Shown one piece after another: positions 1-64,000 of a DNA stretch of 64,000 nucleotides (positions are counted from its first letter, which is position 1; the number at the start of each line of letters is the position of its first letter). A model generated the notes under the pieces. The model had not been told where the DNA came from. It searched no databases and was given only the letters and a program-made list of their open reading frames with translations. Made by a program: the position numbers and the translations under genes. The stretch is from Hansfordia pulvinata (taxonomy: Eukaryota; Ascomycota; Sordariomycetes; Xylariales): contig BJKQ01000007.1 in assembly GCA_006538405.1 (NCBI GenBank), forward strand, positions 310,001-374,000, read 5' to 3'.

Positions 1-1043
1 ATCAAGGCCACCACGGACCTCGAGATGCCCGGCCCTCCCCTGCGGTACGGCCCCGCGCTGCGCGACGCGGTGCTCGCGGGCCGAGTTTCGGAGGACGACG
101 ACATCAACCCGCCGGTCCGCCGCCTGCTCGGGCTCTTGGCGAAGGCGGGCCGCCTCGGCGGCGTCAGCAAGGAGAATGAAGACGAGGGGAAGAACGAGGA
201 CGACAGCGGCGGCGAGGCCGAGCTGAACGATCCGCAGGTGAACCAGACGGTCCGCGACGCCGCCGCCGAGGGCATGGTCCTCCTCAAGAACACCGACGAC
301 CTGCTGCCGCTGTCGCCGGCCAAGCTGTAGAAGCTGGCTATCGTGGGGCCCAACGCCGCGGCGCCGACGACGGGCGGCACGGGCAGCGCCGTCGTGAACC
401 CGTACTACATCTCGACGCCGCTCCAGGCCATCAGCGACGCCGCACTGGCCGCCAACCCGGCCCTGCAGATATGCCACGAGGCGGGCATTATGACAGAGCT
501 CAAGCCTCCACTGATGGGCGGCTGCCTCGTCGCGCCTAACACGGGCGAGCCTGGGTTCCAGGTCGACTTTTACGCGAGCCCGCCCTTCAAGGAGGAAGCC
601 AGCGCCGACGACACCTGGTGGTCGCCACTACCAACTGGCATGACTCGCTGATCTACTTCATGAGCGACGGCGACGTCCCCGCGGTCATCCGAGGCACGCG
701 CTACACGTACAAGGCGCACGGCGTGCTGCGCCCCAGCGAGACCGGCACGCACGACCTGAGCTTGTCGAGCACCGGCCTGACGCGCCTATTTGTCGACGGC
801 GAGCTTCTCATCGACAACTCGGCCTGGACTGAAATTAGCGGCAACTTCATGAACTGCGGTAGCGCCGAGGTCCTCGCGTCCTTGCACCTCGAGGCTGGGC
901 GCGAGTATGCCGTCCGCATTGACGACATCGTAATCCCGCCGCCCGTGCCCGCCCACGACAGTACCCGCTTCCACACCATTTCAGGCGTTCGTGTGGGCTT
1001 GTCGGAACGAGCTCGCGCGACATTGTGTCGGAGCTGGACGTAG
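1..1043 (+). pseudogene. GH3 beta-glucosidase with PA14 domain, broken and truncated at the window edge
   Basis: The left edge cuts the gene. What remains begins inside the catalytic domain with the GH3 signature DLEMPGP, and continues through a segment ending VLLKNTDDLLPL and then LAIVGPNAAAP, the normal linker into the second GH3 domain. It next enters a PA14 domain (WHDSLIYFMSDGDVP, then LFVDGELLIDN). Such enzymes hydrolyse beta-glucosides and are usually secreted or vacuolar in fungi. Two lesions are visible. An in-frame TAG lies at 328-330, between PAKL and KLAIVGPN, exactly where homologues read through. A one-base frame loss at about 612-625 moves the frame before the PA14 segment. Coding similarity fades near 1043, so the C-terminal fibronectin-like domain is missing. 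A real pseudogene is likely because a stop and a frameshift coincide, though the frameshift alone could be a sequence error. Confidence 0.8.
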
Positions 1044-1089
1044 AGATTGCCTAGAGGAAGATGATATGATAGTCCGGAATAAATCCACT

Positions 1090-3115
1090 TTATCTCAAAA
1101 GGTTGTACTTGGCCTCGGTCGCGCGCACAATTGCCAGCATGGCCTGAATGCTGGACCCGGGTCTCGCCCACCTGACCAGGGCAGACACGGCCAAGTCCTG
1201 GAGAGGGCCTATGTCGCCCAAGGTCTGCGAAAGAGGCTCACATAGGCCGGCTCGGGTAATGAGCAGCACCGAGGCCATGATCGAGTGGAGGAAGATCTCG
1301 AGTGACGCGGACGGCGTTCGTAGGCGTTCCTCGGCAGCCAGGATGTATTGCTTGCAGCGATGGAGACACGTCTGGGCTTTGTCCAGGACCTCAGGCGAGA
1401 CTGGGGAGTTGGTGGTGGAGGATAGAGTCAGGGTGTGGAGCAGGAAAGGACGGAATATGATGTCGCCAGCCGCGTGGTGGCGCATGGCGAAGGCGAGCTG
1501 CTCTGGAGACGGATGGAGCCCAGCCGGGACAGACGGCGGCCTGAGGGAGTCGGGCCACAGCCCGTACCAGGCGTCCAGCTGGCTCACGAGCTCCTCGAAG
1601 GCGCGGATCCAGGGCTCTTCGGAGCCCGGGAGCGCGGCGTCGATCGGCGTCCGCCAGTAGATCTTGTCGTAGAGGGTGTTGTGGACACGGTTGAGCAGCC
1701 TCCGCGAGGAAAGGTTGGCCAGCCACGACAGCAGGTAAGGCTCGGGCGGCTGGCCGCAGTCGGGAAACGGCGTGCTCTCGACGACTTGCTCAATGCCACT
1801 CCTGGGGAGATGGCGCTCGGCCAGGATGTCGCATTCGAGCATGAAGATGGCCCAGCACAAATGGATGGGCTGCGTCGGCTCGTCGTTGCCCCACGGTATC
1901 AAGAGCTGGATGCTGGTCGATGCCATGTGCACCAGTTTCCACGCCTGCAGCGGCCTGCCGAGGTAGCCGAAGTACAGCGAGGTGAGATGCAGGGCTTGCG
2001 GCAAGACGGGCTCTCCCTCGTGGAACCTGGGCCACTCCTTCACCAGAGCACGTAACGCGGTCGTGAAGAGGGCCATGCCCGGAGGCGACTCGGATAGTAT
2101 CGCGCTGGGCGTCGCCTGGGCGATCTGACCCAGAGCCATCACGACCAAGACGAGACACGCCGGGGCGGTGTTGGGTCCCGCGGCCCCCTGCTCCAGCACT
2201 CGGCTGCGTAGGTCGTACACCTCTTGCCGTCGCAGTAGCGGGTGTAGTGGTGCTACCAGGCGGAAGAAGTCCTCGATGAGCAGCTCGGCCGCCTGGCCTT
2301 GGATTGGATCCGTGCTCAGGGATGGCGACGTCGGAGAAGGGGCGCGAGGCGACAGAGACAGCTCGTCTGGTATGGCCGCCTCTGCTCGGTACACGTCAGC
2401 ACGTGACGGGGATAGGCGCCGAGAAGGGCCTCGAGACACTCCGAGTTGAGAAGATCCCCTGACGTGGTGGAATGGGCCAGAGGAATGGTCATGGCGTCGC
2501 TGTTGCGCCGCATCCCACCTGTGGCTCCGCGACTGCCAGTGGCGGCGGCCAGCGCCGGGCTCGTCGCCGTGTCGGGCATGACTGAGCCTGAGGCAGGCGA
2601 CAGGCCGTGGTCATACTGCATGGAGCTCATCCCCGCCCCTTTGGTGCGTTTAAAGAGCCGCTGCGGTGGCCTGCCATGCTGGCGAGGGTGTTTTCAATGC
2701 CGGAGATCCTCTCAAGGAGCGCGGCGACTTGATCTTAAGGCAGTGTCACGTCTCTGTGCTCCCGGTTCCCGTCAGTGCCAGCTCAAGTCCGCGGTGATGG
2801 ATCGAGGAGAGGGGGAGGGAGGAGAGAGATGAGTCATCTTGGAGGAAGCCTTACTTTGTGATGGGCTCTTGGTACTCGCAGAAATCGCGGCTGGCTTCGA
2901 CGCACAGCGCGCACATCGGCTGTCCGCCGTCGCATTTCCGCTTCCTAACAGAAGAGGGAGATGGACGGGCCAACTGGTCAGCACTGCAACTGGAACGTGT
3001 AGCTCGGCCACACGGGACGAGGACGACGACGTGTGTCCACGGGACAGGCGGCGAGGGCGACGTACCGACGGCGGCAGTAGCTGCAAGCGATGGGGATCCT
3101 CCTCTTGGGCGGCGG
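1090..3115 (-). CDS. Zn2Cys6 transcription factor with fungal-specific TF domain (frame breaks, start unresolved)
   Basis: A nuclear regulator of the Gal4 type. The zinc cluster is split by a 121-bp intron (2945-3065). The upstream exon ends IACSYCRRR and the next begins KRKCDGGQPMCALC, giving the CX2CX6C spacing plus the last cysteines (ALCVEASRDFCEY). A leucine-rich segment (VAALLERISGIENTL, about 2660-2731) is a typical dimerisation coil. The long body (1090-2439) holds the fungal_trans region (ELLIEDFFRLVAPLHPLL, then ALHLTSLYFGYLGRPLQAWKL). The pieces lie in three successive frames, with shifts near 2640 and in 2340-2440. Each equals one missing base, and the splice phase into the coil exon also does not close. 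No ATG precedes the zinc cluster in frame, because a TGA lies about 50 bp upstream, so the first exon is unresolved. The target genes cannot be read from the sequence. Confidence 0.7.
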
Positions 3116-5063
3116 GCTGCCGGGATCCGTCCCGTCGCTGTCTCAGCTCAGTGGTGGCGCATGGCCACATGGGCCGGTGGAGCTGCCGGGGCTGCAGAGT
3201 TGGTGTTGGCGAATACAGCGTCCCGGCTGTCTGGCGCATGGATGTGAAGAGAGGGTGAAGTTCGGAGGAAGGACCGTGGTTCCCTTCTCAGCCTTGCGTT
3301 GCAAGGCCGGGCACCCATGGCACCCAGAGAGAGCCTCCTACACACCTCATACCTACTAGTGTCCAAACGGAATCTTTGTTTGGTGCCCCCTGGGCCCTAC
3401 GGACGTACCCTGCGTGGCTTCGCTGAAGCCCTCCACTGTTTCCGCCACGGATGCGCCCGGGACGCTATCCGGACAGGTACCTCAGGTACCTAGCTGTGCC
3501 TGGTAGCACCTAAGCCTTGGGTACGGCGCCAACTCCGTTTCCAGCGTGGCCGAACGCGCCGTACCGTGATCCGAATGAAGCCATGCGGTCCGTATTGCCC
3601 ACGTCCCGTCCCTCTCAGAGATGACAACAAAGCCGGTGGAAGAGACTTAATGGATGTCCGAACGACTGAGCACCAGACGAAACTTCATTGAGAGATACCT
3701 TGACTTTAAAAAGTACAATACCCGTCTTTCGGCGAGCAAGCATCTGGCGGTATGTACTTGCGGCTCCTCGTGCGCCACCGAGGCCAACTTCAACTCCCAG
3801 CTACCTACCCTGTCCCGCCGCTGCCGGCTTCGACGGAAGTGGCTCAGATCGGAGCGAGGCGGTGGCGAGTGTTGCATGGTACGAGCAAATCGGAAAGTAT
3901 TACCTACTTCCGAGAGGTGTCCCAATGCAGGCAGTAGGTGTGCCCACCGGTAGGTCAACAACCCCCGTAGTGCTCGCGGCTCACCGTCGCCTTGCGAGGC
4001 TGATGCGAATCGCCCGGGGAGCAAGGGAACCAATCGGCAAGACCTGGACCGAAGCAAAGCAGCGCCAGATTTTAAACAGAAAGACTCCGCACCTTATATG
4101 TGTGAATGATACAGTACTATAAAGGGTGGGATGTGCTCATATAGCGGTGCAAGCTAGAAGCAAGCATGCACGTACCGGATTCCATCCAGTGGAAAGACGT
4201 CTTGCTCTGTCGAGGGCATGCCATGCTGCATAAGCTCATGAATGAACTTGATGTGTAATTTTTTTCATTCAGAAAAGGAGTGTGGATTTTCCAGGCACCC
4301 GTCTTCATGGGCCGCCTTGGCCAAGTGTATTTAGGCAACTGCTGTCTGCTCACGCTAACAGCTCTAAGAATACCGCTGTCGAATCCCGTGTCTTCTCCGC
4401 TACCCACAACTTCGAAGGCATCTTTTAGCGAATCACTCCGTTTTGTACGAGGCTCGCGATTCATTCTTCAGCAGTTGTCCCAGTGGGGGCGTCGAGTAGT
4501 CACAAATCAGCAAATGCAAATGCGATCGATGTTCCTTAGGGCCGAGACTGTCTAACTGTTACCCCCTGGATTCCCTAGCGGCGTGTTTCCGCTCCCGGGT
4601 TGTGGAACGACTGTGCCCATCGCCACGAAGCGACGCTCATAGCCCTCAAGACACGGCGGAGCCGAGCTCTGCTCTCGGGGAATTATCTCCCTGGTTCCGG
4701 AGCCCGGCAGACTGGTTCCAGTCAGGCAGTTAAGTGATGTGCGTTACGGGGGCAAGGTAAGCGGAGCCCCAGCTGCTGGGACGGATCAAAGTCGCCAAGG
4801 AGACCGTGGTCCGCGACCATCCACCCATCGAAAGTTACCCGCCACTATGGACGAGAACGGGATTAAGCCCGGCCAACACCAGAAGGCACATACCATGTGG
4901 GAAAACTGTTCGAGTCGCACCGACACTTCATCTAGAGTGCGCCCGCGTATAAGTACGCCCAGCCAGCCAATCCTCCATGTTCCAGATCCCAACTCGGCAA
5001 CATCAAACAACAGGCTTTGGAAACAGAAGCTTCAGATCACTATACACCGAGCTATAAATCACC
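3116..5063. other. Intergenic region
   Basis: No coding region that I can support. It contains a cluster of GGTACCT/AGGTACC-like motifs at 3476-3510 and, near its right end, a TATA-like TATAAG at 4948-4953 that suits the small secreted protein starting at 5064. Confidence 0.4.
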
Positions 5064-5661
5064 ATGATGAACCCCCTCCACCTCCTCCTTTTACTCGGCC
5101 CTTTGACGGCTCTAGCATTGCAAGTGTCCATCCCCCCCCCCCCCCCCCCAAGAGACCTCGAGTGCATTGTCTTCTAACAGCGAAAGCAGTCCTGCTAGCC
5201 CCGATGGCGGTCAACAACTGGAAGCACGGAAAAGGCACAAAAACACTCCTGCAGACAACGACTGGCACATGACGCCAGAACAAATAGCGGAAGTCATGGC
5301 GATGAGGCCAACGGCAGAAGGGTATGCCACAACCAGGCTGGTCATGTGCAGTGACAAAGCGTGCCGTGACGCAGCATGGCAGGTGCCCTTGAACCACGTG
5401 GAGTTCCCTTTCGGTCCTACCTGCCATCCTATGCCCCCGGAAGCAGGCGAGATTGGGTCTGCCTACTTCGACCGTATGTATGAAGGCAACGCCTACTGCT
5501 CGGCCGTCTTCTACAGCGCGAGGAATTGCAATCCGAACTACAATGAAGGGCAGGCCACCATCAACGGCGAGGGAAGTACAGGCGATTGCAGCGGGCAATT
5601 CCCCAGGGCTCCGTTGACGTACTCGCTCGAGTGCCGCACTGCGTACAGCGAGCGTTGGTGA
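5064..5661 (+). CDS. Small secreted cysteine-containing protein, frame interrupted at a C18 run
   Basis: The ATG at 5064 (or 5067) opens a classical signal peptide (MMNPLHLLLLLGPLTALALQ) followed by VSI and a proline run coded by 18 consecutive C (5132-5149). In the signal-peptide frame the reading stops soon after the run. One frame over, it continues without a break as QETSSALSSNSESSPASPDG and on to a TGA at 5659-5661. The body has seven cysteines, so extracellular disulfides are plausible. I do not recognise the family; effector-like secreted proteins of this size are common in fungi. A run of 17 or 20 C would fuse the two parts. A TATA-like element sits 115 bp upstream. Either the homopolymer length is wrong in the assembly or the gene is off in this strain. 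Confidence 0.6.
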
Positions 5662-6242
5662 TAGACCAGCGGCCGAGGGGAATCCCACTCCGTTCTGCTA
5701 GCTTCGCTGGAGAAGCGAGCCTGGAGCCTTGCTGTCGATCCAGCCGGCACGGCAGCTTTGCATCCCGCTGCCGAATACGGGCCTGGCTTCCACGGCACGC
5801 CCTGTCGACCCTGCCCATGAGGGCTCTCCAGGTGCAAGGCGGGGGCTTTTCAAGAAAACGCAGAGCAGGGAAGACCCTGATCGACTATTTTCGTGACGAG
5901 GTCGTGGGCAGTACGTCACTAGAACGCGGGACCACAACAGGTCTACCTGCCACGGGAAGAAAAAAAAGACGAAAGCTCGGGTTGCGCAGAATGATTAATT
6001 AGATTGGTAGGTATTAGATAGGTAGACTATAAAAGTACGGTTTCAACGTCTTGCCCAGCTATCCTCGTACCTCTAATGGTTCGAAGTCTCTCTGCTGTCC
6101 GCCAACGCATCAAACCTGTCTTCAAGGGCCTGTGACAATCAGCATCGCGGAGTGATATCTACTCACGGCAGCACATGTTGGTAAGGCCCCATGCTCTATC
6201 TCGCCGTCCGTTAGAAGGTTGGCCTAAACGTATCGAGTCCCG
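5662..6242. other. Intergenic region, 3' side of two convergent genes
   Basis: About 580 bp between the stop of the small secreted protein and the stop of the converging hydrolase gene. I see no coding signal. Only A-rich tracts (about 5957-5972 and 5996-6030) stand out, which may serve 3'-end formation. Confidence 0.4.
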
Positions 6243-9227
6243 CTACGTCGATTGCTTCTTCTTGTCCACATCTATCAGCGTGGCGCTCATGACCATATCC
6301 CTGAGGCGGCCTCTGACAATGACGTAAGGCTCGCCGGACTTGCTGCCGAATTTGACGAGCCCCAAGTGGTCCGCGCCCACGGCGAGGTTGTCCTCGTCCG
6401 CCATGGCGCTGACGCCGCTGCCCGTGGCGGACGTCTTGGTTACCATGATCCGCTTCTCGCCCGTCTTGAAGAGTTCGCCGTCCTTCTGCCGCTAGAGCCT
6501 CGTGGTCAGGTAAAAGGGCTCAAGTGGGCGTTCGCCGATGAGAGGCTCAGGCCCATGACAGGCTAGGTCGCGATGATGGATTCACTCACCAGCGTGCTCT
6601 CGGTCGCGTGTAGCTCATAGAACGAAACCAGCGAGACTGCGTTCTGGAAGCACTGCGCGAAATCTCTCGTAAGCCTGCTCAGATAGTGGTGCGGCTCCTC
6701 CTCGCTGTTGACCACCACGGTGTCGATCAAGGTCTTGTTCGGCTGTCCCATGTCGATGTCGTGCAGCAACGACTTGTGCCGGAGGCCGTGGCTCGGTACG
6801 CCGAAGAAGAGAAGGCCGTGGAGGGCGGTGCTGAAGAAGCGGCGAGTGGGATCGTACTTGTCGCGACGGCGGTAGCTGTGCAGCAGAGCCTTGCCCCTTG
6901 TCTCAGCACAAGGCTTGCTTGCATGTACAATGCTGACTCACCTCTTTGATCACCAAGCCCCCGAGGCTGTGGCCGATCATCACAATGGACCGCAACTCGG
7001 TCTGTGTGCGCGTTAGCCGTGCCCGCCGCGTTGAATTTCATGACCGCCACTCACGTCCGTGTCCCTCCGGAACGTCGTCACGTTCTCAAACAACATCTGC
7101 CCCAGCTCTTCAATTGACGCCTTCGACGTGCTCTTGCCCGTGCCCAGCCATGCCGTCCCGTGGCCGTAGATAATCACGCGGGCGGACGGGATGTCCATCG
7201 GCAGCCAGTCCCGGAGCCAGACGTCGCTGCTGCCCTTGGCCTTCCATGAGCCGATCGCAGGGCTGGCCAGTCCCGTCACGGCGATGATGCTGTGCGACTA
7301 GTCAGCCAGATGAAAAATAGTACGGGATTGAAAGCTAAGGAGTGGGGGGCACCTCACTCGCACGTTGCATTCTCCCTGGGCTCGTTCAGCGGCGTGACTC
7401 CGTAGAAGTCCGTGTCGTACGTGTAGGGGCTTTTGGCGTTCTTGGTCAGCGTTCGCATCAAGTCGAGAAACACATCGTTGGGGAGTCCCGTCGTCACAAG
7501 GGCGGTGGCGCGGGCCTCGAACCCCATCGACGCCAGCGTCTTGACCACTATGGTGAACGTTGTGTCGTTCACCGCGGGGTCCCCCCTCTTGAGGGCTTCC
7601 AGGTTCTCCTCCAGCTCCTCCGTGCTCTCGTGGAGCGGCACGAGGCTTATTCGCAGGGCAAACTCGCGCGGGGGGGCGGGGGCGGCGACGGCAGACAAGT
7701 CTCCGTCAGCATGGCTTGGGGCTTTGTCGACTGGGGTTGGGTGCTCTCGACCAGAAGCTGAGTCTGGGCTGGCACTCGCCCGGAAACCAGTCGCCCCGAA
7801 ATCGGTATCCTGGACCGTGGTGCATCATGTCTGGGTCTCGTGGGAATGCTGCGTGACACGGCGCTCTCGGCTCGATCTAGGGCCACGCCAGCCGGGCTTT
7901 CCCCATCCGAGTCACCCTCTGGGTCAAAGAGATCGACAGGACGGGAAGAGGGTGACTTGCTGCCATTATCAGGCAGGTCTGTAGACGAGGTAGCGGGAAG
8001 TCGCCGCAGAGGCTCCTCGTCATCAAACACTTCCTCAAATTGATGCGGCCGAGGGCTAGCCGGTGGTATTGACCACTCCTGCTAGAGCACGTGTTGTTAG
8101 GCATATCAAGTGTCATGTGTAGGAGTGGCAGGCGAGTCTTACCCATGGCTTCATACGCTTGCCAATTTCCCTCCTCGCTTGAACCAGCCTCTCCTCGTCT
8201 TCAACCCTCCACCGCATCGAGATGATATCGGACGCCGTGGACACCCACTCCCGGATGCTGGTGGCAACCACCCGGTAGCCTGACGCGTTGGCGCTCGCAA
8301 ACCTGGTTATGTTCGAGTAGGTTGCCTCGATTGGAAGGTACATGATGCCGGGCAATTGAGGCCCGGTCAGGTCCTCGTCGACGACCAGCTTCTCCATGCC
8401 TCCCCTCATTCCGGTCTTTTGGTTCTCAAATGCTACCAAAATCTTGAAGCGCTGATACACCTTTAAGAAAAGCAGGTTGACGCTCTTGAACGTCTCGTCA
8501 TCGTTCTTCGGCGCTTTCAGCGCGGACCTCTCGCCGACGGAGGCCCCGGGTACGACGGCGTCCGACATGGCTTGTAGAGTAGCAGCCCAGGACTTGGTGC
8601 TTACATAATCCTGGGGTGTGCTCAGGAACGCAAGGCCGATGGTTGAAAGATAGAGTGAGCGATACTGGTCGTGCTGTGAGACCTTCATTTCGTTTGAGTA
8701 CAGCAGTGCACGCTTCACGAGGATGCCGCCCAGACCATGGCAGACCCAGATGATCGGTCGGCGGGTGGACCCCTCGTTCAGGCGGTAATGGGTGACGGAG
8801 TTGACGAGTTGTTGGGCATGACGGTATATGAAGGCATCACCCGACCCGTGGATGGTCGAGTAGGGGTCCGCGTTGTAGCCATAGACGAGTATGTTGGCAT
8901 GCTCGTCGTTCAGAGAGCCTGGGAGCAAATCAGCCGGCCAGAAGACCTTGTTGCTAGCCGTCCACGTGTTCTTTGGATCACCGTTGAGACTATGAACGAG
9001 GATGACGTCGGCCCTGGCGGAGGGATGAGTGTACACTGGGGTTATCTCGTAGCGAGAGATGTCCCGGTTGATGGAGACCTGGAGCCAACCAGAGGAGGCC
9101 TGGGTGTCAGCGAGCTCGAACCTGACTACCAGTCGTTTTCATCATCGCCATAACTGAAAGGGGAATAACTATGCGGTGGCTTAGAGTAGAGGCCAGTAGC
9201 CTGCCTCGCGATGTATAATATCTGCAT
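6243..9227 (-). CDS. Tandem (double) SERAC1/SesB-like alpha/beta hydrolase
   Basis: Two alpha/beta-hydrolase modules lie in one transcription unit. Module 1 (about 8140-9050) starts RADVILVHSLNGDPKNTW and has the elbow VCHGLGGILVKRAL, where the usual nucleophilic Ser of HSLGG is Gly. Module 2 (about 6250-7310) starts DIIAVTGLASPAIGSW and has an intact elbow MIGHSLGGLVIKE, then LFFGVPSHGL. The modules are joined by a clean intron (8082-8142; GTAAGA donor, CTAAC branch, CTCTAG acceptor) and an acidic Ser/Pro linker. Later introns carry GTGAGG or GTGAGT donors near 7360, 7055, 6940 and 6590. The ATG at 9227 gives the N-terminus MQILYIARQATG. Two one-base frame losses remain, near 9130 and in 7815-7870 (the latter could be a short intron). 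Such folds are lipase/esterase-like and are known as effector domains in fungal NLR systems. No NACHT or amyloid motif is visible here, so the role is open. Confidence 0.7.
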
Positions 9228-11405
9228 TGGAGGCGTGGAACTGGAAGCCCCGAGCACAGCACAGACAGGTCTAATTAAGCCTACCATGATGATTCTGATC
9301 GTTTCTCAGACGATCGTGAGAACGAACATATCCTTGGTGCCACAAGAAAGGTTGGCTAGACGGAATGCAGCTCTATAGAATGGCTCTGCTGCTGTAGAGA
9401 TGTTGACGCAGACCGCTTTGGGAGTCGAGCGGGCAATCATCTGGTTCACACATGCGTCGTACGGGTTTAAAGAACTGGAAAGAAGGGCACGCCGTCTTGA
9501 CTGGGCTGTGACGAGGGAACGAGCCAAAGACGGGAGGGGCTGGATCCGGAAACCTGAGCATGCCTATCTTGGTGGGAAGGTATGTATCTACGGAAGGAAA
9601 AGAGAAAGAGCGAAAGGGACTTATCAAAGCGAGAGGAAAGTAGGTGACTGCCGCGGCTGCCACAGGATGGACGGCGCGAGGGCGAGTAGGGCCCGGGGCA
9701 CACCCACTCCTGTGCCTCGGACGGTGCTCCGTCGATCCACTATTGCACTTGGCTTTTCGCATACCTACGACTGCAACACAGAACGGGGTCGCGATCCCTC
9801 CCAATAGACTACTGGTCGTGCCTCCAAGCATACCCCGCTGCTAGGCGCCCTTGCACTCAGCCTCGCCCCACGCGGGTTACAAAGGCCAGGGGCCGGCCCC
9901 CGCAGAGTCATTGGGGGCTGTCAACTCCAGTATTGAATTCAGGGAACTAGACTCCGAGCGAGCTGCCGTCAGGAGAAGGAAGGGGTGTCTCTTTTTTCTT
10001 TCTTTTTCCCTCGAAGACTCGGCGGTGTCTGAGCTTTTCAAGTCTATCCCCCCATCGCTGGACGACGCATAAGCTGAACACGGAAATATGGCTTACGAAG
10101 CTGTCAACAGGGTTACAGCACAGATGGGCCATGTGGACCGTCGGCTTGATAGCGCCTCGCGAGCAGGTAGTCGCTGGCCAGGGCCCAGGCGCCGTATCGA
10201 GCAGACGCCCCAACCGCGCGTGGGCCTATTTCGGACACTGTGAAGAACGGCCTCCAAGGCGTTGCCGCGGGGCCGGAAGCTGCCTTCACTTGCCGTTACT
10301 ATTCACGAGACGAGCAGGCTGAATATCAAGACTCCCACCGCTGTGGGTCTATGGACTGTAGGTAGGTGTGACCGCGAGACATGGACGCTGGATGGGCGGG
10401 CACTGGCGCACAGCCTGCTTGATAACCTTTACAAAGAGGGACGTCTGACAGACAAGAGCAATAGCAAGCCGGAACCGAGGGCAGTCAGCCAGCCCATTTG
10501 AATGCAGAGTTGAGTGGAAGTAATAGAATATAAAGGCGGCCCAAACGGCAGTATTGATATCGCCAAACGGAGCACTTCATATTTCACTCTTCCCAAAACC
10601 GTCCCGCCGGCTGCCGAAACGGATAGGACCGTCCACGCCGAAGACGCGAGACGACTTATACGGGAGACAGTATCTGATGCCTGGGAACACCCGTACCTGG
10701 GACCAGTCCCTCGGCCACACAGCCAATTCCAAGGTCCATCGACATCCACCGGTAGATCGCACAGCGCCGATCAAGTGGCGGCCAAACCAGGCAAATGAGC
10801 TCTGGGTCTTGACATCTCCGGCCGCGGAGAACACGGCCGGCGTGGAGAGCCCCGCCCCCGCCCGAACTCCCCTCGCAGCACAGCACAAGGACAAAGCGAC
10901 GCGGCCAGTCACCGTGAGTCATTGTAGTTGTGATCCGACCGTAGATTCGTCGCTCCCAGGCGTGTATCTGCGTCGAGGTCCGGCGAGGCTGGCCCCGAGT
11001 CGCAGCTCGTACGCCATAGCAATTCATCGCGTCGCGCCGAACCTCATTGGCCGAGTGCGCTCTCGTCTGTCTCATTTGCGCGACACTATTATCTACAGCC
11101 AGCCAGCCAGCCAGCCAGATAAACGGGGTAGGTAGCTCCGGCACCGACTGTGCCGCGCCCCTCCTGCTCATCCTCCTCCTCCGTATCCAGCTGGGCATCG
11201 TCCCCCCTCCCCCGCCATACTCACACTCGTACTCCCTTCCGATACCGCCACCACACGCATCTCGCTCACCTCCCGGTCCAGTCCTCTCCCGCGCGCTTCG
11301 AACCGACACACACCAACAGAACAGAGAGACTTATACATCCACGAACAGACCCCGTCCCCGCATTGCATCACCGTCCGAATCCCTCCCCCTCTACCCTCCG
11401 CCGCC
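9228..11405. other. Intergenic region between divergent genes
   Basis: About 2.2 kb between the double hydrolase (minus) and the LOG-family gene (plus). I see no convincing coding signal. The right end is pyrimidine-rich with an AGCC microsatellite at about 11098-11120, a typical 5' leader of a housekeeping gene. Confidence 0.4.
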
Positions 11406-12290
11406 ATGGAGTCCGGCGGCGCGTCGCCCATGCCCCCGCAGGCCGCCCCGCAGCAGCAGCAGCAGCAGCCCCCGGCCCCCGGCGGCTCGAACCTCAACCC
11501 CAACAACAATAACAGCGCCAGCGGCGGCAGCAGCGCCGCCTCCACGCGCGTCAAGATCTGCGTCTACTGCGGCGCCTCGCCCGGCACCAGCCCCGTCTAC
11601 ATGCAGGCCGCCCGCGACCTGGGCCGCCTGATGGCCGAGAACAACATTGACCTAGGTGAGTTTCAGGTCGTCAAGGGAGGGAGGGGAGGGGGGGGGGGCA
11701 AAAGGCATGTTAACAAACCGCTGACGCAATTACAATAACCAAGTCTACGGAGGCGGCACGGTAGGCCTAATGGGCGAGGTGGCCAAGTCGATCGTGGCGC
11801 ACGCGGGGCCCGACGCGGCGCACGGCATCATCCCGAGGCCCTGGTCCGCTTCGAGCGCGACGCCACCTACTCGGACGACGCCCAGCCCTCGTCGGGCCAC
11901 CACGTCCCCGCCGCCGACGTCTACGGCCGCACCACCGTCGTCCGCGACATGCACACCCGCAAGCAGATGATGGCCCGCGAGGTCCTGGACGGCGCCCCCG
12001 GCTCCGGCTTCGTCGCCCTTCCGGGAGGGTACGGGACCATGGAGGAGCTGCTCGAGACCGTCACCTGGAACCAGCTAGGCATCCACAGCAAGGGGGTCTG
12101 CATCCTCAACGTCAACGGCTTCTACGACGGCCTGCTCCAGCTCATCCGCAAGAGCGTCGAAGAGGGCTTCGTCCGCCCCGCCAACGCGGACATCCTCGTC
12201 ACCGCCACCGACCCCCAGGGCGCCATCGACGCCCTCCGCGGCTACAAGATCTCCGGCTCCCGCTTCGCCCTCGACTGGGAGAGCCAGTAG
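11406..12290 (+). CDS. LOG-family cytokinin riboside 5'-monophosphate phosphoribohydrolase-like protein (frame break)
   Basis: Cytosolic enzyme family (formerly annotated lysine decarboxylase) that cleaves the N-glycosidic bond of nucleoside 5'-monophosphates. Exon 1 (11406-11655) codes a low-complexity N-terminus with polyglutamine, then VKICVYCGASPGTSPVY. An 88-bp intron (11656-11743) follows. Exon 2 carries the family signatures GGGTVGLMG and PGGYGTMEELLE, with DMHTRKQ between them, and ends DWESQ at 12290. The frame changes inside ATCATCCCGAGGCC (about 11830-11838). The upstream reading ends HGIIP and the downstream reading resumes EALVRFERDATYS, equivalent to one missing C. Both flanks are fully conserved, so a sequence error is more likely than inactivation. 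Confidence 0.85.
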
Positions 12291-12978
12291 AGCGCGAGGC
12301 CGCCCTTCCTTCCTCCCTTTTTTCATCACAACTTAGATTTTCCATATACGCATATATACCAGACGCTTGCATTGGTAGAACAATAATCACCATTAAAGCC
12401 ATCATGGGGACGACAAACTTACAATATTCGAAACCCGGCTAGCTACATTTGCGCCCAGGGCGGTCATCCCAGAGGAGGAGAGCAATGGGAGCATAACCGG
12501 AGACAGGGTCAATAATTCCATAGCATCATTATGAACCATGTGAAAGGCGTCATGAATTGCAGTAACAGAAGTACTAAGGTAGCTTCGCGCTGCAAACACG
12601 GCGCACAGGTCTCGAAGACTCGTTACATCGGGGCGTTTGTAATTCCACTTTAACGTTTTATCATCTTTATTTTCGTCAAATTGGTTGTGGCTGCGGCAGC
12701 TACTTGACCCGGGAGCTTTGGCTGTCATCGCAGCCGCCAATAGTCGTTTCGTCATGTCTGTGTGGGGCCATGTGATGAGGATGGGCTCAGCCGCTTCGGT
12801 CCCTCTGTTCATGGCATATTCTCAAACTCGAGAGTGCCACGGCACCCATGCCTGGCTCCATTCCTCTAACGAGAATACCATCAGTAGGGCAATGGTCATG
12901 GCACCCGTTTGACAAGATGACCGAGATTAGACCCCAAGCCATGCGTAATTGGCCCCTGCGTACCCTATCGGTGGTCGT
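12291..12978. other. Convergent 3' intergenic region
   Basis: About 690 bp between the LOG-family gene and the proteasome gene, which converge here. I see no coding region. The DNA is locally AT-rich (12330-12400), as expected for 3' UTRs. Confidence 0.4.
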
Positions 12979-13946
12979 CTATTCGTCTACCTGCATGCCT
13001 TCGTTCTCGCCCTCGTTGTCGTCTCCGCCCTCGTCCGCAACGCTGTTGATCCAGTCCTTGACGCTGGGGCCGTCGTGGACGACAAAAGGCTCGTCAATGC
13101 CCACGACCGCCACGCTCGTGTTCTCGAGGGTCAGCTCGCGGTCTTGCACAAGTGTCTCCTTGAGCGCGCGCAGACCGTGCCGGATGAGCTCCTCGCGTCC
13201 GCAGGCGCTGAAGGCGTCGGCGTTGCGTTCGAGATAGGTCCGTGCCATTTGAGAGCGAGCGCCGATGGCGCAGGCGAGCATTTCCTGGGTCAGGCCCGAG
13301 GGCTGGAACTCGAAGAGGTGGGGGCCGCCGGCGCGGTCGACGCCTGCGACCAGCAGTCCCACGCCGTAGGGGCGCTTGCCGTAGTGTTGGGTGTTGGTCT
13401 GAGCCTTGTTACCGATCAGAGAAACCAGCGTCTCGACGGGCATGGCGCGGTCGTAGGTCAGGCGCTGGGACAGGCACTGCTGCTTCATAAAGTTGGACAG
13501 GACGCGGGCGTCCGAGGTAAGGCCGGCGATGGCGAGACCGACATGTTCATCGATGGCAAACAGCTTCTTCTGGTAGGACGAGAGCTCCTCTGCGTTTCTC
13601 TGCGGGGCAAGTCAGCTGGGTACAACGGGCGGTGGCGGGCTGAGGTGGGAGGGTGGTGGTGGTCGCAGGACTGCTAGAAACCCATCGAAGACATCCATGA
13701 TGCAGACTGCAAAGGTAATAAGGCTCGCTCAAAGGCATACCTTGATGGCGCAAAGAACAGCGTGCGTCTTGCTGGTGATGCCGACGACGACGGAACCTTG
13801 CTTGACAGCCTCGGCGGCGTACTCGACCTGGAATATTCTCCCCTGCGGAGAGCTAGCGGGCGGGTCAGCTGGGCGAGCTTCATCCAATACGGCGAAAGCG
13901 AAGCTCACAATGTGACCGAGTCGTTGTCGTAGTTGTTTCTGAACAT
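12979..13946 (-). CDS. PRE5: 20S proteasome alpha subunit, PSMA1/Pre5 (alpha-6) type
   Basis: Structural subunit of the outer alpha ring of the 20S proteasome. Three exons (13946-13909, 13852-13741, 13599-12979) join in frame to 256 residues, normal for the family. The start [13 protein letters not shown] is followed by the alpha-subunit signature [17 protein letters not shown], then GSVVVGITS and the conserved core [11 protein letters not shown] with [10 protein letters not shown]. The tail is acidic ([13 protein letters not shown]), as in fungal Pre5. Introns are 56 and 141 bp; the first donor is GTGAGC and the second GTATGC. No lesion is seen. It is divergent from the Vps55-like gene, with about 1 kb between the start codons. 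Confidence 0.93.
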
Positions 13947-14954
13947 GGTGGGTGAGGGAGCGACCGCTCGGGTGGTGATTGCGGGTGGCGGGCTCGGGCG
14001 ACAAGGAGGGGACGGCGATCGAGGGGCGGGGTCGGTGTCCGATGGTGGCAGAGGCGAGCTGCGACAAGTCAAGACACGGCTCTATGTTGGAGCTGGCCGG
14101 GGCGATGGAGAGTCGAGGATCGAGACGTAGAGTGCGGGGGGGAGCTGGGAGGTGGACGTCGATAGCTTCACGAACGGAAGCACGATGCGGATCTGGCAGG
14201 CACGGCAGGGGCGACCTTACGCAAGGCGCGGGCGCAGGCGGTAGCAGGCAGCTCCGACCTTTGCGTCAACCTCCCCACGCTCCCGCCCGCACCTGTGTAC
14301 CGGGATACATCCAGTGGTGCGGCGGGTTGAGGTCCTCGTACTCAGGTACTCGTACACCATCGCAACGGGCTTGGGTGAAGCCTTGGGCTTGGGATGGCCA
14401 GCCAGCGCCACCTGTTGTAATGGTCTGAGAGGGCTGAGAACTTAGTCTCGCGGGCTGGGGTAATCATGATTGAGTACCGATACATACTTGAGCTAGATTT
14501 CTCGGGAGTGAGGACGGTTCCTTGTGCTATGAGACTCAATTGATGAAGGTATCCTGTACATGCTGCGTTATAATTAGCTCCGAGAACAAGTACCCGGGTA
14601 CGACCCGATGAACCTCCAATGCTGCTGCTGACGCAACTCGTTCTGTCCAGCTTCCAGGCTGTCTGTCCATCACCACCATCACAATCCCGAATCCGACCGT
14701 CGACCATCTCGCCCGGCATCGCCGTCGCGTTAGCTCCTTGCAAGCTTTCCTGCACCCTCAGGCGTCCTCCACGCAATATCGAGCCTTGATCCGACGTACC
14801 GGAGTCCCCATCCGAGTCCAACAGGTTCAATCGCAATCCACTTCACTTCGCTGCATCGCTTTGCGCCCCGGCCCGCCTCTTGCCGCCTTGCGACAGCGCG
14901 TTCACACCGAGTCCCTCCCTATCACCACAGCGCAGCTCGCCGCCCACAGCCAAC
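13947..14954. promoter_or_regulatory. Shared upstream region of the divergent proteasome and Vps55-like genes
   Basis: About 1 kb between two divergent start codons, so it must hold both promoters. I see no clear TATA box. It contains short TACTCAGGTACTCGTAC-type repeats around 14335-14360 and a CT-rich leader before 14955. I did not find a proteasome-associated control element that I could name with confidence. Confidence 0.4.
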
Positions 14955-15400
14955 ATGCCGGGTCTCAAGACAATCATCGCTCTCTCCTTCGTACTGGCCG
15001 TCGGCTTCCTGCTGGTCATTCTGTCCTGCGCCTTATGGAAGGTCTACTATCCTCTGTTGGTGGTCGCCACCTACGTCCTGGCCCCCATGCCCAACTGGAT
15101 CTGTAGCCGCTGCGCCAACCCCGACGACTTTGTGGAAAGCTCCGGCAATGCGGTCCTGGACCTCGGCCGCTTCTGCACAGGATTCCTTGTCGTCATGGGC
15201 ATCGGTAAGCCATCTTTTCCCCGGCAGAGCGCGCCCCTCCCCGCAATGCTGACTACCAGCCGCCAGCGTTACCCATCGTCCTCGCGCACTCCGAACTCAT
15301 CAACCTCGGCGCCATGTTCATGTGCGTCATCGGCGGTCTTCTGATCTACAGCACGATTATCTCGTTCGGCATGTTCTTCCAGGAGGACCAGGAATTCTAG
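14955..15400 (+). CDS. VPS55: Vps55-family endosomal membrane protein
   Basis: A small four-helix membrane protein of the Vps55/OB-RGRP (leptin receptor overlapping transcript) family, acting in late endosome-to-vacuole transport with Vps68. Two exons (14955-15204 and 15267-15400) flank a 62-bp intron with a GTAAGC donor and join in frame to 127 residues. Visible hydrophobic segments are TIIALSFVLAVGFLLVIL, YPLLVVATYVLAPMPNWIC, FCTGFLVVMGIALPIVLAH and MFMCVIGGLLIYSTIISFG. The SCALWKVYYPL segment and the acidic FFQEDQEF end fit the family. No lesion. Confidence 0.88.
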
Positions 15401-16168
15401 GATGACTGTGCCGAGCGTCACGGTCCGAATCATCAATGCCCCCGGCGGCCCAACTGTCTATATTGATCTTCTTGAGCGGAGTGCTTGTTCGATCACGGGA
15501 CGGTGTTGGGAAGACGAAGCCACGACCCACCATCCACTCATGATGTACCATGCCGCTCTGTCCAACTCGCGGCATTTTCAACGACAGCGCTGAACATGGC
15601 GTCGTGCTCAACTGCATCCGTCGAGCAATGCTGTCGCTATGTTGTCGCCCTGCAAATATGACAAGATAACCGGGACTTCGTGGTCTTTGGCTTCGCCCAG
15701 CGACAATTAACTGCGTTTGGGTCGAGAGACGGCTTGTTCGGCCACTCTGAGGAGGCAGCCATATTGGTATGGTCTGAGCCCCTAAGTCCCGTCCGGCTGG
15801 ACAAGGACAATGTCACTCGGGATTGGCCTGGATCAACAAGCATGGGACCAGTGTGATGCGGCTGGGTGTGGTTTTCGTGTTTGAATTCACAGCGTGGGAG
15901 TCCTGTTGGACGGCGCGTCACGGTAGCAATAGGCGTTTGACGCGCGATGGTTCCATGTATTTATTCCTGATGTATGCAATTGCACACCTGTGCCGAGCCT
16001 GGTATCGTTGAAATATGCCGCGCATGGTTCTCGCTGTAGAAATGCGCCCCCCGAAACAATGCAGATACGTTGAGTATCGTGAAGCAGATTCCAGCGCCGA
16101 AAAGCAAACAGTAAAGAGACCACGCGCACAAATAGTCGAGAGGCCGATGAGTGGAAGTCGCCGATTCC
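15401..16168. other. Convergent 3' intergenic region
   Basis: About 770 bp between the Vps55-like and aminodeoxychorismate synthase genes. I see no coding region of its own. The apparent extension of the synthase reading frame to 15918 is an out-of-frame artefact of the frame breaks near its 3' end. Confidence 0.5.
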
Positions 16169-19100
16169 TCAATTCTCCCACGTGCCGCTCGCGAAGACGC
16201 CCAGAGGGCCGCCGAGCTTGGTGAACATCTCGTCCGTCTCGCCGCGCGGCGTGCTGAGCGCCGTCACGGCGCCCCCGGCGCCGATGTGCCACACCTCCCT
16301 CTGCCCCTCGCCGCCCGATGGGCCGCTGCCGCCCCCGCCGCCGTTGCAGACGACGCGAGCCCCTCCTCTCCGGGAGCCATCCGCGCCCCGGCCGGCGTCG
16401 TCGTCGTCCTCGCCGCCTCGCTTCCGCTTGTCGCCGGCGGCGGTTGTCTCGGGACGGGCGCAGAAGCGGCGGCGGCGGCGGTGGCAGCGGCAGCGTGGTG
16501 GTCGCCATCACCGGCCTGGCCCCGCTGCTCCTGCTCCTGCTCCTGCTCCTGCTCGACCTCGTCGTCCCATCGGAACAGGCTGCGGATCGTGACGCTCCAG
16601 TCCCCGCGGCCCTCGCGTCCATGTAGCCGACGACGCCCGAGTACAGGCCGCGGGGCCTGCCCCGCTCGAGGCCGCGCAGGATCTCGCAGCTGCGGCGCTT
16701 GGGGGCGCCCGTCATGCTGCCCGGCGGCAGGCTGGCGGCCAGGACGTCGAGGCCTGTCGTGGTGGTGGTTGTGGTCGTCGTCGTTGCTGTTGTCGTTGTT
16801 CCCTCCTCAGCCGTCGTCGCTACCGGGGCGGCGGCGGGCAACCTCCCCTCGACGACGGTGACGATGGTGTAGACGTTGGCGTGCTCCTCGATGCGCAGCA
16901 GCTGGGGCACGGCGACGGCGCCCGCGGCGGGGCCGCACGCGCCGTGCAGGTCGTGCCGGACCAGGTCGACGATCATCAGGTTCTCGGCCTCCTCCTTGGG
17001 CACGCGCAGGAGCTTCTCGGCCTCGGCCAGGCTCGACACCCCTCCTCCTCCTCCTCCTCCTTCTCCGGCGCGGCCATCTTCTGCTGACGACGACGACGAC
17101 GCCGCCGCCGCCTTGCGCACGGTCCCCTTCATCGGCCGCATGGAGCACAGCCCCCCCTCGTCGAAGGATAGGAACCGCTCGGGCGACCCGCTGGCCAGCG
17201 TGGCGCCTCCGAGGCGCACGTACGAGCCGAAGGGCGCCGGCTGGCGGGCGCGCAGCGCGCGGTACAGGCGCCAGCCCGAGTCGGCGCGCAGCAGGTCGCC
17301 CGGTGCTGCCCTCCCTTTCTCGAGCATCGGCGGTGGTGCGGGCCCGCTCGCGCCCGGGTTGCTGGTCCTCGTCGGCGGCGGCGTGGCGGTGGTGGAGGGA
17401 GACGAAGACGACAGGGGGCCGGGAGCCAGCGACGCAGGCTCGGGCTCGGGCTCGTCGCTCCGGCTGCTGTCAAGATGGTGAAGCTGGTGGTGGTGGTCCC
17501 GCGGCCTGGTCAGCACCGTCTGGTCCGTCAGGCACAGCTCGTACGACTCGCCCGCCGCGATGAACTCCTGGCACCGGCGCACCTTGGCCTCGTACTCGCG
17601 CGGCGCCGGCGTGGTGATGCGGTGGCGGTGGTGGTGATGATGGCGCGAGGGGTCGGGACCGGCGGCGGCGGCGGCGGCGGTGGAACCATCGGAGGGGTTG
17701 GAGAAAGAACGAGGCGGCGTCCGGGGCGGCGTGGGCTGGTCCGTCCTGTTGTGATCCGCCGTCGCTGCTGCGCGGGCCCAGACAGCCGAGGCCCGCAGCG
17801 TCTCGACCGTGGACTCGAGCCAGCGGTCCGCCCCCTCCGCCTCCGGGAAAGAAGACTCGTCGTCGCAGCCGCCGCCGCCGCGGGCGAGGCACTGGACGCG
17901 CAGCGTGCGCTCGCGGTGGTCCAGGACGACGCTGCGCGTGACCCAGGCGAAGCACAGGTCCGGCCGGCGCGGCGGCAGGCTTCTTCTGCCGCTGTCGCTG
18001 TCGCTGCTTGTCTCTTCCCCGCCTGTTCCCACGCCGTCGTTTCCCGCCCCGGTCTCGACCCCGATACCCTCCAGCCCCAGCTCGTACGTGACGTAGCCCA
18101 TGAACCCGCCGACGAATGGCGCGTCGCCCGCCTCCTCCGCGGCCGCGACACCGGCGGGCACCCGGCGATCGCCCCAGAAGCCGGCCACGGCGGTCCAGAC
18201 GGTCTCGCCGGGGCCCAGGGGCAGCTTCTCCAGCTTCTGCTGCTGCTGCTGCTGCTTCTGTGTGCCCGGTAGTGATGATGATGATGACGACGACGACGAG
18301 AGGAAGACGTGCCTGTCGCCGACGCGGTACCGCAGCTGGGGCGCGCCGTCGACGTCCAGGGCCACGATGCTGTGGCGGCCCCGGACGTTGGCGCCCACGC
18401 CGTCGGCGTGCGCGCTCGCCGAGTCGAGGACCACGTGCTCCTTCCGCCTCCCGCCGCGGGCCGCCTGCGCCTCCTGCAGGACCTCGACGACTTCGGGCGT
18501 CTCGACGTGGCGCGGGAGCGGGATCGTCCGGGAGTGGTATGTCGTTGCTGCGCCGGTGGTGGTGGTGGTGGTGGTGGTGCTACTGTTAGTAGCCGCGATG
18601 ATGGCCGCACGTCGCTCTGCCGCCGCCGTCGCAGAAGCGGCAGAAGTCGCAGAGGGAGAGGGTACGGCAGCCCCGGACATGGACCGCGGCAGCTGCCCCA
18701 CGACGCCGGCGGCCAGAACCTCCGCGTCGGAGCTGCTGCTGCTCCTGTCGACGACCCTGCCGGCGGCGTGGTTCCAGCGCCGCGCCGCGGCGAACCAGTT
18801 GCGGATGACCTGGTGGCCGCGGGCGTCGGTGCAGACGGACTCCGGGTGGTACTGCAGGCCCCAGAAGGGGCGGCGGGCGTGCTTGACGGCCATGAGGATG
18901 CGCTCGGTGAAGGCGCCGCGGTCCTCGTGGGCCCACGCCAGCGGCGCCAGGTCCGGCAGGCCCCGGGGCCTCGCCCAGCGGGCCGCGGGCCAGTCGGCGT
19001 CGGGGACGGCGTCCTGGCCCACGTCGGCGTGGAGGCTGTGGTACAGCGTGGCGCGGAAGGGGGCCACGCCGCGGAAGATGTCGTCGCCGTCGTCGTTGGC

Positions 19101-19565
19101 GGCCCCGTCCGCATCACCTTCGTCTGCGGACGAAGAGCGGAACTCGATCGGCCGGACCATGCCGTGCAGGCCCTGGTGGAGCTTCTTGACGACGCCGCCG
19201 CACTCGACGACGAGGCTCTGGAAGCCGAGGCAGATGCCGAGGGCGGGCACTACGGCCTCGCGGCCCGCCGCCGTGGGGTCCTGGCTCCAGACGTGCCTCA
19301 TGAGGCCGACGTCGCGGTCGACGGCGGGGGACCCGGGGCCGGGCCCGCAGACGACGGCGTCGTAGCGGCGCAGGAAGGCCCTCCAGGCGCGCGTGCCTCG
19401 GTCGCCGCCGCCGTCATCCTCGTCGTCGGCCTCGCCCGGGCGGAAGTGCGGCGAGTCGATGGGCAGGATGTGGACGTCGGCGCCCAGCTCGGCGGTCAGC
19501 AGCGACACGATGTTGTTGCTGAACGAGTCGTAGGCGTCGAGGAACAGGATGCGCGGGCGGTCCAT
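16169..19565 (-). CDS. Aminodeoxychorismate (para-aminobenzoate) synthase, PabA-PabB fusion (two frame breaks)
   Basis: Makes 4-amino-4-deoxychorismate from chorismate and glutamine for folate. The N-terminal glutamine amidotransferase (about residues 1-260) starts MDRPRILFLDAYDSFSNN and has the nucleophile loop LGICLGFQSL and the QYHPESV His/Glu pair. The PabB half has GESYELCLTDQ, ASGSPERFLSF, EEAENLMIVDLVRHDL and LPPGSMTGAPKRRS. The motif PMKGT keeps the Lys that marks PabB rather than TrpE. Near the C-terminus the frame shifts twice (about 16603-16614 and 16440-16500), each like one missing base. The true end TPRGETDEMFTKLGG to GTWEN then stops at 16169-16171. Long poly-Thr, poly-Ser and Gly inserts from trinucleotide repeats enlarge the protein. 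An in-frame ATG 41 codons upstream (19688) is possible, but family homology begins at MDRPRIL. Confidence 0.88.
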
Positions 19566-20684
19566 GTCTCCTGCTTCTGCTTCGGCTTCTGCTTCTGCTC
19601 CCGCCTCTTTTCTCCTGCGACTGCGACGACTGGGCCCAAGCCAATGTTGGGTGAATGGGTGGGGGTGAGGCTTTTGCTGTTGCTTCACCGGCGGCCGAGG
19701 CGCCCGCAGAGCATGGCGCGGCGACGAGATGACCCCGGATGCCTTGCTTGAGGGCGAGAGAGGGGAAATTGTCTCGAGCGGCGGGCGTGTCAGAGAGCCG
19801 GTGACTCGATGGTCGTGTGCCGCAGAGTTGACTTGCTGCCTGCCTCAGCAACAAGGGCCGGCGACTATCTTCAGAGGTTGAAGGGATAAAAATAGCAGCA
19901 GCGCCCGGTGTCACTCGGCGGCGGGAACGAACCCCTCGGACCCCTGGACTGCGTGACTGGGCGCGGGCACCTGGGACAATTTTGGTAGGCGATGACCCGG
20001 CCAAAAAAAAAAAAAAACGGCTATAAGTGGAGCGGCACTCTGTCTTGGAGCGACGGCGCGATAAAGGCGAAGACGAAGGAGAGGAGCCGAGGGTAGAGCG
20101 GGCAAACAGACGGACAGACGGACGGACGCTCGTTCCTTCTAGAACCTGACTCACAGCTCTGTTTAAATCACATCGACTTGCTGGGTCCCTCTGTATAATC
20201 TTGTCAATGACGAGCCGAGTTGGCCAATGCTGGCGACTGAGAATATCCAATTGGCTGGCGGGGACACGGATCTGATATTGGCGCCGCGTGGAGTCGCCCG
20301 CGTCTGTTCACTTTGACGAGTCAATCAATTGCGGAATCGATGCAGTTTGTAGATGTCCATCTAATCATACTTTGATGATGAATTGCTTCTTCACAACATG
20401 ATTTTCCCGGCCAGCGAGCCATCCCGCGGCTTTCCATCCGTGCAGCCAATGCCGACGCTTTCCGCGCTGCTCGGCACGGCCCCGGCCCCGGCCTCCGTCC
20501 GCTGCACGGTTCGCCTCGGCTCCGTTTTCGGCACCGGAACCGGCGTCGGCGTCGGGACAGACCCTCCGTTTGCGCCGAGCTTCGAGATGATGTCGTCGGA
20601 GTATGCCCCTTATGTTATCCCGCTGGAAGCAAGGTGGGTGTCGTGGATGGACTCGGACGTTTTATTCACGTCAAGTCCCTAACA
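19566..20684. other. Intergenic region, upstream of aminodeoxychorismate synthase
   Basis: About 1.1 kb between the synthase start and the stop of the FAD monooxygenase, both on the minus strand. It holds the synthase promoter on the minus strand and an A14 run near 20005-20018. I see no separate gene. Confidence 0.4.
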
Positions 20685-21336
20685 TCACGCCTGTAGTGAA
20701 TCAGGGTAGTACTTCTGAAATGAAGCTGTGGTGGTATCCAAACGGTAGACAATACTCTCGCAGGACTGGCCAGGTACCACAGGCCAATACGTAAGAACCC
20801 CTTCCGTCCCACGATCAAACACCATCAGCGACGCTTGACCTCCCCTCCGCCAGCATCTCCGGAACACCCGCACCGCCTCCCTGTTCTGGCCCTCGACGTC
20901 GAACTCGCTCGTGAACCGCGCCGCCTCCGCCAGGAACGCCCGCATCCGGCCCGGGTCCTCGTGCAGCCACCCGCCCTCGCCGTCCCCCTCGGCGTACGCG
21001 TACACCCTCCCGAGCCGCCGCGCCACCTCGACGACCTGCTGGCTGCGCGGCCGCCTGACCGCGTCGAACGCCCGCAGCGCCGCCTCGATCACCCGTCCTC
21101 CTCCTCTTCCTCCTCCTCCTCCTCCTCCTCCCCGCGCTCCCCTCTCCGGAGCAGCACTGGCGGCAGCAGCCCGCACCTCCTTGCCTCCCAGCAGCGCCGC
21201 CAGCACCGCCGCGTCCTCGAGCGCCTGCGCCGCCCCGTTGCCCGCGAACGGCAGCGCCGCGTGCGCCGCGTCCCCCAGCACCGCCACCCGCCCCCGCGCG
21301 TACAGCGGCGCCGCGTCGTGGTCTGCCGGGTCCCAG

Positions 21337-21381
<45 letters not shown>

Positions 21382-21944
21382 AAGCGGCTGCTGCCCGCGG
21401 GGGGGCGTCCGGCCACCAGCGCCACGATGGCCCGCGCCTCGGGGCTGTAGTCGGCGTACGGCGCGGGGTCCAGCCAGGGGGGTCTTTCTCGCGAGCCCGA
21501 GGCGGCAACGACACCACCACCTTCCCCTCCTCCTCCTCCTCCTCCTCCTCCTCCTCTCTTCCATCGTTCCCAGGCCCGCCGGTGGTGCTGGTCATCTTCT
21601 TCTTCTTCGCGGTGGGAGACGACGACGACGGGAAGAACGCACCCCGCGCACGGCCACCCCGGCGCTGACGCGCGTGTCCTTGCTCAGCGGGATGCAGTTG
21701 ACGTGGCCGCGCGGCCCGAGCAGGATGGGCACGTCGCGCGTCCACCGGGGGTCGACGCCCGCCGCCACCGCCTCCGCCGCCGACACCGTCGTCCGGTTCA
21801 CCGCCAGCCGTCGTGGTTCTGGGGCGGGGTCGCCGGGTGGCCCGCGCCCAGCAGGTGCGCGCGCGCCGCGCTGTGGATGCCGTCCGCGCCCAGCAGGCAG
21901 TCCGCCTCCGCCGAGGTGCCGTCTTCGAAGTACAGCGTCACCGG

Positions 21945-21979
<35 letters not shown>

Positions 21980-22556
21980 CCCACCCCTCCTCCGAGTCTT
22001 CTTCGTTCCCGTCTTCGGCGCTGTCGGACTTGCCTTTCCCCGGGTGTGGTGGCCTCGGCCTCTCCACCACGGCGCGAACCCGCTTCCCCATCCGCAGCAC
22101 GCCGGGCGGCACCAGCTCCCGCAGGGCCTCGAGCAGCTCCGCCCGGCTGACCGTCCGCCGGCCCCTCCCCTTGCCCAGCTCCGCGACGAGCTGGCCCCGG
22201 TGCGGGCCGTGCGCCAGCCGGACCTCCGTCGACCGCTCCTTCTCCTCCTCCTCCTCCTCCTCGGGCGAAGCGAACGCCCGCCGAGCGTACGCGTCGCGCA
22301 GGTCCCCGCCCAGCAGCGACAGCGCGCGCACCGCGTTCGGGTGCAGCGCCAGGCCCGCGCCCACGTCCCCGTAGGCCGCCACGGCCTCGTACACGGCGAC
22401 GTCGAGGTGGCGGCGCGCCGGCGGGGCCGCCCGGCAGAGGGAGGCGGCGAGGGCGAGGCCCGCGATGCCGCCGCCCGCGATGGCGATGCGGATGCGGGGG
22501 AGGGCAAGGGGTTGTTGTTCTGGCATTCTCGTTTCTGCCTCTCTGCTACTCTTCAT
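20685..22556 (-). CDS. FAD-dependent aromatic-ring (salicylate hydroxylase-like) monooxygenase, with frame breaks
   Basis: Class A flavoprotein monooxygenase that would use NAD(P)H and O2. The N-terminus has the Rossmann motif IAIAGGGIAGLALAASL, then DVGAGLALHPNAVRAL and CLLGADGIHSAAR. The C-terminal half has the second FAD motif VAVLGDAAHAALPFAGNGAA. The reading frame changes at about 21800-21812 (after QNHDGW, resuming VNRTTVSAAEAV), at about 21650-21670 and at about 21478-21484 (a C6 run, resuming WLDPAPYADYSPEARAI). All three equal one missing base. Poly-Glu and poly-Ser inserts (21340-21380 and 21520-21560) come from GAG and GAC repeats. The start is uncertain between 22556 and 22526. 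It lies tandem with and upstream of PABA synthase; a role on an aminobenzoate-like substrate would be pure inference. Confidence 0.75.
21336..21380. repeat. (GAC)n trinucleotide microsatellite inside the monooxygenase gene
   Basis: About 14 GAC repeats, read on the minus strand as a serine run between the FAD-binding halves. A GAG-rich partner run lies at about 21520-21560. Such inserts often vary in length between strains. Confidence 0.85.
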
Positions 22557-23911
22557 CGTGACGTTGAGGGTGCGCGCCACAAGGGATTGAAAAGTCTAGG
22601 AATTAAAGAAGGCGAAGGGAGAGAGGAGTGCTTTCCCTTCATTTATATACCGTAGACTGGGAGACGGGTCCCGCTGCGGGTTGGCCGGCACCATGACCGA
22701 ACCTTGCTGCGCACGGGAACTTACTTGGTGTGTAGGTAGGCTTGGGGAAGCCCGAGGCGCCGTCTCTCCCTACACAAGCTCGTGCGTTGCGGGCTGGGCT
22801 TGGGATTCCATGACGAGAGAGGCGCGTCCGCGCATGCGGGCTCTGCAGCGTCGAAGCGTGATGCTGGAATGTGGACTGGCGTCCAGATGGCCACCGAGAC
22901 CTCTCGGCTCGGGTTGAAATGTGTTGAGGCCCTGTCCTTACAGGTTAAAAGCCAGCCCAACCCGTACACCAGCCGAAAGCTGGCTTTCTTTCTCGTGACT
23001 TGAGCGGCCCGGCGATCCCATTAAGGTGGCTCAATCTGTGGACAGAATAAAGTTCGGTCGCCGGCCGCGATGAGCCGGGATATATGTACCTGGTGCGCCC
23101 TGCACTGCTTCTTTCTCCCGATAAAACTCAATGTTCAAGGAAGAAATCCACCCACAGGCATGGCCAATCGACACAGGCCGTATGGTGGCCCACGAGTTGT
23201 AGATGGAGATGAATTAACAAGGCCTCGAGAGCAGGTCATGGAATATCCAGCCTCACCGAAACCCTGAACACCACCACGGCCCGCCGCACTCCACGAGGGA
23301 ATGTTTACCGAGTTCGCCGCAATGCCATGCAAGCGAGAGCAGCCGTGTGGCGGAGAGCCTACAAGTAAGTACATGTAGGTAAGGCATGCAGTAATCCTCG
23401 GCGCTACGGCTTAGTGGGGGATCCTGAAGTGAGCCCGTTACCGGGATGAATTCTTGTTTTGGGAGGAAGAAGAACATCGCCACCGCCACTGTCGCCTCAG
23501 CCCAGCCCCACGGGCGAGTCGAGGGTCTTCTCCAGGTGTCTGCCCGGGTTTGAAAGAGAAAAAGGAGCCACCCGTCGCGATCTTAATCATCTGCTTACCA
23601 GCTTCCTCGACCACTGTCCACTGTCCACACGGCCCCTGATCCCAGATACAACGCGCCAGCGCTTACCGGCGCACCACCGGCGTGCATCATATGAGCAGTA
23701 ATATAGGCCGAGAAGAAAGAGAGAAGATAGAAACCGGGGAGCTGTACAGCGGACCTCCAGCTAAACCCGCGCAGCGCACCAACTTTTCACCGCAGCTTTT
23801 CCGGGCGAGATCGACTGTGCCTAACCGCAATATCCCAAAAAAGGGAAAAACCTCCCGAAACTCAACATCACGCCGAGCCGGCCCAAAACCTCATTTATAA
23901 AAAAAAACAAA
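22557..23911. promoter_or_regulatory. Divergent promoter region: monooxygenase (minus) and BNR protein (plus)
   Basis: About 1.35 kb between the starts of the divergent monooxygenase and BNR-repeat genes. A TATA-like TTTATAAAA at about 23893-23901 is too close to the ATG at 23912 to be its TATA box unless the leader is tiny. A further TATATA lies at 22644-22650 on the monooxygenase side. No coding signal. Confidence 0.35.
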
Positions 23912-25388
23912 ATGATACTTCGGCCCCTGACACCCGGCCTCTACCTCCTGGCAGCAGCAGCAGCAGCAGCAACAGCAGCCTCCGCACTGGGCGGGTCCGG
24001 CGGGTGGAAAGTCGACAGCGACGCGACCGATCTGTTCCGGCCCGAGTCCGGCGCGTCGTACCCGCGCCTGGCGCGGCTGTCGGACAGCGGCGACGTGATG
24101 GCGATCGCGGTGGAGTACGAGGCCGGGACGCGCAGGGGGGGACGCCGGGGTACAAGACGGTTAAAGTGTCGCGGCGCAAGCGGGGCGAGGAAAAGTTCAC
24201 CGACGAGGTGGTCGTGGCCGAGAGCTCCAAGTTGAGCCGGTTCGTGGTCGGGAGGGAGCAGCGGTTCTTCGACCAGCCCAGCCTGATCGAGGTCAGGGGG
24301 AAAGGCAAGGGGAAGGGGAAGAAGGGTGACGACGGGGCGACGGCGACGGCGACGGCGCTGCTGGCCGCGGTGGTCGACAACGACTCCCCCAGCGCGGTGG
24401 GCGCGACCAGCCGCGTCTCGGTGTACCGCAGCGTCGACGGCGGGGCGCGCTGGTCCAACAAGCCGGTCGCCTCGTTCGCCGCCGAGGAGCACAACCTGCA
24501 GTTCCGCCGGCGGGCCTGGACGCCGCAGCTGCGACTGGCCGCGGCGCCGGCGGACGGCGGTGGAGGGGAGAAGCTCCGGCTGACGTACTCGCAAGAACAG
24601 GGCGACTGGCGCGGGTACACGCAGCGCATCGAGGCGGCCGAGGCCGACGTGGGGGGAGACCAGCCGGTCTTCAAGGCGGCGGAGCAAGCAGCGTGGAGCA
24701 AGCCGGCGTGCTTCATGGGCTGCGGGGACGGGGGGAGGGAGAGCAGCGGAAGGACCGGGAGCAGGACTTCGAGACGGTGTGGGACAAGAAGAGGGGGAAG
24801 AGCGCGCTGGTGGCCGTAGTGCGGACGAGCGAGGCCGGGTCCCCCCGGGAGCGCATCGAGTACGACGTGTCGTACGACGACGGCAAGACGTGGGAGAGCA
24901 GCAGCGGCGGCGGCGAGGGGCGGAGGGGGGTCGTCTGGGCTCCCGAGGGCGCCGACGCCGTGTCCCCCGGCATCACCACGTGCGGCGGCGGCGGGCGGGT
25001 CGCGGTCGTGTTCCTGACCAACGAGGACGTGGCCGAGGGCGACCGCAACGTCGACGAGGCGCGGCGCGCGCAGGGGCTGACCACGTTCGAGAACTACCAG
25101 GTCAAGATGGTCTTCTCCGAGGGCCTCGAGGACGGGAGGCTCAAGTTCGGCGAGCCGGTGCTCGTCGAGGACAAGTTCTCGTGGTGGCCGAGCGTCATCT
25201 GCGACGGCGACGGCGGTGAACAGGCAGCGGACGCGGGGCAGGAGGGCGGCGGGGACGGCGAGGGGACCATTTTGGTGTCGTACGAGATCAGGAGCGGGAA
25301 GGTGGACCAGCTTCCTAGCAGCGTCGACGAGCCGTTCATCCACATCTCTGGCCGGTCGGTGGTGAAGAAGGTCGTTTACAAGGGGTGA
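23912..25388 (+). CDS. Secreted BNR-repeat (sialidase-fold) protein, with two frame breaks
   Basis: The ATG at 23912 starts a signal peptide (MILRPLTPGLYLLAAAAAAA to TAASALGG). The body has the layout of fungal sialidase-superfamily or glycosidase-like beta-propellers: SYPRLARLSDSGDVMAIAVE near the N-terminus and Asp-box-like repeats SVDGGARW and SYDDGKTW, ending at 25388. The frame slips at a G7 run (24135-24141) and at a G6 run (about 24730-24737), each equal to one missing base, and homology runs straight through both. It is probably an extracellular carbohydrate-active enzyme. Substrate and GH family cannot be fixed by eye; GH93-like exo-arabinanase or a non-enzymatic propeller are options. 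A Lys/Gly run (24296-24322) is an unusual insert. Confidence 0.65.
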
Positions 25389-25676
25389 TGTTAGGTTTAT
25401 CCAGTCAGTCTAAAATACAAACATCTATGCCTATACTATTCTTGTCAAATGCCGGTGTAAAGACTCTGGAGCCATCCTGTCTGGGAATAAACCTATCGTT
25501 GGTTGTGGAGGGATATAGAGGCATAGTAGAGTCACAACAGGTCAAACAGAATGTAGGAGGAGAAAGAAGCCGTGAAATGGTTTTTGTTAACGCAGTCATA
25601 TTCTGTGTCGCAATGCCGCACATCGACCAGTTCTCTCTTTTAACCTCTCTACTCCAATACTGAGCAATGCCCCTCG

Positions 25677-27185
25677 TCATGGTCTTCTGGAGTGTCTGCG
25701 TATCCACTCGTCTTCCGCCAGCTGAGAGGCCGTCTCCCGGTCTTCTGCCTTCCATTGCAGCATCTTGGCCATGAAGCGAAGAAAAACCGCCTTTTCCTCG
25801 GCCTGGTCCTCCCCGTCAAAACTTGTTTCCCTCTCGCTCAGCTGGACTGGCTCCGGCAATGGAATTCCAGCCGTGAAGTCTCCTGGAATCAAGTCAGAAC
25901 TACAGCCATCCTCTCACTTGAATCTTTGGGGGAGCAGCTCCTACCCTCGGGAGAGAAGAACTTATGGCTTAACGCCCCGCGAGCAAGCAGGTCGGTTGGG
26001 GGAGGTCCCATCAGGGCGATCATTTCGGAGAGATGGGCTCGGCCCCGGTATTTATCGTGCTCCGGGTCGAGACCGTAGAAAAGGTGGCCCCCTTCGAAGA
26101 CGTCCCAAATCTGTTCGGTGTGGTGAGCATCATGTTCAGACTGGGTTCGACAGATTGCACTCACCATGCAGGCGACATTCCAGATGTCAATGCTGTAGCC
26201 CCAGGGAACCTTGAGAATGACCTCGGGCGACCGGTACACGTCGGGCTGGACGTCGGCCCGGTTCTCCTGATCGCCACGCACAGTCGAGCCGAAATCGCAG
26301 AGTACCACCGAGCCGAAGTTCCTGGGCTTTCCCAGCTGGCGGGATTCGTAGATCGTCCGGCCGTCGACTTCCTTGCGAGGGCTGGGGTCGTTGATTTCCG
26401 TCTCTTCAAAGTCACGGAAGACACCATCGTCATCGATGCTGAACATGATGTTATCGGCTTTGATGTCTAGCCCAGTTGCAGGCATCCGTTAGTTCTTGGA
26501 AATCAAGCGAAGCAAAGACTGTTGATAGTACCTGTGTGAATAAGATGACATTCGGTGTGCAGGTAATCGAGCGCTATGAACACACGCCGCAGAATGGGAG
26601 CCATGATGATTGGCGGGAACCTCATCTCGTCGTTCCGGTGCAGGAACGCCAATACGCTCTCCCACAGCGGCGTGTGCACCAGGCAAAGGTGGCGCCCATC
26701 AGGGCCGTCAACCTCGAACGAGTCAAGAAGGGACCTGACGGCGTGGCGTCCCGGGTGATCTCTGGGGCCCCGCTCGATGGCTTTGTAAGTCTCGAGCTCA
26801 TGATCCAGCTGGCGGCCCATGGCATGGGAGTGGATATAGAGCTTCAGAGCGACATAGCGCCGGTTCCTGGAGGTTGTTAATTATAGGCACCTCTTGCGGG
26901 ATGCGCTGCCTCCAGATCGCAAGAGCAGACTCGGCCGTACCTCATGTCTCGGGCGAGCCAGACGGTCGCTGTCGTGCCGAACCCCAGCTTGCCGACGATC
27001 TGGTATTGGCTGCGGAGAACCTGGCCGACGACCACGGGATAATACCGTGTTGCGACATAGTCGGGAAGGGTCTCCTCTTCGATGATTTCGCCCGGCGAGA
27101 TGATGGGCGCGTTGGTGGTTGGGAAATCGAGGCGGGGCCAGGTGCGGCGGAATGGGAGAGTCCAGGGCCAAGGCATCGAGGGCAT
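25677..27185 (-). CDS. SRPK-like serine/threonine protein kinase
   Basis: Five exons (27185-26941, 26866-26532, 26466-26165, 26110-25945, 25882-25677) close in frame to 417 residues. Introns of 54-74 bp have standard sites. The N-terminus EEETLPDYVATRYYPVVVGQ and the glycine loop LGFGTTATVWLARD are the SRPK hallmark. YVALKLYI carries the ATP-site Lys. The catalytic loop is HTDIKADNIMF, where SRPK kinases have HTDIKPDN. CDFGSTV replaces DFG-A, and VQPDVYRSPEVIL is the activation-loop end with APE changed to SPE, as in this family. It likely phosphorylates Ser/Arg-type substrates. Many Pezizomycotina carry large expanded SRPK-like families of unknown role; this copy looks intact, and the standalone gene has no accessory domain. 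Confidence 0.87.
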
Positions 27186-30131
27186 CGAGTAGCTATCGTC
27201 TACACGCAATCTTTGTCTAGTCGGAGGTGTGAGGGTTCAGAGAAGCCGGCATGTCACGGAGTGTACGTGAAGATGTTGCTTTTGTAGATGGCCAGAACCT
27301 GGTCATTGGGGACGAAACGCGCTGGAGGACCAGTGGTTTGCAAGGGCCATCATCACGTCGGACGTTTGTCTTACCGTTTACCTACATGGATATTAGAGCG
27401 CTGAGGACCAACAGTCTGCCCAAGGCTCCGAAAGACAGATTCGGGTGCCTGGGCATAACAGTTTGTCCAACTCGTTGTTGGTTGGTCGGAACGACGTCAG
27501 GTAAGCCAGCATACTGCCCGCGAGACTTCTGGAAAGCCACTCAGAGGGTATATAAAGCTGTCTACCGCACCTCGCTATCACATACGACCATAGGATCAGG
27601 AAAATTCGGGATCCCGTCCGCTCTCCCATAGACAAGCCTGTTACCGTTGGATTAGTAGTTGGGTCGGTGACGACCAGCGAATCCCCAATGTTGTATGTTT
27701 TTTTTTGATTTTGTTGCTGCTATTTAGTTCTTCTCATCCTGGCCCGGATGAACATGGTACCAGTTCTGCAATCAAGTCGACATGGACAGCCTGACTGGAC
27801 GGGCACCCAATCAGTGGTGACCACTATAGTCACCGTCGGGCGTCACGCCGCGGAACACGTCTTTCTGCATGTGGACTCGGCGTCACAAACATTCACCCCT
27901 GACTTAGCGAGGCTGGATTTGGAGTACCTGGGCCACGCCGGACGGCGCACAGCCGCTTGTGCCGTTACTGATTGTACGGGTTTACGGCATGGCGGCAGTG
28001 TTTGAGACGCTTTGGTAGCCACGGCGCGACCTGGCTCTTTGGTGCTGCCTCTCGACGAGATCCGAGCCGTATATGCTTCCGCGAAACAACCACCGTAGAC
28101 AGCCTAGGCCTCGCAGATAGTGTGGGTGGACAGGCAGTGCAAGTCGGCACCGGTCCGACAACAAGGTGCTCAGGGTGGTCTGCAAATGTCAAGGGATCAG
28201 GCTGACCAAGCCCCGAGAGACTGCCTCGCTATTAAGAGGTACGGCCAGTGACATGGTTCGATATGCTCCCGCACTCCGAAAGCCTCGATTACTGCCCGAG
28301 CTGATCCGCGATACAGCCTTACCACCCACACCTGTTACAGTGCGGGGTGTTGACACGCCGAGGTTCCCTGGTGCCCTTCTCCTCCTATCAGATGGCAAGA
28401 AAGCGATGGGGACGACCCTTCTGGCGGCAGCCGGACGCCGGTATTTGATCTTCTCCAACTCTACCTGGAGGTGGCTGTGCCGCCCCTTCTGGAACAAGAT
28501 GTGTCCAGCGGCAATATGATCATCGGATTTGCTGCGCCGCATAGGAAGATGCGTCTACAGAATGCATGTCAGCTGGTGAGCTACAGCCAGAGCAAATCAG
28601 AGTCTGGCCAGCTGAAGGTCCGGCAGACACCAAGACACATCGCAGCCCCCTCCTTGGGAAAGGTATCCGACCCAAGGGTCAAAAACTCGCCTCATGGGGC
28701 GCGGGGTACCGCAGTCCCGCCCGCCGAAGCCTCGCAGCCTTGCTGTGTGCACAGGCAAAGAAGAGGGCGAGTCTGCATGCCCGTGCTGGGAGCGAGCCTT
28801 CTTCCAAGTCTATCATCTGCAAGTACACACGCTTCGTGCTGTGCAAGTGATCAGTCTGTCTCATGCAAGTGTAAAGCGAAGCATCTCGGGATATACTCAT
28901 GAGAGACGCGAAGCTGGCGACGGCAGCGCTCTACGATCGGCGATAGGAGTCGTTCTCTTAGCTCTCAGCCCCAAGGTGGCCTGCCTTGTATAAGCCATAT
29001 CCCCGATGCAGCCTCAACAGGTCAGCTGTAAGTATGGAGCCGACAAGGCTCCAGCTACGATCTTTGGGGAGACAAGATCCTCTTTCTTTGTCGACAGCAG
29101 CTTCAGGTGACCCCGGCCCAAGGACAGCTTGAGCTCCCATCACTCACGTGGGCGAAGGAGGCGCCTTCGACGCCGGACATGTCCAGGGCACGGGACCTGC
29201 TGAACCGCGCCCAAGGCGCGGTAGCTGGCGAAGGAAACTCGGTGGACACGAACACATCCAAGACGCCTGTAGGGTCATTTGCCGACAGTCTCTTAAGGCC
29301 TAAGAAGATGGCCGGGGCTGGGAGAAGAAGGAGGTATGGCGGCGGGTGAGAGGTACGGGCAGTCTCCCTTGGAGGGGTGGCTTTTTCAGTCTGGGTCGTG
29401 GGGCGGGGAGAAGGGCGACCGTAGGTAGAGAGGACTGTGGCGGGGGCCATCTGGGTGGCCGTCACGGAGACGGTGAGGGAGACCGTGAAGGAAACTGTGG
29501 AGAATACTGTTTGAGGGACGGCCAGGAGAGTGGCCGAAATAGATTAGGCGAGAGTGCTGCCGAGCCGATGCAGAGGGGGAGCAGAGCCGCAGTCAGCGAC
29601 CCCGCTTTCCGGCAGGTTACGGGGATGATTGATCGATTGAGATATTATGGAAAAGATGTTTTTTTGAGTTCTGAGTTGACTCGGTCATGTCATAGAGCTT
29701 CTTGAATCCGTATCATTCATTGGGACTACCTTAATTTTCTCACGATGTATGGGCGTTATTAAGATACATTCTTAAGGTACCGAACATGTGCGAAAGGTTG
29801 TCCATTAGGTTCCTGACTAACCTTTACTTGTTCCACAGCGCTGGATTTAAGCCCTTCAGCATCGGCATGGAAGGTTGTGCAACAATAGCTTCACGTCGGG
29901 GCCTGTAACTGACACGAATTCGGAAAAGTCCATCATGCTTCTTCCTGTGAGAGCAGGTCCTTCGGCTGTCGAAATCAACACCACATCCGGCTCATTTCTT
30001 ATCCGGCCTAATGAGAATCAGCATGGTCATGTATGTGGAAAATGCCAACGATCTAGACAGGGCGCATGGCTTACGGTGGGCCGTGGTAGTTGTAGGTGCT
30101 CTACAATGCCGTCAGTCAGTCACTCTCTCCT
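27186..30131. other. Long gene-poor region
   Basis: Nearly 3 kb without a gene I can support. A T9 tract lies at 27699-27707. At 29103-29600 on the minus strand a Ser/Thr/Pro-rich reading (LTVSVTATQMAPATV onward) next to an out-of-frame hydrophobic stretch could be a relic or small secreted protein gene, but no start, family or intact frame can be shown. Confidence 0.35.
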
Positions 30132-31110
30132 CTAAGTGAGTGCCTTGGAACGTACCGTGGTCCCGACAAGATGGACAGCATCGCCCTGTGTTCCCACTGC
30201 GTGACCCATAACTATGCCCGAGTTGTTGTCTATCTGGCCGTTGAAGTTGACATCCCGAGTCTCATTGAGCTTGGTACCTCTGTGGACTTGGGCGGCTTGT
30301 CGAGGTCCTTGATCCACCGGTTCAAAGCCTGCGAAACTATCTTGAATGCTGTGTCGGGCTCGTCTTGGAACTTGGCCATTTTCACGTGGTTCTCCGCAAT
30401 CGACTTCGGTTGCGTCCCTGGCAGTGAAGCCGATTCCCTTGGCACAATGAGCCCGAAGTCCTCGCCTGATTTCCGGTAGTTGCGCTCCTCATAGAAGCAG
30501 CCTGTCTGGATTGATCTCAGCTCGCTGGATCGGGCCCTGTCGCGGATGAGATCTTTAAAGGCCTTCTCTACGCCGCTCAGCTTGGCCGATCGCTCCTCGA
30601 GGTTCTCAACATTGTCTTTTTGCGAGGATTCTCCCAGCATTTCCAGCAGCTTCAACGCCCTTGAGGCCCATTCTGTTTTGGCCGATCCTTCGAATGGGGT
30701 TCCCATGAAGATCAAGCCCGTCGTTCGAGCGACGAGATCTTCCAAGGCCGAACCGGATCCCCTGGGCGCTGACAGGGCGTTGGCGCAGATGAGACCACCG
30801 AGGCTGTGCGCGACGAAAATGACCGGGCGGTCCGGCTGGGGCGGAGCGTGCGCGTCAGCCCGCCGTCTCTGTCTTTCTCGACGTGAAGCAATGGCATAGG
30901 GCGCGAGAAGCCTACCGTGTTTGTGGATCTCTGGAAATCCAGTAGCTGCTGCAACAGCGACGTCGAGTGGCTGTCCATTGTCAAGCTCCCCGCCTCATTC
31001 TCAGGTCCGATGGCGTTATCGGCCAGGTATTGCGATGAGACGTGGTGGGTGGCTGGGGAGGCTTGGCCTACTTGACTTTGGCATCGTCTGGGTCTGCCAG
31101 GGGCTCGCAT
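30132..31110 (-). CDS. SesB-like alpha/beta hydrolase with C-terminal amyloid-like motif (N-terminus unresolved)
   Basis: SERAC1/SesB-type alpha/beta hydrolase, a class used as an effector in fungal NLR systems. The first resolved exon ends LLQQLLDFQRSTNT at 30916. An 80-bp intron (30836-30915, GTAGGC donor) leads to RPVIFVAHSLGGLICANAL, with the Ser nucleophile intact. Then come GLIFMGTPFEGS, GCFYEERNY, ESASLPGTQ and the His region AENHVKMAKF, ending ALNRWIKDLDK. After this the frame changes, either by one missing base or by a roughly 50-bp intron (GAG/GTACCA to GGCCAG/ATA). The new frame reads NNSGIVMGHAVGTQGDAVHL and stops at 30132, or splices on at a GTACGT donor. The expected N-terminal VHGL..W strand is not found in 31.1-31.8 kb, so an exon is missing or lost. 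It is divergent from the NLR at 32270. Confidence 0.65.
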
Positions 31111-32269
31111 AGTCGTGTATTTTCAGCCATGACGAGAATCAGGTCAGAAGATGGATGGCCAAGAGTCACGTATGTCTGGTTCAAGGCGAAAGGCAACGGG
31201 CCGGAGACCTACTTGTATTGCCTGGGGAGTCGATCGATGGGCCGCATTTTCTGTCGCTTGGCAGCGCGCCTTGTCGCGTCCTCACTGGGAAGCACCCGTG
31301 CATGCTGCAGCCTTGACCGGTGCAGATCACAAGGCAAGACAAAGATTCTTGCAGCACGACTGAAGGGTTGCCAGTGGCCTGCAAGGTGGAAAGATGAGGC
31401 AAAGCTCTCCTGCTAATGAAAGGGGATGCGATCCCGCGCCGTCACCCTCGGCCGACTTGACCATCTTCCATGCGTCGAAGCCCGGCAGGCTGCCGCTGTT
31501 TCGCCATCTCCACCAAGCAGCCTTTGATGCCTCGGAGCAAATGACGAGTATGCGACGTATTATGTGCGCTTGCCGTTGGTGTACAGGCATCCTCTATGTT
31601 GAAATCAAGGAGACTGTGGGTGGGCAGGCTCGACCCGTATCATTATTAGCTGTTTTAGGTAGTTCTCCGGTGTCAACCGACGAGGAGGAAACCTACCCGA
31701 ATTTGATACAACCACATTCTCCACCATCTTTTGCCCTCGTGGCGAGCCCGTTCCCAACTGCCTCCCATGTCTATATAAGTGAGACTCTCCGCCCTCTCCT
31801 CGATCCACAGAACTCAAGATAATCAAGCCTTCTGTTCCATCCCTTTTGACACTCTACTCGTACAGAACCGATGGTATGGCTGGCTAAGCTGTGGCACGCG
31901 TGGGTAAAGGAGGCTCAGATGCCAGCCCGAACGACCATCCCGAGGCATGCACGTCCGCCCCTTCAGCTGACGCGACATGCTTCGACGGCCTGTTGATAGG
32001 CTCCCCAAGACGAGCCACAGGTGATCAGTGCCATTTCGCATCTAGTCTGACAAGCCACACGCAGCAGCGGCTGGCCTGCACCGACGAAGATTCGGGGAGA
32101 TGACGCCGCCCTCGTCGCCAATCAAACCGCGCCGTGTCGCACTCCACCAGACAAGGCTGAGAGAGCACGGCATGCCCCCGCACTCGTGTCAATACTCAAC
32201 ATTCTCTGCTCTCCTCTCTTTTCTCCTCAACCTCATCGGCAGCTTGCTGACTCCGCTTTGCCCAATACC
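31111..32269. promoter_or_regulatory. Intergenic region between the hydrolase and the NLR (head to head)
   Basis: About 1.16 kb between divergent genes. A clear TATA-like TATATAAG lies at 31772-31779 on the plus strand, some 490 bp before the NLR ATG, so the NLR may have a long leader or a leader intron. The undetected 5' exon of the hydrolase may also lie here. Confidence 0.45.
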
Positions 32270-35200
32270 ATGGACACGGAAGGCGAACCTAGCGCAAAGC
32301 GCCGACAAACCAGCCCTCCTGCGACTGCAAACAGTGGCTTCATTGGACACGATACTTCTGCCACGGGGGGCATCGTCGCCGGCACAAGACACGGCGGTCA
32401 CCCAGAGGTAGGAGAAGATGGCACTGTTCATGACAGGTCAGCAGCCGGACAACTGGGAGTCAACATCGGCGCTGTCTCAGGCAACAGTGGCGTCGTGATC
32501 GGCGCCGTGAATGGCGGCAACATCATTGGTAATTCCACTCTCGAATCATCTTCTATCGATCTGGTTTTCTGACAGGTATACAGGTAATCAGAACAACTAC
32601 TACAACCATTATGATGACACTCGGGAAACCCAACGCACGAAGAATGAATGGCTCCGGAGGCTGTACACATGTCCATATGAGGATCGCAAGAACCTGAACC
32701 CAGGAAGAGTCGCGGGAACATGCCAGTGGTTCGAGAACCACGCGCGCTTCTTGCATTGGAGAAACGACGAGTCTCGCTTTCTCTGGGCGACTGCCGACCC
32801 TGGGTGTGGTAAATCTGTCCTCGCGAGATATCTGATCGACGAAGTCCTCAAGGCGAGCAAAGACACCTTGACGGTCTATTTCTTCTTCAAAGACGGCTAC
32901 AAAGACCAGGTCTCTGCGGTGGGGGCAATTCGCTGCATCCTTCACCAAATATTCGAACATATCCCCCAGTCTTTCACACCAGCCATTCTCGAGCGGCTGG
33001 AGCAGAGGGGACCGACGGTGCTGGAAAGTTGTGACAGCCTCTGGCAGATCTTACTGGAGACCGCCGCTGGCATCACTGACAAGAAGATCATCTGCGTCTT
33101 GGACGCCCTCGACGAATGCGAAGAATCTGGCCGAACGGAGCTTATCGAGGCAATTGACAGGACTTACCGTGCCGGCTCATCCCGCCCGCCGCGTGGGATG
33201 CTCTTGACGAGTCGGCCCTACTACTCCGTCGAGCGGGACTTCACGACGCTGGACTTGGGACCCGGCAGTTTGATCCGACTGAGTGGCGAGGGCGAGGCAG
33301 AAGTTGCCCAGATCGCGCGCGAGATCGACTTGGTGATTAAGCATCGAGTGGGGCAGCTGGCCAAGAAACAGCGGCTGTCCGAGAACGAGAGGTCAGCGCT
33401 GTACGGGGAGCTGACTCGCTTTCCGAACCGGACCTATCTCTGGGTTCATCTCATGTTCAACGCGTTCCAGAAGAATCTTTTCATGCCTCTCCCAAGCGCC
33501 ATACAGAAAACGGCCCAGCACCTGCCCGGAACAGTCGAAGAGGCGTACGAAAGCATCCTGTCCAGAAGTCCGGACCCCACTCTTGCCAGGCGGGTCCTAC
33601 ATATCGTGGTACAAGCCTTGAAGCCGCTCACCGTGGAGTTCGTGATGGGCGCATTGGCTGTGTATGAGAGTTCCGATGTCGGACCGATCGAAGACCTGCA
33701 ACCGGGGTTGGACGAGAACTTGGAGTGGCGAATCCGAGATCTGTGCGGCCTTGTCATCTCGGTTGTGGGATCCAAGATTTATCTCATGCACCAGACAGTT
33801 CGCGAATTTCTAGTGCCAGATGCTGCGAGCGAGCGACGAGCCCCAGAGTGTGAGGGGTGGAGCTGGAAGCACTCCCTCATTCCCGGCCAGTCGCATCGCA
33901 TCCTCGCCGAGATATGTGTGGGCATTATTACCCGGCTATACGGTCGTGAGCCTTTGCTCGACCATGATCGCTGGGGTGCTGCGTGGCCACCCAGGCCACT
34001 CAGCCTTCGCAGCTATGCTTTCTCGTATTTCATCGAGCATATCCGCAACGCCGAGGCGAGGAACTACGAGTCGGCGCTGACACTGGTCGGAAGGCTGTTG
34101 GACGTCGAGATGCAGCTGCGCTACTATTACATTTGGAGAAACTGCGCCATTGGGATCGGACCCTTCTACTCTGTGCTTTACCTGGCGATGGCCAACAATC
34201 TCCCCAACCTCGTGGACGCCCTCTTTCCGGACTCGATGCAAGCGCCAGCGACCCAAAGCAACTTCTTGAACCGATTGGAGACGAAGGCGCGGCAGAACGG
34301 GGCGACACAGGATTTGTCCGATGCTTTGCACTGCAGGAACGATGACGGAGACACACTTCTACATGCTGCTGCTATGGGCGGTTATGCCATGGTTGTGCAG
34401 GCATGTCTGGAGGCGGGGGCGGCCGTCGACGCGAGAAACAACTTCGGGGAGACTGCTTTATTGTGTGCTGCGGGGGCGGCCGTCAGCGCGAGAAACAAGT
34501 TCGGGGAGACTGCTTTATTGTGTGCTGCGAGGAAGGCGCACGAAGAAGTCATGGACATGCTGCTGCAGGCAGGCGCCGATGCCGATGCTAAAGACACATG
34601 GAAACGAAACACAGCTCTGCACTACGCCATCAAGGCTGGTGCCGTGACCTGCGTCGAACGATTGCTTCGGGCGGGTGCCGATGTGAACAACAAAAATTCA
34701 GTCGGAGAGACCGTCATGCATGAGATGGCCCGATGCGGGTTCACGCGGGACACCCCGTCGGACCGCCATCTACTGCCGGATAGATACCGGCTGAAGGATA
34801 GCTTCTCGTATCTGGCGTTGCTACTCGAGCACGGGGCCGATATTACTGCGGTGGATCAATATGAGGACACGCCTCTGCACTACGCGTGCCGGGCGGGCAA
34901 CGCGGATCTTGTCCGCATGCTTCTTGAGAACGGAGCCGACATCACAGCGCAGAACAGAAAAGAAGAAACGCCCCTGCACACGGCCTGTTGTGCCAAAACG
35001 GCGGATTGCGCCCGAGTGTTGCTCGATAACGGTGCCGACATCACCGCCCGGGACAAGTATGGAGACACGCCCTTACACACAGCGACCACTTTCGGGCAGA
35101 ATGATAATGTCTGCCTTTTACTCGATAGCGGAGCCGACGTTGCAGCTCGGGACGTGAAGGGAGACACGCCCTTGCACATGGCGAGTCTTATCGGGCGGGA

Positions 35201-35441
35201 GGACCATGTCTACCTTTTGCTCGACAACGGAGCCGACATCACAGCCCGTAATGATGATGGACAAACTCCGCTACACTGCGCTCGTGATTATTTTACAAAT
35301 GCGCGCATGTTTCTGCACAGCCGAGTCGACGTCACAGACAGGGAAGAGCTTAGTCAAGCCGCGCTGAGAATAGGAAATGATGAGGGACAGTCTGAAATGG
35401 TTGAGTGGTTGGTTTCCCGCATAACCACCGGGAAGCACTGA
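32270..35441 (+). CDS. NACHT-ankyrin NLR receptor with N-terminal amyloid-like motif
   Basis: Intracellular STAND receptor of 1038 residues. The ATG at 32270 has a good context (ACCATGG). Exon 1 (32270-32528) codes a Gly/Asn-rich N-terminus with the half-repeats VNIGAVSGNSGVVIGAVNG. A 55-bp intron (32529-32583) follows; exon 2 begins GNQNNYYNHYDD. The NACHT domain has Walker A DPGCGKSVLARYL (about residue 160), Walker B IICVLDALDEC (about 255), MLLTSRPYYSVERD, and a winged-helix region TYLWVHLMFNAF. From about residue 665 there are eight to ten ankyrin repeats (for example EDTPLHYACRAGNADLVRML) to the stop. No catalytic domain is fused, so output presumably goes through a partner. A 57-bp internal duplication disturbs the repeat phase at 34414-34527. 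The open frame is undamaged. Confidence 0.9.
32426..32528 (+). other. RHIM-like/PP-type amyloid motif region of the NLR
   Basis: This segment codes GQLGVNIGAVSGNSGVVIG followed by AVNGGNIIG. The core N-S-G-V-V-I-G matches N-S-G-I-V-M-G in the neighbouring hydrolase. The layout, short, Gly/Asn-rich and directly before NACHT, is that of known fungal amyloid signalling motifs. Val sits where those usually have Gln. Confidence 0.55.
34414..34527 (+). repeat. 57-bp tandem duplication inside the ankyrin region
   Basis: A segment starting CGGGGGCGGCCGTC is repeated after 57 bp with only a few differences (GAC versus AGC, AAC versus AAG). It adds 19 residues (GAAVSARNKFGETALLCAA), about half an ankyrin repeat, so the 33-residue period is broken here. 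Confidence 0.85.
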
Positions 35442-36243
35442 GTCCCTGAGGCCTTGAACCTACCCGCGTCGGCCCTGGGATCATTCACTCGATTGCGATG
35501 TTCAGTCCAGGGTAAACAGGGCAGAGTCAAGAACATTCGGCCGAGGCAGGTGCCGAGCACCGCGCAGGGGTTTCCTGCGAGTACTCGTACGCTTCCATGG
35601 GCCGTTGCAGCCCTACAGGGAAACGTGCGAAGCGGCTGAGTTCCAACAATAGCACATCGCGGTTGTGCTTACCACGTTTTACCAGCCCACGCGTACTCGC
35701 GGCTCCGCCAGGCGCAGAACCGAACTGACTTTGGCCGTGTCTCCCCTGTCCCTCTCCCATTTTTCTGGGGCGGGACCCCTGCGCGCAGGTACTCAGGATC
35801 CACGGCAGCGCGTCCATGCTTTCTCGAGCTGAACGCGCGGGTGTCAGAGCTAGACGGCATGCAGAGCGAGGAACCCTGCCTCTCCCATGCGCGCAGGATT
35901 CGAGCAATCTCGAATACGTAAGCATCTATAGCGCACAGGGCATTCAGCCGGCAGGGGTGAGGGGGTGGAAACAGTTTCAGCAAGCATAGGCGGGGCGCCC
36001 CTGATCATGGTTCATGGCTGGATTACGTATGCACGAGCGTGCGTTCATGATCAATGGGATGAGTATTATGGTGGGTTTCCGAGGATATAAGGACTCGCCG
36101 CCGATCCCTCCTGTCCCCATCATCTATTCACGCCACTCACTCCCGACACACAGACCTTTCTAAACAACCAACTACTCTCTTTCTACTCGCTAAATTCGCC
36201 TCGGCACTAATACCAACAACGACCATTGTAATTGTCTATAATC

Positions 36244-36274
<31 letters not shown>

Positions 36275-36280
36275 GCCAAG
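35442..36280. promoter_or_regulatory. Upstream region of the first tandem secreted-protein gene
   Basis: No coding region seen in about 840 bp. A TATA-like ATATAAGG lies at 36085-36092, 196 bp before the ATG, followed by GACTCGCCGCC, part of a promoter segment shared by the three tandem paralogues. The leader ends in a (CA)n run at 36244-36272. Confidence 0.5.
36244..36272. repeat. (CA)n microsatellite in the 5' leader
   Basis: About 14 CA repeats end eight bases before the ATG at 36281. Confidence 0.85.
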
Positions 36281-36780
36281 ATGCAGTTCCCGTCCACCAC
36301 CAGCCTCCTCCTGGCCACCCTGACCCTTGGCCTCGGCGCGCAGGCCGCGCCCTCGCCGGCCGGCACCAAGACGACCACCCCCACCAATACCCGCGCGGCT
36401 CGGCCCCGCTGGCGCAGCGCTCGCAGGTGCCCATCGGCCCCTCGAAGCCGGGCGCCAGCGGCACCGAGGTGAGCTACGCGTTCCGGGCGTTCGCGGGAAC
36501 GGCGTGCCAGGGGGCCGCGGCGGCCAGCACCGAGGTGGCCAAGGAGAACATCGGGACGGGAGGGCTGAGCGAGATCAAGGGGTGCTGGAACTACCAGAAC
36601 GTGGGGTCGATCGGGCAGTACCCGCGCGAGGGCGGCGAGACGGACGGGTGCGACCTGTGGAACTTCTCCGAGCCCAACTGCAACGGCGCCGGCTACGCCA
36701 TGCAGAGCGTCAAGTACACCAGCTCCAACGGGCAGTGCAACGACGTCACCTTTGCCTCGCTCGCGTGGGTCTGCCAGTGA
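36281..36780 (+). CDS. Small secreted protein, tandem paralogue A (frame break)
   Basis: The signal peptide MQFPSTTSLLLATLTLGLGA ending QAA is followed by a Thr/Pro stretch. The body lies one frame over: VSYAFRAFAGTACQ, then GCWNYQNVGSIGQYP, CDLWNFSEPNCNG and the end FASLAWVCQ. No intron fits between the two, because the stretch lacks a usable GT donor. The frame is lost at the CGCGCG run at about 36389-36398, as if one base were missing. The body has six cysteines and the pattern of paralogues B and C. An extracellular, effector-like or surface role is inference; I do not recognise the family. Confidence 0.65.
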
Positions 36781-37548
36781 GCTGAAGCTGGAGCTGGAGA
36801 GGGAGGAGGAGGAGGAGGAGGGCGGGGGTCACGAGCTTGTCGTCGACTCTTTGAGACGCATTTGTCGTCGGGGAGGGGTTTTTTATTCTTTGATCTTATA
36901 GTGATATACTTGCAAATAACATTCATCTCTACCTAAGTGCAAGTGCCGGACCTGGACGGCAGTTCGTGTCGATCCCCTTTTAACGTATGTGCGTAAAATG
37001 GGGTATTCTTGTGCAAGAAGCGTCTGTGGTAAGTGGTGGTACACGTACCTAAGGTAAGCAACGATCCCCACGACTGCCAGAATTGTCCACATTTCCGTAA
37101 TGGGCAATGGCCGCACCGTCTTCAGTAGGCGGACGAGTGTCATGAGGCTCTCAATTGGGCAAGACGAGGGGTCGATTTGGGACAGCCTCGCCGGCGGGAG
37201 GAAGCAGGACGCTTCTGATTAGTGTTAAACGGCGCAGACAGGAGGAAGCGCCCTGACAAACGCGAGAGGGCCGACGTGCCAAATACCAGCCGATTGATAT
37301 AGCTGCATTCCAAATCGACGAGCATGTGTCGGGCATGCGTTCGCGGTTCTCGCATGTGTTCATAGGCTGACGCGGGTTATAAAGCTCGACTCGGGACTCG
37401 CCACTAGTCTTATCCTCTTTACACTCACTCACTCACTCACTCACTCACTCACACTCTCTCTCGCTTTTCCTCTTTTATTAGCTTTACGTTAATATCCATA
37501 GCAGTAAAGCCACCGACAGCTTTTCATAAATACAATAATCCGCTCACA
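36781..37548. promoter_or_regulatory. Spacer and promoter between paralogues A and B
   Basis: The spacer is duplicated. Its 3' flank (36884-37030) and promoter part (37100-37410) both recur after paralogue B, about 1.36 and 1.58 kb on. It includes TATAAAG at 37378-37384, the shared GACTCGCCACTAGTCT and an (ACTC)n run at 37423-37452. Confidence 0.6.
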
Positions 37549-37672
37549 ATGCACTTCCCCACCACCACCACCACCACCACTACCAGCAGCGCCGCCGCCG
37601 CAGCCGCCGCCCTCCTCGTCACCACCCTCGCCATCGGCGCGCAGGCCGCGCCCCCCGCCACCCGCGGAACCG

Positions 37673-37707
<35 letters not shown>

Positions 37708-38136
37708 GCGGGCCTGGCCCACCGCCAGGACGACATCCCGGCGAACTGGCCGTCGCCGACGGTCGCGTCGTACACCTACATCCCCGCGGCCAAGCCGGAC
37801 GTGTCCGGTCCGGAGTCGGGCTACCCGTTCCGGGCCTTCGCGGGGCTCCTGCTCCGGCGACCCGCAGTCGGGGACCCCGCCGCGCAGCCCGCCCAGGCCA
37901 CCGTGGCCGGCTCCGGTGGCGGCGGCGGCGGCTCGATCCGGGCGTGCTGGAACCACTCCGACGTCGGCTCCACGGGCCTTTACCCCCCGACCGATAACCT
38001 CCAGGGCTGCAAGGTGTGGTGGTTCCCCGCGGCGGACTGTGGCGGGGACGGCCGCCGTGCCGGGGCTGTCGAGGTCGGGACGACTATGGGGATGTGCCTG
38101 GCCAGCCAGTTCACCTCCATCGGGTGGGTTTGCTGA
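37549..38136 (+). CDS. Small secreted protein, tandem paralogue B (195 aa, internally re-framed)
   Basis: An intact 195-codon frame: a signal peptide with a Thr/Ala-rich start and ALLVTTLAIGAQAA, then the conserved KPDVSGPESGYPFRAFAG, IRACWNHSDVGSTGLYPP, GCKVWWFPAADCGG and SQFTSIGWVC end. Between 37840 and 37878 the frame differs from paralogue C. C reads ASCSGDPQPGSP, while B reads LLLRRPAVGDP in another frame. Two compensating indels thus changed about 12 residues and removed one conserved Cys, without breaking the gene. A promoter like those of A and C lies upstream (TATAAAG at 37378). Confidence 0.75.
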
Positions 38137-39152
38137 GGACATGTTAAGGGGGGGGGGGGGGGGTAGAGTGGCAGGCAACACGGGAACGCAGGAGGGTCGG
38201 TGGGCGGGCCGGGCGAAGGGGAGGGGGGGGGGGGGGGGGTTATTCTTTGATATATTAATATTCTGGTAAATAACATTCGTCTCTGTTTGTATTACTTAGT
38301 TGTGCACATACCGGGACTGGACGGCATCGCGAGCCGCCCTTCCTCTCCCGTATGTTTATAGGATCGGGTACTCTTAAGCAAGTGTCCGCAGGCGGCAGAA
38401 ACGACTGGTTAACCGGACAGGAAGTACTAATCAGCGCCGTTCAATATTAAATTCAATAAATATTATACAGCTTAAGGTCTTTACGGCAAGTGAGTATCGA
38501 TCCCTTAAACGGTGAAAGGGACAACCAAGCAGAAGGGGGTATTTAAGCAGTCTGTGCTGGGATCAGACAGACTGGGAGACTCTCCGTTCTACACCACGAA
38601 TACCACCACTTATCCATCCATTTTTATCCAATCCATCATTTTCCCCTTCCAACGGCCAGAAACGTTCATGTTACTAGAAGAGGCAATAGCCGCACTGTCT
38701 TCAGCACGGGGACCGGTGCTGGGACGCTCTTGATTAAGCAATTAGGCCAGTCTTTACTACGTACCTTAGTCAAGCGTCGACTTGGACAGTCTAAAGGAAG
38801 CAGGACGCTTATGAGACCCGGGACAGGATGCACTCTGACAAATGCGAGCGGGCCAACATACAAATACCAGTCGGTTGAGACGGCCGGATATCCATATTAA
38901 CGCATCAATTCGATGAGCATGGTCGTCGCATCAATCAAGGTGACGCTCGCGAGTATAAAGAGCGACTCGAACTCGCCACTAATCTCAAACCCTTCCATCT
39001 GATATCCAGTCCTCACTCACTTGCACACATTCCTCTCGTTCCTCTCATTTTCTCATCTACATAATCCCTCTTTTTGTTAGCTCGACGTCAATCCCAACAG
39101 CAACAACATCAACGACTTTCAATAATACATTCATTCAATCCCGTCCTTCACG
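38137..39152. promoter_or_regulatory. Spacer and promoter between paralogues B and C
   Basis: A second copy of the A-B spacer, diverged. It has two long G runs just after the B stop (38149-38162 and 38223-38240), a GGTTATTCTTTGATA stretch matching the one after A, and TATAAAG at 38954-38960, 199 bp before the next ATG. No gene. Confidence 0.6.
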
Positions 39153-39775
39153 ATGCAGCTCCCCACGGCCCTGCTCCTCACCACCACCCTCGCCCTGGGC
39201 GCGCAGGCCGCGCCCCAAGCCCCCGGAACCGCCACGACGACCACGGCCGCGGCAGTGCCCACCTACCCCTTCCACAAACCGCGCGACGACGACGCCGCCG
39301 CCCCGACGAGCTCGGGGCAGCCGCAGCCGCCGCAGCCGACGGCCCCGCCCCCGTCCATCCCCGCCGCCAAGCCCGACGTCTCGGGCCCGGAGTCGGGCTA
39401 CCCCTTCCGGGCCTTCGGGGGCGCCTCCTGCTCCGGCGACCCGCAGCCGGGGTCCCCCGTGGCGCAGCCGGCCGCGGCCACCGTGTGGACGGGGGCCTCG
39501 CTCCGGGCGTGCTGGAACCACTCGGACGTCGGGTCCGTGGGCGTGTACCCGCCCGCGGACGACACGCAGGGCTGCGGGGTGTGGTTCTTCCCGAGGCGGA
39601 CTGCGGCGTGTCCGGCGGCGGCGGCGGCGGGGGCGGCGCGGCCGGGTCCGGCGCCGGCGGGACCGGGTCCGTGGACGTCGGGGCGGCCGAGGGCTTCTGC
39701 CTGTCGCAGGAGTACACCTCGCTCGGGTGGGTTTGCCCGGGAGATGGTGACCAGCTCGGAGGAATCGGCGAGTGA
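39153..39775 (+). CDS. Small secreted protein, tandem paralogue C (frame break)
   Basis: Signal peptide MQLPTALLLTTTLALGAQAA, a Pro/Thr/Asp-rich linker, then KPDVSGPESGYPFRAFGG, ASCSGDPQPGSP, LRACWNHSDVGSVGVYPP and CGVWFFP. Here the frame breaks at CCCGAGG (39590-39596), and the proper continuation EADCGVSG to SQEYTSLGWVC lies one frame over, stopping at 39773-39775. It is equivalent to one missing C; paralogue B has the extra C (TTCCCCGCGG). The same CCCGAGG context carries the break in the LOG-family gene. Confidence 0.68.
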
Positions 39776-40000
39776 TTTTTTCGTAAGGGAGGCAGTTTGG
39801 GTGGTTCACGTCTTGTCTTGGCTTGGGTTGATCGCCTCTGTTTTGGGTGCAAGCGGGTTATTCCGGTCGGGGGGGGGGATTCTTTCCTCATTATCGTCCG
39901 AGATTTTCGTGGAAATTCTGATAGTCAATAGACACCTCTGTTTTCTTCTTCTTCATCTTCTTCTTCTTCTATTCCACGTATACCGGCCATGACGCTCGCT

Positions 40001-40412
40001 TTAAACCGCCCCGACAAACACCATAAACTTGTAGTCTCGGCTGTACCCGGCCCAGGTGTTTCCCCCGGCCCCCCGGCCCGACCGTGAGCCCCTCGTCCAA
40101 GCCGAACCCCTCGTCCTGGTGCGCGCCCTCCCAGCGGTGGGAGACGAACTCCCGGGCGTCCGCCAACGTCTGGAAGAAGTGCGCCGTCTCGCGGCCGCCG
40201 CTGCCCCAGCGGATGTTGACCGCGTTGCACCCGTCGCCGCCGCGGATCCCCGCGATGATGTTCGGCTGCCCCGAGACCCGGGCCCGCACCGTGGTGTAGT
40301 CCGTCGAGGAGTAGAAGTCCGCCCGCGAGTCGGCGGCCCGGACGCCGCCCAACGCGGCCGCCGCGGCGAGGCCCGCTAGGAGGATTCTCCGCGGGACGCC
40401 GTTGAAGAGCAT
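40001..40412 (-). CDS. Small secreted protein of unknown family (frame break near the C-terminus)
   Basis: The ATG at 40412 opens a signal peptide (MLFNGVPRRILLAGLAAAAA to GVRA), then DFYSSTDYTTVRARVSGQP, GCNAVNIRWGSGG and FFQTLADAREFVSHRWEGA. The frame slips in neighbouring G5/G6 runs (40062-40074). The other frame gives a sensible end, NTWAGYSRDYKFMVFVGAV, with a stop at 40001-40003. Here the shift corresponds to one extra G or two missing. It is unrelated to the A-C family beyond being small and secreted, and points in the opposite direction. Confidence 0.55.
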
Positions 40413-42057
40413 GGCCGGTTTTGTCTTGTTCTTTCTTCTTTTCCTTCTCTTTTTCTCTTCCTTTTTTTTCTTCTTCTTTCTTTCTTCTTCGTTTGTGTAC
40501 GTTATCTATCGCAGCATTGCGTCTTGCCGTCGCTTCGAAATCAAACGGGTAGGAGGCCACTGTGGTTGAATAGTCTTCTTCAGATCGGGGCGCCCCTTGG
40601 GAATGGGGCTTAACTTGACAGGATGACATGGCAGCCTGGGGATAAGCTGCATCTTTCTTTGTTTTATGAACAGGCCCCGACACTCCCTCCCTCCCTCTCG
40701 TCTCGCCGCGCGCTTACGGCCGTCCGGCCGGCCCATTTGATCTGTGGACGCTGACCGACACGACGCCAAGATTCGCCCCGAGATGCGGGCGAACCACCTC
40801 CCTTCCTTCCACCTGTCGCCCCCGCGGGCTGGTGGTGCCTGTGCTTTGGTAAGCTGACCAAGATGACACCACCACTGCGCGCGTATATCTAGGTAGGTGC
40901 GCATGGAGGCGAAATCGAGCCAGGATGCATGTATCGGCGACGGGCTGCCATCTCCCGGTCCGCGGTGCATGGCGCGGCAAGTCGACCAATGGCCACCGCG
41001 CCAAAAAAGAACTGTCACCTGAGACCAGATCGTGGGCGTTATGAGGCATAATCAATCACAACCACACGCGGTCGATCACCGTCGCGGTCAGTGGCGATAC
41101 TCTTGACTGATGACACAGACAAGCATCTTTCTCGCGTTGCTATGCCCACTTATTGTTCATTCTCGAGTCTTCCAGGTCGCTGATTGCCCTGCATCCCGTC
41201 CTACTCCCGGCAAGACAAGATACCTAAGGGAGTAACGACACTGTGAGACCAAGAAGCCTGACCGGCGGGCTTGGAGTCTTTCTCTTAACAGAAGACTCGG
41301 ACCTCGATGCCATGGGCCCCAGGTGGCGCGCATCCTCGTCAGACCCATTCGCCTTCGCCGTGGCCGGGCCGGGAGGCAAGCTGCATTTTTGCTGATGTCA
41401 GCCCGAGTCTGACTGGCGAAGCCCACCCACGTCAGCTCCACGGAAATCGTTGGCCCTGCTCACTGCGCTGTGCTATCGATACGGAGATTTCTTTTTTTTT
41501 TTCTTATTGGCTCTCGACGGCTTGGGCCATGGACATATAGGCAGGTGCAAAGCGTGTGAAGACGCATTCCTATAAATACCAGGAGGCCACAGCACAGCAG
41601 GACAAAGATGGCGGCCGCCGGAGATGTCATGGTACGGTATGAATGACTAAACGTATAAACAGTGTATTGAGCAAAACTCCCGAGCGGCGAGGGATGGCCC
41701 GCATGTCACCTCTCCATCCAAACATTACATGTATTCTTCCCCGACGAGTCCCCGGCTCCGGCCGAGCAGTCAGCCCTGCAGACAGACCACGCATCCGGTC
41801 CCTCTGTGAGACAGCCCGGTCGGCTCTTAACCATGACAGATTGCTGTCCGGAATAGCCAAAGTCAGAGTCGCCCGTCCCATGAGCCGAGCCTACTACCTA
41901 AGAGACCCACAGCTTCGATCGCTGCTCGCTCATCCCCGTAGCTTACTTAACCTACTCCTCACCCGAGGGCATCTCCGCGTATCTGCCGACGCAAGGCCAC
42001 GGCGGCCCTCCTCTCCCCTCCCCCCGTCTCTCTCCGTCCGGATGCCCGTGGGTGCTA

Positions 42058-42090
<33 letters not shown>

Positions 42091-42484
42091 GCGCGCGAAC
42101 GGACGGGGCCTAGATGACCATGCAGATGAGCAGGAAAGGCACCAGGAAGAGGGCGAGGGGGGCACCATGGCGACTATTACGCGCACCTTGTGCAGGCAGC
42201 CCTTGGCCGACGACATCGATAACGACCGCGGGGTGGTGGCGCTGCTGCTGCTGCTGCTGCTCCTGCCGTCGTCGACGACGACGACGACGCCGCCGCGCCT
42301 CCTCCGGACTGCGGCGGGGGTGGTCTGCTGTGTGTGTGTGCCTCTCTCCGGTCAGTGACGAGTGCCATTTAGGTAATGGTACAACTACTATAGTCAGACT
42401 CCCCGGCGCTGGCAATGTCGCAAACTCACTGCGGGGGATGAGCGCGTGGTCAGCAGCGTTTCGTTTTTTTCCCCAGAGAGCAAG
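40413..42484. other. Intergenic region
   Basis: About 2.1 kb. A pyrimidine-rich stretch (40430-40500) precedes the small secreted protein on the minus strand, and a T11 run lies at about 41490-41500. A (CTTG)n microsatellite occupies 42058-42090. The part 42110-42420 may contain 3' exon sequence of the next minus-strand gene, including a hydrophobic end PLALFLVPFLLICMVI. Confidence 0.35.
42058..42090. repeat. (CTTG)n tetranucleotide microsatellite
   Basis: Eight CTTG units directly followed by GCGCGCG. Confidence 0.85.
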
Positions 42485-42949
42485 TCATGGGTGGAAATGG
42501 AAATGTAGTGGAAAGGGTGTGTGTGACTGACCCGAACCCATCAAGAAGTTGTAGTTCGTGTTGACGCGCCCTGACCCCGAGATGCCCAGGTCCTCGTCCC
42601 CGTCGTACTGCACCCAGCGCGGCTTCTGCTTTTGCTTCTGCTGCCGCTGCCGTTGCGTCCGCCCTTGACCGTCGTTGGCCGCGGGTATGCTGCTGCTGCT
42701 GCTGCCCTTGACTGCCCCGTCGTCACTGGCGTCTTCTGCCGCGCCGCCGCCGGGCGCAATCTCCCGCAGGATCTTCCGGAGCACCGGGCCGCCCTTGTCC
42801 GAGTCCACCTCCCACCTGCCGTCGATGAAGTCGTCGTGCTGCTCCAGGACTACGGCGGCGGCGGACAGCGAGGCCGTCAGCAAGACGACGGCCACCACCA
42901 GGAGGCGGGCCAGAGGCCGGAGGAGCGCGGGCTTGTTTGGCGGCGGCAT
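42485..42949 (-). CDS. Hypothetical small protein with N-terminal membrane anchor (3' exon unresolved)
   Basis: The ATG at 42949 gives a basic start and one hydrophobic segment, LLVVAVVLLTASLSAAAVVL, then a soluble part WEVDSDKGGPVLRKILREIA and a Ser/Gln-rich region, ending PRWVQYDGDEDLGISG and NTNYNFLMG. A donor-like GTCAGT follows, so the listed stop may lie in an intron. Sequence at 42110-42440 ending in a second hydrophobic helix could be the last exon, but the phases do not close cleanly. I do not recognise the family. Confidence 0.4.
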   Translation of the reverse strand: MPPPNKPALLRPLARLLVVAVVLLTASLSAAAVVLEQHDDFIDGRWEVDSDKGGPVLRKILREIAPGGGAAEDASDDGAVKGSSSSSIPAANDGQGRTQRQRQQKQKQKPRWVQYDGDEDLGISGSGRVNTNYNFLMGSGQSHTPFPLHFHFHP

Positions 42950-43038
42950 CGAGGTCGGATCCGTCGATCGATCGGAATGGAGAATCTTTCAATGTCACTT
43001 TTGAAGTCGGATGGTGATGCGTTCAACTTTGGCCTGCT

Positions 43039-43107
<69 letters not shown>

Positions 43108-44085
43108 CGGTCGACAACCCAACCCCGCACAGGTTCAATATGCGTACCTAAGTAAAATAAATCGGAATGAATTCTGACCCGCGGAAACGGTGTCAGCAGA
43201 GCGAAGCCCATCTTTATGGGCTGGTGCGGTGGTGCAAAAGAAAAACCCCCAACGGGAACCCAGGTGCCATCCTCGCGAGTCGCGACCCTTGGAAATAGGC
43301 AGGCAGGCAAGACTACCCAGAGTGGGACGTGGAGCAAACCCTCTCGCCCGACTCGGCCCTGGGCTCAAAAAACACTGCTGCTCCTACAAATATTGTTTTG
43401 GTCTGGTTGGGAGCTTTTTCTGCATCAATACCTACGGGCCGGATGGATGGCTCGCCAGGATCAGGGCGCGACACCGCCGACCGGCGAACCTGCGCGCGCA
43501 TCCAGGCCATCTCTGAACGGAGCATCTACTTTGGGCAAAAGAATAAAAAAAAAAATAAAGGAGAAAGGGAAAAAAGAAACCAGCATGGCGAGGTAAATGG
43601 GCAGATGTGCAGGATGAGGACAAGGAGCCACCCCCCACCCCCGAAAGCCGTACTGACGATCTATTATTCAAGAGACACACGCAAGCGTGACAGGACGACG
43701 TGCAGGTCCCACGAGTCTCGGGGTGTAGGGGTGGGTTGAGAGCCCTCGAACGCCTTCTTCACTGGCAGGGTCCCAGATAAATAATCCAGAGAATAGAATG
43801 GTCACTACCCACCCGTTACCGCCTCGAACGTTTGCACCGTCTTATTACGTATTTGTGAAATAAGTGATGGTCCGAAGGGCATGTCTAGCTTCAGCACCAA
43901 TGCAGCCGTAGATACTTGAGAATATATATACAAGAAGTGCCCAAATCATGTCTGTATCAACGGAACCCCTTCCAGACCCGGCGGCCAGGTCCCATTTTTC
44001 TCTCTGCAGCCCCCGTCGCACGGTCCCGTCCCACTCTCAGTCTCTCTCCCGCGGCGGGGTGTGCGCGTGCGCGCGTGGCGTTGCT
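42950..44085. other. Intergenic region with (GT)n microsatellite
   Basis: No gene seen. It contains the long GT repeat listed separately, A-rich patches (43545-43580) and the 3' end of the monooxygenase on the right. Confidence 0.4.
43041..43104. repeat. (GT)32 dinucleotide microsatellite
   Basis: A perfect GT run of about 64 bp, roughly 90 bp upstream of the small membrane-anchored protein gene, i.e. in its promoter or leader. Confidence 0.95.
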
Positions 44086-46209
44086 TCAGTCGTAGCGCCA
44101 GTGGGACGGCTCGGGGAAGCGCGTCTCGAGCCAGAAGCGCAGGGAGCTGTAGGGGTTGGAGAAGTAGTTCCAGCCCGTCTTCGGGTCGCAGTATTGCTGT
44201 CCACAGGCCATCCAGTCAGCCGGGTCATCACCACTCACTCCAGGAGACGATGGGGGAAGAAGGAAAAATGGGAACTCACGTTGGCGCAGCTCCGGCTCAG
44301 GACCGTCCGGCGCAGCGTTTCCTGGACGCCGCGGCACCAGCTAGCCTCGGCTTCCTCGCGGACCTCGACCAGCCTGCTCCTCCTCCGCCTCGCCTGGCGC
44401 CCGAGCAGGACCGGGCGCGCCATCTTGACGACCAGATCGGTTTCGCTGTTTTCATTCAGGGGTCAGCTTTTACCGCTACAAGCAGCGAGTAAAGGGAGGG
44501 CACCAAACGCAAGGCAAGCGCAAAACTTACCATTCAATGGCGTATAGCACCGAGGTGTGCCCGCTGCCCGAGTTGGGCCCCAGGAGGTAGAACAGGTTGG
44601 GGAAGCCGTGCATCGCCACCGACTTGTACGCCTCGAGCCCGCCCAGCCGCGCCCAGTGCTGCGCCATGGTGGCGCCGCCGCGCCCGACGATTGTGTCCCC
44701 GAGCCACTGCGTGGGCTGAAACCCGGTTGCCAGGATCTTTCTCTTCTGTCAGCGTTTCTGTGTATATTTGTGGGAGGTTGTTGGGGTATGTAGGTATATA
44801 TATATGCTTACGATGGTGTCGGCGGGGTACTCCTCGCCCGAAGCGGTAAATACGCTCCTGGGGCCGACGGACGCGATGGCGTCTTTGGTGAGGGTCATTT
44901 TCGGGTTGTGCAGGGCGCGGAGGTAGCCATTGTCCAGGATCCGTCGCTTCAAGGGCCGTCGTTAATGATTCATGGGTCTTGAAGATAGGGACAGGGCTCA
45001 ACTTACTCTGCATCCCATGTCGTAGTCTGGCAGTAGGAGGTCCCAATACTTTTCTACACGAGTGTGAGCAGACGCAAGACTCCCCCTGAAATCTACCGGG
45101 GCGACTCACTCGGGGCCGTGGCCTTGACGTATGCCCGGCTCCGCTCCAGCTCGCCCCGCCGCATCCGCTTGCCGATGGCATGGTCGTAGAACTGGAACAG
45201 CGCCGACTCGAGGTACCAGAAGACGAGCCAGCGGAGGAGCATCAGGAGGAAGGGGACTCGCGAGAAGACGAAGCGGAGGAAGGGGTGGATCTCCGAGTTC
45301 ATCGAGGGGAGGTAGTGCTGTGGACTCTGTGGATCGAGTAGTCAGTCAGTAAGTGATAAGCAGCGGTGTAAACTCTGAGATCTGATCAGACATACCCTCG
45401 AGAACTGCGTCAGGCTCTTGACGCCCTCGACTATCGAGGGCACCACCTGTGCCGCGGAGCCTACACACTTCTGTCAGGAGAGTCTCTCACAACGACAGAG
45501 AGAAGGGGTTTTTTTTTTCTTCGACGACGTACATCCGCTCCCGACAACGACGACGTCCCGGCCCCGGACCCCGTCCAGCGGCCTGTTTCCCCACTCGGCC
45601 GTGTGCACGACGTCGCCCCGGAACAACGAGCCGAGGCCCGGGATGGAAGGGTACTTGGGGTTGGTGAAGCCGCCGACGGCGGACACGAGGACGCGGGCCT
45701 CGTGCGCGAACTCGGCGCCCGTGGCCAGGTCCCGCAGCGAGACGCGCCAGGTCGCCGAGCCCTCGTCCCAGGCGGCGCCCAGCCACTCGGTCCGCGGCCG
45801 CGTGCGGCGGGCCACGCCGTGCGCCGAGGCGATGCGCCGGATGTACGCCAGGATCTCCTGCTGCGGGGGCAGCACGCGGGTGAACTCGGGGCTGGGGAAC
45901 CACGACAGCGAGTAGAGCACGCCGGGGATGTCGACGCCGCAGCCTGGGTCTGTGTGTTCATAAAGCTTGATTAATGCCGGTTCTCTTGGGGGAAACCAAG
46001 TTAAGTTGAGTGAAAGCGTAGGTAGGCAGGGTGGAACGCAACGCACATGTGTTGAGAGACCAGGCGCCGCCGATGCCATCCCCGCGGTCGTAGATGGTGT
46101 AGTCGGTCACGCCCAGCTTGCGCTGGAGCTGGCAGGCCATGTTGACGCCCGAGAAGCCGGCGCCGATGATGACCACATCGCTGTAGAGGCCCGTGGCGCG
46201 CTTCTCCAT
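44086..46209 (-). CDS. Baeyer-Villiger-type flavin monooxygenase
   Basis: NADPH- and FAD-dependent class B monooxygenase. Nine exons (46209-46047, 45949-45533, 45460-45396, 45326-45110, 45053-45007, 44946-44812, 44736-44531, 44445-44280, 44196-44086) join in frame to 508 residues. The FAD motif is VVIIGAGFSGVNMAC. The BVMO fingerprint FxGxxxHxxxW is present as FRGDVVHTAEW, followed by the NADPH motif VVVVGSGCSAAQ. YPGCGVDIPGVLYSLSW and LATGFQPTQWLGDTI are typical. The start MEKRATGLYSDV (46209) is preferred over upstream non-ATG codons. It is divergent from the DUF1365 gene, sharing about 1.25 kb. The substrate is unknown; such enzymes act on cyclic ketones or in secondary metabolism, but no cluster genes are nearby. 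Confidence 0.88.
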
Positions 46210-47456
46210 CGTGTCGTTTCGTGACGTGTCGTGTCGCGACGTGTCCCGGCTCGTGTGCTTCTCGTCTATCACGCCGTGAGAGCAGGTCGAACGATGGAAA
46301 AGCCTCTATGTCTTATGTCCAATTCCTGAGATTGGATGCCGCAACCCTTATCTTTAGGGTGTACCGGCCCTTCGCGAGTGTGAGTAGTGTTATAAGTCGT
46401 CAACTGGGGTTGGATACCATCTCTCCCTTACGGCCGTGAGCCTCCGCGGATATCCCACCCTCACCCATCGATCAAGCCCGAGATCAAGGCCGAGCCCGTC
46501 TCCAACGGCAGACACGGAGCGGACAGAGATCCGCCTCGCGCACGCCTTTCGTGGCTCGTCTTTCCTGGACTTCACTTGCACGTGGGCGAGCGCTATAGCA
46601 TAGCATAGCGCAGAAAACCCACGCGATACGAACGCGATGCCTAGTCGACACACTACCTATACAGGGGTGGCCCTCGCCAGGGGGGGGACTCTCTCTCATA
46701 ACCCCGAGGATGCCCACTAATTAGTCTTTAGCTGCCGCGATACCCCTGCCGGCGCCGTCTCTTCTCCAACTCAAACTGACCCGGAGTGGGCGACGGGAGT
46801 GGGCGACGGGGAGGGGGAAGGAGACTGTGGCTCACTTCTCCCTCCTAGTCGAGCTCTTTGCCTCTCTCTTCCTTGGCTGTGAAGCTGGCGGCATCCTCGT
46901 TTGAGTATAAGCGCGCGACCCGTTTGTGCCCTCCCCCCCTGATCGATAACGGAGATGAAGGGGGTTCCTGGGGCCGTCGTGGGCACATCCATGTCGGTGG
47001 AGCCGGGGAAGCAGCTTTACGGCAGTGGACGTATCTGGATACCTTAGGTGCCTTAGGTAGTAATGAGGCCCTCGGCGATATGGGCGCATACTCTACTCGC
47101 AGCACACTATTGTCCCGAGCCGGACGATCATGTGAACGGGCCCAGCTGCGAGTCAAGGGTTGCGCCGGAATCGAAAGAGAATCGAACGATGGGCCGAGGA
47201 GGGCTCTTCTCTCTCTCTCTTGGAGGGACCGGCGCCCCCTCTCGTACGGACACTGATATTGTCGATATCTGCACGGCCACTGCTGTTGTGAGTCGGAAGT
47301 GAGACACAGCTTCCCGACCATCCATCCTCCCCAAGTTAGATCGCAGGTCCCGAGTCTGACCAAGTGGTTTATGCTGCCTTGGACCATCATCGCCCACCAA
47401 CCTTTCTCCCTCGCCACGCCTGTTGTCTCTCCTAGACTCACAGCCACTACTCCACG
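46210..47456. promoter_or_regulatory. Shared promoter region of the BVMO and DUF1365 genes
   Basis: About 1.25 kb between divergent start codons. It contains ACCTTAGGTGCCTTAGGTAG at 47041-47060, one of several dispersed CCTTAGGTA-type elements, and a short direct repeat GTGGGCGACGGG near 46785-46811. No gene. Confidence 0.45.
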
Positions 47457-50155
47457 ATGGAGCTCGTCCGCCTCGTCCCGTCCTTCCTCTTCTCCTACGG
47501 CCTCCGCGTCGCCGGCGAGGGCTGGGGCGCGGTGGGCGTGGCCGAGAACGCGCTGCAGGCCGCCGTCGTGCTGTGCTGCAGCAGCAGCACCGCTGCCCCG
47601 TCGTGGCCGGGCTGCTTCCTGGCCGCCCTCGTCTTCTTCCTCGCCCTGGCCTACTTCGAGACGGAGGCCGAGTACCTGGACCGCACCAAGGACGCCCGAG
47701 AGACAACGGCATACCCGGTGGTGACGTCCGAAGCCCTCCTCCCCGGCTCGTGTCCTGCCGGGTTCGGCACCTCCTCCTCCTCCTCCTCCTCTAAGCCCGC
47801 CACAAATCCCCATCTCCGCCGAGAAGAACTCACAGGCCCGCCCCTATTCCCCCGGTCGTCCCCGTCCCCTCGAGCCACCACGACCACCGCCACCGAAGCA
47901 GAGCAGGACCGGCGGCGGCGGGCGGCGCTCCTGGCGGAGGAGGGCCGGGACCTGCACGGCAAGGCGCTGCTGTTCCAGTGCCGGCTGCGGCACAAGCGGA
48001 CGGCGCCGTTCCGCGACAACTTCAGCCACTCGTACCTGTACGTGGGCGTGCCCGTGGGCCTGCACGCCTGCTACGCGCCGCTGCTGTGCGTCGACGAGGA
48101 GCAGCGCGAGTCGTCGCGCGGGGCCGGGGCTGCTGCGTGGTGGCCCTTTGGAAGGGCCGTCTTCAACGTCCGCCCGCAGGACCACGCGGTCCGCGGCGGC
48201 GCGCATCTGACGCTGAGGCAGAAGCTGACCGAGTTTCTCGTCAAGGAGGTAAGCGTTGATGAATGACTATTGCCCACCCCTTCCCCTTTTCATCTGTGCT
48301 GGGACTGTTCTGGTCTGACATCCGTGACAAACAGGGCGAGGACCCGAGCGAGTGGGCGTACGCGTACCTGGTGACGAACCCGTCGGTGGCGGGCCAGATG
48401 AACAAGCCCCTGATCATGTGGTACCTGTACTCGGCGGCGCGGGAGCTGACGGCCGTCGTCATCGAGGTGGACTCGTCGTTCGTCGAGCGGCGCATGTGGC
48501 TCACGCGCAACGTCCTCGACACCACCAACACCACCACCAACAACAACAGCCCGTACTGCTTCCGGGGCAGGTTCGTGAAAGACCTGCAGATCTCGCCCTT
48601 CCTGCCGACGGCCCTCGACTACACCATCGACACGTGCGACCCGTGCGCCGCCGGGGTCAGTGACGATAACAACCGCTTCGAGTTCCTCATCTCGGCGCGG
48701 ACCCCCGGGGAAGGCGGCCGCACGCTGATGGTCGCCCGGGCGTCGTCGACCGCCGAGTCGCTGGACCCGTCGGCGGCGTCCCTCGCCCAGAGGCTTTCGT
48801 TCGCCGCCCGCTGGTGGTGGGTGCCCATGGCGTCGACGGTCACGGCCCGCATCCTGTCCCAGGCCGCCCGCATCTACCTGCTGCGCGCCCCGCGCACCTG
48901 GTCCAGGCCCGAGCCCAAGCCCACCGCCATATCCAAGCCCGCCAGGACCGTGGAGAAGTGAGTGTCTCCCCCCAAAAAAAAGAAGAGACCCCTAGGTTAG
49001 GTAGACAGACATTGGCTGACTTTGTGTGAACCCAGAACGCTGGAGCGGTACTTCTTCCGCCTCCTCGAGGACGCCGTCGCGCGCCAGTCGGGCGTCGCCC
49101 GCGTCCGGTACATCACCTCGGGCGAGCACGCCGAGCGCGTGCGCATCCTGCGCGGACAAGGCCACGGCCAAGGTCAGAGCCACCAGAGCCAGGCAGTGAT
49201 AGGGGCGGCGGCAGTGCCAGCACCCGTCGCAGCCGCCGCCGCGCCTCCCAGCGCCAGAGCGGCGACCGCGACGACCGACAGCAACAAACACTGGAGGGCC
49301 GGCGCGAAGGGTCGCCCGCAGCAGCCGACGGTCGTCTTCGAGCACGGCGGCAACCCCACGCCCCCGGCTTCGCCCGTGGAGGACCCCCACGAGAACGATA
49401 GCGACTACTCTGCACCAGAAACCCCTACAGCAGACTTGACACACCCGCCTCCAATGACGGGAGGCGACCACGACCAAGGCAAGCAGGAGGAGGTCACCTT
49501 CGAGGTGCTCAGCCCCATCTTCTACTCGCGCTTCTTCTCCTACCGCGACGCCCGCGCCGCGCTGGCCAGCGAGCTGCTCGACCCCGAGGAGCGCACGCAC
49601 ACCGCCTGCTCCTCGGACCCGGAGCTGTTTGCGTCCCTTTTCGAAAACCACCAGCAGCAGCAGCAGCAGGACGAAGAAGACTACAACAACAAAGAAGACT
49701 CCACCACGACCACGGACAGCTGGAGCTGGGCCCTGACATCCCTCCTGCGCCGCGCCCCGCCGGCCCTCAACTACGCCCGCCGCGGCGAACCCTACGCCCC
49801 ATTCCGTGGCCCGTCCCGCGTGGACCGCTGGGTCGCGCGCGCCTGCGGCCCGGCGCGGGCCCGCGAGTACCGCCGCGCGCTGCTGCGGGTGCGCGTTGGC
49901 GAGCTGCTCGGGGGCTGCGACGCCTGGCCGTTCTACGGCGACTTCGAGCTGCTGGGCTTCAGCCGCGACGCCGCCGTCCGCGGGTGGGAGGCGGGCCTCA
50001 AGGCCGCGCTGGTCCTGGGGGCCGCCTCCGCCATTACTGTTGCGGGGGCCGCGGGGGGAAACGGGAGGGGGGAGGCGGGCGCCGGGCTGTCGCTGCTTGC
50101 CGAGGTGGCTGTCACTGGGTTGAACGTGTGGGCCGGCGTCAAGACTCTGTTCTGA
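47457..50155 (+). CDS. DUF1365 family protein
   Basis: Three exons (47457-48248, 48335-48957, 49036-50155) join in frame to 844 residues. An N-terminal hydrophobic segment (CFLAALVFFLALAYF) suggests a membrane anchor. The DUF1365 core is visible as ALLFQCRLRHKRTAPFRDNF, then SEWAYAYLVTNPSVAGQMNK and RFVKDLQISPFLP. The last third is a long Ser/Thr/Gln-rich linker followed by ALNYARRGEPYAPFRGPSRV and a C-terminal hydrophobic part. In bacteria DUF1365 genes sit beside cyclopropane-fatty-acid synthases and flavin oxidoreductases, which hints at lipid modification. Here it is divergent from a flavin monooxygenase. The function is otherwise unknown. No lesion. Confidence 0.82.
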
Positions 50156-52791
50156 GGGGGGGGGGGGGGGGGCAGAGAGGGAGAACATTGAGGGTGTGGA
50201 GCCCGGAGGTAGCGAGTGGGAAATAAGAGACCGGGGTGGTCTGCGAAACGAGCGGAAGTGGATGGTATAGTGCGGCAGGGAACAGCCTATAGTTTGCTTG
50301 TTCTTCTTTCCTCTTTGGGGATTCCCTTTTTCAACTTTTCCATGTATATACATATTCACTCATTCACTTATCCAAGCATTCCAGTCCATACATATATCAC
50401 CTTCTTGCATTTTCAACGATACCGGGGACATACCTACCGTACGTAAACCTCTGGGAAGGCGCGAATGTGCCGGAGGGATATCTCGGCCGATCAATTGACC
50501 GTCCAGGACTCAGGAGCCCGATCGTGGAATCCTCCCCCTTACAACATCAATGCCACATTTCCTCCCATCCTTGCTGTTCCTCTTCTACCTCCTAGACAAG
50601 CGCCTGAAGCGATTACTAGGTATCCTCAGCGTATAGCACATGTACGCGGCCGAGAAAGGACGCCGGCCCCGAGCCAAGCTGTCCCAGATAGGGTTGCCGT
50701 GCCGAGCAGGATCGATTGAGCCCACCACCCCCGGCGCCTTTAAGGCCGTGATGAGCAGGCGAGGTGTGCCTCTTAGGGCCGTCAACAGCCACCATCGCGA
50801 CTGCTACGGCCGTTACCGCATCGCCAGCGGAGCCGCAAGGCCGTGCAGGTCTCGGTGGGACCCCCTGGAATGGCCCCCGCAGCTCGGCAGTTCGGGGGGC
50901 CTCGCAGGGGAGGTTGCCTTACCTACCAGGTATACTGAGTTCCCACCGGCAATATCCTATCGGTTCCAAGACAAACGGGGCACACCACGTTACACCCTTC
51001 CATCGAGCAGCAGCAAGAAACGTTGGCGTGCTCGACCAGGCCTCGCTCGTTTACTCGTACCCCGGGGTAGTTAGTGACTATAAACCCGGGGCCCTGGCTG
51101 GCCACCCCCTGCCTGCCCCATGGAGGATTCGCAGGCCTGCTCGGTTGCGTCCCGAGGCCGGGCCACGTCCGGCAACAACAGAGGGGCTCTACGAGTTAGA
51201 GCCCCGGACTACCGCCAACCACCCATGCTATACTCCCACCCCGCCTGGTGCCCGGACGGAGCCGGGGGTGTAAGCGGGCATCGCTCGTCCGGGCAAGCCC
51301 AGCCCGCGTGCGCGGATCACGAGCACGAGCACCTATGTGGGGGGGGGTTTATCGATCTCTCATGACCCTCTCTCTTCTCCCCCGCGGGGCCCGGTCTGCT
51401 ACTAACGAGGTAGTCAGCTCAACCCGGAGTCCAGGACAGCCCACGTGTGGTCGATGCCCACCCTCCGGTATCTAATATGACCCACGTCCGGCGTTCATAG
51501 GCATCTCCAGGCGTTCATGCAGATGCTTGCCCCGTGGCTCGTCGTCCGCTGCGTCGGCCCCACGCGGCAATCAACTACCAAATTCTCGACTATTTGTTTT
51601 CCGGGACGAAACCTTGTCCCACTCACACTTCCAGATGGGGGTCGCTCAGATCCTGTCGAGTTGACCACCCAAATGTCCACCCTCGACCACGGTAAATGCG
51701 CCGCGTCTCGGCTTTACGCGGTGGGTGTAGCCTTGGAGGATGAGTATCGCGTCTTTCGTCTCCCCCCCCCCCCCCCCCCTGCCCCCCGGGGAACCAGCCT
51801 ATCCAGTCGGCGTCTCGCGAGTTGATCAAGGGCCGCTATCATGAAAGCAATCTCCTCCCCTCCCCCTCCCCAGTTGCCCATTCGGCCCGCCTCTCGCACC
51901 GGCTTCGACTCGGCTCCCTGGTCCGTGCTACGGGCATATCGGGCAGCTCTTTGATGCGTCGGGGCCGCGGGGACGCTGGTTGTTGAGCCCGAGGGGACTG
52001 TGATTAACCTGCTGGGGCGGTCGGGCAACACCCAGGGTCTCTACATCTTCAACTGATGCGGCAATGCAGGCACACACACAGGGAACGGAGTCCTGGAGAT
52101 CCGGCACCCCGGCTGCCGTCTCGGCTTGGCCTACACTCACACGCTGTCTACCAGACCGGCCATCGCGATCTTTGTCGCATTTGTCCTTCGGCCCACTCAC
52201 GGCGCGGTGACCGTCGCTGTCCGGGTTTCCAGGGGGGGAGAGGGGGCTCATATCTTCTCCGTCACAACATTCGTTGATAGTAACCAGGGGAGGGAGAGGG
52301 GGCTCATATCTTCTTCCGTCACAACATTCATGAACAGTAACCTCCAGGTACGTATGCTATCACGAGCCAGGACGGAGAGGAGGGCGAGTCTGGGCGGATG
52401 TCTGGATCTTCGCTCCATCGGAGGCTGCTGACAAACATGCCGTGCCTGCAAACCCTCCCCTCATCAGATCCAGGGCATTGGGGTCCTCACTGGACAGCCT
52501 TGCGTAGGGGCAGTTCAGCAACATCATTCGAGGCCTCCCAGAGACAGTAACCCCCAGGGGGTCCTGCGTTGAGTGACACATCACACACCAACCATACAAT
52601 CGAAAAGGCCGGGTGCGAGAAATCCATGACACTTTCAGGTTCTATTCTATCCGTTCAGGTTCTATTTGTCGCATCTCTAACCGAGATCGAGAAGCTTGAC
52701 TACACTAGTTGATGGTATGCGCAAGCTGAGGTTATGTTCTGAATCGCGGTTGATGGGCAACTGCCGAGTTCCTGGCTGCCAGCCGTGAGAC
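50156..52791. other. Gene-poor region
   Basis: About 2.6 kb with no gene I can support. It contains G- and C-homopolymers (50157-50173, 51762-51778) and the 56/57-bp tandem repeat listed separately. Readings are short and interrupted in all frames. Confidence 0.45.
52238..52342. repeat. Two-copy 56/57-bp tandem repeat
   Basis: Both copies read GAGAGGGGGCTCATATCTTC, then (T)CCGTCACAACATTC and AGTAACC, with a one-base length difference and a few substitutions. It is non-coding. Confidence 0.8.
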
Positions 52792-53720
52792 CTAATATCC
52801 CTTAAACTCACTCTCCGGCAATTTCTCCAGTCGATCGTAAACCTCCTGGGCCGTCATCGGGTGGCTCGTGGCCGTTCCCCTCAGGAGCAGGCGCATCATG
52901 CCGTCGCTGACCTTGAACCCCAGCTTCTCCTCATCTTCATCGATCGCCTTCTCGTGGTCCACGGTGGGCAGCGACCAGCGGGGGTACTTCTCGAACGGGG
53001 CCGGCCCGCCGTACAGGATCCTGAACGTCGCCTGGAACAGGCACTTGACGTCGTACCTCGCGGACGCTTCGTCGGTATCCTTCTTCGAGTCGTACTTCTT
53101 CGCGTTGTACCACCCGTATAACAGGAACGGCCGGAGCGGCGCGCTGCCGCCTTTCTCCCCGCCGGCCTGGGCCCCCATGGCGACGTACCTGGCGAGGAGC
53201 TGCCCGTGGACCCAGCCGCTCGCGTGGAGGTCGACCAGCCCCTTCCAGAGGGCCAGCACGTCCTTCTTCTTCTCCCCGGCGCCCCGGCGCTGCGCGTAGT
53301 CCCTCACGTACTGGCCCCGCGTCGCCACCGAGCCGCCCCCGCCAGCGTCATGACGAGCCGCACCTCGTGGCTGTCGACGCCGTCCTCGTCCACCGCACCG
53401 CGGGTCACTTGCGAGGCCACGAGGCCGGGCACCACCTCTGGCGGGCTGTGGCGCTGGTCCTTGTGGATGGCCTCCAGGTTCTTGATCTCCCGCGTGAGGA
53501 TATGCGACGTCCCGTAGTACTCGCCGTTGTCGGGCGCCCGGTTCTCCTCGAGCGCGACGGCGGCGTGCCCCAGGGTGCCCTGGTCCAGCTTGCCGCTGTA
53601 CAGCGTGCTGAAGCGCGTCGTGGGCATCGGCACCAGGTCCCTCACCGCGTGCCCGTCCACCGTGTACGACGACGGGCCGCCAGGCAGACCAAGTTGGTTG
53701 TCGGCGACATGGGAGGCGCG
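52792..53720 (-). pseudogene. Protein-kinase-like gene, frame-broken, start unresolved
   Basis: The N-terminal part lies in one frame (SSYTVDGHAVRDLVPMPTTR, then THTLTREIKN-like SHILTREIKNLEAIHKDQ, then EVRLVMTLAG). The remainder lies in the next (YVRDYAQRRGAGEKKKDVLA, LWKGLVDLHASGWVHGQLL, DVKCLFQATFRILYGG), ending SEFKGY at 52792. The break is at a G5 run (53336-53341), as if one base were missing. HASGWVHGQ resembles the catalytic-loop region of kinase-like folds (usual HGD), with Gln for Asp, and there is no clear DFG. It may be a pseudokinase or a decayed gene. No ATG begins the first frame; a TGA lies just upstream. Domain assignment by eye is tentative. Confidence 0.45.
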
Positions 53721-56688
53721 CTTTCTGGCGGGAGGTGGTTTTCAACCGGCCCTTTCTTGAAAAGTTTTGCTTGAGGATATTGATTGTCAGGGCACTTTGC
53801 TTTAACCCTCAACGGAAGAAGGGGGGACAAAGGAAAAGCAGAAAACGCCCGAGAGCAATGATCTGCGCGCGTTGAGAGGCAGCTAATCGTGTTGAGGAGA
53901 ATGTGCGTAGAACTCAGAAGAGCGCAATTCTTATCCTCTGTAAGTACAGGCCGCAAACGGATGATCCTCAACACCTGCCTCCTCTCAACTTTTCAGGGCG
54001 GTAGACTCCTCCTTATACACGCGCGTCTTGTTCCCTAGTTCGCTCAAGCGCTTTCTGGTCCCTCTCCGTAGCGCTGCAATTCGGGCTATTTGCCGCCTCC
54101 CTTTGGCAAACCGTGTCTCCCATACGGGTTACCTCCGCGTTAGCAGGCCGACACGCCGCCGCCTGCGTGCTTATTTACTGTACTGGCGCCCACATCTGTG
54201 TAAGATTAAGGGGTTGTCACGGGTCGTCCGCGTCGACTCACCGGGGACTCCTCGCTCGCCACAAAGTTTTGGTCAAGTCATCTATCTGGACATTGCCCCC
54301 CAGGTCTTGTGTTGCCACTCGCAAGACCTGGTTAACGTGTGCCAGCGGGATTCTTCGGGAGAGTTGAAACCCGAGGTCTAAAGGGTTGAGCCAGAGCACA
54401 AGGAGACCTCTTCGGGTGGCAATACCTCACAAGCACTCTTTTGCCTCCATGCATCGGGTGTCGCCTACACCCTTTGCCTCCTTGAAGACTCCTCTTGCCG
54501 AAGAGCTCAGCATAATGTATTGGAATAATCGCCCTAGGATAGAGGCACTGCAGACCCGAATCCGCGTGTCAACTTGGTGCACGGGCTGGGATTGATTCGC
54601 TGCTCAAAGCCCCACCCCCCCCCCCCCCCCCTCGTTTGCTTCTGTATCGCGTCCTCCAAAGGCAGAGCCCTGTGCGTGGCCCCGTAGGCCCGTGAGAGTA
54701 CTCGCCTCGTGAGTGCTGGGAAACGGCAAGCCGGCCTGAGATTCCAGGAGCTCTCGTTTCGACGGCGGCTATATTTACACGTTAGGGCCTAACGTAGGGT
54801 GGCGACAGGACGCCCGGTAGGCCGTGTAAGTCAACCTGGCACTTCGACGCCAGTTCAATTAGCTGTGGCGTGCGAGGTCGGGTCGGGTCCGAGGTTTCCG
54901 GTCCTGGGTTCTTTAAACCCACCTCGTTAATTATACCTCAAGTCTTTTCCAAATCAGTAAACTCACAAGCGAGGATGGTTCAGCGATGTCTGAGTGCTCA
55001 GGGTAAACAGCGTGCCCCTGGTCGGAAAAGGGCAACCTCATTTGCTTATCGCGCCTTGCTCAGCGAGGTTGCCACCATGACTCTCACGTAGTCACGCTGA
55101 CCTGCCAGCTTAGAGATGGCCCGCTACGACTACTGTAGACCCGCATGCGGCCTTGGCAAGGCGGCCTGGCGAGCCCGCCGGGACGCCAGACGATCTCTCT
55201 AACTACCTAGTATCCAGACACTACTAGCACATCTACTCGCAAATCCTACCTAATCCATGTACAGAGCTCAAGGGAGAAACGCACTGGTCGATGCGGGCGC
55301 TGAGCTAGGCCACCTTTTAGCTGGGCTGGAACAGTCTGTAGAGTTGTAGGATTGACGCTTCAACGAGTGGCGAGCTTCCTAAGCCTTGCGATTCACAACG
55401 CGTGTCTGACGCCGCCCCGGAGAGTACAGGCCGACAATGGACATCATAACTCTGATGCAGACTATCATCAATATGGAGGTTGCCGACCTTGCCTTTGGCT
55501 TAGGGGAGGGGGGATGGCTTGATACTACAGGGCAGCTTTTAGCTCAACTGGCATTTCACGAGGTTGGTGGTCTTCTAAAGTTGTGTGCGACCAAAACAAG
55601 GAATTGGGGCCAGGAACGACCCTGGGCATTCGAGCCCAGGCAGTGAGACTAATCCTGCCCCTTCTCTTAAGGCAAGGCGCGCATGCAAACAACAACGGTG
55701 CGAGGCCAGGCCGTGAAGGCTTCGAGAACGTCGGCGGCGATGGGGATCCGCCCCTTGTCCCGGGCCGGTAAGGCTTACGGGGCACGAATCCAGGTGCCAC
55801 TGGCGGGCACGCCATGAAGACGCCAGACGATGGCGCCTGAACACGAGCAGTAGGCCAGGCCGAGCCACCACTATGTGCCCAAGGCATGGACTTTCCAGTT
55901 CTATTCCGTGGCTGGGACGTAGCAGTGCTCGATCCGAAGGCGATCTCGCCGCCCTGGCCAGCTCCGTAAATAGAAATCGCTCGGAGAGTTTTGCTTTGGT
56001 CAGAGTCACGTTGCAGAGCCACGGAGAGAGGGGCTGATTCTGGTGAACATGCATCTATTGCGAACCTTGACGTTCAAGTTCTTGGGTACGTTAGGTACGG
56101 TTGGTGCCTACCTAACTGGACAGAAATCCGCAATATGTTAGGTACATGTACGCTGGCTTTTCTTGTATGGAAGTTGTGACCCCTAAGTTAGGTAGGTACA
56201 TGTAGGTAAGTGCCCAACATTAAAGGTAGGGACGTCCCTTCCATATCCGATGCGACCTGCCCGGCGCCTGGAACATCCAAAGGTACATGCAGGTACAGAG
56301 TATATAGGTATGTTCTTATGTACATAGTGCATGGAAGCTCCCCTTTGATGGACCGGGAGTCGACCTTGCGTGCTTGCCTGATACGAATATGTAAAACCTC
56401 AATTGATCAGCTTCTTCAGGATACGTGTGGAAGGCGCGACACTAAAGTGGGCGGGGTATCTCTCTCTATGTATGACACTTGCGTTGCGGCAGGCAGGCAA
56501 TCTCTCCCTTCGTCCTCGACCATCTTCCATCCGCTTCGCCCAACCCATTATACACCTCAGCTCCCAGAGAATCGCAAAGGCCGGTTCGCCACGTCGACGC
56601 CGTCTACTCGTATACGCCTGTCCGAACGCCAAATACGACAGGCACCAAGCGCGTACACCAAGCCCGCACTCCAGACCCGTCGGCCACT
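53721..56688. other. Gene-poor region
   Basis: Nearly 3 kb with no supported gene. The right part (56080-56320) is dense in TTAGGTAC, GGTACATG and TACCTAAC motifs. A C17-like run lies near 54615-54631. No mobile-element ORF or terminal repeat was seen. Confidence 0.45.
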
Positions 56689-59287
56689 TCAACCTCCCTG
56701 CAGCTCCCGCAGTACATGCTGGCCCGTCGGCCCCGAAGCCCACCAGAAGGCGTCGTGTTCCGCGGCATCCCGCAGGCTCGGGTTGGCGCCCCAAGCGAGC
56801 AGCAGCCGCACGATCAGGACATGGCGGCGCTTGGCGGCCGCGATCAGGGGCGTCTCGCCGCCAAACGCCGGCATGTCCACCATCGCGCCCGCCCGGAGCA
56901 GGCGGCGCACCGAGTCGTGGTCGCCCAGCAGGCTGGCCAGGTGCAGAGGCGACTCGTCGCAACTATCAACAACGTTGGTGTCTACCCCGCCACCTTCGCC
57001 ACGGTGCTCGAGCAGCATCTTGAGCATCACGGCGCGGCGCGGAGGTGCAGGCGCTGGCCTCGCAGACCCGGACCGGCCCGGCCCTGGCCTGTCGATGCTC
57101 TGCCGCACAGCTTCGTGCTGAACTTGGATCGCCAGATGGAGGCACGTCTTGCCGTAGTGGTCAGGGATCTGCGGGTCGGCGCCATGCGCCAACAGTCGCG
57201 CCGCCATGCGCTGGTGGCCGTTGCGGTAGGCGAGGAACAGCGCGGTGCGGCCCTCCTCATCTCGCCGGTCGAGTAGGTCCATTTCAGCAAGGGACGCGGC
57301 ATGGATGAGCAACTCAGCCATGCGCACGCCGCCATGACTGTCGCCCAGCTGGCACGCGTGCAGCGCTGTCGTCTCTTGGCTGGGCTGGCTGCCTCTCACG
57401 GCCTCGTGTCCACCGTGCGCCAACAGCACCTTGGCGACGCTGACGCGCCGGAATCGCGCAGCTAGCGACAGGGCATCGTTCGCCCTTGGGTCGGATAAAT
57501 CAACCTCGGCACACATGCTCTCGACGACGGAAGCGTTTCCCCTCTCTATGGCGATGTCAAAGGGCGACGGCCTCCCACCGCACATCTTTTGGTCGAAGCG
57601 GAAGGCTTCGTTGTACGGGTCGGAAGCGCACTTGGTCCGTGGCTCTTGGCCGCACCCGTCCTCGTGTCTCTCGCGACACCACTCAAGGACAGAGCCAGCC
57701 CGCTCCGAGTCGCCGCTGCTCTCTGTGGTGATGGACGCGCTTCCCTCCAAAGGTACTGTCCCTGTTCGATTGTCCGGCCGAAGTGAGGACGGATCCGACG
57801 CACGCCGCCGAATGAAGCTCGCTGCCCATCTATCCACTGCCTCGGCGCCGATCTGGTTGCCTATCCTCTTGAGGTGCTCCACACGCAGCCGCGTTGCTTG
57901 ATGCAGGTCGTCAGACGCCATGATGCCGGGGTTATTGCTTCTCGCCAAGTGTCGGATGGCCTTCTCCGAATGGCGGCCGAGACCGTCGGTGGCCACGTCG
58001 CCATCCCGCTCGCTTTCAGCATCGCTGGGGAGCCCAATGTATCGCGGCTGGTGGTAGAGCTGGGCAAGGCGAAAGTGAAGATGGCCGAGTCGGTCGTGAT
58101 TGTTGCGCTCCTCATCGTGGCTCTCCACCCGCCAAACCAGCTGCTTGAGTATGTTGAAGGCCCGCCGCCTCCGCGCCACCGTCGAGCACCGCAGGAGAAG
58201 CTCTGCCAGTTTCTCCGTCATGTCGGCCTCGTCGGCCAGTGAAAAGGCCTCCGATGGCCGCAGCCGGTTTCGCAGCGTGATGCTGTACTCTTGCTGTTCT
58301 GCCGCTTGCAGGTACTTACCTTCCGCTTCCAGTTTTTCTGCTTTAGCCTTGCTGACCTCCAGCTCCTCCCGCGCAATGTCTTCTCGAATCGTGTCGTTCT
58401 CCGGCGGCGCGCTCGATGGTGGCGAAGGCGGCAATACGGGCAATGACCACCGGTCCGGTAGGGTTTCTCCATGCGATGGAAGTGATGGTAGGTTTGATTC
58501 GTGCGCCGCGTTTCGCTCAGTCGGTGGCGGCGCAGAGCCTGTTTGCGTGTCGGCCACAGAGCCATTCCCGCGTACAGACGCGGTCTCCTTCGCCACCTCC
58601 AATATTCTCGTGAAGCCCGAGTCGAAGCTCAGACGCCGCTGTGATGCGCTCCTGCCGCCCGCCGCTGAGAGTATGGATCGTTCCGAGCGAGCGCCGACGG
58701 TGGTACGAGAACGATGATCGGATTGGGCTCTGCGCACTCGTTCGACCAGCTGCCCAAGGATTTCCTCCAGGCGGTTCTCGATCCGACTGATTCCTCTTCT
58801 GATAAGACACACGATAGTCAGCGAAGAGACAACTGATCAGGGTCCGGAAAGGCACTCACAGAGAAAAGGCAGACATGCTGAGCTGGATAAACTCAGTGTA
58901 CGTCTGGATGGATTGCCTGTGCTCCCGGAACTCCGGTTCCTTGAATCTCAACTCAAGCATTAGCGCCGCCGTCGTGATCATGTTTCTTTTCTTCGTGTTC
59001 GGCATCTTCTCTTGCAACCTGCGGATGTGGTCCTGGCAGCTCTCCGCCGCCCCCATAACCAAGCTCAACAGACTCTGCTCTGTGCGCGTCATGGGCGCCA
59101 CCGAGCTGCTGGCCAGATTCACAATGGTCTGCAATGAGTTCTGGAAGGTATGTATTATGTCACACAAGCTTTGCAAGGACTGAGCCGCCCCGTGGTAGCC
59201 TTGTATCAACTGGTAGACTTGCTTTGAGAACTCGGCGCTGAAGTGTATGATGCCCAGGAAGGCCGCGATCTCCTCGACGCCCGACAT
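56689..59287 (-). CDS. Ankyrin-repeat protein with helical HeLo-like N-terminus
   Basis: Two exons (59287-58860 and 58798-56689, intron 61 bp) give 845 residues. Residues 1-143 are all-helical (VEEIAAFLGIIHFSAEFSKQ, then SLCDIIHTFQNSLQTIVNLA), like the N-terminal domains of fungal STAND/HeLo-family proteins. A charged coil follows (EELEVSKAKAEKLEAEGKYL), then a helical region with REL-type TPR-like pairs (HFRLAQLYHQPR, HLARSNNPG). From about residue 480 come six or more ankyrin repeats (EGRTALFLAYRNGHQRMAAR, ESPLHLASLLGDHDSVRRLL, GGETPLIAAAKRRHVLIVRL). There is no NACHT or NB-ARC domain. A nuclear or cytoplasmic signalling role is inferred. No lesion. Confidence 0.82.
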
Positions 59288-60215
59288 GGCTCCGTCGGTG
59301 TCGCAAAAGGCGAATGATGGGTCCTAATTGTTTGTACGGTGGAGATGGTGAGGTGAGTGCCGGGGTGGTGAAGACCATGCTGCTGGGGCGGCTCCAAGAC
59401 ACGCATAGAAAGCAGAGTAAAGATCTTCGGGCCCGCAGCGTGGGCACGACCAACTCGAGCGGCCGAGAAGGGGGGAACAGAGAGAAGAGGGGATCGCGCC
59501 AGACCCTGCGAATGACAGGTAAGAGCCGCGCCCGGGATCCCGGGGCCCCGCGTGGAGGGCCTCCATGACAGCGGCTGAATGAGGCCATGCATCGGCGGCG
59601 TGGCGCCGACAGGTAACCCGCCCGGCAAGGCACAGGCCCAACCAAGGCTGTGATTAACACGGCTTTGGATGTGTGTAGCTGACCAGGACGGCAGGGAGAA
59701 AAGGGACCATGCTTTGCCCCCGCGACGCCGCGATTGGACTGTCGTCTCGACGACTGTTGATCATAGCCCTTCCTGGCCACGTTGCCATTTCACCGCAGGA
59801 CGATTACGTGAACGAGGAGGCGCTGGCCTCATTCTGCTTGCGGCCCGCCAGAGTCGGCAGCAACACAGCCTCAGCCAATACTCGTATTCGGCCACGCTTT
59901 GATGTTCTTGTCGATGTCATTGGGCCTCACGGGCATGCTTCCACACCAGGTTGCCGCAAGGCTGTCATTTCTGCACTTTTGTCCGGCATGCCGCTCTTGC
60001 TGTCCCCTGTCTTATTCTGTTCCAGTCCTGCATGGCCGTGCGAGTATGCTACCCTAGGTGCCCCGACTTCCCCAAAGTCATGTCACGGTGCGTGGCCTGT
60101 GTCGAGGGTTCGTTCACATGGCCTATAAGGGCGGTCGGACCCGCAGAGTGTCTTGGACCCCAGTTATTAGGTGCTCACGGATTTTGATCGCCAGATTCGC
60201 TAGCTGTAGTACACC
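59288..60215. promoter_or_regulatory. Divergent promoter region: ankyrin gene and MFS transporter
   Basis: About 930 bp between divergent starts. I see no clear TATA box and no coding region I can support. Confidence 0.4.
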
Positions 60216-63200
60216 ATGGAAGATCAACATCGAACTGGAGCTACTCTGGGCAGCGAGCCGGTGCGGGAGTGGGCGGCGAGACACGCTCATCCACGTGCCG
60301 AGCCTCGAGCTATCCGCCGCCCTGATCATTCTCAGCGCCCGCAGCGCGATCGAGGGGACTACCAGTCCCGGGGTGACCAGCTCGAGATCCCAGATTCGAT
60401 AGGTGAGTGGTCAAGCCCAGCGAAGGAAGGCGGGCTGTACTTCACCTCTTGTGTGGTCGTGGCTAACACTCAGGGCCTTGCAGCGCTCGCCTCCGACAAG
60501 GAGCTTATCGAAGACGCGACGCGCTTCGCCACCGAGGACCTGGGCCTCGTGGGGAAAGAGATTACGGACTTTGTGCGAGCGGCGCGCGTGGCCAAGGACT
60601 CGCGGGTCTATGACCAGGTGGCCCGAGGTAATCCGGAGTACGCTGGCCGGAAGCTGGCCGTCACGCTCGAGGACGATGAGAAGGTCGCGCTCCGGAAGGA
60701 ACGAGATCAGCTGTTCAGCGAGTCGGGCATCCTCATCGTGAGCATCACCGTCGCCATCGCAGCCTTCCTCCAGGGCCACGTCCAGTCGTCCATCAACGGT
60801 AGCGCGTCTTTCATGAAGGAGATTGGCGTCGCCCCGGATGAGGTCAGCCTGGACATATGGCGAGACACCGCAATACACCTGGGGCTCGTGAATGCCATGC
60901 CGTTCCTGGTGTCGGCGGGTGTTGGCGTGTGGCTGTCCATGCCTGTCAACAACTGGTTCGGGCGAAGAGGCGCGATGATGACGGCGGCCGTGATAGTCTT
61001 TGTCACCTCTCTGCTCTCCGGCATAGCCATGCTTTTCCCCCACGACAAGAGATGGTTGGCTCTCATGGTCATCCGGGCGGGTAGTGGCGTTGGTAGGTCG
61101 TCCCTATCTGAAATGCATTCTGATAATGGTGTTGACCATCAATAGGCATGGGGATCAAAGCCGTGAGCAGTCCAGTAGGTTATTTCGCATCCCAATGTCT
61201 TGCGGCTGAAGTCTAACTCCCTTTCAGATTTTGGCTTCCGAAACTGCCATTCGCTTCTGGAGAGGCTCTTTTGTTCTCGGGTGGCAGCTCTGGTAAGCGA
61301 TTCCTCGTCATTCTGCTTCAGAGGCACGGCATGGATGAGTTGACCTTACCTTACCAGGGTGGCGTTCGGAATCATGACGGGATTCCTGGTCAATCTGATC
61401 ATCTTCGGGGCCAGCCACGACAAGACCGAGGGGCACGACTTGGCTGCTGCTCTCATCCTCGGCGCGCCCATGGTTCCCGCGATGGTCCTCTTCGGCATCC
61501 TATTCTACTGCCCCGAGAGTCCCCGTTACTACATGAGAAAGGGAAGCCCGCGATACAGCCCGAAGGAGGCGTTCCGCATCATCAATCAGCTTCGAGAGTG
61601 CAATGTAAGCCATCAAGCCCCGCGCGGAAGCCTGTCGTGTCTGTTATTAACCGATGCCGGTAGCTGCTAGCAATGAAGGAAATGTACATCCTCCACAAAA
61701 CTGTGGAGGAGGAGTACGCCAACCTGATAAAGAAATCCAGCAATGTCTCCAGCGACCCAAACGCCGTGCGCCCTCCGGGATTCTTCCAACAGCTCAAAGA
61801 CCTCTTTACCGAGCGCAGGCTGCGGAATGCCTTGATCAGTAGTGGCACAGTCAATCTAGCTCAGCCTCTTTCCGGCAGTAAGTTTGCCGCACCCCTATCT
61901 ATGAGCGCTCTCGATGAGTTGGCTCGACTGACCGAGCTCACAGTCAACTTCATGGCTCTGTACTCGGGTCCGTTCTTCTCGGAGATATACAACCCAGCGG
62001 GAGATGAGCGTGAGGCCCGGATGGGCCGTTTTGAGTCCACCACTCTCACTGTCATGGGCATCAGTCTTGGGTTTGGTAAGCTGTAGTCACTATGACCTTT
62101 TCAGAATCACCTTTTGGGCGCTGACATTCTGGCAGGTGCGATCAACTTTCTGTTCGGGCTTCCGGCCTTCAAGACGATCGACTCCCTCGGCCGCCGGAAG
62201 TGGCTCATCATCACCCTTCCGCTGATGTGCGCCTTTCTCCTCCTGGCCGGCTTGTCGCTGCCCCTTCCGTACACCCCAGAGTCGATGAACGAGAACGGCA
62301 CTTCCACGCGACTCGTCATCATCTTTCTCTACTGTGGGTCGTCTTTACCCTCATTCTCAGTTGGAAGCGACTCATCACTAACGGGCTGGCACAGTGCACG
62401 GAGCGACCTACTCGCCTGGAATGGGTGGGTGATGCGCCATCTCCTGTTGGTCACGCCGTACTGACACGCGCTCAGGTCCCATCCCCTTCACTCTGGCTTC
62501 TGAAAGGTAAGTAGGGCTTGTGCGATGACCTTTTCTCCTCTTGATGACTGACACGCCCGCAGTTTCCCCCTCTCGCATCGTGAAATCGTATGACGCCCCC
62601 CCCTCCCCATGTCCAGTCTCCGCACTAATACAACCTTCAGGGTTGCGCGTTCTCCGTCGGCATCTGCTACGGCATCATGGGAGTTCTCTGCCTGTGCTAT
62701 ACCCAGTGCGTGTGACCCCTTCCCCTCCCCCCTCACTTCCCTCAGCGGCCACCGCAGAGTCGAGCGAGCCTCACTGTTCCCGTCTCTCCCTCCCACCCAG
62801 ACAGCTGACACACGAGACGCGCGGCGTGGCTGGCACACAGGTTCCTGGTCGACCTGCAGCCCCCAAAGTGCCTGTTCCTGTTCGCGGGCCTCGGCGCCGC
62901 GGCCTGGGTCCTCGTCTTCCTCTTCGTCGAGGAGACCAAGGAGCTGTCGCTGGAGAGCCTGGACGCCGTCTTCGAGCGCCCCAAGACGCAGTTCATCCGC
63001 TACCAGCTGCTCGAGTACCTGCCCTGGCTCGTCAAGCGCTACGTCGTCCGCGAGCGCCCCGAGCCCGCCGAGCCGCCCATGCCGGCGCTCAAGCCGCTCG
63101 AGGCGGCCGGGTTTTACGTCGACGGCGGCGGCGGCGGCCTGGGTAGCGACATTGGCCTGTCGTCGATGAACGATACAGACCGCGAAGACGACGAGGCGGG

Positions 63201-63288
63201 AGCCGGAGATGGAGCCGGAGCGGCGCGGAGCCGGCGGCGGCGCGCGTCGGTCGGCAGCGTATCGTCCGTGAGTACCTCCGGATACTAG
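60216..63288 (+). CDS. MFS sugar (hexose/polyol-type) transporter
   Basis: Plasma-membrane proton/sugar symporter family. Thirteen exons close in frame to 759 residues, with introns of 51-135 bp, the first at 60403-60483. The long cytosolic N-terminus includes ALASDKELIEDATRFATED and LEDDEKVALRKERDQLF, as in the fungal sugar-transporter clade with an N-terminal extension. Family signatures are NWFGRRGAMM, the PESPR motif YCPESPRYYMRKG, PLSGINFMALYSGPFFSE, DSLGRRKWLI and VEETKELSLESLDAVFE (PETKG-like). The C-tail is Gly- and Ser-rich. Four tiny exons (25-31 bp and 65 bp) lie between 62395 and 62705. The start is uncertain, since the first 60 residues are Arg-rich and unlike the family. Substrate unknown. 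Confidence 0.88.
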
Positions 63289-64000
63289 GAGCACGAGGGC
63301 CTGTACCAAGGGATGGCGCGTGTTCGAGCTTGTGCAGTTTGTCTTACCGAGCAGCCACGATGTAGGAATTCGAGGGGCCTTCTTTTGAAGTATACCAGGT
63401 TCAGAGCTTTGCTAGCTGTTCTTAGGCATCAGTTTGATGAGGTTTTGTACTCCTGGCTGAGAGATAGAAACCGGCCACATCAATCACTTGGGCCCCCTTG
63501 AGAAACCTGTCCCTAACCCAAGGCGGACTGCACAACTCGCTGGGTTATATATACGTGTCGATGATGAGTTGGGCTCTGACAATGTTCTGCAATCGCATGC
63601 CGGGACTCACTGCCCATTTATCCTTTTTCCTGCACCTCTGCTTGCCTCGCAGAGACAAGGGACTCTCACGATAGGTGGCCTGGTCCTCGTCCAATGAGCG
63701 CATTCAACTTCTTCGAATCTTCACGTTGCTCCCCGGCTTATTCTGTTCACATGTTCTTTCTCAGGCACCGCGCCACTCGCGGCGAGCTGGGCGGTCTCCA
63801 TTGCTACAACATGCGTGGCCGTCGAGCCGTCTTCACTCTGCACCGAGTCTATGCAATAGCTAACTGGCTCAGCTACACAATGGGTTTGAGATCGTCCCTG
63901 CGGATGAATACTTGGAAACCCCTCTAGTTTGTCCCCGGCAATGAATACTCGGGAAATCCTTAGTCTGTCTAAACGCAAACGATGAGGTCTCGGGAGCATT
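63289..64000. other. 3' intergenic region to the window end
   Basis: About 700 bp after the transporter stop. No coding region supported. Confidence 0.45.

What the first reader, a model, noticed from the sequence alone, without database searches (positions are those of the whole stretch)
30132..35441. Head-to-head SesB-like hydrolase and NLR share an unusual RHIM-like motif with Val in place of Gln
Seen: the hydrolase C-terminus reads NNSGIVMGHAVGTQG, and the NLR N-terminus reads GNSGVVIGAVNGG just before NACHT. The core N-S-G-[IV]-V-[MI]-G is common to both, and the genes diverge from a 1.16-kb spacer. Known: fungal NLRs can activate a neighbouring effector (SesB, HeLo or lipase type) by templating a short amyloid motif present in both, and PP-type motifs usually have N-S-G-x-Q-x-G. 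Inference: this is a receptor/effector pair with a variant motif in which both partners changed Q to V, keeping pair specificity.
Basis: partly seen in the sequence, partly recalled or inferred. Interest (0 to 1): 0.9.

Follow-up and report, generated by a model that had tools for sequence, protein, structure and literature searches.

The report
Paired fungal immune receptor and hydrolase
Two neighbouring fungal genes, an immune receptor and an enzyme, share a short sticky motif like those that fungi and animals use to trigger cell death, in a version where a usually conserved glutamine is an oily residue; the enzyme gene in this copy looks damaged.

Summary
The hydrolase tail (NNSGIVMGHAVG) and NLR N-terminus (GNSGVVIGAVNG) share a motif; a loose form of it occurs in the window's open frames only in these two genes. 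It is not a private change of this pair: 14 of 68 hydrolase hits carry the same tail, and at the position that is Gln in the PP/RHIM core they have V 8, I 4, L 1, Q 1. The same genome holds two more head-to-head hydrolase/NLR pairs (C11, C15) with matching motif ends and the NLR intron at the same place. Best reading: a family of NLR/effector pairs signalling through an aliphatic-centred PP/RHIM-like motif, a new variant of a known kind. Against it: the window's own match is weak (shuffle p 0.0355; profile E 1.1), and the window NLR scores higher with the C11 and C15 tails than with its own. The window hydrolase lacks about 55-65 core residues and changes reading frame before the motif, so this copy is probably a relic or enzyme-dead, unless the assembly is wrong. 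Amyloid formation is inferred, not shown.

The parts
32270..32528 (+). NLR exon 1 with the motif region; imperfect tandem GVNIGAVSG / GVVIGAVNG (32456-32482 and 32489-32515, 18 of 27 bases equal)
32529..32583 (+). NLR phase-1 intron (GT..AG, 55 nt) directly after the motif
   Evidence: same place in the C11 and C15 NLRs, read by eye
32584..35441 (+). NLR exon 2: NQNNYY run, NPHP3_N/NACHT-type NTPase, ankyrin repeats
31071..31130 (-). hydrolase N-terminal stretch MAENTRLCEPLADPDDAKVK, followed by a stop in this frame
   Evidence: resembles the N-terminus of relatives
30994..31070 (-). place where relatives have about 55-65 more residues (VDIVFVHGLGG...ARILSFGYN...); only 77 bases remain here
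30916..30993 (-). hydrolase stretch AGSLTMDSHSTSLLQQLLDFQRSTNT
30836..30915 (-). probable hydrolase intron (GT..AG, 80 nt)
   Evidence: the C15 paralogue also breaks frame here
30278..30835 (-). hydrolase domain exon with the AHSLGG nucleophile elbow
30234..30277 (-). 44-nt GT..AG stretch between domain and tail: possible intron, but its tail-frame reading RDVNFNGQ matches coding GDVNF.. of relatives
30156..30263 (-). hydrolase tail with the motif IDNNSGIVMGHAVGTQGDAVHLVGTT, in another frame than the domain
30101..30155 (-). probable last hydrolase intron (GT..AG, 55 nt)
30071..30100 (-). probable last hydrolase exon STYNYHGPP*
   Evidence: compare NTYHG of relatives
31131..32269 (.). spacer between the two putative start codons

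Best explanation
The locus belongs to an ascomycete family of head-to-head NLR/hydrolase pairs. NLR N-terminus and hydrolase C-terminus carry related copies of a two-block motif, about N-x-G-[VI]-[VIL]-x-G followed by [IV]-x-G-[ST]-x-T-N, which matches in register the G-hydrophobic-Q-hydrophobic-G core of fungal PP and animal RHIM motifs but usually has an aliphatic residue in place of Gln. Most likely mechanism (inferred): ligand-driven oligomerisation of the NLR stacks its motifs into a cross-beta seed, which templates the disordered tail of the hydrolase and so clusters and activates or recruits the enzyme in an immune or cell-death response. Shown here: motif, head-to-head pairing, conservation of the tail, shared intron position, low-confidence (disordered) tail in the model of a relative. 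Inferred: amyloid, templating, activation, cell death, insulation between pairs. In the window copy the hydrolase is damaged and probably not a working enzyme, though its motif and the splice signals after it remain.
For: 14 of 68 hydrolase hits carry the tail. One of them, P0036, has Gln in the same place (NFGVQVGN), which puts the motif in register with PP. Three hydrolases with this tail were found in the own genome (C15 and C7 weak, E 0.05 and 0.18), and 3 of 3 stand head to head with an NLR whose first exon carries a related motif and whose next exon starts with an NNYY-type run after a phase-1 intron. Shuffle p 0.003 (C11), 0 of 2,000 (C15), 0.002 (Dendryphion); the true assignment of four NLRs to four tails scores best of 24. 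A profile of tails alone finds NLR P0099 (27.1 bits) and the C11 NLR (20.7 bits). 0 of 118 background NLR N-termini reach the true partner's score for any of the four tails. Dendryphion nanum P0007 and P0156 are listed with the same longest-contig length, 1,860,979. Tail of P0001 modelled with pLDDT under 50 from residue 289.
Against: Window pair alone: p 0.0355; profile E 1.1, and the C15 NLR 2.5 bits, neither above shuffles; P0156 at 13.6 bits is only a little above the best shuffle, 11.8. The window NLR scores higher with the C11, C15 and Dendryphion tails (47, 48, 42) than with its own (39). Own-genome searches with NLR-side motifs found no second NLR. No NLR/effector gap-free alignment: hydrolases have 4-5 more residues between the blocks. 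54 of 68 hydrolase hits show no such tail. Vertebrate RIPK3 core variants tested in PMC12119088 all keep Gln (passages), so tolerance of V is not shown there. No fibril data.
Confidence: 0.6

Rival explanations
1. The window pair itself is intact and working: the 44-nt stretch is a real intron, the shortened hydrolase is expressed and serves as effector, or as an enzyme-dead carrier of the motif comparable to the cytotoxic-dead HET-s variant.
For: GT and AG ends keep the frame between STE and IDNN; the downstream intron and last exon look normal; the remaining domain is open over 186 residues with the nucleophile elbow; HET-s precedent (PMC12881547, passages).
Against: The 44 nt encode, in the tail frame, RDVNFNGQ, like coding sequence of relatives; 44 nt is very short for a fungal intron (recalled); the missing stretch holds the first strands of the sheet in the model of P0001.
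Confidence: 0.2
2. The damage is an assembly error and the hydrolase is whole in the organism.
For: The C11 hydrolase also changes frame within a short stretch and the C15 NLR has an in-frame TAG, so errors or decay occur in several loci.
Against: A missing stretch of about 55-65 codons is more than a base-calling error; the 2.9-kb NLR exon next to it is open. Read depth could not be seen.
Confidence: 0.15
3. The shared motif is a non-amyloid docking strand, or a relic of a split of a fused gene, and does not template anything.
For: Only short blocks are shared, spacing differs between NLR and hydrolase side; no fibril data; fused SesB-type/NLR genes occur in this genome (L040 hydrolase frame followed by an NLR frame).
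Against: Place at the NLR N-terminus and effector C-terminus, Gly-hydrophobic-x-hydrophobic-Gly core, low-confidence tail, a Gln-bearing member with most of the PP signature.
Confidence: 0.17
4. Chance likeness of two Gly/Asn-rich linkers.
For: For the window pair alone p is 0.0355 and the profile match is not significant.
Against: Conserved tail in 14 relatives, three of three head-to-head pairs, 0 of 118 other NLR N-termini with the pattern.
Confidence: 0.07

Closest known systems
PP motif systems: Chaetomium globosum CgHELLP/CgSBP/CgPNT1 and Podospora anserina HELLP/PNT1 (PMC7885112, PMC5485727, passages)
   Same: NLR with N-terminal motif next to an effector with C-terminal motif; one effector (SBP) is a putative lipase; core Gly-hydrophobic-x-hydrophobic-Gly
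   Different: Central Gln replaced by V, I, L or F in 13 of 14 relatives and all 3 hydrolases of this genome; second Asn of the signature absent; NACHT with ankyrin or WD-type repeats instead of NB-ARC/TPR
Animal RHIM and insect cryptic RHIM (PMC9531809, PMC12119088, passages)
   Same: Hydrophobic-x-hydrophobic-Gly core; Aedes cRHIM proteins of which only PGRP-LC has the Gln still gave ThT signal
   Different: No Gln; partners are fungal NLR and hydrolase; relation to RHIM is by pattern only
Sigma system of Nectria haematococca with SesB lipase (PMC5485727, passages)
   Same: SesB-type hydrolase as motif-bearing effector of an NLR
   Different: Sigma is a motif of about 40 residues with other repeats; no sigma Pfam family was listed for the window proteins
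HET-S/NWD2
   Same: Two-gene, head-to-head layout; a HeLo plus HET-s_218-289 locus stands in this genome beside an NLR 51% identical to the window NLR over 114 residues
   Different: Other effector and other motif

Membership tests
PP amyloid signalling motif | signature NxGxQxGxN with central Gln (PMC9815663, passage) | tested here: not met
   Window NSGIVMGHA and NSGVVIGAV keep N, G, G (3 of 5 fixed letters); relative P0036 NFGVQVGNV keeps 4 of 5
PP amyloid signalling motif | motif at NLR N-terminus and at C-terminus of a neighbouring effector | tested here: met
   C7, C11, C15; for C7 the tail is in another frame than the domain
PP amyloid signalling motif | forms amyloid/prion and activates the effector | not testable with these tools
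   no wet test; disordered tail only as model confidence
RHIM | [IV]-Q-[IV]-G tetrad | tested here: not met
   IVMG and VVIG in the window
SesB-type alpha/beta hydrolase | alpha/beta-hydrolase fold with nucleophile elbow | tested here: inconclusive
   AHSLGG present; relatives' model matches alpha/beta hydrolases in the PDB, with low TM-scores 0.28-0.44; the window copy lacks the first strands; Pfam matches of the window ORF are all below the curated cut-offs
Fungal NLR | NACHT-type NTPase plus repeats | tested here: met
   NPHP3_N 130.5 bits and ankyrin repeats above cut-off; PF05729 NACHT itself below its cut-off
HET-s motif (HRAM) | HET-s_218-289 match | tested here: not met
   none listed for the window proteins at E up to 1
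Sigma motif | match to the sigma Pfam family (PF17106 in the listing for P0050, P0053) | tested here: not met
   none listed for the window proteins at E up to 1

The most novel reading that the evidence does not exclude
An aliphatic-centred relative of PP/RHIM is a widespread amyloid signalling class of its own, tied to SesB-type hydrolases, which runs several parallel NLR/hydrolase channels in one genome that differ from each other, and from Gln-centred PP, by their core residues.
Probability: 0.38. Interest if true: 0.72.

Novelty: new variant of a known kind. Interest (0 to 1): 0.53.

Why it matters
The central Gln is described as the conserved centre of PP motifs and part of the RHIM core (PMC7885112, passages). 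A natural family that keeps the hydrophobic positions and glycines but mostly has V, I, L or F at the Gln place, with one Gln-bearing member as bridge, makes it testable what the Gln does: is it needed for fibril formation, or does it set who can seed whom? Three pairs in one genome offer a ready specificity test. Searches centred on the Gln may miss such pairs.

Tried and rejected
A Q-to-V switch private to this pair: rejected, since 13 of 14 relatives have V, I or L. Canonical PP: rejected on the Gln. Sigma and HET-s motifs: no such Pfam family listed for the window proteins at E up to 1. The RVQVG of the C1 sister locus looked RHIM-like to me at first; Pfam shows HeLo and HET-s_218-289 on that protein. 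Own-genome search with the window NLR motif found only itself, with the Peltigera NLR motif nothing: single short queries are weak, so other NLRs with the motif may have been missed. A database search with the Peltigera NLR N-terminus returned itself and P0189, whose N-terminus lacks the GVVxG block. The hydrolase tree did not resolve whether Gln or Val is older; several branches in it are long. A sequence search of the PDB with P0007 gave no strong relative (best E 0.0061). Daskalov 2016 (PNAS) on the first PP system is not held, and published motif logos are figures that I could not see, so V variants may have been counted as PP in print, and motif NLR34 of PMC9815663 (unassigned, 29 NLRs) could be related. 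That I found no naming of an aliphatic-centred form rests on the searches and on the passages and two sections read, not on whole papers.

Full report
What was checked. The window is C7:310001-374000 of a 46.8-Mb unnamed assembly of 63 contigs. The named NLR matches listed are ascomycetes such as Lomentospora and Echria (that they are ascomycetes is recalled). The NLR reads as two exons, 32270-32528 and 32584-35441, with a 55-nt intron, 1,038 aa and no internal stop, with an NPHP3_N NTPase and ankyrin repeats. The hydrolase is less clean, as described below.

The motif belongs to a family. A search with the joined hydrolase returned 68 proteins. In 14 of the 68, picked by eye, the protein runs on into a tail with the motif; 7 of these 14 carry a fungal name in the listing. 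Of the other 54, 10 end exactly in QV after the domain, as expected if those models stop at an intron there (inference; the C15 paralogue has a GT..AG stretch at that place); others have different tails or none. The tail is GDVNY...IxNNxGVVMGHAxxTAxDGVRIxGSxT. At the position that is Gln in PP the 14 have V 8 times, I 4, L 1, Q 1; the three hydrolases of this genome have V, V and F. The one with Gln, P0036 of Conoideocrella luteorostrata, reads NFGVQVGNV and keeps four of the five fixed letters of the published PP signature NxGxQxGxN (PMC9815663, passage); the window peptides keep three. This puts the aliphatic version in register with PP. Which state is older is open.

The pairing holds in other loci. 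Searching the own genome with the C11 tail returned three places: C11 itself, C15 (E 0.05) and the window's C7 (E 0.18); the tool calls its counts lower bounds. All three hydrolases face an NLR head to head, with 1,139 bp (C7), 315 bp (C11) and 944 bp (C15) between putative start codons. The C15 receptor has a NACHT-type domain followed by a WD-type region, the C11 receptor a NACHT-type domain and a downstream frame that looks WD-like by eye (not run through Pfam); the window's has ankyrin repeats. In all three NLRs a phase-1 intron follows the motif and the next exon gives NQNNYY, SVTNNYY or QNQTNNYY (checked by translation only for the window). In Dendryphion nanum, hydrolase P0007 and NLR P0156 are listed with the same longest-contig length, 1,860,979; whether they are neighbours is not known. 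They read IENNRGVVMGHAHSTAADGVRVIGNSTS and ITDNRGVVLHDASGHAHVIGSQTN. An NLR of Peltigera leucophlebia, P0099, has NNSGVVLGNASGQVHLIGSQTNNHY.

How strong is it? Local alignment of tail with N-terminus against 2,000 shuffles: C7 p 0.0355, C11 0.003, C15 0 of 2,000, Dendryphion 0.002; of the 24 ways of assigning four NLRs to four tails the true one scores best. Specificity is suggested, not proven: the window NLR scores 47, 48 and 42 with the C11, C15 and Dendryphion tails and 39 with its own. With the last exon added to the window tail its own score is 45. Against 118 other NLR N-termini none scores as high as the true partner for any of the four tails; this background is the 120 listed of 2,737 hits minus P0099 and P0156, which I removed because they carry the motif. 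In that test the window tail's best partners are the Peltigera NLR (82), then Dendryphion (46), then its own (45). A profile of the 14 tails, searched against 128 real and 2,480 shuffled segments, found P0099 (27.1 bits), the C11 NLR (20.7) and P0156 (13.6, against 11.8 for the best shuffle), but the window NLR only at 6.2 bits, E 1.1, and the C15 NLR at 2.5 bits. So the family is supported, while the window's own NLR is a weak member of it. Its motif region is an imperfect tandem, GVNIGAVSG then GVVIGAVNG, 18 of 27 bases equal; the first copy has Asn at the Gln place.

State of the window hydrolase. Relatives have about 64 residues between AKV and the LTIDDHS region (P0001); here 77 bases separate the two conserved stretches and about 55-65 residues, with VDIVFVHGLGG and ARILSFGYN, are missing. 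In a model of P0001 (mean pLDDT 72, 21 sequences) that stretch holds the first strands of the sheet; the model's top PDB matches are mostly alpha/beta-hydrolase enzymes, at low TM-scores. The tail lies in another frame than the domain. A 44-nt GT..AG stretch would join them in frame, but it covers RDVNFNGQ, which relatives have as coding GDVNF... The last intron (30101-30155) and exon (30071-30100) look normal. I take this copy as decayed or enzyme-dead, with assembly error as an open alternative: the C11 hydrolase also changes frame and the C15 NLR has an in-frame TAG at L036:7132-7134.

Mechanism. Inferred from the PP, HET-S and RHIM systems (PMC7885112, PMC5485727, PMC12881547, passages): receptor oligomerisation brings the N-terminal motifs together, they nucleate a cross-beta stack, and the disordered hydrolase tail is converted and drawn in. 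The tail of P0001 has pLDDT under 50, which fits but proves nothing. Loss of Gln need not forbid it: in Aedes, of three cRHIM proteins only PGRP-LC has the Gln, yet cells overexpressing any of the three gave strong ThT signal (PMC9531809, passages). Against it, the vertebrate RIPK3 core variants tested in PMC12119088 all keep the Gln (passages). Nothing here shows fibrils.

What is known. The fungal families named in the papers read are HRAM, sigma, PP and PUASM 1-2 (PMC9815663 sections 19 and 24; PMC12261475 passages). The present motif does not meet the Gln criterion of PP, and no Pfam motif family of that kind was listed for the window proteins, but it shares the core frame, the position in both partners and a bridging member. 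I file it as a new variant of the PP/RHIM-like kind, not as PP.

Noticed in passing
L038 (G000:C1:1128500-1138400), NLR frame minus 1986-5354, effector frame plus 6163-6936: The NLR most like the window's in this genome (51% over query residues 82-195) stands head to head with a HeLo plus HET-s_218-289 protein, a HET-S/NWD2-like pair.
   Followed up: partly
L036 (G000:C15), 7132-7134: In-frame TAG between the NACHT-type and WD-type parts of the C15 NLR.
   Followed up: partly
L037 (G000:C11), about 4840-4890: The C11 hydrolase changes reading frame twice within a short stretch: decay or assembly error.
   Followed up: partly
window 8113-9138 (-): A second, more distant hydrolase-like open frame (341 aa; weak match E 3.6e-4; no Pfam family at E up to 0.1).
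   Followed up: partly
L039 (C19) and L040 (C10): SesB-like hydrolase frames followed on the same strand by phosphorylase-like and NLR frames, as in all-in-one receptors (by eye).
   Followed up: no
window frames 36232-36780 and 37408-38136 (+): Two neighbouring frames encode similar small Cys-containing proteins (FRAFAG..., CWN...VGS.G.YP), apparently a tandem duplication (by eye).
   Followed up: no
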